This document shows, piece by piece, positions 1 to 64,000 of a DNA stretch of 64,000 nt. Numbering within the stretch: position 1 is the first letter of the stretch; every line of letters starts with the position of its first letter. Under the pieces are notes generated by a model. That model was given only the letters and a program-made list of their open reading frames with translations, did no database searches and was not told the DNA's origin. A program made the position numbers and the translations under genes. Origin of the DNA: Labyrinthula sp. Ha (Eukaryota > Sar > Bigyra > Labyrinthulida > Labyrinthulaceae); the NCBI GenBank assembly GCA_015227615.1, contig JAALGZ010000044.1, positions 124,001-188,000 on the forward strand, written 5' to 3'.

Positions 1-3000
1 TTGACTATTACTGCCTTGATTCGTGATATAGCATGGAAACTCTATTTATATCTTGCAAGAATAAAACAAAACTATCTCAAGCAAATAATAGTTATGCTCT
101 CCGTACTTTCCAGTATTTTTTCAGAAAACTTGTTCTAGAAGAATCCAAAGTTTCTATTCTGACATTTCCCTCCTAAGAAAACATAGTCATTCTACTGCTT
201 TGGGTAGCAGAGAATTTGAAACAAAAAGAGAACGTAATTCTTTTCTAATAGTCCATTGCTTTAATTAAAATGTAATTCTGGGTTTAAAGGCGAGGCATCA
301 AGTAATTAAGGAATAGGTAGATAACATGACCATCTATACACTTAACACTGTACTTAGGGTTTAATAAATCCAGCCAAGAATCATTGATCTTGTATTCTGC
401 CGGACCTAAATAATGCATTCATTTTCAATTATGGCGATTACATATGTGTTAATACTACAATTCAGGGCAACTTTTGATAGATTAACATTTTAACAAAGAT
501 AAAATTTTCAAGGAGATGTCTAGCCAATGCAGTTATTAATTAGAATTATCCGTAATATCAGTCGACTTCTTCAGACTTTCAAGGCCAATTGTTTCTTCTG
601 GGTGCTTAAAACTTTAAAATAAAAAAAGAGGTTGCTTAAGAACAGCCAAACTCACTTTTCTGGTCAAACTATACATTCAGGCATCATAAGACAAAGTATT
701 CTGCTTTAACGGATACCTTTTGTTTAAAATGAGAAGATTTTTCACAAATAGTCAAAATAAAACCGCCTTAACTACTTGGTCGGTAGCTCAATATATCACT
801 TCACGAAAAATATTGCTTTAATGACGTTGAAATATTAGTCTCTTAATATGATATTGGGCCCCTATATCGCAAGAATGTAGGATTCTTTTCTCACACACAT
901 ATTATGGAACATGTTCACACTGTGTTATCAACTTTCATCCAGTTTGCAAAGGAGAAAAATGGCTGTTATATAAGAATATTTCCACCGCTAGAATAACAGT
1001 AGAGCGAATAAAGTTTGTGGACTTAAGAGAATTAGAGTTTGCACTTCTGATTCAATACATTATAGCATCAAGTTAAGTTACATCACCGTATTTTTTCAAC
1101 AATTTCCAATCCTTTAAACAGATGAAATACAGGTAGAGATTTCATAAAATAAAGTTGAATCTTCCTATGTGTGGAAATCAGGACTTTCCAGTATACCAAT
1201 GGTTACTGGAAATCACAACAACTGGGGATATTGTCAATTGGTACCCAAATTTGGAATTGAGAGATAAGAAGTTTATAGAATTCTAAAGCTTGAACGTCTT
1301 GATGCAAAACTTAGCTCGATGCCTGTCGTATAAAAACAACTTGGAATAAAAGCAAAAAGTGTGATTCTTTCAAAAATTGTTCTAGGAAAATCCTTTTTCG
1401 TGATTGGTACCAAATACTCTCCTTTTTACATTTGTTAACGGGAGGCTATAGGACACAGCATATGGTAGGGTAAGAGAACATTCTCTATCTTCGGTACCCG
1501 AACATGGAAAATAATTTGAATCGAAAATCTGTCAGCTCCGTGAGAAAGGGATTGGTCTCGTGGGGAAGACCATTCATGAAAACCTACACATCTTTTTCAT
1601 AAAAGGCTGTCACCACACCAGAATGCAATAACCAGAGTTCAATATTACATGCCTAAATAATGTTATGACAACGGAAGTAAAAAATCAACTAGAATACATC
1701 TTGAAATAAAAGGTTACGTCTACTTTAGAGTCTGCTGATGCTGTCGCCCTCATATAAATATGTTTGTCTTATTTTAGCCTTATATAAATTCGTTCTCCAC
1801 CTCGACTCAAAAACGGTACTTCTTAGCTGCTTCCGTGATATACGATTACTCGAGAATATATACTTTTCTTTGAACTGGGAATAGATCTTATTAACACCAC
1901 CTTTGAGACAAGCATACATGTAAGGTAGCTGGCCTTCAGCCAAATATAATCTGGGCTTATGATGATTCTTGTGGTCCATAAAGACAATAAGGAAGCTACT
2001 TTTCAATTTTGAAGAAAGTTGAGGCAATATAAAAAGGACCTATACATATAAAAGAATGAAATACAATCCCTATCGCCAAAATTTCTTTCTAATACTTAGT
2101 ACACCTTGTTCCCTATAAATTAAGTTGTTTTATTGTAGTGGTTCACATTTGTTGACATACCTCATCCAGATAGGAAAGAAGAACAGATATTAAGGAATGC
2201 CTAATAAAGTTTAGATATGGGTTGGAAGAGTGGAGATGAAGAACCAAAGGAGCTTATATTGTACTTTATATAAAATGTCCTAGATGAAGCAGATAAAACC
2301 TTGTTCTAGCAAAGAAGTATTTTTACAGGTATTTATCTCTATTACTTCAAATATTGTTGGTAAATGTTTTCTGTGTCTGTTAACTTACTTTAGGGTTGTT
2401 GTCTTGTGATAACTCCTAAATAAGAAACTTCCAGGGTTCTTTAAGTTATGAACCTGTATTTTCTCTTACCATACTCAAAATCCAACAAGTTTTTATTATA
2501 TTGCTAAAAGAGGCTTTGGGGGTTGAATAGAGTATTTTTCTTGATGTTAAGCTAACATTTTATTCAACTCAAGACAATTTACTTTACCCTGAATTAGCCG
2601 TATTTATGAACCAGCACTCGGATATAAGGATGCTACTTAATACCACGATTCTAAGCTAATTATTACAGTATTTTTGAAGCACAGCAATCACTGAAAAGTT
2701 ATTAGACTAATGATGCAATTTTATAATTTTTTTGGATGTGCTTTACTATAATCACTTTATCAGTCCAAAGTAGACATAATATTATTAAAAAATATCAATG
2801 CTGAAAAAACAACATAAGTAAAACAACAACATACCATATATTCTTTATTCTAAAGAGATTTAGTATCTTGATAGAGAAACCGAGGCAACGAAAGAAAAAG
2901 CAAGTACATATTATTAAGACAACGGTCATTTTCAGTAACCTTGACAAATATCCCTACATCTTATGAAACAAAAAAGAAATAATACCTAAAAATAGCTTTT

Positions 3001-3473
3001 GAAATTTTAAATATAATATTATTTGGTGGAGATGTATTCTCATTCTAAGACTTGGTTTTCTTTTTATGTAAATGAGTTGCATATTACACACTTGTTTCAC
3101 TGTGCCACGTCATTCCGTATATTGGTAGGTGGTTATGAGTTAACCGTTAAGGATTTTGTAATAATGAAAGATTAATACAAGAATTATACGAGAAGGGATC
3201 CGTTGATAAGAGTTTTCATTTAGTACACGAAGTACTGGCACTGCAGAAATATAATAACAAGAAAAAAACACGTTCCAACTCTATATTGATATAATTAATC
3301 AGAGAACAAATAATATTGCTCCTTACAAGCAAAGGTATTATGTTTTCCATGGATTAATTAAATAGTAGGTTTTCTACATTTAGTGTGAACAGTTCTCGAT
3401 ATTAAAATCATACTAACTATTAGATAATATGGTAAAGTAAAGAAACAAAAAAAAGTAAAATAATAGTTTAATG
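1..3473. other. Gene-free stretch
   Basis: No reading frame here rises above what chance gives at this base composition; the longest, about 100 codons on the minus strand near 1.7-2.0 kb, has no recognisable domain and no conserved-looking motif. I see no tRNA, no tandem array and no transposon protein. The last 400 bases before the gene ending at 3474 become more AT-rich, like other island edges in this window. Confidence 0.6.
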
Positions 3474-4580
3474 TTAACCTTGGTTTAAATATCTCCTTCG
3501 TCTCCAAACTCCTTTGCATCTTTTTTTTAGTGTTTTAAGATTAGAAGGATTTACAACTATTGTTTGAAATATGCGTATTTTAGATGATATCATAGCAAAA
3601 GGTAATAATATTGCTACTAAAGGTTTTTGACAAATATTCTGAGCGATATTTAAATTATTTCCTATGCCATTATCTTTTGATAACAAATCTATGAATAATT
3701 TAGCAATTGGATCTGCTTTTCCAGCAAGTTGAATTGACAAATTAGGTATTCTAAGAGTGGTAGAATTAAATATCTTATAAAGTATAGAAGTAACTAATCG
3801 AATAGAAGAATCAGTGAATAAATGAAATTGTAGAGAAAGGTAACTAAAAATATATAAAGTTGGACTTAAACTCTTGGAAAATGCTAAAGAGTCGTTTGAA
3901 AGTTTCCAGGTTAATTTTTGATTAAGAACAACATCTTCCTTCGACCTTGTACATAGTAAAAGTGGCTTGTTTAATTTTTTTGATTTTGGAGATCGGGAAA
4001 ATATTTTATCTATATTTGTAAAATAAAATATAATATTATTAGCAAGTTTTCTCTTTTTCTCTTTTTCTAACTTAATTAGAATATTAAGAACCGGAGCATT
4101 TAAATATTTTGTTCCACATTTAATAAGTTGATTTCCATAAAAAGTAATATTTAAATCACTAGATTTAGGAAATAAAAAAAATATATTTGATAGAAGAATT
4201 TCAAATTCGAGTTGTGATTCAAACACGCATGAATCAAAACTTAGTGAAACTTTTACATTTTCTCCAAATTGTTTCAAGAAATTAAGCAACAGTTTAGAAA
4301 GAAAAGGGAAATAAACTAAATGACAAGCTATGCTAATATAATGTTTAAAAGAAAAATTCTTAATCCTTGGAAGAGATTGAAGTCCTGGAAGATCTTCCAT
4401 AATGTTTTCTTTTTCAAGGAGTTCATTATTTTTCTCGTGAAATGAAAGTGAAACTCCACCAAATTGTTCACTCACAGCTTTATTCAATAATTCGTTTCCT
4501 CCCATCAAATTTAAAGTATATTCAGCTTCACTAATCATCCAAGCATGTTTTCCTTCAATGTAAAATCTGTTTTCTTTCAT
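3474..4580 (-). CDS. Unrecognised protein, copy A of a two-member local family
   Basis: A 368-residue soluble-looking protein that I do not recognise. The start is set at the ATG at 4580 because the paralogue at 5488-6546 begins with the same MKE-x-F-Y pattern; a longer frame upstream uses only GTG. The two copies share an N-terminal block (LMGGN...LLNK...FGGVSLS at about residues 25-45), a middle block around SFDSCVFES, a block with QLI and an AP-[VL]-L step, and a C-terminal block with FHLF...SIR...FNSTTL and a LIDLLS motif. Regularly spaced leucines and isoleucines resemble a degenerate leucine-rich-repeat or F-box/LRR fold, but this is inference. No signal peptide or membrane segment is convincing. 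It is intronless and ends in TAA. The two copies flank the dehydrogenase relic and face the same way, so they probably arose by duplication of this locus. Confidence 0.8.
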   Translation of the reverse strand: MKENRFYIEGKHAWMISEAEYTLNLMGGNELLNKAVSEQFGGVSLSFHEKNNELLEKENIMEDLPGLQSLPRIKNFSFKHYISIACHLVYFPFLSKLLLNFLKQFGENVKVSLSFDSCVFESQLEFEILLSNIFFLFPKSSDLNITFYGNQLIKCGTKYLNAPVLNILIKLEKEKKRKLANNIIFYFTNIDKIFSRSPKSKKLNKPLLLCTRSKEDVVLNQKLTWKLSNDSLAFSKSLSPTLYIFSYLSLQFHLFTDSSIRLVTSILYKIFNSTTLRIPNLSIQLAGKADPIAKLFIDLLSKDNGIGNNLNIAQNICQKPLVAILLPFAMISSKIRIFQTIVVNPSNLKTLKKRCKGVWRRRRYLNQG

Positions 4581-4715
4581 GTTTTTCACTACTTTGTACA
4601 CACAATGACGTTTTGTTTGTTTTAATATGTGACATTTAATAATATAGTTATGTTTTAACTAGGCAATTTATTTAAATTCAACAGAAAATTAAGTATTTAT
4701 AGCTAATTTATGTAT
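4581..4715. other. Intergenic stretch where the dehydrogenase 5' half should be
   Basis: Very AT-rich DNA between the start of the minus-strand family gene and the first recognisable dehydrogenase codons. I looked for a TGxxxGIG nucleotide-binding loop in all plus-strand frames and found none, so the dehydrogenase N-terminal half is absent here. Confidence 0.5.
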
Positions 4716-4750
4716 ATTTTGGACATTTTGTTTGTGTAACTAAAACCCTT

Positions 4751-4779
4751 GTAAAATAGTTTTTTCTTTTGTTATTCAG
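4751..4779 (+). other. Mini-intron, 29 nt
   Basis: GTAAAATAG donor side, pyrimidine-rich body and TTCAG acceptor. Removing it joins a Pro-Phe codon pair to the ENNKDGF block, as expected for an SDR. It matches the size class of the other introns in the window. Confidence 0.65.
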
Positions 4780-4952
4780 TGAGAATAATAAAGATGGATT
4801 TGATATTACAATGCAAGTTAACTTTTTGTCGCATGCTTTGCTTACAAATCTTCTTTTGAATAGTTTACTTGAATCACCTTCTGCAAGAATTGTTTTTCAA
4901 TCTTCAGTTACAAGATTTACTACAAAGTTTAAAAAGAATGGATTAAAGAATT

Positions 4953-4981
4953 GTAAAAGCTAACTAAAGAACAAAAGCAAG
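4953..4981 (+). other. Mini-intron, 29 nt
   Basis: GTAAAAGCT donor and GCAAG acceptor, phase 1. Its removal puts the upstream frame (through the RIVFQSS strand) into register with the YGNSK frame downstream, which otherwise look frameshifted. Confidence 0.7.
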
Positions 4982-5487
4982 ACTTCATTGGAACAAATTC
5001 TTCAAAAGATATTGCTGATAGATATGGAAATAGTAAAATTTGTACAGCAATATTTTGTCTTGAACTTGGAAGAAGATTTCCCTCTTTAACTTGTTGTGTA
5101 GCAGATCCAGGAGTTTCAGCAACAAAAATAACGAAATCAGCAGAAAAAAATAATGCTCCAAATTCTATTTCAAGATTTTTTGATGAACTTTCAACAAGTA
5201 TATTTTTTCCACCAGTTATGCAATCTGCTGCTGATGGTTGTTTAACTTTAGTTGAAGCATCTTTTGGTGAAAATATTAAATCAGGAGATTTTATTGCACC
5301 TAATTATGTTGCATTTGGAAAACCAAAAATTTTTTCAAATTATGGAAAACAAAAACCTGGATTTATGAAAACTGTTTGGAATATATTGGAAAGAGCAATT
5401 AGAAATGAAGAAGATTGGAAAGAATGTTTAAAGACTTGTGAAGAAGAATTAAAAATTAGTTTCTAGAAATAATAATTGATAAATTTA

Positions 5488-6546
5488 TTATTTAACCATA
5501 TTTTTTATTTTTTTGTAGTTTTCTGGAATAATTTTTTCTTCATGAAAAGAACAAAGTTTTTCAGATTTACAAACAAATGGAAACAAAGTTCTAAGAAAAT
5601 GTTTTGAAAGTGGTGCAGTATCAATAATATTCAGTTTATTTTCAAGAACTCCTTTTCTTGAAACCAAATCTATCAAAAGTTTTTCAACTGGATTTGCTGA
5701 TCCAAAAACTTCAAGTACTAAATTTTCTATTGTCAAAGAAGTTGAGTTAAATAGTTTATCTAAAACTGAAGATACTGATCTAATAGATAAAGATTTAAAT
5801 AAGTGAAAAACTAAAGTTAGATTTTTCATATAAAGAAAAGAATTATTTAAACCTTTTGCAAGAATAATTGATTCTTTTGATATTCTTAACTTTATATTTT
5901 GTTCAAAAGGAATATTTATGCTTGATTCCTTTATTAAACAAAGTACATCATTATTTTTTTTCAACTTAAAAGAACTAGGGAAAAAAATTTTTGGATCTGA
6001 AAAATAAAAATTAAATTCATCCAAAAGTTTTGTATTTAAATACCAAATAGTTTTTAAAAGTGGAGCACTATAAAAATAATTTTTGTTTTGAATAAGTTGA
6101 TAATCTACAAAGAAAACACTAATTTCAGAATATTTTGAGCGAATTGAATATATTTCTTCAAATAAATGCTTGAAATCTACTTCAGAATCAAAAACACAAC
6201 TTTCAAAATTCAAATAAATCTTAGCAGAGTTTTGAATAGTTTCCAAAAAAGTCAAAACTGTATTTGAAAAAAATAGAAAAGGTGTCAAACAAAAATCAAG
6301 TTGTAACCTTTTTATGTTTGTTCTTTTTACTGAGAAATACTTTCTTACTTCATCTGCGTTTTCTTTAATATATTCTTGAGAAAGTTTATTCTTATCAAAG
6401 CAGTGTTTTGATAATAAAACACCACCAAATTTTTTTTGAACAACTTTATTCAAGAAAGAATTTCCTCCCATAAAATTTATTCTATATTCTGATACATCAT
6501 TTGCAGAAAAAGAATCTTTTTTCATATAAAAATTTGTTTCTTTCAT
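5488..6546 (-). CDS. Unrecognised protein, copy B of a two-member local family
   Basis: A 352-residue protein, paralogous along its whole length to the 3474-4580 gene. Both start with MKE and contain the MGGN...LNK...FGGV block near the N-terminus, a [FN]-x-SCVF-[DE]-S step in the middle, and FHLF..LSIR..SVLDKLFNSTSLTI followed by a LLIDLVSRKG block near the C-terminus. Conservation is scattered over hydrophobic positions, typical of old paralogues under purifying selection rather than of a fresh duplicate. I see no catalytic motif, signal peptide or membrane segment; an LRR-like or F-box-associated fold is possible but unproven. It is intronless. Its stop lies 22 bp beyond the end of the convergent dehydrogenase relic, and its start is about 90 bp from the end of the reductase-like gene. 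Confidence 0.8.
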   Translation of the reverse strand: MKETNFYMKKDSFSANDVSEYRINFMGGNSFLNKVVQKKFGGVLLSKHCFDKNKLSQEYIKENADEVRKYFSVKRTNIKRLQLDFCLTPFLFFSNTVLTFLETIQNSAKIYLNFESCVFDSEVDFKHLFEEIYSIRSKYSEISVFFVDYQLIQNKNYFYSAPLLKTIWYLNTKLLDEFNFYFSDPKIFFPSSFKLKKNNDVLCLIKESSINIPFEQNIKLRISKESIILAKGLNNSFLYMKNLTLVFHLFKSLSIRSVSSVLDKLFNSTSLTIENLVLEVFGSANPVEKLLIDLVSRKGVLENKLNIIDTAPLSKHFLRTLFPFVCKSEKLCSFHEEKIIPENYKKIKNMVK

Positions 6547-6632
6547 ATCTCCTGAAACGATATAACTTCTGAATAATTTGTGTAATTTAAGGATTAAGTA
6601 AACATTTTTTTATGTAAGAAATTAAATATCAC

Positions 6633-7499
6633 TTATAATTTAAATACTTGTTTTTTAGTAAAACCTTTTTCACCTAAAATTCCTTTTAATTCTGTTGAAA
6701 ATAGTTTTCTAAAAGCAGAAATTCCACCAACTGTATTAACAAAAGAACGAGTTCCAACTAAAAATAAAACACCATCATTTTTATCCACTTCATATTTTTT
6801 TAAGTGTTCTAAAAGTTCTTTATCCAAAGAAGTTGAACTAAATCTACCCTTTTCAAACTCTAAATTATTTTTTCCAGTTGGTTTTGAAAGTATAAAATGA
6901 ATATGAAATTGATCTGGATATTTTTCTTTTAAATTGTTTAACTCTTCTAAACATAAAATATCTTCTTCATTTCTATTTTGATATATCAAAAATATTTTTG
7001 TTTTATCGGCCTCATCGGAAAAAACAAATTTAATCAACTGCAACAAAGGCGCTAACCCACTTCCACAACAAACTAAACATAAATATTTCCATCTATTTAA
7101 AAAATATCTTTTCCCTTCAAATAATTTTGCTGGTTTCATTAAAATATCAATTTTAGTTCCTTCTTTTGCATTACATAAAAAAGTTCCCATACAATTTTTC
7201 TATTCTGGATATGATTTTATCATAAACTCAACTTTTTCTGTATTTGGTAAGATTACTGGATCATAAGCACGTATTTTTTTCATTTCTGAACTATAAATCA
7301 TTGCACATGAAGGAATTCCTTTATTCAAAAACAGGTTCTTTTGTTCTGTAGGTATTTTGCAAGTTATTTTATGGACATTGTGAGTGAGTTGTTCATTAGA
7401 CTGAATTTCAAAAGGATATAAACGAAGTACATCGGAAAGTGTTGTTCCATCAATACCAATATGACTTGAATTACTAAAGGCTGAACCTATAGATTGCAT
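6633..7499 (-). pseudogene. NADH-cytochrome b5 reductase-like gene with an in-frame stop
   Basis: The N-terminal half has the FAD-domain pattern of cytochrome b5 reductases: PFEI at the start, an HNVHKITCKIP strand, RAYDPV in place of the usual RxYTPv, then an IKSYPE strand. The C-terminal half has a C-G-S-G-L-A-P nucleotide loop (usually GGTGITP), an LLQLI helix, an IYQNRNEEDIL strand (usually anQTEkDIL) and a terminal KKQVFKL resembling the usual cVF-F end. The two halves are in the same frame but separated by a TAG at 7200-7202, where the family usually has a glycine. The terminal CGPP motif is replaced by VGTRS. I place the start at the ATG at 7499; just upstream is a TTCTTCCAG-like intron acceptor. 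An LTR element begins about 25 bp upstream and has cut off whatever preceded it. Probably a dying gene; programmed readthrough is less likely. Confidence 0.65.
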
Positions 7500-7524
7500 G
7501 ATTCTAGCCACTGGAAGAAAATGT

Positions 7525-7729
7525 TGTCTTTATCTCGCGTCGCGGTGACTTTGGATTTAGAGATGTGAAAAGTCCTTCTTGTTAGATTGTGTGTTAACGG
7601 TTAAGTGATACGATATGTCAAACGATAACTATTACAGCGTTACCTTAGATTTATAACAAATACTATAGTACAAGTAGACTCTCCACAGTTTCCGGGCATA
7701 GGAACAGTAACCCAAAACTGGGAGAGAGA
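7525..7729 (-). repeat. 3' LTR of the gypsy element
   Basis: Direct repeat of 19227-19431. On the plus strand it starts TGTCTTTATCTCGCGTCGCG and ends CTGGGAGAGAGA. It matches the other LTR at 197 of 205 positions without gaps. At about 205 bp it is short for a Ty3/gypsy LTR. Next to it on the internal side is a short guanine-rich run on the element's sense strand (7730-7738), which is where a polypurine tract is expected. Confidence 0.92.
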
Positions 7730-7757
7730 TCCCCCCGAAATAAGGGATCCAACCGGG

Positions 7758-8940
7758 TTAGAAATAGTTCACGTGAAAGGATGGTGTAAGATCTAATCCC
7801 GTTGATGTCCAGTTGCATCGCACATTGTTAGTACGTGCAAAAAACTCAATTTTGTTATGCTGAGGAAAACTTCGGTCCAACAGAGAATAGAACACTTCTG
7901 TTTTCATCGAAGGCTTCTCAGGCTGAGCCCAAATTAAGTTGGAATGTTCTTTAGCGAATATCTCGAAGAAGGTGTCAGAGTAAGTTAATTTTTCGTTTTC
8001 TTTTCTTATAAATACGAGGCAGATTTCCTTGCTATGTTGCAGGATATAGCCAAGACTTTTGTGTAACTTGCCAGAATTATTTCTTTTAATCCATGTGATG
8101 CTGTCGGTCAAATAATATTTAAGAGAGTTTGCCCACTTCAATACGGTAAAATAGGAGTAGTTAGTTACCCAAATAAATAGAAGTGAACCATAGGGAAAGT
8201 TGGTTAAGGGTAAAGTAATTTTTGAGAATTTTTCCAGAGAGAGAGTTGGATAATCCAGAGTAACCCCCCCTAGCGGGATTCGAGACGCCGACCTTCCATG
8301 GCGGGTCCATCACGGCGAGGGTGTATATATCCAAACTTCTTCTGGGATGCGAATAAGTCATGCTGAATATATTTTCCAAAATAACTCTAGAATGAGCAGG
8401 TCTGAAATAAATTTTTAAAGTTGTTCCAGCGATCTGGAATAAGTTTCCATCCTGATAGTTTAAAATAACCTTGGAGACTTTATCGAGGTCCAATAATGTG
8501 ATAACTACATCTTCATCTTGAAGCTCCATCGAGACCGAAAACTGGCCTTCAGAGACAGAATATTGTGAACTAGAAGTAGTAAATAGGCTTGCACTTCCCT
8601 CAGAACCTCTAACTGTGCACCAGTAGCTGCTAAGAGTCGTCCAAAAATCATCATTGATGCTAATAATTGAATAAAAAGTGTCCAAAGATTCTTTATTGTG
8701 AATATAAATTTCTTTCAATTGTGAAGTATGATCTGATAACTTCTTCTTAAGAATAGAAATATTGAGACTATATTTCTTAATAAAGCCCTGAGCACCTTCT
8801 AAATCGACTTCAGAAAGTAAAAGCTTTATGTGTCGTAAATCGTTAATTCTTCTAAAATAAGGAATGAAAAGATCTTCGTAATTCTTTTTGCATAAAATAT
8901 TCTTGAACTGCTTTAAAAAGGCATCTTTTTCTGAGAACAT
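7758..8940 (-). pseudogene. MT-A70-type N6-adenine methyltransferase region, cargo of the LTR element
   Basis: This region lies between the integrase and the 3' LTR, on the same strand as the element's other genes. About 200 residues without a recognised domain precede a DPPW catalytic motif (codons at 8296-8307) that follows a short hydrophobic strand, as in METTL3/METTL14/METTL4/MTA1 proteins. Further on are a W-I-K-R-N-N-S-G strand, an H-S-K-E-I-C-L-V-F-I-R segment that fits the family's H-x-K-E-H-C-L-x-G-x-K-G, a KPS...EVFYSLLDR helix that fits HKPDEIYxMIER, then KIEFFAR and NWTSTGLDL, which fit KIELFxR and xWxxxGNxL. MT-A70 enzymes methylate adenine N6 in RNA or DNA using S-adenosylmethionine. 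The region is broken in this copy. Which substrate its ancestor used cannot be read from the sequence. I am confident of the family, less so of the subfamily. Confidence 0.82.
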
Positions 8941-9000
8941 ATTTGTTCTTCCTGGTAAGTTTTTATGGAATTAATTGATTCCAAGTTCCGTGCGTAAATA

Positions 9001-11290
9001 TTACCGAGCCTCGAATAAATCAAACTTTAAATTGTGGAATATGCTGATGGCCTGGAGGTTCAAAATGCTCTGGATCTGCGTAGTAACTTGTTGCTTGGTT
9101 CGGTATGGTAAATGAAAGTTCATGTTGTATTTGTCGTAATTTCCACAGCCAAACTTTTTTACAAGGCAACATAAAATGTTTTTCTCCTCATCAAACCAAC
9201 CCAGTGTATTTCTTGTTTCGTTTAAGTTAAAATTCGTAGTCGCTTTAAAGTTCGAAAGGTTTGCTCTTCTAATGTTTGTATTCCCCCTCTGAGAAGTAGC
9301 ATCCAACTGTTGTAAATGGGATAATAATGCATCTTTCCTATATTTGTTCTTGATTTTATTTACAAAATCCCGTACGAGTAGGGGAACATCGCGGTAGATT
9401 GTATCCAGCGGTTTCCATGTGTCGCTTTCAGCTGAAAACCCCAGCGAAGACACACGAACCCTATATTCCACTGAAGGGGAAGAAAATAATTGAATCTTCT
9501 TTATCCTGTTGATCTCTAAACTTTGAAAATTGTGAACGAATAGAGCCTTAAGGTTTTTGTTGCCAAGAGGTTTTTCGTCTGAGTAAAACCATAATCGTGA
9601 AGCATGGACAACTCTTATTTTCCCCAGGAGGCTTTCTACTTCATAGACATCTTTACTAATAATGTTGGTGATCTGGTAAGGGCCGATCCAGTTAAGGCGT
9701 ATCTTTTCCTTTGCATTAAGGGTACCATACTCAGAAACGAGTACATAATCACCCTGCGAAAATTGGAATATAACTTTCCTCTTCTTATTTAGACGACTAT
9801 TTTCCATATCTCTCTTAAACTTTACTTCAGTATAAACTTCACCCTGAACGGACTCAATAATACCCATAATTTCGTCAACCTGGTCGATAAGAATAGAAGC
9901 ATCCAATGGTTCTTTGACGTTGTTGGCTAATGCAATTGAAAAATGTTTAGGAGATTGTTGGAGAAGAGGTGTAGCAAGTTTGTAATATAGAAACAGCTCG
10001 TTGGGAGACTTATTTAGCCTTTGATCAGATGGTTTGTTAGTTATAATATATGAAATAGTAGTAAGTAGTTTGGGCCATTCAGACTCATGGAGCCCATATT
10101 TGGAGGTTAAGCTTTTTATGCAGCGTAGAATAGCTGAGTTCAAAACTTCAACCGAGCCATTCGTCCACGGTGAGTATGCCACGGAGGATGCCTGCTCGAA
10201 CCCAATATTCTTTGTTAGTGCCTTGAGTAAATGATTTGAAAAATGTGAACCATTATCAGTTATCACCAAGAAATAATCGTTGAATCCGAGGTCAGAACGC
10301 CACTGCATTAAGGTGTCGGCCATAGCCTTAGCTGTTGCAGCTTCTGCGTAAAATAACATCAGCTTCCTGGTACATGAATCCATAAGGACTAATATGTAAC
10401 CAGTCTTGTTTACATAAAGATACTCCGCACTAAGGATCTCGCGCGATCTCCTGGCGAGATGTTTGAGATTATATGGGCGACGTAGAGTATGGGGCTCCCT
10501 CTGACAGTGTAAACATCTTTGTCGAAACGACTTCAATAGCTCAAGCAATTCACTTTTGAGGATCCCGTGGAAATAAACGTTAGAGATTGATTTCTTTTCC
10601 GCTGTCAAGGATGGGTGGCACTTGTCCATGTGGTTCTTTACTAGGAAATGGCCAAGTAGACTCCTCGGAATAACAAGCTTCTTCTGAAAATGAAATAAGC
10701 CATCCATCTCAGTGCACTCAGCTATAAAATCTTCAGGTAAGTCTCTCTGCTTCTTACTGATTGTCTCTGCAGAAACCTCGACTTTCTTGTTTCTTGGATA
10801 AAATGGGGATAAGTAGGAGATGTGTTCGGAGAATAAGTACTCCTTAATCTCCGAATAATTCGTTGAAATAAAAATAGGCCTCGGCTGGAAGTCATTACTA
10901 GCTTCCAGATTGACCGTCCTGCGTATTCTGTTAATCAATGTCCTTTCATATTCTAAATATTGAGAGTGCTCTGAAGACTCCACCTCAGAGACTCCCGATG
11001 AAAATATGTCTTCGCACGGTTCACCCTCTTCACTTCGACCTGGAGAGCTTTGGAATTCAAATTTTAGATCTTCTTCTGCGGAAAATTGATCATCCTCCAG
11101 CTTGAAGTCCATAGAGCAACATGCTATCCTGTTACTGCTTTCTTCTTCTTCCTTAGCCCAGCGGGTTAGCAAATCGGAAACGAAATTATCTCTTGAGCTT
11201 ATGTGAAATATTACTAGATCCTCCGATTGGAGGCGAATAATCCAGCGGTATAACCGATCCCAATAGATGCGCTTGTTGTTTTCTTTGACC
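9001..11290 (-). CDS. Integrase with chromodomain-like C-terminus (LTR element)
   Basis: A single long reading frame of the LTR element. Its first residues are the end of the RNase H domain (a DNFVSDLLTRW block that fits the family's GxxNxxADaLSR). Then come an acidic linker, an H2C2 zinc-binding segment (H..H about 30 residues before CLHC), a DDE integrase core with VITDNGSHF and NGSVEVLN, and a GPYQI...VYEVES barrel segment of the kind that follows gypsy integrase cores. A chromodomain-like stretch is last (YRVRVSSLG...DTWKPLD...LVRDF, about residues 580-630 of the 723-codon ATG-started part). Chromodomains on integrases steer insertion into particular chromatin. The frame ends about 60 bp before the methyltransferase region on the same strand. 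Part of an element that is otherwise broken. Confidence 0.85.
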
Positions 11291-11302
11291 CTAACAACAG
11301 TA
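11291..11302. repeat. LINE target-site duplication, left copy
   Basis: CTAACAACAGTA, repeated exactly at 15135-15146 on the other side of the LINE. Confidence 0.88.
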
Positions 11303-11345
11303 AAAGCTTTTGGGAAACGGAAAATTTGGAAACAAAGAAACCGTT

Positions 11346-14300
11346 ATGAGTTCCGGCAGCACTCAGGCAGTCGAAAGACAGTCACCAGTCAATGAAGCGC
11401 AAGATTCCAGAGCAATTTCAATTGTCTCTGTGAATGTTGACCGTCTCACCTCCTACAAGCTCAGGTCTATCGAGGAATATGCCCTAACTGTCGATACAAA
11501 CGTCCTTGCAATACAGGAAGTTGGTAGTAAAGGAGCGGAATACCTCGAAAGAGCGAGCTTCTCAAGACTAAACTGGTTTACAACAGATATCTCTAAGAAC
11601 AAAGACACAGAAAAAAACAAAATCAATATTTTAGCAACATACTTCAACAGGAAGATGGACAAAGAAGCAGAAAAAGTGTTTGATGAGGATAGAATTTTAG
11701 GTGTTAAAACTAAACTTAACTCTAAAAGCTATTATATAATCAATATCTATGCACCACACGCAGGGAAAACAGCGAAAGAATATAACCAGTTCCTAGCAAG
11801 ACTCCAGAAAGCGATCTCACTGAAAAGGAAAAAAGACCTCATGATAATCCTAGGCGACTGGAACGCTCAAATACGGCACAACGAAGTGACAAGCAATGGA
11901 AACTACGGATACACGACAAGAACGAACATGAACGGCAAAATACTTCGGGACTTTTTGAACAAGTACAATCTGGCCATCGTCAACTCATACTTCGCTACTG
12001 GTGCAAAGAATACAAATAGTCACGTAACATACTATTCAAAACATAAGAATAATCAGAAACGCTCAGAAATAGATTTCATCATAGCGTGTAAAGGCAGCAC
12101 CCCACTATTCCGAAAAATTCGGATAAAAAGAAAACTAGGAGAGAAAATCCACAATAGAACAAAGTTTGATCATCAACCAGTTGAAGCACTAGTCTCACAA
12201 AAGTTCAGGAAATACTCCAACCAAAACCAAAAAATGCATCGAAACTACAAAGAGTTCTTCAAAATTGACGCAAACCGCTGGAAACTAAACGAAGAAATAC
12301 GACAAGGCTTCGAAGAAGAAATAGCCAAACTCCCACCATCCAACAACTCTGGAAAACAATCAAGACTAAACTTCCAAACGTTCAAGTCAACAGTAAAACA
12401 AGCCATTGAAAACTGTATCCCACTGGTGGCACATGAGCGACTCTACAGAACATCTTCAGATAGAACAGAGACTTTATTTGAAATAAGAAGAAGGCTATGG
12501 AAATCTCTAACTGAAAATGAATATAAAATACTAAAAAAGATGATAAGAAGAAGTACCTTGAATGACTACAAAGCCTGACTGGACCTTCAAGTAAGAAGAA
12601 TAGATACAGCTATGGCAAAGAATGATATCCATGAAGCTTTCAAACAAGCGGAAAGGATAGTAGGGGAAAAGCGGAAACCTCAACGCACCATTACCATGGA
12701 AAATGGAAAGTAACTAAACGATAAAAAACGAGTAAAAGTATTCCAAGAATACCTTGAACTCGCTCAAAGGAACAGAGAAGGAAACATCATGGACAACGAA
12801 CTGGATATTCTTGAAGCCAAAGCTGAAGATACAAATATATCTCCTCCGACTTTAGAAGAACTTGAAGAGACGGCGAAAACACTAAAGAACTATAAAGTAC
12901 CCGGACCTGATGGAATCAAAAACAAAATCCTAAAGAATAATAAAATAGTATTGAAATACCTACAGCAACTTGCAGAAGAACTATTTTTAGATCCAAGTGG
13001 CCTGAACAAAGATGAGCTTATATCTCTCTCTACTGGAAACATCATCTTCCTATACAAAAAAGGAAGCCATCAACTTACTTCCAACTATAGGCCAATACCC
13101 TTGCTTAACACTTCCTACAAACTAATCACTAAAATAATAAACAATAGACTAAAGAATATCCTGGAAAGAACAGTAGGAAACTACCAGTCTGGACTTAGAG
13201 AGAATACGGGAACTAGACAAGAAATCCAACTCCTCTTGAACCGCTGTAAACTCAGCCAAATGGAGAACTCGAAGATACTATGTCTCTTTATAGATTTCAA
13301 AAAAGCTTTCGACTCTTATAAACATCCTTTCCTTGAGCTTAGCTTAAAAGAGAGAAAAGTTCCTGCTAACTTTATCAATATAATCCTTTACCTATATAAA
13401 TATGCTGCAGTCCAAGTAAAGATAGGAAAACATATAAGCGACAGAGTGAATCACCTTGTAGCACGCCTTTGTTTATTTCTACTAAGTCCCACGTTATTTG
13501 TACTTGCTCTGGACTCTCTGCTTCGAAGGATAATAAATAAAATAAACTTGAACTTTCCAGAAGCAGAATTCTCCTTTCAAAACATTCTTGGATTTGCCGA
13601 CGACCTTTGTATCTTGAGCAGAGATAGCAACATCTTGAAACACTTCATTCAATATACAGAAGAGCTCTCACAACTGTCTAGCCTAAAGATAAATACACAG
13701 AAAACTCAACTCATGGGAATAGTCAGGAGAAGGAAGCTCAAAGATAAGCTTTCAGACACTGCAATTCAACAACTGGTCAATAAACACACCTGCACCTCTT
13801 GTTCCAGAAACTTCTCCTCAAAAGATGCCCTTGTAGGACATAAAGCACGGTGTCTTGGACCGGGAACTGCGTTAGTTCGAAGTAGAAAGGGCACTAGAGC
13901 AGTCGCTGCAGCTGAACTAAACTTCCTCTACAGCAACATCCCAATAGAAGAAAACCTGGAAACCAACCTTGGAACCATCAAAGGAGTAAAAACCTTTAGA
14001 TACCTTAGAGTGGATATAACAGCAACAGCTGAAACCCACGTTAATCCATTCGGTAGAATACGCGCTGCACATGAAACTCTTCGCAAACTCCAACCGATAC
14101 TGAGGAATAATATGCTGACTGTCAAAAGGAAAAAGGACATTGTGAAAGCACTTGTGGTCTCAAAAATCCAATATGGCAGCGAGTTCTGGAACCTGGAAAA
14201 CAAAGATACATCCAAAGCCTTGAACAAACTCTCTAGAGATATAAAACGCACCCTCCTCCAACCTAATCCAACGCAGCCACTTGAACACACGAAACAGGCC

Positions 14301-14594
14301 AATACCCTCAAAGCCGGTGATATAAACATCCTAAAAATATTAAAGGAGAAACAAAAAAGCTGGCTGGAAACATGCACAACGGCAGAAATAGATATGGAAC
14401 TGGCGGAATCCTCAAGGAAGCTTGAAACATATCTTTTTCCACAAACTGCTACTCCAACTGAAGACTTGAACGTACCACTGGAGCATATAAGAGAAGAACT
14501 AGAACACCATGAACCACGCCCTCCCCTTCACCCACCACCACCCGGGGAGAACATGCTAACCCCACCACAAATGACACCAAAAACAACACCTTAG
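11346..14594 (+). pseudogene. LINE endonuclease-reverse transcriptase polyprotein, two in-frame stops
   Basis: From the ATG at 11346 the frame runs about 1,082 codons. The endonuclease/exonuclease/phosphatase domain covers roughly 11420-12200: an N-V-D-R start, AIQEV, INIYAPH, LGDWNAQ, SEIDFIIA and a final FDHQPV. The reverse transcriptase covers about 12890-13730: VPGPDGIK, NIIFLYKKG, YRPIPLLN, the FIDFKKAFD block and the FADD catalytic box at 13592-13603. A C-x2-C-x12-H-x3-C finger follows at about 13791-13853, then a conserved C-terminal segment with KIQYGSEFWNL. Two stops interrupt the frame without shifting it: TGA at 12576-12578 and TAA at 12711-12713, both in the linker between the domains, so this copy is inactive but only lightly damaged. 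The C-terminus is proline-rich. The sense strand is A-rich. Confidence 0.88.
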
Positions 14595-15134
14595 CTTATC
14601 ACTCGATAAAATTCCCATGTGCATTTAAGGTAACTTCGACCCTCGGTTGCTTCTTGGATGGATAACTGGAGAAAGCTCAACTGGATCTCTTCATAAACCA
14701 CGATTATCTTGTAAAACAGAACGATACGCGACAATAGAAGTAAAAAACTGGTGCAGGACATCTCGATATGATAAATAAAAGAACTTGAAATATTTTTTTT
14801 GATATCAGGAACACTGGATATGACGCACGACAATATCTCAATCTCTTTCATGATTTCTTGCGTGATTTGCTGATTTCGATTTGGATTATTCGTAAATTTT
14901 GGTAAATCACTATTTTGGGAGATCAAATGCGATAAGTGAGTACAACGGGAAAACTATCGTGATCGTGCCAATAGTGTCTCGAAGTCCCACAAACCAGTTT
15001 AGTTCAGTGACAGTAGGAGCACGAAACGGGAAGCTTCCCTAGTGAGCGGCGAACCGGCATCGGACCCTAAGATAAAGGCATAGGCGGATTTGCAGATGTA
15101 GTACCTTACTCCCACCTTAACTATTAACTATTAA
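14595..15134 (+). other. LINE 3' region with hairpin and tandem tail
   Basis: About 540 bp after the LINE stop codon. A perfect palindrome GGGAAGCTTCCC lies at 15028-15039, followed by a GC-rich stretch (AGCGGCGAACCGGC) and the TTAACTA tandem tail at 15117-15134. Structured 3' ends with short tandem tails are typical of LINEs whose reverse transcriptase recognises the RNA's 3' end. An antisense reading frame of 111 codons at 14591-14926 shows no known motif and is probably chance. Confidence 0.6.
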
Positions 15135-15146
15135 CTAACAACAGTA
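15135..15146. repeat. LINE target-site duplication, right copy
   Basis: CTAACAACAGTA, identical to 11291-11302. It lies inside RNase H coding sequence of the LTR element. Confidence 0.88.
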
Positions 15147-15511
15147 GGAAGCGCTTTGTGATCGGTATATACATAGATTCCCCTGATGTGGGTCCTGAGA
15201 AGGAAGCCAATTCTTTCAAAAGAGTAGATGAGCGGATAAAGCTCCTTAGAACTTATATGCCACCTTACTTCACTAGGAGCAAATCCACCACTTAAAAATA
15301 TCAAGGGTCGGGGTCGCAACGTGCGGACGTCATTTGTAACGTTGCCCGGAGAATCTTGAAATACAGCGATGGACCAAGTGTCCTGCGAGCTGTCAGTGAA
15401 GAGCAAAAGTGGCTCTTCATGATTGTAGGTAGAAAGAAAGTGTTTGCTGGCTGAGACAATATCTTCTAATAACTTCTTGTAAGCATCAAGCAACTCATCT
15501 GTCCAGATCAC
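15147..15511 (-). pseudogene. RNase H region of the LTR element, interrupted by the LINE
   Basis: The 5' part of the RNase H domain: LLLFTDSSQD (the family's L.TDAS.yG strand), a RPLIFLSGGF strand, the SSKELYPLIYSFERI helix carrying the catalytic Glu, and IYVYTDHKAL. The rest of the domain lies beyond the LINE, at the start of the integrase reading frame near 11290. The split is caused by the LINE. Confidence 0.8.
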
Positions 15512-15586
15512 AGGCTTCTTTAACTTCTCTATCTCCGAAAGTTTCTTGCCTTTGAGGTTGGCATAATGTTGAAAAGGCTTCCTAAG

Positions 15587-16542
15587 CTAAGCGAGCTTAG
15601 GAATATTAGGTGAGATCCAGTTCGCCAAATATACTAGTTGGGCCATTTGATGGGGGTATTCTGGTCTCTTCATATTTAGAATCTTATCGTAAAAGGCGGG
15701 ATCGAAGTTCCACCTGCCTTGTCGTATCTCCCACCCATACCAAACGGTGGTTGGGGAGCATATTCCGCACTTTCTGATGTTGAACCGGACCCTCTTCCTT
15801 GCAGCTTGCTTTAAAAGTTTTTCAAATATGATCAGAAGTTGTTCAAAAGACTGTGAATAAACTAGAAGGTCGTCTAACCACGCGATGACGCCATTTGATT
15901 GGGCTCCAAATAAGTCGTCGACACCATCCGCGTTGATAATTTCACTGATTACGCGCTCAAAAAATAGAGCTCGAGTGTTGAACCACCCGACAGGGGCGCC
16001 CTTCATTCTCCAAGCGGAGCGCCTTGTAACCAAAGTAAATATATCCCGATCCTTTTCGGCTGTTGGCAAAAAGTCAAAGCCACTAAGGATGTTGAGCGTT
16101 AAATAAAAAGAATTGTTCGTAATAGAAAGGAACTGCCTTTCGAGGTTAGGCAAATTGAGCGAGGTTGGAACTGTGATCTTATTTAACCGGATCATGTTCG
16201 CAACCATGCGGTACCGGTTTAAGATGTTCTCCCGTTTCCACTCTACCCTTTCCTCATTTGATAACTCTGTCCAGTTTGATGGGTTGGCCAACTTCTTTCG
16301 ACCACGAAATCAGGATGTCCCCAAGTGGGGTTAGTTGACCTCTCAAATATTCCTGCAGTTTCTAACGCTTTGAACTTTAAATCTAGAAAGTTTTCTTCAT
16401 CAACTGTAAGGTGGTATCCATCAGACCTCAAGATACTGTAACCTTGTTTCAAAGAAACTTCTATCGGAGAAAGGAGGCTCATTTGAGCGTTCGATTGCTT
16501 AATACCCCAGCTGTTAATATTTAGATTCATGAGATCACCCAT
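15587..16542 (-). pseudogene. Reverse transcriptase region of the LTR element
   Basis: It matches Ty3/gypsy reverse transcriptases. An upstream segment with GHPDFV lies just before the palm. Then come LPNLERQFLSI, an ILSGFDF step where the family has lDLxSGYxQ, a GAPVGWFNTRALFFERVI thumb-proximal block, the AWLDDLLVYSQSFEQLL catalytic box (W-L-D-D variant of YxDD) and an RVRFNIRKCGI...YGWEI primer-grip segment. The W-x-DD variant occurs in some protist gypsy elements. This part of the element is broken. Confidence 0.82.
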
Positions 16543-16649
16543 ATCTTTAATTTGACTTTGATCTCAAGTAGAAAGTTCCAACTTGTTGGCCATCATGTCT
16601 TTTAAGCTCTTGATTTTTTCCTCCTTTTCTATATTCACTTCGCCTAATC

Positions 16650-17288
16650 CTAACTCATTGAATTCCTCAGGCATATTGTCCACCATGTTGGAAATAAGTA
16701 TTGGCGGAATAGGTTCGTCTGGGAAAGATTTTGAATGTGGTCTGTGTAATCATCTTTGATTTTTGAAAGAGGAATAGGGTCCACCCTTCTTATATCATTT
16801 TCGATCAGCATCTGTTTTAATTCCAGTTTCTCTTCATCCAGAGGATCCGATTCTATAGATATATTGTGTTCCCCTTTTGACAATAGATTCCGCAGCGTAT
16901 TTATGAGTAAAGATTCGACGTCAACCGCCTCCTCAACAATATCAGTTCTGCTCTGGTGTATCAGGGGTAAGTTTCTGTGAGAAGTATTAATAAATAAGAA
17001 ATATATAAAAGAATCATTCTGAAAAAAAGTCTGAGTATTATCTATAAAAACAGGATTATTTGTAAATAGTAAAGAATCAGCCAACCGAAAATTATTTTGA
17101 TAAAAGGAAGAAAAAATAGAATGTTGATTTGCTGGTCGTAAGGAAATAAATACTAATGAATATTTTGAGAGAGAGTGTTTGAAAGATGTTTGATTCAAGA
17201 CTTCATTTTCATCATGAAATATAGCAGAAAAATATGTAGGCTCGTCCTGCGTTGGAATATGATGATTGACTTTATAATTTTGAGGCAC
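16650..17288 (-). other. Protease-RT linker region of the LTR element
   Basis: An open stretch on the element's strand between the protease and reverse transcriptase regions, about 210 codons long. I see no known domain. The part nearer the protease is more AT-rich than the rest of the element; the part nearer the RT is acidic. It is probably the variable linker of the pol polyprotein. Confidence 0.5.
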
Positions 17289-17318
17289 AGGAACTACATC
17301 TAATTCCCTGCCAGGTTC

Positions 17319-17666
17319 CTATTTGTCCATGTGAACAGTTTTTTGGGCGTCTTTAATGTTGAGTTTCACCCCGAAATATCTAAGTGTGCGATCGCCTATG
17401 ATCATCTCGTCCCATAGTTCGGAATCCACACAGAAAAAGCGCTGTTCTTTTAAGTCAAGTTTCCATCCATCTTGGACCAAAACAACGTGTGCAATTACCA
17501 CCGCCTTTACTGGGATATGCTTCTTGTCCATAAAAGTAACATTTTTTATGAATTGTGGTTTTTCCTCCCTGGTCTTGTATGCCTGCATCGAGCTAAGTCC
17601 AGCAACGTTAAGGTTTGCTCCTGTATCTGCAAGACCCTTAACTTGCATAAAATCACCAGACTCCAC
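17319..17666 (-). pseudogene. Retropepsin-like aspartic protease region of the LTR element
   Basis: A GLADTGANLNVAGL catalytic loop (the DTGA box) near the N-terminus and an E-M-I-I-G-D-R-T-L flap/strand segment followed by a hydrophobic C-terminal strand, as in gypsy retropepsins. It cleaves the polyprotein in a live element. It is embedded in the broken half of this one. Confidence 0.75.
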
Positions 17667-17881
17667 GTTTTCAACAGAAGGGATATGCTCCTCGCTTTGT
17701 CACCAACTCTTTTGACTCGAATCGAAATCAGAGAAGTAGAACCAGATATGGTTGACTGCTTAATAGAATCTCCGTCATCAATCCTTCTTATTCTCTGCTT
17801 CTGTTTCCTGACCTCAACTGCATTTCTATCCTCTAACTTCGAGTTTCTTCTTTCCATCACAAATCTTCTTGCTAGTAGAAT

Positions 17882-19202
17882 CTACTTTAGCTTAGATAAA
17901 GAATAGCCTTTAGAAACCAGTTCAAATTGTTGATATTCAATTCCGAAAGCATAAGGGGTTTGATTTATAACACTCCGCAATATTTTCTTCTTATGCGTCT
18001 TAAGTTCTTCTTTGTCCAGATGTTTTAATATTTTAGAAACTTGGTCGAAGAACAAGTAGATTTGTTCTGCAGGAATCAAATTTGCTGACGGCCATTTTAA
18101 ATTCTTTTCCAATATACCTAAGCATCTTAATCGCTTTGCTTTTTCAAAGTTGATGAGGTGTCTCGTGAGATAGTTAAGAATAGCTTCCGAGGAAGCTATG
18201 TTGACTCCTCTTTGTTCCAGAGAGTCAGATACATCCTTCGTTATTAAAGATTGAATAGAAAGGGACGGCATATTTCTAACTGTGTTGCGATAGTCGTGCA
18301 AGAAATTCTCTATCTTGTCTCTAGTCAGTTGTCTCAATTTTTCCGGAAGTTGAACTTGAACGAAAGGTAAACCGTATGTAACTGGTGCTTGAGGAAGTGT
18401 TTGATATCCAGGATCGCCAGATAGTGCTTTATATTTATCTTTTTTCCAAAAATGTGCTACCGGTTTCTGACCACTTATCGTATAGTGACATGGCACGATG
18501 TGAAATTTTACTGGCATTTTCCCCTATACTTATTACATCGCATGTTTCTTCTTATATCTGCTTATCACGCGACGAACGCACTTCTTCATTTGAACCAGTA
18601 GGAATATCATGTAGTTCACTTTCCTCTTTACGCCTCTTTCGCTCCTCCATTTCGTCAATATCTTGTCTCAGGTTATCCTCTAGCGTGCTGAGTTCCATTT
18701 CTTTCGCCACCAGCTTATCGTGCCAGCTCCGAAGGTTCTCAAGCTGCTTCAGGTTGTGATCTTGAGCTGCTTGCTGCTTAGGAAGAAGAAGTTCCGAGCC
18801 CTTTTCTCTGATGTCGAGCTCAGCTTCCTTTTGTGCCAGCTTCTCCTTATCTAGCTCTAACCGCTGCTGGTTTGCGATTTCCTTTTCCCTGAGACGAGAT
18901 TCGTAGTCCTCCAAAGCGGCCTTTTAATTTTCAAGACGTCTATTCTCCCTACGGATCCTATTTAGCTCATCCAAAGCAGAGAAAGGAAGAACACTAGCGG
19001 ACCTGCTGCGTGTATCCGCTCGTTTTGGAGTCTGAGATGGTGTAGTAAATTCAGTAGTAGGATTGGGGGTGTCCGGGTTATTCGATTGAGTGGAAGAAGC
19101 TTCGTCCCCAGCGCCTGTACCAGGTTCTTCCTGTTCCGGTGACGTGGTCGATTCCACTTCTTTGTTCTTACTCTGCACATTCTCCGAATCACTCTGATTC
19201 AT
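17882..19202 (-). pseudogene. gag-like region of the LTR element
   Basis: It starts about 25 bp inside the 5' LTR. The first part is acidic and Ser/Thr/Pro-rich, followed by a long Glu/Lys/Leu coiled-coil stretch (about 18560-18914), then a helical capsid-like segment of about 200 residues (17882-18517) with no CCHC knuckle that I can see. The assignment rests on position more than on motif. More than one break is present. Confidence 0.6.
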
Positions 19203-19226
19203 TATCTTCTGACGTAATTCGAACTA

Positions 19227-19431
19227 TGTCTCTATCTCGCGTCGCGGTGACTTTGGATTTAGAGATTTGAAAAGTCCCTCTTGTTAGATTGTGTTTTAAC
19301 GGTTAAGTGATACGATATGTCAAACGATAACTATTACAACGTTACCTTAGATTTATAACAAATACTAAAGTACAAGTAGACTCTCCACAGTTTCCGGGAA
19401 TAGGAACAGTAACCCTAAACTGGGAGAGAGA
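19227..19431 (-). repeat. 5' LTR of the gypsy element
   Basis: Direct repeat of 7525-7729, same length, 8 differences in 205 positions. On the internal side the sequence next to it does not begin with the common TGG primer-binding triplet, so the priming mode is not evident. Confidence 0.92.
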
Positions 19432-22400
19432 ATGTTCAAGCACCATTCTATTTTAGTTTCTCCGAGATTCTGCTTATTAGCTATGTCTCTTCCAGTAACA
19501 TATTTTGGTAAAATTCTTATTTTGTGTCATCTGGTATAACCAAAGTTTTTGGGAGAAAGAGAAAATGATGCTTTAACTATACTACTAGGTTAATATTTAA
19601 CATTGAATAAAAATTTAGCAAAAAAAAACTTTTCGATTATTGCCGTTTTTTATGAGTGATTACAAGCTAGGTTAAATACCTTAATGAGAAGGAATGCTAC
19701 AGCGAACTTTCTTGACAACGAAACAGACCACCATCTATAACCTAAACGCTGTTTGCAGTAGCTCTATCGTTTAATATTATATTTATAGCTGTATTAATTA
19801 GTGTTTATATTAAGTTATAACTTTTCTACTTACCTGCGAACTACAAACTGGTGAGGACTCGCAAATTGAAACTATATGTTCACCATTATAAGATGTAGCG
19901 GACAGTTCCCCATAAAGTGTGTGAAATAAGTTAAATTTGCGTTTATTTTAAAAAGTTTAGTTAGAAAAAACCAAATGGATTGTTTTATTCTTTTTCTCTT
20001 TTCTGCCACAAAAGCACTTTCCCAGAACCTAGGAGACTGGAGCATGTCGTTCAAACATTAGGTATTAGTAATAGCAAGACCGGGTATTACTTAATTCATG
20101 AATTATATACATTAGCTTTGGACTTTCAGCTACATTTCATCTTATATACTGATAAATCAGAAGAAAGTACAATTCGAAGGATCTTCTTACAATTTTGTCT
20201 CTAAGTTTCTATGAAAATTCGAAAAGGTAGACTGTCTAGGAAACTAGTCATATAGGTAGATACGAAAACTAACTTGTTGTGGAAAAATGTGAATTTGAAA
20301 ACTAATTTTTTAAAAGCTATTCCTTAGTCTTTCAGCGCGAGTAAGCAAAATATATTTACCTCAATAATTACAAAAAACAAAATTTTCTCAATCTAGGTTA
20401 AGTATAACACTTAAATAAATGAAAAGATTATTAATTACATTAGGTAACTTTGAGTAGAATTACAAGCTCATCTAGAGATTCAATTTGCATTCTTAGGGTT
20501 TCGGATGTAGCGAGTTTCTGATTGAGCTGAAAATACTAAAAAAAATTCATCCAAGAGCTTGAGCTGATGGTTTATTATGAACCACTGCAGAAAATACTCT
20601 CCTCTTAATTCGGTACTTAATACATTGTTTAAGTTTTCACTATAACTAAGAACGTGTAAAATCCATGCATTGCTCAAGATTCTTATTCTTGAGCTGTGAT
20701 TGGGATCCTAAATTACATTGTCACAAGTCCCGTACTAAAAAGAGGCTATCAAATATCACTAAAAGATAATTTGGTTAAAATGTATAATATTTCTCGCACA
20801 AGACAGATTTTTACAGGGTAAAGGAAGAGTCTGATGTATACTTATTTCATACTAAAATGCGGCTTATATTCAGGTTTCTTTTATTTGACAAGCAGTTTTA
20901 ACTTGTTAACAAACATTTCAATAATATTCCATTTTCGTATCTTTAAGTGAAAAATAAACATAAATTACTGGGCTTTCCTGTAGTGGTCTATATAATTTTT
21001 CAGGTCACAAATTATTATGAAATTATTTTAGTAAAATCTTATTAAAATCCTGGGTTCTTACCTTTACCCACTTCTCCATTTTAGCTAACCATACAAATTA
21101 AAGACTTCATGTTTATTAATATATCCTTGGTTAGACAGAGAGAACATAATACCCTCTATACTTATTATCTTATATAATCAGCAGTTTTTAGGAAAATATA
21201 ATATTGGGATATTAGAAGAGTTAGTCCTAGGGGAAATATTTCTTTTAATGCCCATAGATTATAAGGTCGTACAATATGTAGATTATGAATGTATTTACTA
21301 CAATAGCTCTTAACGACCTGATTTACCATCGAATTTAAACTTTTAAAGCATGTGAAACTTCTATAGATGTACAAAGGGTGAGTCATAATCATCATCTGCA
21401 TAGTTAGCTAGAGTGAAAATATTATACACAACATTGTCTACCACCAATTATATTTTGTAAAAATGCTGTACACATACGAAAAGATTGCGAATATAAGAGT
21501 ATAGTTATTAAGTAATATTTGGTGGATTCAACATATGTTGAAGCCCAAAATATTTCACTTTAGGCTAGGTTTTCATCGATTCCTTGGAAAAGCTTGAGAT
21601 TTGCCAAGACAGAACATCCTCTCAAATTTAGTGCATAAATCAAGGCTAAGAACTCCATAGCAATAAAGACTTACAGAGTGTTTGATCTTAAAAAATGAAT
21701 TGGAATTCTTGTTTCAAATAGCAATAATTCTATACTGATCCTATTATGCCAGATCTCTTTTCTATGCACAAGTGATCGTATTTGCTGTATTGATAAGAAA
21801 ATTAAAAAGTACATATTAAATAATTATTAATAAATTTTTTGTTAACCCGTGCCTGAAAGGGTTAACTTAAATGCAATAACTAGAAAATAAGAAAGTCGAG
21901 CCATGGTTTGGTAACATTATTTTCTGCTTAAGGCGGTAGTTTGCGTACAAGTTATTATTAGCTAGTTGAGAAGCAACAGCTGTGATATTAGTCAAGATGT
22001 TTTATCTCAAGCACCATTAAGTCATAAATGTCTGCGTGTCATAACTCAGGAAGTGAATCTCTTTAAACTTCACTAGTGTCCTATTCTGGACTTAATTGTA
22101 CCGGTGCTGTCTCATGCTAGAGGAGATTTGAGCATACTAGCTCAAAAATTTTAAGATTAAATAATTATCATTTAGATTTTAAATCTGCTCTGATTATTGG
22201 TTTTCTTTTCTTTCATTATTTATGATTCTTCTTTCTACAGTTTGTTTAAATGAACCGACGAAAAAAAACCAAAATAAACTTAATATTCCGAATCCAAATA
22301 ATACTACCTATCCAGCCCTAACTAGCGGCACTAAATCTGATTTTGGACAGGAGAGCTCTTCATTGACAATTGGCATCTGGGTCATGAAAACATTAATTAT

Positions 22401-25400
22401 TTTATATTCTAATAAGTTCTAGAATTTAATGCGAAAATCCAAAAGTGATATAAGCTTATGCAGAGGTCTTATTCATAATGACACTTGTTAGTTTAATGTA
22501 ACAGCCTAAACAGAAATATTTACGTACCTATATTACAAATCGCTTTCATGTGCTTCTTGATAGACCCCAAAATAATTTCTTTAATCTTTAGAAAAGTCTA
22601 AACTAGATTATATGCGGATCGAACACAATATATTGTTTATTTCTCTTACATACTTTATGAAAATCCTTGCTGTAAGCAAGAGACGAGTAAGAAACTAAAA
22701 GGAGCTTCTTGTCACTGCTATGCTCCAAGAAACACCAGCTAATAAGACAGCCACCTATTGTTACTCAAATTCTGTTGTAGCTTGATAATAGATGTACCTT
22801 TACCTATAATTAAAACCAATATACAGAAAACTCTGTAAAAAATGAAACTATTATGGTAGGTATGTTTCGTTCCGTTGAGGATGATCTACCCCCCCCCCCC
22901 GAGATAATGCCTTTCATTTGTATACCTTTAACCAATTGAAGCTTTGTCCTATTGTTATGCCCAATGTAAAAGGTTTTTAAAAGAATATCCGAGTAATTGC
23001 TGCTACACCGAGCTTTTCATTTGCGAGAATTGTGTTGCAGACGTTAAATAAAAAGCGAAACAGTCTCATCATCATGGAATGCCTCACTTGGCATCTCCAT
23101 CCTCAGATAACATTCATCCAACTTCCGATTTGATCACAATAACAAAGCAATAAATCAGACAACCAATCAAGTGAATCACGATGAAATATCAGCAATATTT
23201 ATTAATAATATTTTCTGATCACTGCTTAAGATATATTAGACAATATTATCTCCTAGATGTTGAAAATATACAGTTAGAAACATTAAAGCACATCATCTAG
23301 AAACCATGGAAGTACCATAGGTTTGTAATAAAAGGTCTTGGAATAACCAAGTACTAGCGTCTACAGAACTATAATACGGTACTTACCTTTCCAAGTTCAG
23401 TAATACTGGTAAGATGTGGGCACGAAATTGAGTCTATGTCACCCTTAGATTCAGCCCTTGTTGAGCTTGTACAAACAGTTTGCACAAGAACAGCCTCACT
23501 TAAAGTAATAAGTATTTCTAAAGGATATTTTAATTATAAATAAGTACCAGAATCAAATACTCTTTTCATTTGGTTCTCGGTATAGGTATCATTATTAGAA
23601 ATATTGTGTGATTCCAATGATGTTGGAAGTTTAGATGATGACGAGTTTAATGAAGCTGAATACCAACCGACAAATAGCACCTTGTATTGATTCTTCTCGG
23701 ATTCCAGTTCGATTTCGTGCATTTACAGGGCATTCTGAATAAACTTAGGTATTTTGCTAGATTTGATAACTGATGCTTCAAAGAGGAAACAATATCATCC
23801 TCATAGGTTGGTCAGATCTGATGTCGAAAAACTTGGTTAATCGTGATAATTTACTTGTTTAGTACAACAGGAATTAATAAGTTTTTCAGAAGAGAAATAC
23901 ATGAAGGGTAGAATCGAGTCCATGGTCGGCCTTATTAATAAGAAAACACTTCGTTTATTTGTAAATGTAATCTTGCTTAAATTTTATTCACTTAGACTCC
24001 TTTCTGTTAAAGCTTTGGTAAGACGAGTGTATCTTTGTATAGTTTTAGAGATCACATGCCTCGGTACTAGGCAAGCTTTTTTAAAGCCACTTGGGAATTT
24101 AATATTCAATTTACCTTTTCTTAATTTACTTAATTCACTTTTTAAAGCCCATTTCAGCTTTTTTCATATCAATGGTGGTCTGAGCGAACTGTAGTTTCAA
24201 TCAACCCTAATGTGCTCAATTTTTTACCACCTTTATGATTCTGATTTTTCTGCTCTAATTATTTGGAAGTCACCTTTCTAAGTTGCAAGTACTCTGTAGG
24301 TTAAAGGAATAATATAAACTAAAATATAGGATCAAGGATCTAGGGCAATAAACTCTGTCTTGTTGTAACATGGGAGTAACATTTACTCAAAATTTGAGAT
24401 CTCAGGACAGCATGATATAACAAAGTTATACATACATTCTCCTTGAAAAAGTGTATAAGGAATGACACCGCTTCTCTTCACTGTAACACTCTGATATTAG
24501 ACTACTCCGGTTTTAAGGTTTAGGTTCAAGGTATCTTAGATTTGCATTTCGCATTAATTTCTTTCTATGCAGTTACTTTTTTCTCTATTTTTTCTTCATT
24601 GGCTTCTTCGTTACACTCAGTTTCCCGTTTAATCACCAATCTTATAAGTTTGGATGACATTAGATGCTTCATCATTGGAGTGATACGTCTGCCACGAGTA
24701 GTTCTGCGATGCCTTTAAATCAATCTTTATTCTATTATTCTGGTACAGAGCTATTCCTTAAATGGATGGTGCCGTGGCATGAGAAAAAGAAAGATATAGC
24801 CTCGCGGGATTAGAACAGCCATCGAAGCTGTAAGACTACTTCATTAGAAGTTCATATAGGCTCTCATGTGCTATGAAGGATTACTGTATTAATGTTTGGG
24901 ACAGGGGACCCCGCGACATCTTAGTCTAGCATCTTAAACCATTAGCTAGGAGAAACACCTGCTTTGGTAACCCTGCGTAATATATGCACCAGCGAAATTG
25001 TGAACCCTCTTGTTCTTGCTTCATCAGAGCCACTGCTTTTCTGACTAACACCTAGGTATTATACTTTGGACAGGTGGCGCATATTAAGCTGAAAATAGAG
25101 AAAAAATCGCTTCTGTAACAGCATAACAAACGTCCATAAAAGCACCCTTCAAACAAGTTGGTAGCCAAAGGTTATCTTGAGCGAGGTGATGAAAATGTTA
25201 TGAGCACCGAGGGCGTTTGATGCGATACTAATTTTTGTCGCGGTGTAGCAGGACAGCATATTATCTAGGGAAAAGAGTCTACCTTCTTTAGTTTCTCTTG
25301 CCTTTGAAATCTAAGTGCTGTGTCTAAGCAGAACTCAAAGTGGCAACATTAGTTGTAACTCGCTGAAAAAGTATTTCAAATATTAAGAGTTTAACAGAGT

Positions 25401-26871
25401 AGTGGCTACTGTGCTCGGAAGAAGTAGGTTTCTAGCATAGAAGATGTGTTATGTTCATTGATGGGACTGGAATATTGATAAGATGACCATTGCTTTATTT
25501 CCCGGTAGGCAGGAGACCCTAGGGTGGAACTAGCCTCTCCTCTCCTAACAGGAAATTGTGATGAGAGAATGAATCCGAATATCTTGTATTCTCATCTTCC
25601 CGAAACTAGGATTCCCGAAAGTAAAGACAAGCTGAAAACATGGAGTAAGATATTAAAAAAAACTATTGAAGCAGAGGATAACTTTCAAATCAGCAAATAA
25701 CTTGTATCTTGGCTTTTTTTTTATTTCAATTAATATTTTAGTCATTTATCGGTACATAATGTTACCTGAGCAACTTTCATAGAGCGACAACCTTGGCTCA
25801 AGTAAATATGTCTTTACTGCTGTGATAACGGAACATCGGGGGTATTCTGGTAATAAAATTTTAATTTAATGAAAAGATAAGTATACTCCCTTGGTCTGAA
25901 GTTTTATCTTTCTTTCCCTTCGTTGACCACTGTCTGCCAGAATGAAATAGAAGTACTAAGTAATTTCTCTAAGATCCAATTCGAAAATGAAAATTCTGAA
26001 AGAACTGGAGAAACAAGTTGAATAACACAGGTCGATAAGTTATCATTATTCTATCTACTCGCAAATCATTTTAATACATGATGACCATCACCAGGTCTGT
26101 TTTCTAGCGAGTCTCTAGTATCTCTTTAGGAACAAGAAAGACAACAGTAGTTATTAGATTTAACTAAACATCCAAAAAGTATCAATGTTTTAGCACTTTT
26201 CCAAGAATAATTATATTTTATTCTTAAATTGGTTTCATCTAAAGGGGTGGGTAGAGAGTAGCTGCTGAAGTTTCTCAAAAAATCGAAGAGTTCAAAGTCT
26301 ACTGAGACGAGAAATTGGTCTCGAAATATAAACAAAATCCCGTCATCATTTATGTGTAGTCATGAAATATTAAAAGCCGAATGGTTTCGTTCTTTAAATA
26401 CTGATGGTTTGAAAAAAATACTTGTTATACAGCTTTCAATTATACCAAGCTAGTTCCGGTAACATATTTTGTATACGTGAAACTTAATTATTCCAAACCA
26501 AAATCTTCAATACAGTAATATAATTAAATGGTTTAAATATATTCTTCTTTAAATATAATCCGTGATCATCTTTTAAATTCCTATATTATTGTAAGTTGGT
26601 TTATATTGTACTGAATCTTCCCAGTCGCTATTTTTTGTACAGTCGAAAAGTGTTCTGGTAATTAAGGTATTTATTAAATATATTATAAATATAATACTAA
26701 ATTTATTAAAGATCACATATTATCAACGGAACTTTAAGATTGAAATAAAAAATCGCATATACATTACCCAACCGCATTGAACAAATACTTAACTTCTTCA
26801 AATCAATCTAATTAGAACAAAACTTACACACTTAAAGCAGTTAGTACACATATTTAAATTTCTTTTTTACA
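19432..26871. other. Gene-free stretch, 7.4 kb
   Basis: No frame here shows a known domain; the longest open frames (60-100 codons) fit chance. Base composition is mixed and locally GC-rich (near 24.7-25.6 kb), distinctly higher than in the flanking genes. A run of 12 C lies at 22889-22900. A tRNA-like patch at 24905-24965 does not fold. From about 26.35 kb the DNA turns very AT-rich, marking the edge of the next gene island. Confidence 0.6.
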
Positions 26872-28026
26872 ATGTGCTTTGATTTTACTGTCGGAGGAAC
26901 CTGTGGATTGGCTTCATACTGCGATGTCGAATTAGACGTATGTGTTTGTGATAAAGGATGGAAACAAAGTTTAGAAATGATTTATTTTCCTTTCACAAAA
27001 GAGAGAAATCAATTTAATCAATCTTTTGTTGAACCAGAACTTCCTTGTTCCAGAAATACTAATCTCCTCTTCTCTTTCTTTTGTATGTCGTTAATTACGT
27101 CAGTCTGTTCACTTATATTTCATTTACCTTTACTTAAGACACATAAAAGAAGAAAAAGACAATTTCCACTTTTATTATGTTTTGTAACTTTCTCAATTGC
27201 AAGTGGATCAAGAATGTATGACTTAGATAAAAATTATGCAGAAGATTCCTTATATACTGTATTTCTAGTTATTTCAACTTTCTTACTTAATGTAAGTGTT
27301 ACAGTTTTTATATCAAAGTTTGTTTCATATCATTTAAAAAAGTTACAAAAAAATATGAGTACTCCTATGTTGTTATTTGGTTTCGATCTCTTCAAACTCT
27401 TGAAGTATTTAATTCCTGTTCAACTTGTTTATTTATTTGTTTTAAGTCCTTTACAACTCTTTCCTTTATTCTTTGATGAAAAAACAGCTGGATCTTTATT
27501 TTATACATTTTGTTTTTTTCAAGGATTAAATATTCTTCAAGTTGGTTTTTTTACTTATTTTGCTTTAAACGGAATAATTAGAGATATGAAAATATTAGGT
27601 GAAGATTTATCTCCAGAACAAAAAAAAGTAAATAAATTTTATTTATATTGTACTGAAGCAATACCAAATATAAAAAAGATGATTAGAATTACTTTAGGTT
27701 TCACAGTTTGTTTTGGATTAAGTGCTTTACTTTACTGTGTTTCTTATAGGTTTGAGTTTTTTATGAGTTATGTTTTTGCTCTTTCAGGTTTTGGTTTTAG
27801 TCTTATGTCTTCTGTGATAGGATATTCGTTCACTAGAAATACGTTAATTGGAAAAAAATTAAGACAAAGTAGTACTGCAGGTGTAAAGACATCTTTCACA
27901 GGGAATATAGATAATAGTTCAGTAGTTAGAAGAGCTTCATCTTCCGTTAGAACTGAAAAGAAAGGTTCTTTTCAAGTTACACAATCGGAAGTGCAGCTTC
28001 ATTTACAAAAAGATATTTCAGTTTAG
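26872..28026 (+). CDS. EGF-like, seven-helix membrane protein
   Basis: A 384-residue polytopic protein ending in TAG. Residues 2-30 hold an EGF-like cysteine pattern (C-G-L-A-S-Y-C-D...C-V-C-D-K-G-W). After a CSRNTNLL step come about seven hydrophobic segments, near residues 62-83, 98-115, 124-147, 167-195, 205-235, 265-290 and 295-315. The C-terminal tail of about 65 residues is Ser/Arg-rich and lacks cysteines, so it looks like a cytoplasmic, phosphorylatable tail. The arrangement is that of a GPCR-like receptor with an extracellular cysteine module, but I recognise no class motif such as DRY or NPxxY. No cleavable signal peptide is evident; the N-terminus may start in an upstream exon that I cannot find. 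The gene is intronless, very AT-rich, and on the same strand as the RING gene 160 bp downstream. Confidence 0.75.
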   Translation: MCFDFTVGGTCGLASYCDVELDVCVCDKGWKQSLEMIYFPFTKERNQFNQSFVEPELPCSRNTNLLFSFFCMSLITSVCSLIFHLPLLKTHKRRKRQFPLLLCFVTFSIASGSRMYDLDKNYAEDSLYTVFLVISTFLLNVSVTVFISKFVSYHLKKLQKNMSTPMLLFGFDLFKLLKYLIPVQLVYLFVLSPLQLFPLFFDEKTAGSLFYTFCFFQGLNILQVGFFTYFALNGIIRDMKILGEDLSPEQKKVNKFYLYCTEAIPNIKKMIRITLGFTVCFGLSALLYCVSYRFEFFMSYVFALSGFGFSLMSSVIGYSFTRNTLIGKKLRQSSTAGVKTSFTGNIDNSSVVRRASSSVRTEKKGSFQVTQSEVQLHLQKDISV

Positions 28027-28082
28027 TTAAATAGTCAAGTTTTTTTTTCTCGTCTTGCTTTGGTTCTAGTAGATTGTCTAAT

Positions 28083-28187
28083 ATGGCCAGCTCAAAATTG
28101 CCCAAAATTCCTGAGAAAAGTAAAGAAAATAACGAACCTATAGAACAAAAAGTTTTGCATCCCTTGATACGATCAACAGTAGAATAA
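28083..28187 (+). promoter_or_regulatory. Upstream open reading frame before the RING gene
   Basis: A 34-codon frame, starting ATGGCCAGC and ending TAA, finishes 2 nt before the ATG of the RING-H2 gene. Lys/Glu/Pro-rich, no known motif. Its position suggests it could lower translation of the downstream frame or allow reinitiation. I tested short GT...AG introns that would fuse it to the RING frame; the only phase-compatible ones are far longer than the 27-31 nt typical here. Confidence 0.35.
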
Positions 28188-28189
28188 TA

Positions 28190-28975
28190 ATGACAGATGA
28201 TGTTGAATTTATAGAGGAATATTCCTCATACCCATCTTCTACTGCAGAGCCTAATGTACAGCGAAGAAGGAAACGAAGAAAGAGACAAACTGATAACAGC
28301 GAACCCATATACCTGGATGACGACATTCCACAAACTTCTCAAGTCTCGGATGTTGAGTTTTTGTTTGAAACAACAGAATTAGATGATTCAGAATCTATAC
28401 TATTATATTCATCTGATTCTGAAAATTCGAGTTTTTCCGGCTCTTTGGTGCAAAGTGAAACAGATCAAACAGAAGAAAATGTAGTCACAGATTTTGCTTA
28501 TGATTTTATGATGGTCAATAATATTATGAGGATGTTCCAGAATAATTATGGACCACAATTTAGTCATTTTGTATCAAGATTTCCGCCAAGGTTTCATCCC
28601 GCTATAACCGAGTTTGTCGGTACAAACGAAAATGCGGCTGCTCTAGAAAGCGATTATTTAGAGATGATAACAAGGAGGCTTGGATCAGTAAAGCAAGATC
28701 GATGGAGAAGGAGGTCAAAGGAAGTTATTCGGAGTATAAAAAAGTTTAAATATAAAGAATTGAAGGTTGAAGGTGTTGAAATTATTGAGGATAAATCAAC
28801 CGAAGAAAGTTGTTTAATATGTTTGGATAAATATAAAAATAAAGATTTTGTTAAAAGATTGAGGTGTGATCATCTGTGGCATGCAAAATGTATTGATACT
28901 TGGTTGAAAGATAATTCAACATGTCCTTTTTGTAAGTGTGAGGTTGAAGGAGAGCTTGATCTGACAACCTCATAG
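28190..28975 (+). CDS. RING-H2 finger protein, probable E3 ubiquitin ligase
   Basis: A 261-residue protein. The first 90 residues are acidic and Ser-rich with a basic QRRRKRRKRQ patch near residue 25 that could act as a nuclear-localisation signal. The middle (about 100-200) is helical and charged. Residues 207-245 form a canonical RING-H2 finger, C-x2-C-x14-C-x1-H-x2-H-x2-C-x10-C-x2-C, with the hydrophobic Ile after the first cysteine pair and the W-L-K dipeptide region that bind E2 enzymes, and a Pro before the last Cys pair. RING-H2 proteins transfer ubiquitin from an E2 to substrates; the substrate is unknown. There is no membrane segment, so it is probably cytosolic or nuclear. It ends in TAG and has no intron. 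The Ser/Asp/Glu repeats with SDS-type motifs near residues 70-90 resemble SUMO-interaction surroundings, but that is only a guess. Confidence 0.85.
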   Translation: MTDDVEFIEEYSSYPSSTAEPNVQRRRKRRKRQTDNSEPIYLDDDIPQTSQVSDVEFLFETTELDDSESILLYSSDSENSSFSGSLVQSETDQTEENVVTDFAYDFMMVNNIMRMFQNNYGPQFSHFVSRFPPRFHPAITEFVGTNENAAALESDYLEMITRRLGSVKQDRWRRRSKEVIRSIKKFKYKELKVEGVEIIEDKSTEESCLICLDKYKNKDFVKRLRCDHLWHAKCIDTWLKDNSTCPFCKCEVEGELDLTTS

Positions 28976-31900
28976 TACAGGGTTTCATATGATTAGTTAT
29001 TTTACATGATTTTCGAAGGACAAAACAATTCTGTTAAGTGTGATATAACATATAAGCAAGGTTCAATAGACGCTTTAGTTTGATTTGTAGAAGTATTCTG
29101 GGCAAGAAAAGGAACAAGAACTTTCTCGTAATTGGATTAAGTGAGCAGTATTTTCAGTTTTGGTTCAAAGTCATTAACTAGGTGAGATTAGGTAGTAGGT
29201 GTAGCGAAGCCTAAGTCATCTCTTACAGTCTTTCTTGTTAGATTGCCGATGCGACATACTTCTGGACAAACAAGGTTAAGAATGTTTTTCTTTGCTTGAT
29301 GTAACTCTAGTTACTTTTCCTAAGGACTACAAGAACTTAACCAATATGCAGATCCAGACATTTGCAGCAGAGAAGAATTGCTTAAGATTAACTTTTTTAT
29401 TACGTCAGGAACTTGAGTGAGGAGATTTTACAAAATTTAATTCACGATGTAACATTAGCGGTACCTGTGGGCAGTTATGAATTCTTCACATTAGGTTCTA
29501 AAGGGAGTTGGAGATATCCAAGCGAAAAGTTGAGATTAACAGGTCCTAGTATATAACAAGATAATTTTGCACAATGCCAGCAAAAAAATTTGAACTACTG
29601 AAATGTTAAAGTTTGGGTTCGACAATGAAAATAAGGCACAGGGTCAATTTTGCAGTACATTGTGCACACAAAAAATTAGGTTAATAAGACACCTTCCAGA
29701 TGAATATTTAAACTGAGAGATTGTATGAGGCGGATTAGTTTTTCAAACTTTAGAGCCACTGGCAATAGTTCATCAAGCAGCTTTGTTATACTTTCTAACC
29801 AGTAATAAGTATATTTCGTAGCGAACTGCTTACCTAGAGAACTCAATGAAGACCTGTGGTGCAAATTTAGGGCTCTGATACAACCTTGGAATGGTAATGC
29901 CATATATTGTAACCATTTGACTTTGGGAGTTGCATTAAATTCTGTCTCGCAATAGTAGCTGGGGTGAAAACACGGCTAATAGCTGTCATTTACAACTACA
30001 AGAACACGTAGATTTTTAAAATAAATTCTTAGCATCCTTGTTCACCTAGAGTATAAGATGGTGAACAAGTTAAGCTTCCTAGGAAGTTATTTTATCGATT
30101 TCGCTTTATACAGGATCTCACGCCATGATGTAAGTTTTTTAATCCGAGTGCAGGAAACCTCAATGATTGTGAAAAAAACAGTGATTGATAGTCCTCCTCC
30201 TGTATAACCTGTTTTCATGTGAGAATCAGTACACAAGTTTTAATTTTCTGTAGCAAATTGGCTTGTAGTGTCCATATTATTCAGCTACATGTCGGAAATT
30301 GATAGGCCTCCAGGAAATCAGCATAATCTGAAGGTAAATGCCATACAACTAACTGTACAAACCTTGTTTCCTGTTCAATAGGCACAGTTCCTTAATCATT
30401 ACCTAGGAGAATCAAGAAAACAAGGTGCAAGAATAATGTTTAGCTTTGCATTATATAGATAAAACTGTAAATAATAATTTCACGGCGATGTAAAAAAATA
30501 ACTAAGTTCTTCTTAGAGCGAACCAGTTAGAGGAAGCCACTTAGTACTCTGAAAACTAGCTGAAAGGCACCTAATACTAAAAGAACATCTGAACACTTGA
30601 GAAAGGTCCAACTCTAATGCAAAGAGAGTGCGAAGCTGCTTAATCAAGGTCTCTGTAGCTGTTAATGCTATTCATGCTAAGATTTTTTTTCTATTTACAG
30701 CGAGCAGCTTTAGGATAAATGCTTTGAATGTAATGTAGCTGGAGAGCCCTAAGCAGCAGACCCACTTTGACTATGTTAGAGATACTTCTTCCTAAGCAAA
30801 AGCTTGGGATGGCTAAAAGAGCTGTTGTGAAATTGTAGTAACTAATGAATACATGTTTCCACAGTTAACCTGCTAAGAAATATTATTCCACTTTATTTTT
30901 ATTCACACCTAGGGACAGATCTTGTTTGCCTCACAATTTATTTCTAAGTTTTAAGATATATTTTTGTTTTTGATAATTATAATTAATTACCCAACTTTTT
31001 AAAGTCACAACTGATAATCTATTGAAAAATGTAAAAAACAAAAGAAATTGATTATAATCAAGTTACTTGGTGATAAACAGAATAAAAAGAGAACCAGCTG
31101 ATGATTTTTCACTTTTACCAGAATGCATTCCTAAGTTTACCTGAAGAGATCCTAATTTTCTATTAGGCTAGACAAATGACTCTAGTCCTTGGTTTTGACT
31201 CTGGAGAATGCGCTTCGATTAATTCCAAAGTATACAGATGAAAAAGTTAATTTATCGTATCGCGTGAGTGGAAAGAGAAGCAAAACAATAGTTCAATTTA
31301 ATACCTGTATTATGAATGACTCCTTCTGGTTACTCGTAGTTTATACTACTGTTACTGCTTAACACCCTGACAGAATAATAAGAGTAGGGTACGACCTATT
31401 TCTATTCTAAAGCATATTGTTACCTAACTAATGCACTTGTTAACTTGATTTCAACTTCCCTGAAGTATTTCTTGTTCAAACTTTACACAGTCCATAGAAA
31501 CTCAAATTGGAAATAGCATATGATTGGTGACGATCTTGCAGTTATCAGCTCCGCACCGACTAATACACACATGGTCAGTAATTAACGATTGTAGGTCTGA
31601 AATGAGGTATTTACCGGATGTTGCTCTGATAGGGCCATGGCAATGGAAACATTTACTGGAAGCTAAAGAGTTTATACCAAAGGGGAAGAAAAATTTAGCA
31701 ATTTTACCCTGAAACCTTTTCAAAATGAGTGACCACCAGATGGACCGCGCCATTCAGAACAAAAAATGTCTAATAATTTTCCACAAAGGATAGGTAAACC
31801 CCATTGATTCGCAGTAATGTTCGTGGAAGTAATGTTGCAATTTACTTTGTTGTTTTGTGCACTTGCCAGATAGTTGAACCTTTTACAAATATATATGAGA

Positions 31901-34054
31901 AAGACAAGAATGCGGTACTTCGTTTATCATTGGTCACAAAACGGACAATTCCTTTGCAATGCTCGTTATTGTTCTTATGAAATACATAAACGAAAAACTA
32001 CTAAATCAAACAAGAGCTGTATTATTTTTATATGCAATCTTTAAAAATCCAAAAACCCTGTTTCAGGTATTTTAAATTTTCTTACTTTGTTTTTCTTAAT
32101 AATACAGCCTGCTCTTCGCTACTTGCACACATCAATATAGTAGCAAGTCTATATAAAAACATGAATTTTGGATTTTATTAATTCAAAGTGCGTAGCCTAG
32201 CTTAATTGTTATGTTACTAAGAGTATTAAGCTTCAAAATGGTTCTTCCAATTGCCGAAGAGCACTTCCAAATAAAACAATTGCATACTACAACCCCATAG
32301 TCGCCAGAAAAACATAACAGCCAGGTGACATGATTTGAACCATCTAGTTGAGTTTCTTGATTTGGTGAAGGGGCATGAAAATAGGTAGAATTCCCAAGGA
32401 AAATTTTCTCTTAGCCTTACTGCTTATGTACAACTAATCAGTTAACTCGTTTATGAATGGGTTTCTACGAGGGAACCAGGTGGTTTATTTTCACTAGCTG
32501 ATAGGGATGCCCAAGATTTGTTTCGGAGTGACATTTTTGAGGTGTCAAACAAAGTGACCCCTTTGAGAAAATGGCCCTCTGTATCGCGAGTAGGGGTTAG
32601 ACTTAATTTCTTGTTAATTCATTAATAAATTTTGCTGCCCATGTTTTTCTTGTTGGTAATAATTATTTTTGATAAAGCCGATTTCGTTGGTTATTGATAA
32701 TCAGTTGCTTATCCTGATGAGATCAGAATCGTTTGATACTAATCAAAACCTCAATTCTATTGTTGATAATCAGAGTCAAAACAATCATCAATTATTAAAT
32801 GATATATTCTAACAAATTCGGCCCTCAGTCAGGACACCGTACTAATGAGTTGAATAATATAGCCGCACATGGCACCATTTGAGAACCCAACCAGTTGAGA
32901 CATTTCAGTTAATGGATCAGTGAAGCTAAATAGAATCCAGATGTAGGTGGTAGAGTTGTTTGCATTTTATTAGTTAAAATTCCGTAGAAGCATCTCTACT
33001 TAGAAGACAGCCTCAAAGGTTTAGGTTTGGCCTTGAGCAGATTTCGTTAATTTGGAAGAATCATTGTGACTTCTCCATGTGTTTTGTCATATTTACTCTT
33101 AGTCAACTAGCATGTAAAGTGGTGCCAATAAATATCCTTGTAACTATTTTCCATCTATTGTAGAAGTCCGAAATAAAGAAAAATAGAATTCTGATGTTCT
33201 TAATGGTTTTCAAGAAGCAAAAAGCGTTTGTGTTAGCAAATACAGACAACGAATAAAAAAATAATTTATTAGAGAATATATATATCTTGTTTTAAGAGAG
33301 ACTATTAGTAGTGACAATATGTTTCTAAACAAATTAAGATACTTTTCTGTATTTAATAGAAAATGAGATATGTCCCTCAACAATAGAGTCTAATAGATTT
33401 GCAGTTAAGAATAATAAATATTATTTCTTATATATCAGAAATAGCAAGGAGATTGAAACAAAGGACAAAAAATAAACTTCATTCTCTGCATGTTCGACAA
33501 GATTTAACTTTCAACCTAATTCAAGTGAACAATAAAACCATATATATATATATATATATATTAGGATAAGACTCATAATTATAAGTTAAATAATATAAAT
33601 TTATATATATAGAATAAAAGATAAAGTATATAATCTTTATAAAAGTATTTTTTTTCTTTTATATAATATCGAATATTTTCTTATTTATTGTTTCAGTTAT
33701 TTGTAATGATTAAGGAACATCTATTCTAGGCATATCAATCTGTTCCATTAATAATAACCAGTAAAATCCCTTATTAAAAATCCAGTCACCGGGAGAATTT
33801 CTAATATATTAATTGCCCAAAATTTTATGCCCAACAGCAAAGAGAACAAAAGTCCCGGAAAACAGAAAGAAGTTGGCTACACTATTCACTGCAGTTACTT
33901 TTCCAGATTGAAAAAAAAAATCAACTTCTAAAGAAAGAAAGTAAGAAAAAAAGTTGTATACAAAGTATATCATCAAACATTTATCACTTCTAAATACCTA
34001 TCTCCTCAAAGTCTCCTTATCTAGCTTTATAGGAAGATATCAAACGCTTTTAGA
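28976..34054. other. Gene-free stretch, 5.1 kb, with a TA microsatellite
   Basis: No coding signal above chance between the RING gene and the PT-repeat gene. From 29.0 to about 33.2 kb the composition is mixed, locally 40-45 percent GC; from about 33.2 kb to the next gene it is very AT-rich. A (TA)10 run lies at 33541-33561. I see no RNA gene and no recognisable transposon remnant. Confidence 0.6.
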
Positions 34055-35407
34055 ATGCACTTCCTTCTGTATTCAATCTGTATTAGTTTCATACTCGGAA
34101 CACAAACAGTCGTTTCTTATTTATTTGATCCAGACGTATTTGACCCAGTAGATCCTGAACAAGATGACTTTTACCTCCGTGAAACTTCTTATCCCACAAA
34201 TTACCCAACACTTTTTGACTACCCCACAAGTTTTCCAACATCCGATCTTCCCGATGGTTTTGAGCAACCTACAAGAAATCCAACTCCCAAACCAACTCAG
34301 TCCCCAGTTGTTCCAACAACAATGTGGCCTACAAGAGCACCTGTTGTAATCCCCACAAGAAGTCCAACAAGTTATCCTACAAATTTTCCCACACCTTTTG
34401 AAGGACCAACTGTTTTACCAACATCTGCACCAAGTCGTTCACCTACAAATACTGGTGATTCTGATAGACCAACTGATTCACCTACAAGTTCTCCATCAAA
34501 ATCACCAACTACTTTTGATGACACAGAATCACCAACTGAAAAACCAACAAAAAGTCCAACTCAATCTCCTTCTTTTTTACCAACTCAATCACCAACAGAA
34601 AACCCTACTTTAACACCTACAAGAGCACCATCTGATTCACCAACAGTTTCACCAACAAATGCACCATCTAATTCACCAACAAAAAGTCCAACAGATTCAC
34701 CAACTAAGTCTCCAACAAAAAACCCAACTTTTAGTCCAACTTTAACACCAACATTTTCTCCTACAAGTTCTCCAACAACCTCATCACCAACAGTCTCACC
34801 AACAGATGCACCAAGTTTAAGTCCAACAAATTTACCAACAGGAAGGTTAATTACTAATCCACCTGGTGGAACTCCTAATCCTGATCCAGGTGATGATGGA
34901 ATTGGAGTTGGACCAATTTTAGGAATTGGTTTAGCTGGTTTAATATTTTGTTTATGTGGATATTATAGATATAAACAAAATAAAGATAATCCAAACGGAG
35001 GAGATAATTTAGGTATAAGTTTAACTTTAGCAATGCCAAGTGCATTAAATTTTTCAAGACAAAATACTCGTAATACAAATACAACAGATGCAACAGAAGT
35101 AAGTGAAAGAAATTTACAAGCATTAAATACTTCAAGAGAAGGAAGAAGAAGAACTGTAAGTAGATTAAGTGCAGTAAGTGGAAGTCCAGGTATGCAAGCA
35201 GTTCCTGGACAAAGTTCTACAGGATCTGGAGCAGCTGGAATGAGAGAACTTCGGCGAAGTTTAAGAAGAAAAGAAAGAAAAATATCATTTCTACCACCTA
35301 AAAAATTACAACCAAGTACAAGTAGTACTAGTATAAAAAGAAAAGGAAAAAAGTCTAAAGCTAGAGAAAGAGGTTCATCAGCAGAAGTTTTGCCTGTTTC
35401 TTTTTAA
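34055..35407 (+). CDS. PT/SP-repeat type I surface protein
   Basis: A 450-residue protein with an N-terminal signal peptide (MHFLLYSICISFILGTQTVV). Residues about 45-270 are an extracellular stalk built of degenerate four-residue steps of the form [SN]-P-T-x, dozens of copies, usually with S, K, N or D in the variable place. A glycine/proline hinge follows, then one membrane helix at about 284-306 (VGPILGIGLAGLIFCLCGYY) and a cytoplasmic tail of about 140 residues rich in Arg/Lys and Ser. Such stalks are typical O-glycosylated cell-surface or wall-anchoring proteins in stramenopiles, haptophytes and other protists. There is no adhesive head domain, so a rigid spacer or wall-membrane tether is likely. 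The repeat encoding is uneven enough (varied codons) to exclude a recent tandem expansion. The gene ends 26 bp from the convergent small basic gene. Confidence 0.85.
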   Translation: MHFLLYSICISFILGTQTVVSYLFDPDVFDPVDPEQDDFYLRETSYPTNYPTLFDYPTSFPTSDLPDGFEQPTRNPTPKPTQSPVVPTTMWPTRAPVVIPTRSPTSYPTNFPTPFEGPTVLPTSAPSRSPTNTGDSDRPTDSPTSSPSKSPTTFDDTESPTEKPTKSPTQSPSFLPTQSPTENPTLTPTRAPSDSPTVSPTNAPSNSPTKSPTDSPTKSPTKNPTFSPTLTPTFSPTSSPTTSSPTVSPTDAPSLSPTNLPTGRLITNPPGGTPNPDPGDDGIGVGPILGIGLAGLIFCLCGYYRYKQNKDNPNGGDNLGISLTLAMPSALNFSRQNTRNTNTTDATEVSERNLQALNTSREGRRRTVSRLSAVSGSPGMQAVPGQSSTGSGAAGMRELRRSLRRKERKISFLPPKKLQPSTSSTSIKRKGKKSKARERGSSAEVLPVSF

Positions 35408-35433
35408 GTGTTTGTTTGAAAATAAAAGAAAAC

Positions 35434-35956
35434 TTATTTTTTTATCTGTTGACGTCTTCCTTCTCCTTTTTTTCTTAGTTGTTTTCCTCTTTTTAAATCT
35501 CGTTCTCTTCTTTGTTCAGCTTTTATTTGTTTTGGACTTTTAGCAACTGATAAATAAAAACTATTCAAAAATTCAGTTTCTGAAATGTTTCCTTCTTTTT
35601 CACTTTCTTCTATTTTTTTCTTTAGATATTTCTTAAAACCTCGTCTTTTTGCTGGTTCTGTAAATCCATACCATTCGCCTATTCTTTCTCCATATCCGTT
35701 ATCAACAGCAAATTTTCTACCAGAAGGCAAGTTATCATAGCTATCAATACCACCAAATATCTGTTTTTGCAAGACACCGACTTCCTTGTGGCTACAAAAG
35801 TTATTAAGGTGTCGTAAATTACGGTGAATTAGCAGGATAAATATTCAGATTGCTTTTCTCTACTTTTTTTCGAAAAATAGACAGATTTCTGATCAGTGTT
35901 TTTGTTTTATTCATTTCTGGTTTCTTTCGTTTATTTTGACTATGGTAATGTCCCAT
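35434..35956 (-). CDS. Small basic protein, two exons with a 31-nt intron
   Basis: Unrecognised. The downstream exon alone (35434-35791) has no ATG. Removing a GT...AG intron at 35792-35822 joins it, in frame, to an upstream exon (35823-35956) starting with ATG and reading MGHYHSQNKRKK, giving 163 residues. The protein is strongly basic (N-terminal KRKK, a FKKYLKKK helix, C-terminal KRGKQLRKKGEGRR) with a central YDNLPSGRKFAVDNGYGERIG segment that looks conserved. Basic ends and an MGxxHxxNKRKK start are typical of nucleolar or ribosome-assembly proteins or of mitochondrial ribosomal extensions; I cannot decide. No membrane segment. It is convergent with the PT-repeat gene and only 86 bp from the end of the 7TM-RGS gene, so its promoter must be very short. 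Confidence 0.65.
35792..35822 (-). other. Mini-intron, 31 nt
   Basis: On the minus strand: GTAATTTAC donor and TTTTGTAG acceptor, phase 2. It supplies the missing start codon for the small basic gene and has the same size as the introns at 46829-46859 and 61281-61311. Confidence 0.7.
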
Positions 35957-36042
35957 TGTAATAGTAAAATACGCTTATAGTCGAGTAGAATGGTATAAAA
36001 GAGATAGCCGTTAAGGAAAAGAAGACATAATAAAATAATATT

Positions 36043-37440
36043 TTATAAACTCATAGTTTCAATATCTAAACCATCTTCAGCACCAATAAAATTTTTATAT
36101 CTAGTAGTAGACTTAAATCTAGAAAAACTATTTACCCAAATTAATTTGTATACTTCTTGAATTGCTTCATCGAACAGGGTTTCATCAATAACTCTTTCTT
36201 CAATTCTTTCTTTTATTTTTTGTGACATATCATAACCAATATTAATAAAACTATTTTCAATATTTCCATAAATATTATCATTTCCAATCCACCTACTAAC
36301 AATATTCTTAGCAATTTTTTTACTATCCATATATCCAAGCTTTCCAAAATTCTCTCTCCATTTTGTTGCAACTAAATAAAAGTTTAAATTTTCTATAGTT
36401 AATTCATAAACCATATAACTTTTAAATAATTTTAAACCAATATCACTATTTAATATATGTTTTAGTGAAACGTCATCTACTTCTTTTTCTTTATACCAAG
36501 GTAATATAACTCTTAATGGCCAAACAATAACTATAAAAAAAGCAATTGAAATACCAAAATCCATAAGTAAACCAGGTGATATATTTATTTCATTATTATT
36601 CTGGTTTATAGGTAATATTAAACTAAAAATAAGATATAAAGTTCCACCAATAAAAGGAAAAGACATAGACATTTTTATTTCCTTCATAAAGTTGTATGGA
36701 TCTGGTTTTAATTTAGTTATTTTATGAACTTGAAAAGAAATTAATATTGCAATAAAAGAAAATAATATTAATATTATATTATATATTAAATATGTTTTAT
36801 TTGATAAAACATTACAACTTGAACCATAAATACATAAGAGCTGAGCTTGAATACATGAAAGAATAAACAATAGAAACATAGCAAGAAATAAAAGAATGAG
36901 AGAATGCTTTTTTCCTAATTTCTTTTTTAGTTTCATAAGTTCAATATCTTGTACAGTTTGAAAAAAAGTAGTATCAGTTTGATCTGTGTTCTCTGAAAAT
37001 ATTTTTCTCTTGTTATTTAGTGTAGAATAATATTTTATAGATTCTTTTTCAAAATGTAAAGATAAAAGTTTGTTTAATTTAAGTTGTAAAAACCATCTTC
37101 TAACTCTTATCATTTGAACACAAAATAACATTGGAAAAAAAGAAGAGTAAAACAACATAAACAAAAAACAAGAAACTATTGTTTCTGTATTTGTTCTTGT
37201 TCTTGTTCCAGGAGCTATGAAAATATAGAACATCCAAGCAAGACCACAAAAAAATACTTCCCAAGAATTTCTCTGATATAAAGTAGGGTATTTTTTATTG
37301 TCAAATATAAACCATAAACAACAGGAGAGTATGCAGAGAGAAAACATAAAGATTGAAAAGTATAGGTTAAACAACATGTAACCTTCAGAGTATACTTGTT
37401 GTTCATCACAAAGTTCTTCATCAGTTGTATTCATAAACAT
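36043..37440 (-). CDS. Seven-helix receptor-like protein with C-terminal RGS domain
   Basis: A 465-residue protein. About seven hydrophobic helices lie near residues 21-46, 60-78, 84-110, 178-200, 218-240, 258-280 and 292-315, with a long charged loop between the third and fourth. The C-terminal 140 residues (about 321-450) form an RGS domain: VSLKHILNSDIGLKLFKSYMV, the ENLNFYLVATKW helix, a DETLFDEAIQEVYKLI block, and the F-S-R-F-K-S-T-T-R-Y end. RGS domains speed GTP hydrolysis on G-alpha subunits; fusion to a 7TM body is the arrangement of plant AtRGS1 and of several protist proteins, where ligand sensing controls the GAP activity. It implies heterotrimeric G-protein signalling here. The start is at an ATG followed by an NTT glycosylation site, consistent with an outside N-terminus. 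No intron. Three CCGGTAA sites lie upstream. Confidence 0.85.
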   Translation of the reverse strand: MFMNTTDEELCDEQQVYSEGYMLFNLYFSIFMFSLCILSCCLWFIFDNKKYPTLYQRNSWEVFFCGLAWMFYIFIAPGTRTRTNTETIVSCFLFMLFYSSFFPMLFCVQMIRVRRWFLQLKLNKLLSLHFEKESIKYYSTLNNKRKIFSENTDQTDTTFFQTVQDIELMKLKKKLGKKHSLILLFLAMFLLFILSCIQAQLLCIYGSSCNVLSNKTYLIYNIILILFSFIAILISFQVHKITKLKPDPYNFMKEIKMSMSFPFIGGTLYLIFSLILPINQNNNEINISPGLLMDFGISIAFFIVIVWPLRVILPWYKEKEVDDVSLKHILNSDIGLKLFKSYMVYELTIENLNFYLVATKWRENFGKLGYMDSKKIAKNIVSRWIGNDNIYGNIENSFINIGYDMSQKIKERIEERVIDETLFDEAIQEVYKLIWVNSFSRFKSTTRYKNFIGAEDGLDIETMSL

Positions 37441-40400
37441 CCTTTTCGGTTTAAATATGTTATATACACAAAACAGGTTTTGGGTGAATTATTCAAATAC
37501 ATTGTTCATTATCTGTTCTCATTCGGTTTTCCATTCGTATTTTTTATGCTGATTATTATGTCTGGTTAGAATTCCGGTAAAAGTCTGTATTTATAAATAT
37601 GATTCTCACTACCGGTAATATATACACCTAGGAGATAGCTATTATTCTTACCGGTAAGGATCCCGTTGATATTTCTTTTGGGCAATTTAATCGGATATCA
37701 GATTACCAATGTACAGTGTAAATTATGGGAAGAAGAACAAACTATTTCAACAAGTTTAATATTAACTATAATATTAGGTGACCTCAAAACAATCCTCTAC
37801 CAGAAGCAGACCTTGATTCTAAGTACTCTTCTTAATATTTTAAACCAAGGTAGTTCCTGCTTCACTCCAAGCTCACCGCTAGGGAAATATTCTGCTTTAA
37901 AGATAATTTATAAAGTATATATCACCAAAATTTTTCTTATTGAGTGATGCTATTGATTCCCCAACTATTTTGATTAACTATTGAAAACCGATTAATAATC
38001 TAAATATGTTCAGAATAGTTTAATATGCATCAAAACCCATTTTTTCTTTTTGAATATCAGAACCGAAGAAATGTTCATTTGATTATTTACAATTTTCATT
38101 GGAATCCATGTCTACTCGCCCAGAATCACAATAGCTCATTGGACTGCTATCTTTGGAATCATGATTTCCAACCAAATGTTTAAAAACGCTCTACTCAAAC
38201 TCTGTCTAGATCAAATTTACATGAAACATTACAACAAACTGGGGCATAATTTGGCGGAAGTATGCCCAAGCTATATTAGTTTTTAATAACCGCGAAACCT
38301 TGTTGAGGATTAATGATATCGCTGTATGGGACATCTGCAGGAAGAGTATAATGAAACAATGTACATGAAACCCGCTTTCTACAAGTAATATATTTCACAT
38401 CATAAAACTGTAACAAGCATAATCATCTTATTGAGCGTAGGGTCCAAGTTGAGCTTCTTATTGGTGGTAGAAAGTTGGTGCTGATCACAAAGAATAGTCA
38501 TTTTCCCCTTGTTTCGCTAAAGGCTCTCGAATGCTTTTTTTTTTCAGATCTAGCTCTAACATGGTGCTTTGGGCCTTCTATATACGTTATAAAGACATGA
38601 TTAGCTTCCACTCACCGCCAAAGATGATTAGCTGTGTTGACTTCACAATTGTTTAAGGTAACTCGATAGAACTAAGGAAATACTTGTGATAATTTGCATT
38701 TAATGGGTAAATGAAATAAATATTTGTAAACAACCTCGAATAATTCTCTTTTCTCATTAGCTGGACAGTTTGCTAGACTTCTTTTGATGTAGTACTAACG
38801 AGGTAAAAATATGTCTTGGAATGATCAAGGGAAAAATGGGCACTAAGTCCTTGTTACAGTTGCGTTGCTGAACATGAAGAGTTACTGATGGGAGATGGAA
38901 GAAGTGCTTTAACTTTGCCCTGAAATGGCCGAAGAGTTTTTTTCAGAATGTTCTCCCATTCTTCTATTATATAGTTAGTTGGCAGGATCATCCCCTTGTG
39001 ACTCTGGCTGCACGTTCTAGTTTTTTTGGGGTTTATACTCAACCTCAGACTAGTTGCGGCAGTTAACTCCTAGGGGAGCGATAGCACATATATTGTGGTT
39101 TCGGATATTTTGAATCACGCCGAGCTTGAGTTTCTATGTTTGTAGCAGCACTTGATCTCCCTGTAAAAATTAGTTTTCACATCCTATCGTGCCTGAGTTT
39201 TCTGACAAAAAACGCTCTTATGGTGTTCAGCCCTTCAATCGCAATAGCTCTGCAAGGATCAACTAGTATTTTTCAGTAACTTAATATTTGTTTGATACGT
39301 CCATAAACTGTTTCTTCAAGCTAGAAGTACTGGAGCAACTTCTGCACTTGAAAGGAGATGGAGGAGATACCACACCTCCAACAGAATTAGTCTTCTGTTC
39401 CAACTATGTTTCCTGAATTCAGAATGGTTGGAGAATAAGATATGTGCAGTGGTGTGGTATTACTTTGAAAATAGGGAAATGTGTGATTACTTCCTATTTC
39501 ATAAACATCCCTAGTACTTGACAAACACCTCGGTTGCAACGGTTTGATGTATTGCCACGCCGTTGCGAATTCTTATTTGTACTGGTTCCACTAAAATCCA
39601 TGTGAGTACTTGAGCAACTAAGGTTTCAAGTTTGGTTCTACTTAATGTGTTTTCGTGAAAATGTGAACTTTGGTCAAATTCCAGAGATACTGCTGCATTT
39701 TAGTAGCTGCTGAATCTGTCACATGGCTAATCGTCAAGTATGTTCTCATTAGCTATACCTCATGCTACAGAGATAGCTCTACATCCCATTTCGGTTATTA
39801 ATATCTTTGTCTTATTCAAGTATAAAAGCAGGGTTTTTCGCTTTTTCAGTTTAGGGTTTTTGTTAATGAAAATATAGCTTTTGGTATTTTCTTGGGAAAG
39901 AGCAACTAGGGTGACAACAACAGAGAAAAAAAGGATATCATTGACAAAATAGGGTCTAAGAGTTTAAAGCGTACTTACTCTTAATCATCTAGCTTACCTA
40001 TGAAGTTAACATGGATGAGGAATACCAAACCCGTTGTGGCTATTATATTTCTAGATTTACAAGACTACTAGTTTGTGGATGTTTGTTTATTCTGTCATCG
40101 GCACTCCCATAGACAATGTGTTTCTTTTTAATGAAACGCTTTTTGAGTATTGGACTCCATCGTAGAAGGCTCCACGACCTATTGAAGTAATACAAAATGT
40201 AGGTAGTTAATTTTATGTAAGCCCTTTAACCTCTATTTCAGACACAAAGTACCGTTTCACAGCTTTAACCATTGCTCGGTTTTGTAGTAAACTGGATTTT
40301 GCATACGCAAACTAACTGAAGAGTCTGAGATCATTTTCAACTAATTTTTGGTTTCAAGATTTGATATTTTTTTTGTAGCTTTAAGGCGGTTTTCTATAAT

Positions 40401-43245
40401 AAAATGGACCTGAATTGAACAAAATCTCATCAGGAACCCTTCTACACTACGATATATTTGACTTTATTAGGTAGGAATTAGTTCATTTGCATTAATGTAC
40501 ACACCCCTTTTCAGAATATTACTTGGCTTTTCTCGTAACTTCCTGCAGTATTCTCCAGAATATCTTAATAATTATATTTTTGAACATGTTTTATACTAAC
40601 TAAATAAGTATTCGTTCATTAATTTAGCAGTTTAGAAATTTTAGCATGCTTAAGAGCATGTGAGTTATATCTCCATCTCGGCCAATGATACTCAGCTATT
40701 TCATTTCACATTTTGAGATGCTGATTTTTAACTCAAAGCTTTATTTCCCTTCTCAGCTTAGTCTGTCTACATCTTCAGACCCTTTTCTTCATCCCCAATA
40801 GATTCCCTATTACTCCTTCTACATTTTGCTAAATACCACAGAAGTGAATTCTAATATTTGGATATATATATAGTTCCAATATATTTTTGGTGAAACAAAT
40901 TTTGAGTTACAGCATCTACATTATCCAACCAATTATACTTATCAAATGCGCTGGGGTAGGATAGCATATGTAAAATAAATCGTCTATTTACTATTAGTTC
41001 ATGAATAAATATCTACTTTGTCAGTAGATTTGCTATATTATCTGAAAATTTAGGCCAGCTAGGCTTCTTGCTTAGTTTTCCTAAAGTATTTTTATAGGGA
41101 GTACCAATAATGTTGTCAAGGCTAATTGCCTGTTTAACCTGCATATTGTTCCGTGGCTAAGGAATTTTGCAATCTCTTGTATTATAACAGCTGTTTTAAA
41201 TAGAGTAGATTGTAACTAGCCAGCACATTGTTTGAATGAATATGTTTTTTAATATTGTACAATTTTTTAAGGCACTTTTAATAAGAGCGTGAAAGCTCTT
41301 TTGAGGCTCTATCTATCTATATCATGATCCCTCTGATTATTCCTCCAAGAAAAGATTATTCTGTACTTAGAAATTATGCAATTTGCTTCCAACAAATCTT
41401 TAACATTTTACCAACTCTCATTGTAGTTCCAATCTTCGTTGTTTATCTGTTATCTAAGGTATTTATGGAGCTACGGACATTTTCACCTTATTCAATCACA
41501 CCATTTTGACAGATCCTAAAGAAATAAGATTTTATTTGTTGCAGTAATTTGGGGTAACATGTAATACTACCATGTTGTATCAAACCTGCTGTTGGGAATT
41601 TGTATTGAGAGATACCGGTTTTTCCCCAACCAATTTGTACGAGCTTTGATCATATTTTGAGTATTATTTGATGTTTTGTTCATATGACTCAATTTTCCAG
41701 ATTTCTTGATGCTTTGAGCTGTTGGTTTCTTCAGTTTTGGTGACATTTTCCACTATTTTAAAGCTATACCGTTGCTATTTTCTTCAGATCATCTTAATTT
41801 CAAACTTGTTTCTTCATCTTTTCATGTATCATATTTTCTACTAACCCGTGGGAACCATCGATACTTCTCTCCAAATTATGCAAAACGGGTTAGTTGTTAA
41901 TCGCTTACAAAACCCCTCCTAACAAAATATTTGTTAGTAAATGCATACGAGGTGATGATAATTCTGAGCAATAAATATCAAATTTCGCATACTCTTGTAG
42001 TATGTGCGCGATATGTGCTTTATTTCCTGAAGTTTTTCACACATCGTCGCGGCGTGACAAATTATATTTGTGAAAATTCTCCTATAAGCCATGTCATTCA
42101 AGACTATTGCATATATTACTTCTCGCATGGGAGTAAATGATTATTTGTGACATTATAATCGTACCCTTAGTCAAACCTTTAACTGTATACCTAGCTTTTG
42201 AGAAAAAGCTTTCAGCATAGGTATGAGATCCAAAATCTTTTGAATGGCTCTGAAACCAAGGAAATTACCAAGACAGTTCTTCATTTCAAAGAAAAGTTTT
42301 TTTTTACTTTAAGTTCAATCTCTGAAAACATATTTCCAAGATCTGAGTTAATTTTCAGTCAATTTAAATGCCTGGAAGTTTTCCGCTTTTAATTTTTGAG
42401 AAAGCAGGATACCGATTAATTGGGCAATACATAGCAAGGAAAAACTAGTTTTCAGTAGTTGACTAAAAGTTGCGTTGCGGAGGTTATTAAGTATTTGAGA
42501 CAGGTTGCAAAATGAAACTGATAGTTGATGCATTTGGTATAGGAGTCGAGCTTTTAAAGTTTGCTTTAAGAATATTTGGATATCAAGTTCTTTTGCTTAA
42601 TTCTTGAACAAATTGCTTCATGTTGAAAGATGATTCGGGAAGTTTTCTGTTCATTAATGGTTATAAGGTTATGGGTTTGTTATCAATTTTACCTTGCTCT
42701 ACACCTTCTCAACTATAATTTAATTTATTAATGTATTAGGTGATTTTAAAAGGCTTTAGATTTTGACTCCACTTTTTTTGAGTTGTTTAGAAGGGTTCCC
42801 ATGATTGTGGTGAGATTATGAAGTTTTACTGTTCTTTATCAATTGTCCAGTAATTCTCCATTTAAAAAAAATCATTAAATATAATAGCTATTTAAAAATA
42901 TGTAAATAATTCCAAACCAAGTAAAAGATACATCAGTTCTATTAAGTTTAATTTTCTTGATATGCCTTCTCTGTGTCACAAAAACAACTTCCTGTACAAG
43001 TTCAGAAAGATCTCAATATTTTCTGACTATACCTTAAATGTTAAATAAATCTGGGACTTAACTCGTTATAAAAAGTTGATCTAAGATTTTTTCTATTTAT
43101 TCAATATTTTTTAAATCTTTGAAAACATTTCATTTGAAGGCGAAAATATAAAATATTGCATATGGTTCATAAGTAGAGGTTAACTCTTTTAAAATACAAT
43201 GGAGAATTACTATAGTACACTAAATACAAGAAATCTCACCAGGAA
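37441..43245. other. Gene-free stretch, 5.8 kb
   Basis: The first 250 bp are the AT-rich upstream region of the 7TM-RGS gene and contain CCGGTAA three times (37574, 37612, 37651). From about 37.7 to 42.7 kb I see no domain in any frame; composition is mixed with T-rich plus strand in parts. A 94-codon plus-strand frame at 37666-37947 lacks an ATG and any motif. The last 500 bp before the CAND1-like gene are again AT-rich. Confidence 0.6.
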
Positions 43246-46074
43246 ATGCCTTATGAAATATCTTACAAGAGTGTGGTTGAAAACCTAGACCATTATGACA
43301 AAGATTTCGTTATTATGGCATTATCTGATTTATCTAATCTTTTAGCTGACTCAAAACAAATTCAATCCTCTTTACAGACCCCTTTAGTCTCAAAATTGCT
43401 TCAACATCTCACAAAACAACCTGATCCTCAACAAACTATTCCTTCTGAAGTCCCACAACTTTGCTTGAAACTCATACCTCAACTTCTACCATACCTGACA
43501 ATTAATAACTCGGTCAAATTAACTGATTTTCTTTTATCTCCTTTTATTTCTTCTTATCAAACACAATTTATTGACTTACATGTTCTTTCACTTAAACAAT
43601 CTTTTTCTCATCAATCTACAAAAAAATTATTTAACGGACAGGAATTATTTAATCGTTTTATAGGATTTAAAAGTTCAAAAAAAACTTATGAAGTAATAAA
43701 AAGTTTGTTAAAAAACTATAATTGTAACAAGAAGGTGTATGCAAAATATTGTGAGAAACAGTTAAAAGAAGAAGGGAGAGTTTTTTATCCATATTTTATA
43801 TCTACCGCAGAAGTATTGGATGGCTATGATTTAAGATATTTGGCATCAATTATTGATGATGTTGATATTTTGATTGCAGTTCTTAAAAGAAAAGAGGTTA
43901 AAGTGGAAGAAGGTAATGAGTGGCAAGAAATATCAGATTTGTTCTTGTCAAGAGATAAAATTGATTCAAATCTTCTTCAAGCAATGGGAAATTTAATATC
44001 TTTTGTTCCTGAAGAGACTCAATTGAGTTTCTTCAACCAAAGTAGAGGCGTTATAAGAGAATGGTTGGACGCAAACAAAGAAAACCAACAGATGGACCTA
44101 AGTGAAGAAGATGACGAGGATTTTGATTATGATGATTTTGAAGAAGACCTGGTGGAAGACTATGGAGACAATGGGACTTCAACTATTAAGTCTGAGACTC
44201 TTGAGGCAGCTATTAATTTACTTTTAAGAAGTGGAAAACAAGAAAAACTATTAGAAGAAGTCTTATTAGAAGAAGAAAGAGCACAACTGAAAATAAAAAT
44301 TCTTGAAGGTGGAAAGGTCTTGAACCAAGAGATTTATTACAAGGTATTGTTTACTGAACAAAACTTAGATGTTATTCTTAAAGTGATACATATCATGGAA
44401 CGAGATGATCTATTACTTGATACTTTAGTAGAAAAAGATGTTTTCTTTAACTGGCATATAAAGAATAGCGATATTCTAGTTTATAAAAGATTGAGTAAAT
44501 TGTTACAGAAAAAGAAATGCACACACTATTTACGTAATTGTCTTGAGAGAGTGCTATCTGGGCAAGATATAAACGCTTCTTTAGTTGGTATCTTGGTCTC
44601 AAATCTAGAAAAGTCTTCACTTGGACAACTGCAAGAAAGTTTATTAAATCTACTTAGTATTAATGCTAATGATGTTGATATAAATATTCTTCAGGTATTC
44701 GAAGCAGTAGAAACTAAAGATAACAAGCTGCAAAATGTGTGCTTGCGTATTATATTAAAGGAAGAAGAGATCAACCCTACTTTTAGTACTGCTCTCCGAA
44801 TTCTATCTCGATGGAAAGATGAAAATGTCCAAAATGTACTATTTCAGGTTATTAACAAGTTATCTACTGTGAAAAAGTCATGGCCAGAAGACACACTTAA
44901 AGATTTATTTACGACATTGTCAAACTACAAACTTCCTGATGACCAAGCTTTGATCATTTTGAATTATGTCCTGAACTACCCAGTGCAACAAGTAGAGAGA
45001 TCTATTATAACTCTATTCAGGAACACAGAATCTTCTAAGATCCAGGCGATTATTTTGAATAAGTATCAAGATGCAGCAAATTCTCTTCTCCCGAAACTTG
45101 CTGCAACGGGAAAGGATCTGAAGCTTGACTTGACAGAAAAATTGAGCTCTTTTGGATTAATTTTCGGAAGTTATTCACTAGGCTCTGTTTGTGATAAAAT
45201 TTATGAAATCCTGCTCAGGCATGAGAGCGCAAAGATGCTAGAAAGAAAAGTTCACGTTGATTGCTTGAGCGAAGTTATTCTTAGCAAGAGCACTCGAGTT
45301 CTTCTTGATGACATGAAGAAAGCATCCCAAGAACAACTTGTACTTCTAGTAGAAGTCCTGAAAAGCTTTGTTTCAAAAGGAGGAAATATATCTATTCATG
45401 AGTTTGAGGAAATAGTCACAATGGAAAGAAAAATGCCAGATTTAACTTTGGGTGAATCCTTGATGCTTTCAAGTAGAACACGTGAAAAGAATGATCTATT
45501 CCCCTTAGTATTGTCTTTGTCGATGAAAAGAGGTATACTCCTGATCCGCTTCTTTAAGTTTGTAGAAGTTCTTCGTAATAAGAAGTTTCTTGAAATATTC
45601 ACCTCAATCAACTTTTCTTCCTTAGAGATATCAGAGAAAGAAGCATGGTTGAGTTGTTGTTATACTTTACTTCGTAAGAATATACTACTCCCTACGGAAA
45701 GAGTTCTTGAAAATATATTTTCAGCTACTGTGAAAGTAAAAGAGCTTCAAATTGTTGTAAATCTTGGGCCTTTTAAGCAGAAAACCGATCTTGGTTTAGA
45801 CTCTAGAAAACTATCGTATCAAATACTTATTTTGTTACGTAAGAAACTTAACCAGGATACAGCTATTGAAGAAATAGTCCTGCGAGGATTAGAGGATGTT
45901 TCTGAAGTTCAAAGGTTAGCTATGCAATTAGGTGAGGACGTGCCGTCAGATCAAGTTACAACTAAAATGGAGCAACTGATGAACGTGCTGTCAAAGAAGA
46001 AAGAAAAAAATGAGATGGAGATTTTTGCTCTAGTTGGACAGGTTTTGCATAAGCGGAAAAAGCTTAATATTTAA
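43246..46074 (+). CDS. CAND1-like HEAT-repeat protein
   Basis: A 942-residue, all-helical, leucine-rich protein without introns. The N-terminus matches CAND1/TIP120: a YKSVVENLDHYDKDFVIMALSDL helix pair corresponds to the family's start (LLEKMTS.DKDFRFMAtNDLM). An acidic stretch at about residues 286-310 (SEEDDEDFDYDDFEEDL) sits where CAND1 has its acidic YDDDEDED loop. The remainder is a chain of degenerate HEAT-type helix pairs. CAND1 wraps around cullin-RBX1 and exchanges F-box/adaptor modules on SCF-type ubiquitin ligases. At 942 residues it is about 290 shorter than animal and plant CAND1 (about 1,230), so some repeats are missing; the C-terminal segment is less clearly conserved. With the RING-H2 gene it shows an active cullin/ubiquitin system. 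Ends in TAA. Another HEAT protein is possible but the N-terminus plus acidic loop favour CAND1. Confidence 0.7.
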   Translation: MPYEISYKSVVENLDHYDKDFVIMALSDLSNLLADSKQIQSSLQTPLVSKLLQHLTKQPDPQQTIPSEVPQLCLKLIPQLLPYLTINNSVKLTDFLLSPFISSYQTQFIDLHVLSLKQSFSHQSTKKLFNGQELFNRFIGFKSSKKTYEVIKSLLKNYNCNKKVYAKYCEKQLKEEGRVFYPYFISTAEVLDGYDLRYLASIIDDVDILIAVLKRKEVKVEEGNEWQEISDLFLSRDKIDSNLLQAMGNLISFVPEETQLSFFNQSRGVIREWLDANKENQQMDLSEEDDEDFDYDDFEEDLVEDYGDNGTSTIKSETLEAAINLLLRSGKQEKLLEEVLLEEERAQLKIKILEGGKVLNQEIYYKVLFTEQNLDVILKVIHIMERDDLLLDTLVEKDVFFNWHIKNSDILVYKRLSKLLQKKKCTHYLRNCLERVLSGQDINASLVGILVSNLEKSSLGQLQESLLNLLSINANDVDINILQVFEAVETKDNKLQNVCLRIILKEEEINPTFSTALRILSRWKDENVQNVLFQVINKLSTVKKSWPEDTLKDLFTTLSNYKLPDDQALIILNYVLNYPVQQVERSIITLFRNTESSKIQAIILNKYQDAANSLLPKLAATGKDLKLDLTEKLSSFGLIFGSYSLGSVCDKIYEILLRHESAKMLERKVHVDCLSEVILSKSTRVLLDDMKKASQEQLVLLVEVLKSFVSKGGNISIHEFEEIVTMERKMPDLTLGESLMLSSRTREKNDLFPLVLSLSMKRGILLIRFFKFVEVLRNKKFLEIFTSINFSSLEISEKEAWLSCCYTLLRKNILLPTERVLENIFSATVKVKELQIVVNLGPFKQKTDLGLDSRKLSYQILILLRKKLNQDTAIEEIVLRGLEDVSEVQRLAMQLGEDVPSDQVTTKMEQLMNVLSKKKEKNEMEIFALVGQVLHKRKKLNI

Positions 46075-46415
46075 CATTTTATCATTTGTGTTCTTTAAAG
46101 CTAAAGAATGAAATATAGAAAATATAACCAAAGTTGAGAAAAAAATAGTCAACTTAACTAAATAATTTTCTAATATTTTGCACTTATTATGAACAAACTT
46201 CTATTAAAAGGTTGCAGATATCAGAAAGTGCAAAAACATAATAATTCATTTAGTGTTGTTTTTTGAATAATCTTTATGGAAATTTAAATTCGCAAAAGAA
46301 GACATAAAAAACGTATATACCTTTTTCTTTTATCTTTTCTAGTGGTTTTGCTTTTGGAATAGTATATTAATAAATTCAATATTACATTACCACATAATTC
46401 TTATTTCGTTTCAGC
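46075..46415. other. Intergenic, AT-rich
   Basis: 341 bp between two co-oriented genes, with no coding signal. A TTATTTCGTTTCAG string directly before the next ATG resembles an intron acceptor and may mark a 5'-UTR mini-intron. Confidence 0.4.
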
Positions 46416-47461
46416 ATGAAAAGAAAAACAAAGAGAAAGAAAAAGCAACCCAAGAGACTTGATTCCAATTCAAACTATTCAAAAAAAACAACGAAGGATG
46501 AATTATTTGAGTTTTTACGCAATATAACCATAATAACTATTGTGATATGTCTTCCTTACGGTCTGTATCTGTCATACTACTGGCTTCGGCTTAAATCAGG
46601 ATTGCTTCGCCCAAGAGTCGAGCTTACAACTGAAAGACAAGTATAAAAAAACATATAATGAAACTTAGGTAATAATATTTGGAGTTCAAGGATCAGGAAC
46701 AAGTGATACAAGTGAGAAGTTAAATCAACTTGGTTTTGAAGTTGCTCATGAAACATCTGACGCTCTTGAAAATTTTGCAAGAGATGGAACTATTTCTTGG
46801 ATTCATTTCGTTGCTGCACAAAAACAAGGTATAAATTCATATATGATTTTAAGTTTCAGAAATAAACACTGATCTCTTATGCAGGAGGCCCAGAGAAAGG
46901 ATACTTCATTCTATCCAATTTGAGGCATCAGATTCTTGTTCATACAGAAAACTGTGGAATAATTGCTGGAGAGATCATTGTAAGAAAGTTTTTAAGAAAT
47001 GGAACGGTTGCATGTACAAAGAAAATGGATGTGAAACAAAATTTAGAAAACAACTGGTGCAAGTTCGTAATCCTTTAAAGAATATTGCTTCTCTTGTGGT
47101 TAAATTTTGTACTACAGCTAAGAAAGATAGTGTTCCTCATCCAGATATTTATGAAGTAATAGCATCTTTGTTTCCAACTGTTGACTTTGAAAAATATCAA
47201 GGTTGTATCGATATTTTTACAAAGTATTGGATTGAATATTATGCAGTAGTATCAGGTATAGCATATTATCAAATTGAGAATACAAGTCCAAAAGAAATAG
47301 CTGAGTTTGCTGGTTTTCATCCTACAATGGAAATAAATACAAAAACAAAAGTGAATGAAGTAAATAAAGGGAGACTACGTTTAACTTTACAAAATATTTC
47401 TTCTACACTTGTAGAAGATCTATTAGATATATCTGCCAAATATGGATATAAACTTAAATAG
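46416..47461 (+). CDS. Membrane-anchored sulfotransferase-like protein, three exons
   Basis: Exons 46416-46640, 46669-46828 and 46860-47461 give 328 residues once two mini-introns (28 and 31 nt) are removed. The N-terminus is very basic (residues 1-28), then a single membrane helix at about 33-56, the layout of a type II Golgi enzyme. Residue 76 onward reads VIIFGVQGSGTS, a P-loop-like 5'-phosphosulfate-binding motif, followed by LNQLGFEVAHE and DGTISWIHF. Exon 3 has a Cys/Trp-rich stretch (CSYRKLWNNCWRDHC...NGCMYKENGCET) likely to form disulfides, then QVRNPLKNIASLVVKF, which fits the 3'-phosphate-binding RxPxxxxxS site. Sulfotransferases move sulfate from PAPS to glycans or proteins in the Golgi lumen. 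Without splicing the gene looks broken into three frames. It converges on the kinase gene, 61 bp away. Confidence 0.75.
46641..46668 (+). other. Mini-intron, 28 nt
   Basis: GTATAAAAA donor and AACTTAG acceptor, phase 0. It contains a TAA in frame; removing it joins the membrane-anchor exon to the P-loop exon. Confidence 0.8.
46829..46859 (+). other. Mini-intron, 31 nt
   Basis: GTATAAATT donor and GTTTCAG acceptor, phase 1. Its removal makes the frame of the P-loop exon continuous with the CSYR...VRNP frame; a longer alternative ending at 46884 leads into a frame that loses those conserved segments. Confidence 0.75.
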
Positions 47462-47522
47462 AATATATTCAAAATTACAAACACAAAACATAGTAAACTA
47501 ACTCTACCACTTCACAAAACTA

Positions 47523-50258
47523 TCACTGATCGAAGTTGATAAATGGGTCATTCAATGGATCAATCAGATTGTCATACTCCTCAACATGATTTACATCTTC
47601 TCCAAAATCTTCTGCTCTAAAGTTAGCTAAATCCATCTTGTCTTGAACCTCTGGTTTCCATGGAGCTTTAGCAACTTTTCTTCTTAAATCTCCCCAAGTA
47701 ATACTTGCAAAAAATTTATGTTCTTTGATACCCTTTCCAGGGCTTAGGTTTGTATTCATACCCAATCTCTTTCTAGCATTTACTTCCAACAACATCTTCA
47801 CCAATCCTTTCAACTCCTTGGAAAACCCTTTAGGCACTATATATTTTCCCTTAATAATATTTCTAAACAAAGCCATCTGAAAAGTACTCTGACTATCCAC
47901 ATCACCTTCATTGCTTTCTTCAAACCTATCTCTTCGTTTTTGCACCTCTTTCGCAAACGGACTATATCCGGTTAACATTTCATACATTAACACTCCGAAT
48001 GCCCAGTAATCAACTGCTCTAGTATGCCATTTCTGCAACAGGATCTCCGGTGCCATGTACTCATATGTTCCACAAGTCGTAGAACTCTTCGCATCCCTGC
48101 TTGCAAACTGCTTTGCAAAACCAAAGTCAATAACTTTGATATATCCATCCACATCTATCATTAAATTTTCTGGCTTCAAGTCTCGATAAGCTATGGATTT
48201 ATCATGCAAGTAACATAACGCGTCAATTACACAGGCACCATAAAACCTTGCGTCTGGTTCAGGGATCCCTGCTTGAACAGAGTTTGAGCTGGATGTGGAT
48301 TGACTATCTATAATAGAGTCGTCTGCAGGGACTATCCTGTTAAACAACTCTCCACCTTGAACAAATTCCAACAACATATAAATACAATTACTATCTTGAT
48401 AAGTTTCATACAATTGTAGAATAAATGGATGATTGGCTTGTTGTAGAATATTCTTTTCTCTAGTTACTGCTTCCACTTGATTCTTTTCAATAACCAGTTT
48501 TTTTGCAATCCTCTTCAACGCAAAAACAGTTGGAATACTAGTTGTATTGTATACAACATCTTCTTCATAACCTCCAGCTGAACTTAAGCCGTGTAAGCTT
48601 TGTGCGAGATAATCTTCATCTGAGGTGAAGTTATACTCAGATTTTAAACTTGCTAGAAATACAGTTCCAAAAGATCCTTGTCCAATAGCACACTCTCTCT
48701 GCAACCACTTCTTTTTAATCTTAAGTTTAACATTCTTAACTTTCTTCGCAAGCGAAGGTTCTCGTAATTGGAAGGATTGCTTGCTTAATTTAACACTTGT
48801 TTGTCTCTCTCTAAGAGTTAACTTTGTTCTTACGGGTCTTTTTGTTTCTTTTCTTCTTCCAGATTCAACAAGTAAACTTTTCTGTTCCTCTGGTGTAAAA
48901 TATTTATTAAAAGTATCTTTTGAAACACTAAAGGTTTCTAATTTTTCACTGTCCACAACAACAGTTGCATCTCTTTTCTGTGCTTTTTCTCCTTTTAACA
49001 TACTTTCTCCAAAGTGCGCACCTTTACCCAGTCTAGCAACCACATCTAGTTCATCGTCTCCAATTTTCTTCTCAATCCTTACTTGTCCTTCTTTGATAAC
49101 ATAGAAATTCACAGCCTCCTTTCCTTCTTGTAAAACTAAATCCTCTTTCTTATATTCCGTGTATCTAATTTCCTTGGCTATCTTATCAAACTGTTCTGGA
49201 TATTCCTCATATACCTTTCTCATTAATGGTGCACACAAAAAAATTCTTCTATCTGCGTTTTCATCCAACTTAATCAAAAAGTTCTTACTTGCTAAGTGAA
49301 GAGAAAAAGCTTCTTCATCAAGAACCAGCACAGACACTGGAGTCCTTGCTCTAATTGTTGCATTACGAGGATTCGTGGTAAGAAAAGATGACTCTCCAAA
49401 ATAATCCCCTTTTCTCAGCACAGGATCTGATGAACTATTGTTCAACTGCACAAGAACTTCTCCGGAAAGAATCACATAGAAAAATCTGGTTTCTGCTCCT
49501 TGTTTCACAATCTCCTCAGCTGGTTTAAATTGCTGAAAATGGCCAACTTCAGCTAATATCCTGATAGTCTTTTCCCTATCTTTTATAGGCAATAGGTCTA
49601 TTATGGAAGATTCCTTTAATGCACTCAACACCAGTTCCTTTTGCACTTCATATTGTTTATCCATGATCATTCTAAATTGAGACCTATCTAAACTCCATAA
49701 TTCACAATCTTCTCTTGCTATAACTGTTGCTTGTCTAGGACTTTCAAACATTAAACTTAGTTCTCCAAAAACACTTTCCACCTTCAACTCAACCTCTTTC
49801 CCATTTTTCAGCAACACACCCACCCTTCCTTTTTGTACAACATACAAACTTTCCCCTGTTGTACCTTCTATGATAACTTTTTGTCCTTTACGAACTTTCT
49901 TTGGTTGCATTGCCTGGACTAGCAGGTCAATCTGCGTCTGAGTGCAGTGATTAAACAGAATATTCTCTTCCAACGCCTTGCGTATTGTCTTCTCGGACAC
50001 TTTATGCTTTGGAAGGGATGTTAACATAGGCTTCTGTTGTCTTTGAAGTGGTGAGTAGTATCCTAATCTTCGCAGTTTCTTTGCTCGAAAGACCAGCTTC
50101 ATCCGCTGTTCTGCTCTTCCCGTACGTGTCATGGGTTGTGTTTTATCATTGAACCCATCGGGTGTTAATTTCCCTTTGGTAATTTTTGTGGTAGTTGGTT
50201 TTGTTTTCCTACCTAGTTTTGTTCGTGGTCCACGACGAAGAGTATTTGGCTGCATCAT
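47523..50258 (-). CDS. Cyclic-nucleotide-dependent protein kinase with three binding domains (PKG-like)
   Basis: A 911-residue AGC-type kinase. After a basic N-terminus come three cyclic-nucleotide-binding domains at about 100-205, 215-335 and 337-455. Each keeps the phosphate-binding cassette Glu and Arg: FGELSL...R175, FGESSF...R298, FGESML...R429. The catalytic domain (about 520-850) has IGQGSFG, Lys582 in ALKR, YRDLKPEN (catalytic Asp693), DFG at 711-713, a TTCGTYEYMAPE activation loop, and an AGC tail ending DPFINFDQ, which supplies the hydrophobic motif. Fusion of several cyclic-nucleotide domains to the kinase in one chain is the PKG layout of alveolates and other protists. The residue after each cassette Arg is Gln, Asn or Asp, not the Thr/Ser that favours cGMP, so ligand choice is uncertain. 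The N-lobe carries an insert of about 35 residues before the ATP-lysine and Ser-rich inserts lie near 645-665 and 770-795. No intron; stop is TGA. Confidence 0.9.
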   Translation of the reverse strand: MMQPNTLRRGPRTKLGRKTKPTTTKITKGKLTPDGFNDKTQPMTRTGRAEQRMKLVFRAKKLRRLGYYSPLQRQQKPMLTSLPKHKVSEKTIRKALEENILFNHCTQTQIDLLVQAMQPKKVRKGQKVIIEGTTGESLYVVQKGRVGVLLKNGKEVELKVESVFGELSLMFESPRQATVIAREDCELWSLDRSQFRMIMDKQYEVQKELVLSALKESSIIDLLPIKDREKTIRILAEVGHFQQFKPAEEIVKQGAETRFFYVILSGEVLVQLNNSSSDPVLRKGDYFGESSFLTTNPRNATIRARTPVSVLVLDEEAFSLHLASKNFLIKLDENADRRIFLCAPLMRKVYEEYPEQFDKIAKEIRYTEYKKEDLVLQEGKEAVNFYVIKEGQVRIEKKIGDDELDVVARLGKGAHFGESMLKGEKAQKRDATVVVDSEKLETFSVSKDTFNKYFTPEEQKSLLVESGRRKETKRPVRTKLTLRERQTSVKLSKQSFQLREPSLAKKVKNVKLKIKKKWLQRECAIGQGSFGTVFLASLKSEYNFTSDEDYLAQSLHGLSSAGGYEEDVVYNTTSIPTVFALKRIAKKLVIEKNQVEAVTREKNILQQANHPFILQLYETYQDSNCIYMLLEFVQGGELFNRIVPADDSIIDSQSTSSSNSVQAGIPEPDARFYGACVIDALCYLHDKSIAYRDLKPENLMIDVDGYIKVIDFGFAKQFASRDAKSSTTCGTYEYMAPEILLQKWHTRAVDYWAFGVLMYEMLTGYSPFAKEVQKRRDRFEESNEGDVDSQSTFQMALFRNIIKGKYIVPKGFSKELKGLVKMLLEVNARKRLGMNTNLSPGKGIKEHKFFASITWGDLRRKVAKAPWKPEVQDKMDLANFRAEDFGEDVNHVEEYDNLIDPLNDPFINFDQ

Positions 50259-51389
50259 TTTTTTTTCTTCTTCTGTTTTTTTTTTCTTCAGCTGTCTTTC
50301 GATTAACCTTTAATTCGGGATGAGATAATTTCTTATAATATTTAATTTTTGTCTCGTTTTATATACAGTTCATTCGTAGGTGTATTCGTTTCGGGACACC
50401 TGGTTCGTTAGCCCGTATATTTCTATGAAATACGTTGTCCATTAACTGAATATGAAAGCATACGTTTCGTAATTACAGTGAATCTGGTCTTTCTGAAAAG
50501 TCATTAATTTTATTATATTTATACCGGTATAAAATTAATAATTTTATTTAAATATAATAAATATATATATATAAATTTTTAAACATAACTACCGTTAATC
50601 TTACGGATTATTGTTACTAATGTATGATTAATGAATTTTATGGGGAGTTATCAACTGGGAAAGAAACTGGAAAATGATGAACAAAATAGACAAAGTTTAA
50701 GAATCTGTGTGTTGGCACCGATTATTATAAAATATTATAAATAAAACTCACGTAAACCTAGCTTAAATTTCTTTAATACTTTAAGATAAAATATAATAAT
50801 AGAACTAACTAATAATAAATATAAAAGAATTATTCAATAAATAAAATAACTTTAGATTAACAATATATAACTTTTATTACTTTAATTGGTCATTAACTAA
50901 GAATTAAGTTATATAAAATAAAACATTTATTATCTATAACAAATTGTTTATCTCTTGAATAAAAAGTATTTATTCTTTTATATGAATATTGAATAAAACC
51001 TAAAAAGTATAAGAGTTTTCTTATTTGATCTACGACAATTAATACATTATCGCAATGTTTCTTATTTAAAGATATTCCCAAGTTTATTGTACAAATATAT
51101 TTTTCAACGAGTCTTTCGATTAAAAAAAAAACTTACGAGTAAGTCGAAGTATAACAATAGATGAAACTTTGCTATTTTAGATATGTGAAAAAAGCAAATA
51201 CTTTCGGGGAATACCAATATATATATGTATCCTCACTTAGTTTAAAGATAAAGCCAAGTTTTAAAGTATCAGCAAAAAAACATTCTGTGCAATATGTAGA
51301 GATTTAGTATGTTTTTCTTTCATGATGAGAGTTGGACCCCAGTTTTCCTGTACAAACTTCCAAACCTTCTTTCAAAATAAATCTAAGAA
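50259..51389. other. AT-rich upstream region with a 16-bp palindrome
   Basis: Very AT-rich DNA upstream of the kinase gene. A perfect palindrome TTTATACCGGTATAAA lies at 50518-50533, about 260 bp before the kinase start codon, and an AT alternating run at 50561-50574. No protein signal; a 62-codon minus-strand frame at 50893-51081 is likely chance. Confidence 0.5.
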
Positions 51390-51553
51390 GAATGATTCCA
51401 ACTGTGAAAGTTTCTCCAGCAAAAAGAAGTCTCGCTTCGGAACCATACCCCAAGAAAGCATATAGAACTGAAACTATTCTTACAATCCTATCATTGCCAC
51501 TGTGTTATATATTTGTACACCTCATATTATTCAACTTTGGTTTGCTTTACTAA
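51390..51553 (+). CDS. Possible small membrane protein
   Basis: A 53-codon frame from an ATG (reading MIPTVKVSPAKRS), with a basic, Ser/Pro-rich first half and one hydrophobic helix (ILTILSLPLCYIFVHLILFNF) at the C-terminus, as in tail-anchored proteins. The frame stays open upstream to about 51326, where a GTATGT...GAGAG segment of 25 nt could be an intron, but no ATG exon is evident above it. It lies at the last AT-rich stretch of the island. The candidate is weak and could be chance. Confidence 0.25.
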
Positions 51554-54500
51554 ATAAAATTTTGATATGTTCGCTGTGGGATTGAGAGCTTCAGACTCTA
51601 GTGCTACAAGGCTGCTTCTCTCTTGTATCAGCTTTGCGTGGATATGAGCTGTCACGCAGTATACAGGCTCTAGTCCTGACCATTACTCTAATACCTTTTT
51701 CTTTTTTGATCAATTGAACGTAATATTTTTTGGATTCTGTGCTCTCCGTTTTCTTTCAGTTTTGGAGCTCTGTAACCTCGTTTAAAATATTTATTACTTT
51801 TGCGACGAATAATAAGAAACAACTATGCTTCTAATAAAGTTAAGAAATGGGGCTGGCAAAGCCCACAGTTCCTCATATATCTTAGCTCATTATTCGGCAG
51901 TTGGTAATACAACGCTATCCATTCCTTTGTACGGACCAGTTTACATAATCTACTGAGAAAATGAAATCGTTACTAGAAACTCAAGTACTGCTAGTCCAGT
52001 TTCACAGTGTCAATCCCGCTCGTAGTGAGCAATAGCAATTTTTCGCAAGGTTGAGTATTTATTCTGCTGCATTGCTGCAGCAATCAACCAGTTTTAGGTT
52101 TAGGTTTGACATTGGGTTCTATTTTCAATTAGACCTAGAATTACGAAGGGTGACAAGTCTCTCGAAGTACAAATTGCTGGTTGAAGCATAGAATGAGACA
52201 TTAAGAAGATAAAATATCTCTGTAAGAGACCTGAAACTTTGTGTTTTGATTCTATCCATAAACAATTTGAATAAATATACTAGGTGATAAAGAAAATAGA
52301 TACCAAGGGTAACCCAGTCGTAGAAAGAAAACTTTGTACGAGGGTTCAGTTGTTTCTGCGAACGGTCATATCTTAACTTAACGCAAACTCAGTACTTTAG
52401 TGGCTTTGCCTCAACAAAACAACATCCGCATCTGCATACTAAAAGTAGTTGGGGGCATATTGCACAAAGACCTCAAAGTACTGATAATGATATCGTAGAG
52501 TGGTTAGTTGTGGCTGCTAACGACGACTAGCAAGGAAGAAAAAATTGTTTGAGGTACCAGATATGGGTCGACAACATGAAAACTTTACGATTGTCACATT
52601 CTTAAAACGACACCAAGTGATCTTTTTCGATAAGAATACAAAATATAGACATATTGGATAATCAAAAGTTGCCTCATGCATTCATATCAGCTACAATTGA
52701 GGATGTGAATTTCTCCTCTCAGCAGATCCAGACAAGATATTAATGTTCAGAGTTGCCGTGATGCTGAACCTCGTCAATTTAGTAAGTTTAATTAGGAGAT
52801 TCCATTACTTTATGATTGATAGATTGGGTGCTGACTGGAGATAAGAACGAACGTCACAGCTGTTATCAAGGAAGAAAATCTGACATACACTGTGCCAATG
52901 GCTCATTTTCAGCTTTCAAATACCCATGTACAGTAAGATAACGCAGTAGAATGTTGCTTTCTGGAAGTTCTAGACCCATCTAAAGGATGAGGAGAGGAGA
53001 AAGTAAGGATTGCTGTGATTCTATTTGAATTTTCCACGACGTACCAAATAAATAACCTGGATAACGGGACAGATAATTCAAGGGTAATATCTTGGTGGAA
53101 GCGAAAATTGAAAAACGAATCATAATACACCTGCCAGTCTGGAGTAAAAGAATACACAAGTAGAATTCTATCCTTTTGCAAGATTTGCAATTACAACATA
53201 TTAAGAACATTCACCAATTTATGTTAGTCTTGAGTCAATCCAAGCATTAGACTTTAGCCTTAAGCTTTAGCCATTGATTCCAAGTTACATAAAATCATAA
53301 GAATGCTCATTTAATTATTTTGTATAGGGGTATCTTTTGAGGGAAAATATTAAAATGAAATGATACAATAAAAGCTTATCAGTTTTGACTTGGTTTGGAC
53401 ATTAGTCTTGCTAAAATAATAATAGATTTCTTATAGATCATGACACCTCAAGTGATATTCAGGCCAAACGCTACAAAGTTCAGTAACTCCATCTTCTTTG
53501 AAGTTTCGACTACCGTTTCTACCGAATCTTACACTTCAAATGTTTAAGAAACTAATAAAACTACAGAAACCCAATAGTACATATTCCACCTCTTAAAGAC
53601 TTGATACCATTCTTGTTGATGAAAGCTTGTGCGTACTTCTCACTTTGAAATATAGATGAAATTTATCATGGTATATCTAAAATTAACAAATAATTGTCCC
53701 TATGGGGGGGACTATAATCTTTGAAACATTCTTTGTACCCTTTAGTTTACATCTTTACATCCACTTGTTGTAACTTAAATTTTAAAACTGTACATTTGAG
53801 CTCGATATCCCAACTTATTTTGTCAAACCTAAGCATGAAAACCAGTATAATGCTTCTATTGCCAACATATATGTTAAATCCAAATAAAATCAAACTGCCA
53901 TAAGAAATTAAGCCAGGAATTTCTACTCAAGATATTTGAATTAATGAAACTACTTAAACGACTGAAATTATTCATATGTTATGAAGGTGTAAATAAATAC
54001 AGTTATAAATTACACAGTAGCAGATTGTCATATGCATGAAACAGGCTGTCCATACCTAATGCAGGTATAGCTGAGTATCAAAGAGAGTCACTCATGAATA
54101 GACAGAAGCAGAAGTACGTGTTCGGATCCTAAATGCAAAAAATCTAGTAATCATACGGTGATGGGGTACTAGAAAAAATATTGAGCAGCTGAGGAGTTAG
54201 AGAATAAAAAAAACCAATGAGATCAAAATATCAAAAAAAAGATGTGCGGCCAAAATCCCAAATGATACTCAAGATAAAAGCAAAATAAACTCAAAGTGGC
54301 AGTGAAAACCTTAATATCACTCAAAGCAAACTGAGAAGCCTCAAAACACGTTTGGTAAATCATGATAATTTCAAAGGGTACGCCAAGTTTAACATATTGT
54401 CAAATAACTACGTTGCTCGAGCCAGAGTCTGCTTTAGCGCTTAACCTCTGAAAGGGGGGGGGGGTAATATTCTTTTTGCGAACCAAGAAACCATCTGTTT

Positions 54501-57500
54501 GATATAAGCTATTCTGTTATATAGGCGGTCCATGTGAAATTATTATTTACATTTGAAAGAAATATAAGAGATATGCAGAAAAAATTAAAATTTTCGCTAT
54601 AATATTGAAACTTATATTACCAAATCTGCTGGAAGGACCTGGTTTGTGGGGATTGAGGAAGCAATTAATAAAGCAACCCTTTAATCAACTATTGTCAGCA
54701 AAAATAAAATACAGGTAATAATCTGAACAATTTCTTCGAGTTAGAAGAAGAATTCAAGGCCCGTGCAATGTTTATTAGGTAAGCAATAATGTATTTTCAA
54801 ACTTAGTTTTATCTAATTGTTCAACAAAATTTAAAAGACAGAGTCTTCGTAAGTAAAACGATATAATTTATTTATCATCTATCCAATTACTTAAACATAT
54901 CCACGAATGATTTTTTGGTAAAAGATTATTTTAATAATAAAATAGAAGCGACATGTTGTTGTGTACTTTTATCAGAATTACATATGTATGATAGTTACTG
55001 CTAGTTATTTTTCTCGTCCAACTAATTTTTCTGGTCAAAATATGATTTTAGATACCTTAAACACTGAAATATATGATATCTTGAACCAATCCAAGAGATA
55101 CTGAACCCAAAGTTATAACCAAATTTTCTTAAATAGTTATATTACAGCAGTAGACTTCTTAGAAAAGAAGCAATATTAACCTTTATGAAGAGAGTGTGAC
55201 AATGGCGCAAACATATTACTTTTAACCTGGACAATCTGCTGCTTGCCAGCGTGAATGTCTTAGTTATACAAAAGAAAAAAGTATTGTGCAAAATACAACT
55301 CAGTTTCTAGCATCGTTTTCTAGTAATTCTATTTTAAAATTGAGTATAAAATTAAACCATTGTTGATCCTTTGGGAAAATGTGCACCTTGGGCTTGAGAA
55401 CAATAAAGATACTAATGAGGTGGAAATTTATCTTCTTTTTCAATATTTTCTGAGTTCATGGTAGCTGTTCTATACAGATGGAGAGTTTTTATATACGACA
55501 TAGTATAATAGGCCCTTGTCTCACGTTAATTAGAACACAAAAAGGTAGGCATCGTAGAACAATATCCTAGAAAACATTATGGTGTATAATCTTAACTCAT
55601 TTACCACCTAAATAAGCTCCACTTGAAAAGATTTGAACTCTATTTAGATTAACCTGTATTCATAGGGCTATTTTATTTTCCTTTGTAGAACAATATAAGC
55701 CAAACTACGGAAATATTATATGGGCCCCTTTCTTTGAAAGTCAAGACTTGTATCCAGGGCATCTCATTTCTCAACAAGCATCAGTCGATTTCTTCTATGA
55801 TACTAGCTACAAGAATCTTATTTCAAAGCTTACCTCTGTCCACAAAACTAATAGAAGAAAATTTAAGAGTTCGCTATCTTCAGTACAAACTTTCACCAAT
55901 TGCCACATTCCTGTCCTTGAGCTCTTGTCACCTTTAAAAGTTTCAGTAACTATCCATTTGCTTAACTTCATTTGCAAATTGCGACAGTTTCATATAAATG
56001 ATTAGATATTTCTTTCTGCTTGGTTCCCAATCTATTCATAACATTTTCATCAAAATAAATAATAAAAGAGTGATGTTTTCAGCACCGTATTGCAGAGTGA
56101 GTAAGTTTAATTTATTCTCAAGCTGTTCGATTGAATGCATAAGAGGTATATATTAAAATGCAACATCTTAATATTTATTATTTAGACTGATATTAAGAGT
56201 TTTAGAATATCTCCCTTGTATTTTGTCTGAACTTCATAATACTTGCATTCAGCTTCTGTGCTATTTTATCACTTAGATTCGGTATAAGAAACTGTCTGGG
56301 CTTATATGACTTATGCTGTTACGAGACCCCTGGTCTAAGAGCTTAGCTACCTATTTGCACAGTGCCCATACTATGACTTCTCCTGCTCTCACTTTCCAAA
56401 AATATCGATATTTTATTATGCTGATGTTCGTGATTGCCCTAGTTATCTAATATTTCATTCAAAGCAATATAAAAATATATATTCGCTGATTATATGGTTA
56501 AAGAAGAACGGTTTCATATGTTTGACCAAGGCTCCATGTTATCATCCATCGCTTTTTGATCTGATGTGTGAAGCTTTTGTCAATATCTAACTAAATTTTC
56601 ATTACCCTGATCAGCTTCCCTTCAAATTTATTTCTATTTGCTTTATTGCTCAAGCCTTTTCAGAGATGATAGGTTCTCTTGCTTGTCTAGCCTTTCCAGT
56701 TGCGGTAAGTGTTAATATATCTTTTTACCCATTACATGAGTTCTAATGTTCCATTGAAATGGTGGCAAGTGCCCTACTCAAATTAAACTTATAGTGTTTT
56801 TGATTGTTCTCTTGACAGAGAGCTTTAGTCGTGAACCTATTGAATAATTTGATATCATGTGGTTTTTCTATAGATCATTTTGTATTTTTATCCTAAGAAT
56901 AAACTCAACGTGGTAAATCGTCATATTGATATCCATAACCGGTATAAATTCCATGATATCACCGTCCTGGTATTTAGCATCTAAACCTCAGATAGCGGGT
57001 ATTTCCACTATAAAGTCAATTGTACCTTTAACTTTGTTAGGTAATTTTGATAAGATCTACAAGCCTTTAGCTGTACTAAGGCTCACTCCTACCTTTAATT
57101 CATTGAGCATGTCCTTGTAAAGCCCTTGGATCGTGAGGATCTTTTCACTTAAGGTAAATGAAGTTAAGTTTGTCCATCTTAGGCTACAATTATCACTTCT
57201 TTCGATACAAACCAAGCTAGTTATTGTCCAAGATGATTTGTGCTCTTTGAAATTTAATTATGCACGCGTGGAAAGGTGTCAACACTGAGAGATCGCTACA
57301 CTCGTGCATTTTGGTTATACTCTAAAATTTAAAAAATATTTTTTTGTTTACACATCATAGGATATGTCATTCTTAAATGATGAAAACTAGTATATGTATA
57401 AGAAAGCATGAAGTAGCCTCAAGACTCCAAACTAAGTTCAAGAAGCAAGAACCATACAGCCTGATGCCATTTGATGGAGAAACTCATATCATTAACATAA

Positions 57501-60500
57501 CGCTACAGAGAACCTTCAGAATACATATCTGACTACAATATTTGCACCAGCAACCTATTCCTGTTATTAAAAATGTTTGAAATTAAATAGAATATATCAC
57601 TATCACTTGGTCAAGTACAGGGCAACTATTAGGTTAATAACTGCAGTCTGTAGATCAATTGTTCTAAATAGCCCAAGCACAAGACATCACGACAAGAAAT
57701 TTATTAAGCTGAATTATATCTCTAGAAAATAATCAAATACAAGGTCATGCTGAATAACAAGGACGATTCTCCGGAAGCAACCATAATAATAGAGGTGGAC
57801 AGGATTATCCTAAAATTTTTCTTTATAATCGATAAATACAGCCCAAACAATAAGAGAATGATGTACATGGCGAAGTTTGCATGCTAACAAACATACATTG
57901 ATGTATTAACATAAAACACACTAACCATATACCAATACCTTTGACAAACTCACTCTACTATTTTCACAATGACAACTAACCCCATATTCAAACCCAAGTT
58001 CGAAGCTTTCTGGGCTATCAGGTGGGTTTCATATATAGAACCCTTATCATTCAGAAACATGGGGAATTGCCGTCATCATTAAAAACTTTTAATGCAAAAA
58101 TGATACTTGTTTATCCTCTTTGTGAAAGTTGTTAAGTATATGAAAATATTTCTCAACTTCTTGCTGTACTGGATAAATAATAACATCGCCTACCACAGAA
58201 AGCCATAAAATCCATTAAAGTAACTTAGGATAAAACAAAATATGTATTTCAGATAGAGAGGGAGATGATATCCATATAGATTTAGAAAACCATGTTCTCA
58301 AGAATAGCTTACTAACCCCGGGCATATATATTTTTTATAGATTCTACAATCAAACTAATTAAAAATAATGCCATGAAAAAATACAACTAAACAAGAGCTC
58401 CAAATATCCCCCGAGCATTTGTGCAAGCCCTGGCTATTTTAAGAATGAACAAAGAAGAAACAGCCAGAATTTGAAACTGGATATTACAACTTCAATGACA
58501 AAGAGAAGAACTTAACATAATTAGAGCAATAATGTTTGAGGCAGGGAAGGTACTACATTATTGACAATATATTAGACATTCAAATAAATAAAACACTGGT
58601 CAATAACTATAAACCCCGTTGCGACAGTTATTTCCACAAAAAAGTTCTACACAACTGTCACAAAAAACCCTGTTGGTGCGACAGAGATAGAAACCTAATC
58701 CGGAGCTGAGACTTTAGGGGGTCTCAAATATAAGAATATCAGTAGCGACAAGAAAGAATCAAAAACAACTCATTTCTACACATAAGGTATCACAATAGAA
58801 TTGGTGACAAGATATAAATATTCAATGTTTTTATTTGAGTAAAATGAGATTAGATCAGAATCCGTATTCAAAAATTAGAAGTATTAAGCCACATAATATA
58901 CTCACAGAAATAGATTTATTAGCTAACATCTGCAAAAGAATAATAATTAAACAAGAAAGAGCGTTATTCGGTGCACAAATTAATAATAATAATATGAAAA
59001 CCCAGACAGAATACTAATCAATGCACAAAGTTTTATCAAAAGTTTCCAATAAACTGAAGAGGACAAGTGACAATAAAAATTGCTTCAGCTTTGAATTCAA
59101 ACAAGTAGATCTAGATTCTCTAAAGATAGTAAAATCACTATGAGACAACCATATGTTGAAGCAAATCATTTCGTATGCAAAACAGTTACTGCTATAGGTG
59201 AGAATCAAAAACTTCGTCCAACACCCCCGGGGTAATACATTACAATAGAACTAAAATAAAATTTAATGAAGACCCAAGGGTCATGAAAAGCTACCAACAC
59301 CCCCCCGGAAAACCAACAAACGAATAATAACAAAACTTCAACAGAACATAATTAGAACTAAGAGTCTCACAAACTTTCAGAGGACCTAAGACGCAGCAAA
59401 TAAATAATAACCAGATAAATACTGATGGACGGTTTGATTATATCCCATCCATCGTCAAATATGCAACATTCAAAAATTTCTGATGCAACATATATCCATA
59501 AGAATATCACCTATGGCAGCAAAAATCACTTCAAACATAAAAAGAAGATATCAATAAATGAATCCTCTGCATTAAATTGACCTACTGAAAAATATTAAAC
59601 AAGCCGCTTTGAAAGCACAAACACATCCGAAATATGAAAATCGTTGAACTGAGACAGCAAATAAAGAGCAAGTGAAGTATCTTAAACTACCTAACTTGGA
59701 CGGAAAATCCTAAACTCTAGTAAGAAATAGAAAATTGAAAAAGATGTCCCCAGCACAAGATACGAAGAATTCCAACATCCTACAAAAATTACACAAATCT
59801 GTTAAAAATACCATAATCTTGATCCCAAAAGAAACAAAACTACTTCCCTGTCGCTAAATAGATCTCAATATATCTCAAGCATACTCGCCTAGTAATGAGC
59901 AGATCAGGAACCAGAAAATGAAGAAAGACATTCAACCAGAAAAGCTAATCAAATGGCATGTAAGTGCACAGTACATATATTATAAGTTTGTCGTTAAGTG
60001 TTTAACTAAAATACTAAGACATTTGTTAACATATTGAGAGAGTGGTTACACACAACATGAACACGATATAGAAGATACTGGGAAACCTATAGAACCCTAA
60101 AAAACCAGCAATCTATTCTCAAACCATCCTATTCTTTTAAAGTGAGGACACCTGAGATTTCAATAACGTTTTCGTAAAATCTTCATTGTCTTGATGGAAG
60201 ATTACACTAGTTTAAGTAGAACTTCGGGAATTGATTGATTGAAGCCAGCGTAATTAGTATGACAAACTAAATTGAAGGAACGCTCAAGAAGAACAAACCA
60301 GAACAGGATGTCTAGATGGAACCTGATGAAAAACTTAATAGACAAAATATTAGAATAAATACTAGTTTAGTATTTAGCTCTTAAAAGTAGCTAGATTCCC
60401 GATGTATGGTTAAGCTAGTAGCCTAATTGACTTTCTTAAGAACTTGAATTTTGGCAAGAGGAAAGCGCTACCGGAATAAATCCAAGTTTCAGATATTTGC

Positions 60501-61051
60501 GGAAATTCCAGAATTTAGTCCTAATACTAAAAGAAGTCTGGATATATAGTTCACGTTACAGTTTGAACCTAATAAGCACTGCTGACAACGCAAAATGAAT
60601 TAACATCAATAGTAAGAGCTAATGACACTGTTTTTCTGATAGAGCACAACTTTTCTTCTTAGGACTTGATTTTGGGGAAATTTGATTTGAAAAAGAGAAC
60701 ATAAAATTGCGCCAATGAGTTCTTTGGTATATGATAGGAAGATTCTACAAGGAAGCAATGAAAAGTATTAAACAATTTGCTATCATCTAAATTTCGAAGT
60801 TGAAAGAAGAGCGTACTAAGTGTCAATTTTTCAACCAAAAAAAAAACAAACTGATTTATTTAAAATAAGTTCATTTTCTTCAAACCATGTTTCTTCCTGG
60901 TGACTTTTTTTTCGCAGAGGAAATTTTTACAAATATTTCTTTCACAGAAAACCAGTAGAAAATCTGTATAATTTAAATTTGTTTTCACTGTTGAAAAGAT
61001 AAACATTATTTCCAAATAAAGAAAAGTGAGTTTCATTTCATTTAACACTTT
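51554..61051. other. Gene-free stretch, 9.5 kb
   Basis: No intact gene is visible. Composition is mixed and locally above 40 percent GC between 51.6 and 53.2 kb. G- or C-runs occur at 53705-53711, 54454-54464 (11 G) and near 59.2-59.3 kb. The plus strand is T-rich from about 55.6 to 57.2 kb and switches to A-rich from about 57.4 to 60.9 kb. In the A-rich part a fragment near 59.8 kb recalls LINE reverse transcriptase. The rest holds nothing I can name. Confidence 0.5.
59650..60050 (+). mobile_element. Possible ancient LINE reverse-transcriptase remnant
   Basis: One plus-strand frame reads NTIILIPKETKLLPC at about 59806-59850, close to the start block of LINE reverse transcriptases (xIxLIPKK...C.NYRPISL), and a nearby frame reads IQPEKLIKWHVSAQYIY where such enzymes have I.P.QTGF..GR.I.D. 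Stops and frame changes lie between them, and no catalytic FADD box follows. The surrounding A-rich strand is like that of the intact LINE at 11.3-15.1 kb. The similarity is short enough to be chance. Confidence 0.25.
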
Positions 61052-61901
61052 TTAAGCGACATATTTTAATTTAAGGAATGCTTTTTCAATCTTGTCTGGT
61101 TTTAACTTTTCTGCTTTCTCAAGTTCCTTTTTCAACTCTTTCACCAACTTTTCAAGAACAGAATCCGGATTTTTATTCCTATTTTCAACTAAAGCTTTCA
61201 ATTGATTTTTAATGCCTATGATTAAATATTCTTTTAATTCCTCTGATTCCAATTTCAGCAAGTTATTTAAGGTTGGTGTTCTAATAAATAAGAATAATAG
61301 AAAAGCTGTACAAACGAGTTATTTGACGTTCATCAACAACTTTTCCACATAAATCACCTCTAAATCCAACACTTAATCCTTTAAATCCAGTTTGAACAAT
61401 GTCCTAAAATAAAATAAATAGAAGCAAAACGTTTTGTGCTTTAGCATTTTCTCCTGATTTGACTACTTTTAAAACTTCTTCACCTTGAAAACAATAATTC
61501 CATCGCCGTAAAATATTATGAACAACACAATGTTTTTCAGTTAGTGGTATTCCGTGTTTTAATCTATCAGTTGTTTTATCAATTTTTCGTTTCTTGGCAG
61601 CCGATTTCTTAGGTGTTGTTTTTGGTTTCGTTATTTTCCTTTTTTGTGAAGCCTTAGGGCTTGAAAGTATAATTTTCTTTATTCTGCTGAACTTCCCTAC
61701 TTTTGTAGCAGATTCTTTTGCCTTAAGCTCTGCAATTGGGAGTGTATCATCGACTGATCCAACTGAATTACTTTCTGAATTTGGCTTTGACATTTTCAAG
61801 AGATGTGGTAATGCAACACTGTGATTCAATTTAATCATGCGCTGATTAGGGGTTCTCGATAATTCAAAACTTTGAAACCAATTGTACCATGTTAATGACA
61901 T
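61052..61901 (-). CDS. Basic eukaryotic protein of unknown function, three exons
   Basis: Exons 61431-61901, 61312-61403 and 61052-61280 join in frame when introns of 27 nt (61404-61430) and 31 nt (61281-61311) are removed, giving about 263 residues. The first third has Ser-rich and acidic stretches, then a strongly basic block (SQKRKITKPKTTPKKSAAKKRKIDK, split here for clarity into KRKITKPK and KKSAAKKRKIDK) that looks like a bipartite nuclear signal. A compact, conserved-looking core follows: TEKHCVVHNILRRWNYCFQG, then GFKGLSVGFRGDLCGKVVDER, then PTLNNLLKLESEELKEYLI. The C-terminus is a Lys/Glu coiled coil. The pattern of an HNILxRWxY helix, a G-x-GxxxGxxxDxR turn and a final amphipathic helix recalls an uncharacterised family spread through eukaryotes; I cannot name it. 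No membrane segment. The second ATG (MSKPNSE) may be the true start. It is the only gene of this island. Confidence 0.65.
61281..61311 (-). other. Mini-intron, 31 nt
   Basis: On the minus strand: GTACAGCTT donor and TTTATTAG acceptor, phase 2. A donor four bases upstream would give 35 nt but the wrong frame, so the 31-nt form is preferred. Confidence 0.7.
61404..61430 (-). other. Mini-intron, 27 nt
   Basis: On the minus strand: GTTTTGCTT donor and ATTTTAG acceptor, phase 0, with a TAG in frame if retained. It is T-rich and the shortest intron seen here. Confidence 0.75.
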
Positions 61902-64000
61902 GGAAATTCACTTCAACGTGAAGGGTAGAAGAAATATATTAAAACAATATTATAATATGAAGAATGATGTTGATTAAGGATTCTTTTGTAAATTTATTGA
62001 GGCTCTTCATTTTAAACTCCTCTCTGTGAAAGAAAAGTTTATTTAGCTAAGAAACTAGAGGAAACTGTACGGTCTTAATATTTTCAAGAAAAAACTATTT
62101 ATTTATTTTATTTTCATTATTTATTCTTTTTTTCCTCCCTTTCATGTACAATAATTAAAGTTTTTTTAGTAATACCGCCAGCAAATGATAGTTCCAATTT
62201 CTTTCCTACCTCTCACTATATCCGTAACCTAAAAAATACAATTATGAAGAAGATAGGATAGTTGCTTTAGCATTTCATAAATTTTCAGGGTTTGAAAGGA
62301 TATATAATGTATAGTTTTTAGAAATATGCAAGAAGGATCGATGAATAAAATCCTAGAAACTCGTGTCAAAAGAACAAGTAGATTTTCAAAATTCACACAA
62401 GCAATGTTATTAGACAATAATCTATTTGCAATTTTAAAATTGTATCCCCAGTATATTTTAGGCAATTTAATCAAAAAAAATCTTGTATGGATAATAAGCT
62501 TTACTTGTTGCCAAATCCAATGAATTTAATTTAAGGCACCAATGCCTTAACTTCTCTTTCAGAAGAAGCACACATTTCACCAATTGGCTGAATTTGTATG
62601 TATATATGATTTTGGATAGCGATTATTAACTTAAAACGAAAAAAATCCATTCTCTATTAAATCTTCCGAGAATTTCTGTAACATTTCGAAAAGTAATATT
62701 TTCTTCCTTGCGTTGTACAGACCACTAAGCCCGGTTTAAGTATTTTCTGCTTTAACTTGTTCTTTATAGAAGTAGTAACTAAGACCTATGGTAATCAGTC
62801 TTAAAATGTATATTTAAAATTCTCCTGTCAGCCACTTTATTGAACTATGCAAGGTGGAATTTTAAAGAGCCTTGTATTTCAGTTGGGAAGATGTCTGTGT
62901 ACTGGTAGATTACAGTCATGGTTTAATGTTATTGACATTAGAATGATGTAGTACCAAGGCATCTTAATCAATGCTCAAAATTATCTTCCAATATTCTAGA
63001 TGACAAAATTATTAAAGTGAAATGTGAACAATCCTTTGCTTAAGCTGTAGCTTACGTACAGAGGGAGCTTGTATACCTTGGAATTACTGAATGGTGGTAA
63101 TTTTATGGGTAATAACTTTGAACTAGTATCCATATAGACACTTTGTGTAACTGCGTTATTGAAATATTCCAAATATTATACTATGGAAGGTAAATAGAGC
63201 TTATTTTGAGCTACTACCAAATCTAAGGACCAACACCTTAATGTCATTTGCTGCACGCTTTATTTAAGACAAAGTCATAACCTCAAGCCTTGCCTAAGTC
63301 TTAAAAGGTTGCCTCAATTCTGTATGTTACTTCTTTTTATTAAATATCAAGTGGGTTCAGGTGTGAAAATCGACCACAAACCTAATTATTCACAGAATGT
63401 TTATCCTTTAGCTATATTCCAATGTAGTGGAATCTCTATAGACAAGATTGTGAAATACAACTAATACAGCTCAGTTCTATTAAACCAAAGGCAATGGTAT
63501 CCTGAAAACTTTTCCTTTTGTCTTTTATTGTCTTTTTATTTATTTGAGAATGTAAGGTGGCGTTTCAATTTTTGCGCTCATAGAGCTTTAAAAACAGATA
63601 ATACAAGTCAACATATATCGGTCACACGAATGGAATACGGGTGTTCCGGACACTACGCCACGACAATAACATAGTATACTCAAATACGGCTCTAGAAAAA
63701 AATAGCGAGGGATTGAGCCACATGGTAAGAATGCTAAGAATAGGCATTTTTGTAAGTTAATACTTATTCTTGGTAGAGACAATTTGTAAACTCTTCACTA
63801 AGCATTACCTCTGGGGCAACTAAATCCTCTATTTAAGCTATTGGTTCTTTGCCCTTTCGATGAATGATCTTTGCTAAAGGTAAATTATCGTATCTGTAGA
63901 TTATATGTATCTAGTCCGCTGAAAACGTTTAAAGCTTTGTCAGGGGTATTTCCTCCATGTCTCTGAGTCCTACGATTTTGGATGCATTCTAGTGTTGCAT
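61902..64000. other. Gene-free stretch to the window end
   Basis: AT-rich to about 62.5 kb, then mixed composition. No frame longer than 81 codons and none with a recognisable motif; no RNA gene or repeat seen. A gene that begins beyond the window could end here unseen. Confidence 0.5.

Follow-up and report, generated by a model that had tools for sequence, protein, structure and literature searches.

The window (the whole stretch of 64,000 nucleotides analysed, G000:C93:124001-188000, from a genome of 50.8 Mb in 153 contigs) harbors a Ty3/gypsy retrotransposon on the reverse strand, which is bounded by paired LTRs and a target-site duplication and contains an MT-A70 domain next to its 3' LTR (Table 1). 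This domain matched the Pfam MT-A70 family (PF05063) at E=9.3e-17 and 61.9 bits, against a curated cut-off of 23.9, and its best relative in the PDB was Tetrahymena MTA1 (E=1.7e-23). The profile search thus bears out the initial annotation, which had placed an MT-A70 enzyme on the element's own strand inside the LTR pair. Upstream of this domain, the DTGA motif is presumably that of an aspartic protease, and the reverse transcriptase (RT)/RNase H call likewise leans on motifs that we assume to be diagnostic; the DNA of the latter region is collinear with the element's relatives (L030-L034), and its part at 15137-15259 was matched by the Pol protein of one of them (L033). The integrase region also gave a p58_C match (2.7e-4) under the curated cut-off.

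Table 1. Features of the Ty3/gypsy copy in the window.
Feature	Position	Strand	Basis and remarks
5' LTR of the Ty3/gypsy element	19227-19431	-	205 bp; 96.1% identity to 7525-7729
3' LTR	7525-7729	-	205 bp; pair of 19227-19431
ATGT target-site duplication	7521-7524, partner 19432-19435		both outer LTR flanks
Putative gag region	17549-19223	-	several broken frames; ORF fragments; gag assigned from position
Aspartic protease remnant	17322-17699	-	DTGA motif
RT/RNase H, broken	15137-16309	-	ORF fragments; assigned by position
LINE (endonuclease, RT and C2H2 finger), interrupting the Ty3 element	~11307-15134	+	
Integrase core (rve)	10168-10428	-	Pfam E=3.2e-5, under curated cut-off
Chromodomain (approximate limits from model)	9292-9522	-	fold only
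Myb-like domain, p1-related	9001-9210	-	profile of 13 element copies; fold rank 5
Linker and N-terminal MT-A70 part	8161-8970	-	DPPW at 8296-8307
MT-A70 domain, frame-shifted C-terminal part	7758-8309	-	PF05063; MTA1 match; fold

Pfam gave no chromodomain match in the window. A structural model of 9001-9570, which covers the chromodomain and the p1-like segment (mean pLDDT 68), retrieved solved chromodomains at the top of the PDB list and AMTP1 (9o6k_C) at rank 5 (E=0.02), with no PDB fold match below E 0.001. The p1-like piece of the window taken alone had no Pfam Myb match, a spurious Wntless hit (E=0.011) being the only one. The copy had been described as a fossil, and its frames agree: the DPPW motif lies in a different frame from the remaining MT-A70 domain, one frame break was located at ~8179-8276 (tblastn, with the open relative L033 as query), and stops break the frame between 8970 and 9003. 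The element is also split by the LINE, whose ORFs (11304-12578 and 12714-14594) matched Exo_endo_phos_2 and RVT_1, together with a weak zf-C2H2_6 match below the cut-off; the LINE is absent from the Ty3 relatives, two of which (L030 and L032) overlap by 17-18 bp at the insertion joint. The window copy is a decayed member of an old and successful chromodomain Ty3/gypsy clade. As for its neighbours, the copy lies upstream of an NAD-binding reductase-like gene (6633-7529, minus strand; PF00175, E=1.3e-14), ~22 bp from the gene's first ATG; the codon at 7200-7202 of this gene is a TAG in frame. Beyond it, two long intronless frames on the minus strand (3474-4658 and 5488-6609) seem, on visual comparison, to be paralogous; the former has a weak Ku_N match (E=0.0076).

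A DNA search with the window copy retrieved five almost complete relatives (L030-L034; 81-90% identity), all of which span the MT-A70 region. Neither of the outcomes named in the initial annotation as refuting it, a missing PF05063 match or other copies devoid of the domain, was thus obtained; in L033 a single frame of 1218 residues runs from the integrase through MT-A70. Genome-wide, the best 150 of 354 candidates from a PF05063 search were scored, and 53 of these lie in open frames of at least 1000 residues. Merging this list with two protein searches that used divergent copies (108 and 141 matches) yielded at least 257 MT-A70 places, a figure that is not a number of elements, as it takes in decayed copies, the host AMT1, matches as weak as E=9e-4 and perhaps duplicated contigs. 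Among the matches listed, 200 of the 257 have a p1-like, chromodomain or RNase H place upstream. Conversely, MT-A70 follows on the coding strand, at most 5 kb downstream, after 121 of 150 RT_RNaseH places (best 150 of 379; upstream of 2), within 2.6 kb downstream of 109 of 148 chromodomain places (275 candidates, best 150 scored; upstream of none), and 0.3-2.2 kb downstream of 110 of 150 p1-like places (best 150 of 317; upstream of 1). On the opposite strand none was found within 5 kb of RT_RNaseH, 2.6 kb of chromodomain or 2.2 kb of p1-like places, among the matches listed; with the PF05063 list alone and a reach of 8 kb, the RT_RNaseH count was 71/150 downstream with one opposite-strand neighbour. 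The merged list left 29 of the 150 RNase H places without MT-A70 among the matches listed. At least three of these are at a contig end and six have a p1-like place downstream, and in others the domain may score below the matches listed.

Twenty loci were fetched because their MT-A70 place sat in a long frame, and every one of them has one open frame of 1686-2358 residues with MT-A70 at its end. In these open copies the domain thus closes Pol, in frame, at its C-terminus, and is not a gene in an env-like position as had been proposed. In nine Pol proteins scanned with Pfam, the order is RVT_1, RT_RNaseH, rve, Chromo and, last, MT-A70. PF05063 was above its cut-off in all nine (E 1.3e-36 to 3.5e-17), Chromo was present at E<=0.01 in eight (L023 excepted; seven exceed the cut-off), and rve was above its curated cut-off in L015, L020 and L023. 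Together with the chromodomain fold in the window, these matches support the earlier claim that a chromodomain integrase belongs to the same element. Paired LTRs could be made out at 10 of the 22 loci inspected, all of them among the 20 long-frame loci; the LTRs are 94-100% identical and enclose the MT-A70 end in every case, and 4-bp flanking duplications are readable in three (ACTT, CATA and CTAG). LTRs, the order RT, RNase H, integrase, and a chromodomain are the features of the chromodomain branch of Ty3/gypsy. Given at least 257 places, 20 open Pol frames that end in the domain, and ten copies flanked by an LTR pair, it is confirmed at the family level, the level at which the initial annotation had made its claim, that MT-A70 is carried by chromodomain-integrase Ty3/gypsy elements.

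Not every Ty3 element in this genome carries the domain. The locus L040 (C81) represents a second Ty3-like group, the one whose RNase H matches score highest; RNase H and integrase pieces were identified in it by reading, and MT-A70 is absent in the 3.8 kb fetched downstream. Another locus picked as a suspected negative (L039) carries a divergent MT-A70. Outside this assembly, two word-based protein searches, which reach fairly close relatives, returned 8 and 1 matches with eukprot MAKER-type names, taken to be from the same genome, and IMG/VR yielded no relatives; a further protein search covered the best 120 of 654 matches, with length limits that excluded polyproteins.

Phylogenetic analysis revealed the same main groups in the RT-RNase H tree (21 rows) and the MT-A70 tree (20 rows), namely {L015, L017, L018, L021, L024, L027}, {L020, L026}, {L009-L014, L016} and {L019, L022, L025 with L023}. 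The trees differ in the position of L028, which is weakly supported, and in a shift of L024 inside its own group. Pairwise RT and MT-A70 distances among 21 copies correlate at r=0.919, a value helped by near-copies among the rows (L011, L012 and L014) and reached by none of 2000 label shuffles (best 0.443). Since the two histories agree, the domain appears to have travelled with RT since before the deeply split lineages parted. Of 18 pairs compared, eight are saturated at synonymous sites and the other ten have dN/dS values of 0.05-0.47; three pairs of window-copy relatives gave 0.05-0.06 at dS >1, which is rough and near saturation, and L032 versus L034 gave 0.47. The pair L011 and L012 gave 0.07 for MT-A70 and 0.05 for RT, with saturation in all six remaining RT pairs. 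These values show purifying selection.

The element domains resemble AMT1 (MTA1), the DNA 6mA enzyme of eukaryotes, more than METTL3. Tetrahymena MTA1 was the best PDB chain for all four query domains (L016, L022, L015 and the window), followed by METTL3 and, where listed, METTL14; 7cv6, which we take to be METTL4, was the weakest MT-A70 protein in three of the lists and absent from the fourth. When Tetrahymena and host AMT1 are counted together, AMT1 outscores METTL3 and METTL14 in 30 of 30 element domains, so that among the four proteins compared in sequence (AMT1, METTL3, METTL14 and METTL4) AMT1 is the closest; for L011, L012 and L014, METTL3 scores above Tetrahymena AMT1 but below host AMT1. 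A P-S/T-R-G loop after DPPW is common to AMT1 and the elements (P219 in 29/29, G222 in 29/29 and R221 in 27/29), whereas METTL3 is without S-R-G in the loop behind DPPW. Residues D209, S332, R357 and N360 of MTA1 catalyse the reaction or contact SAM, according to excerpts of PMC9852454. In a count of 29 rows, several of them near-copies and with the truncated L030 left out, D209 and R357 are kept in all, N360 in 28, W212 in 25, S332 in 24 and N370 in 4. The catalytic motif in these 29 relatives is DPPW in 18, DPPY in 3, DPAW in 7 and DLPF in 1. The DPAW copies (L002, L003, L005, L006, L007, L013 and L016, of which L013 and L016 have long open frames) form a subfamily that is possibly a partner-type or altered enzyme. 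A model of the MT-A70 domain (mean pLDDT 69) retrieved MTA1 in the first 12 rows of a Foldseek search (from 4.4e-10), with METTL3 after it (2e-8), and VIA-align left METTL3 and MTA1 tied.

In a 50-row tree that contains long branches, the AMT1 clade (93/94) excludes the elements, whose own placement is weak (63/91); no branch of this tree sets all the elements on one side, as happens in 4% of bootstrap trees. The element MT-A70 is thus best described as AMT1-like by sequence, a term that implies no place inside the AMT1 clade. The host has a frame of the AMT1 type (L008, P0010; 327 residues, 57% identical to Tetrahymena MTA1), which is probably its own AMT1. The nearest named matches of this frame among those listed are from Mucochytrium and Hondaea (65% over 62-63% of the query), a similarity suggestive of a host akin to labyrinthulomycete stramenopiles, and its position in the tree is weakly supported (81/33). 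A recent copy of the present host AMT1 is not supported as the source of the element domain, given that 16 element domains are 22-34% identical to it and that the AMT1 clade of the tree does not take in the elements.

Between the chromodomain and MT-A70, the elements carry a further segment with the pattern W...E..L.....FG.G.....LPGK.KQ, aligned in 13 copies. This alignment was drawn from 16 segments (14 loci, the window and L039) with L017, L027 and L033 omitted, and a strict form of the motif occurs at 16 of the 20 long-frame loci. Against a PDB set, the 13-copy profile had p1 of the MTA1 complex (7f4l_E) as its best match (E=5.5e-21; 66 of 68 columns, 2-67), followed by other Myb proteins from 4.5e-13, mostly over the Myb core, and by p2 at 2.1e-4. 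The L011 segment as a single sequence matched p1 over ~120 residues (E=8.3e-18), with no ordinary Myb protein listed in that PDB search; the match stops at p1 residue 141, and the MTA1-binding HTH motif occupies p1 residues 152-183. Pfam Myb_DNA-binding was found in 8 of the 13 aligned members. The segment has both parts by which p1 is recognised, a Myb/homeobox-like domain and the extension that follows it. Because the MT-A70 domain is accompanied by this p1-like Myb domain, the module is closer in make-up to the AMT1 complex, which writes 6mA on DNA, than to a writer of m6A on RNA; the initial annotation had allowed for either nucleic acid. Of the subunits of that complex, p1-like and MTA1-like parts are the ones visible in the element, and MTA9 and p2 were not seen in it. 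The two best matches to Tetrahymena p1, neither of which has an MT-A70 nearby, are L041 and G000:C100:135982-136305; L041, a stand-alone frame of 384 residues, is probably the host's own p1 by similarity.

The papers cited here are represented by excerpts of their text. Like the ciliate MTA1 complex, the element combines an MT-A70 domain that has the AMT1-type loop with a p1-type Myb domain and its extension. MTA1 has no nucleic-acid-binding domain of its own, DNA binding coming from p1 and p2, and MTA9 steadies the complex (PMC9852454, PMC9174199); MTA1 acts as the hub that binds MTA9, p1 and p2 (PMC9174199). The 6mA made by AMT1 is located at ApT close to where active genes start, p1 and p2 are found only together with AMT1, and transposable elements show no enrichment in the AMT1-encoding species studied (PMC12695648). 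The element differs from this complex in joining two subunits within one retrotransposon Pol polyprotein behind a chromodomain integrase, in having domains outside the AMT1 clade, and in the unseen MTA9 and p2. Retrotransposon lineages with a captured DNA methyltransferase are known from SymbioLINE-Dnmt, SymbioDIRS-Dnmt3 and KnitGypsy-Dnmt3, a gypsy-type DNMT element being reported under purifying selection (PMC5890265). The enzymes of those elements are, however, C5-cytosine methyltransferases unrelated to MT-A70, and no C5 cytosine methyltransferase domain was matched by Pfam at E<=0.01 in our nine Pol proteins. The same excerpts mention Dam-like adenine enzymes in DIRS, and the term MT-A70 is absent from them.

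An orchid Ty3/gypsy group also carries an adenine-methylation enzyme as an extra domain, an m6A RNA demethylase, but this is an eraser instead of a writer, acts on RNA, is encoded as a separate 2-ODD ORF and belongs to one recent family (PMC9289625, in the excerpts). The nine Pol proteins scanned gave no Pfam match to a 2-ODD (AlkB-like) domain at E<=0.01. In bdelloids, N4CMT likewise joins a chromodomain to an amino-methyltransferase, reading histones and writing on DNA; as described in the excerpts, it differs in being a host gene of bacterial origin whose 4mC is laid on transposons by the host (PMC8885841). Among the open-access literature, as represented by the excerpts, no paper was seen to describe MT-A70 in a retrotransposon, nor any LTR element that carries this domain or two parts of the AMT1 complex. 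The elements belong to a known kind, the retroelement with a captured methyltransferase, and are unusual in the enzyme, in holding two subunits of one complex, in age and in spread within the genome. Chromoviruses have the order RT, RNase H, integrase, chromodomain, together with LTRs and short target duplications. The present elements share all of these, whereas their Pol extends ~480-630 residues past the chromodomain into the p1-like and MT-A70 parts and, in 7 of the 20 loci, has a protease motif between these two parts.

Pol ends in relatives of a DNA-binding and a catalytic subunit of the cellular DNA adenine-methylation machinery, which suggests a possible marking of element DNA by the elements themselves. 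The Pol order, the enclosing LTRs, the common history of RT and MT-A70, the largely kept catalytic and SAM-contact residues and the purifying selection are seen directly in the copies; the activity, substrate and purpose of the module are what we infer. We favor, with a probability of roughly 60%, an element-encoded DNA 6mA writer that acts on the element's own copies. Pol comprises, in order, a protease (of varying position), RT, RNase H, integrase, chromodomain, p1-like Myb and AMT1-like MT-A70 parts. The p1-like part would bind DNA, and the MT-A70 part would methylate N6 of adenine, probably at ApT, in the element's own cDNA or fresh insertion, while the chromodomain and integrase would keep the module at the insertion site. 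As a mark of transcriptionally permissive chromatin, AMT1-type 6mA would give a new copy the appearance of an active gene and let it escape silencing. The missing MTA9/AMT7 and p2 may be supplied by the host, which appears to have its own AMT1 and p1, or may not be needed. The missing partners, the DPAW and DLPF copies, the weak place in the tree and the VIA-align tie limit this reading. A fuller scenario, to which we give a little less than even odds, is that the clade took up two subunits of the DNA 6mA machinery long ago and fused them to Pol as a reader-binder-writer that marks its own cDNA and insertions as 'active gene', serving the parasite and not the host, with partners unneeded or borrowed from the host. 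If active, the module would combine naturally in one chain a writer that is otherwise assembled from four proteins, and 6mA would be used by a genome parasite; the role of 6mA in eukaryotic chromatin could then be tested within a single genome, by setting copies whose domain is whole against those in which it is broken.

A self-marking DNA writer has to be weighed against roles in which catalysis on DNA is not the point. The module might tether Pol, or the pre-integration complex, to promoters that are rich in 6mA and bound by the AMT1 complex, by pairing with host AMT7 or p2, its catalysis being secondary or lost. The DPAW and DLPF copies keep open Pol frames, a chromodomain is a known targeting part and is present in the same Pol, and the window copy sits just upstream of the reductase-like gene (one case); MTA1 is, moreover, a hub for MTA9, p1 and p2 (PMC9174199, excerpts). 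Such docking seems unlikely, however, since the catalytic D, R and N are kept in 28-29 of 29 domains, beyond what docking needs, and DPPW or DPPY in 21 of 29. The same conserved catalytic set counts against a module that displaces or titrates the host AMT1 complex in order to counter silencing, without methylation of its own. The presence of host AMT1 and p1 genes (L008 and L041, by similarity) and the many element copies fit that idea, which we consider very improbable.

The preferred DNA writer also competes with an RNA m6A writer that would act on the genomic RNA in the manner of METTL3-METTL14 and affect its splicing, stability, packaging or sensing. The MT-A70 family includes RNA enzymes, VIA-align does not separate METTL3 from MTA1, and METTL3 outscores Tetrahymena AMT1 in three copies; yet AMT1 is ahead of METTL3 in all 30 domains when host and Tetrahymena AMT1 are both counted, the loop is of the AMT1 type, and the domain is fused to a p1-like DNA-binding domain. 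METTL3 has a CCCH finger, whereas Pfam found none in the nine Pol proteins. Even with the orchid Ty3 eraser as a sign that RNA m6A can matter to such elements (PMC9289625, excerpts), we judge an RNA substrate quite improbable. That a host gene was inserted into or fused with a dead copy in a single event, or that the assembly is at fault, has practically no probability left: the broken window copy alone could be read in this way, but the genome-wide counts of at least 257 places, the 20 open Pol frames ending in MT-A70, the flanking LTRs and the congruent RT tree rule it out.

The 20 long-frame loci also vary in the layout of their protease. The motif DSGA, which we take to be that of an aspartic protease, stands between the p1-like and MT-A70 parts in seven loci (L009-L014 and L016) and before RT in five (L015, L018, L021, L024 and L027), with no DSGA in the other eight; in the former seven, the protease seems to have been relocated behind the integrase. 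In addition, gag and pol lie in the same frame with one stop codon between them in six loci (L016, L019, L020, L022, L023 and L028), the stop being TAG in five and TGA in one and followed by G. Since TAG ends the host AMT1 and p1 frames, this joint resembles the stop-codon readthrough of some retroviruses.
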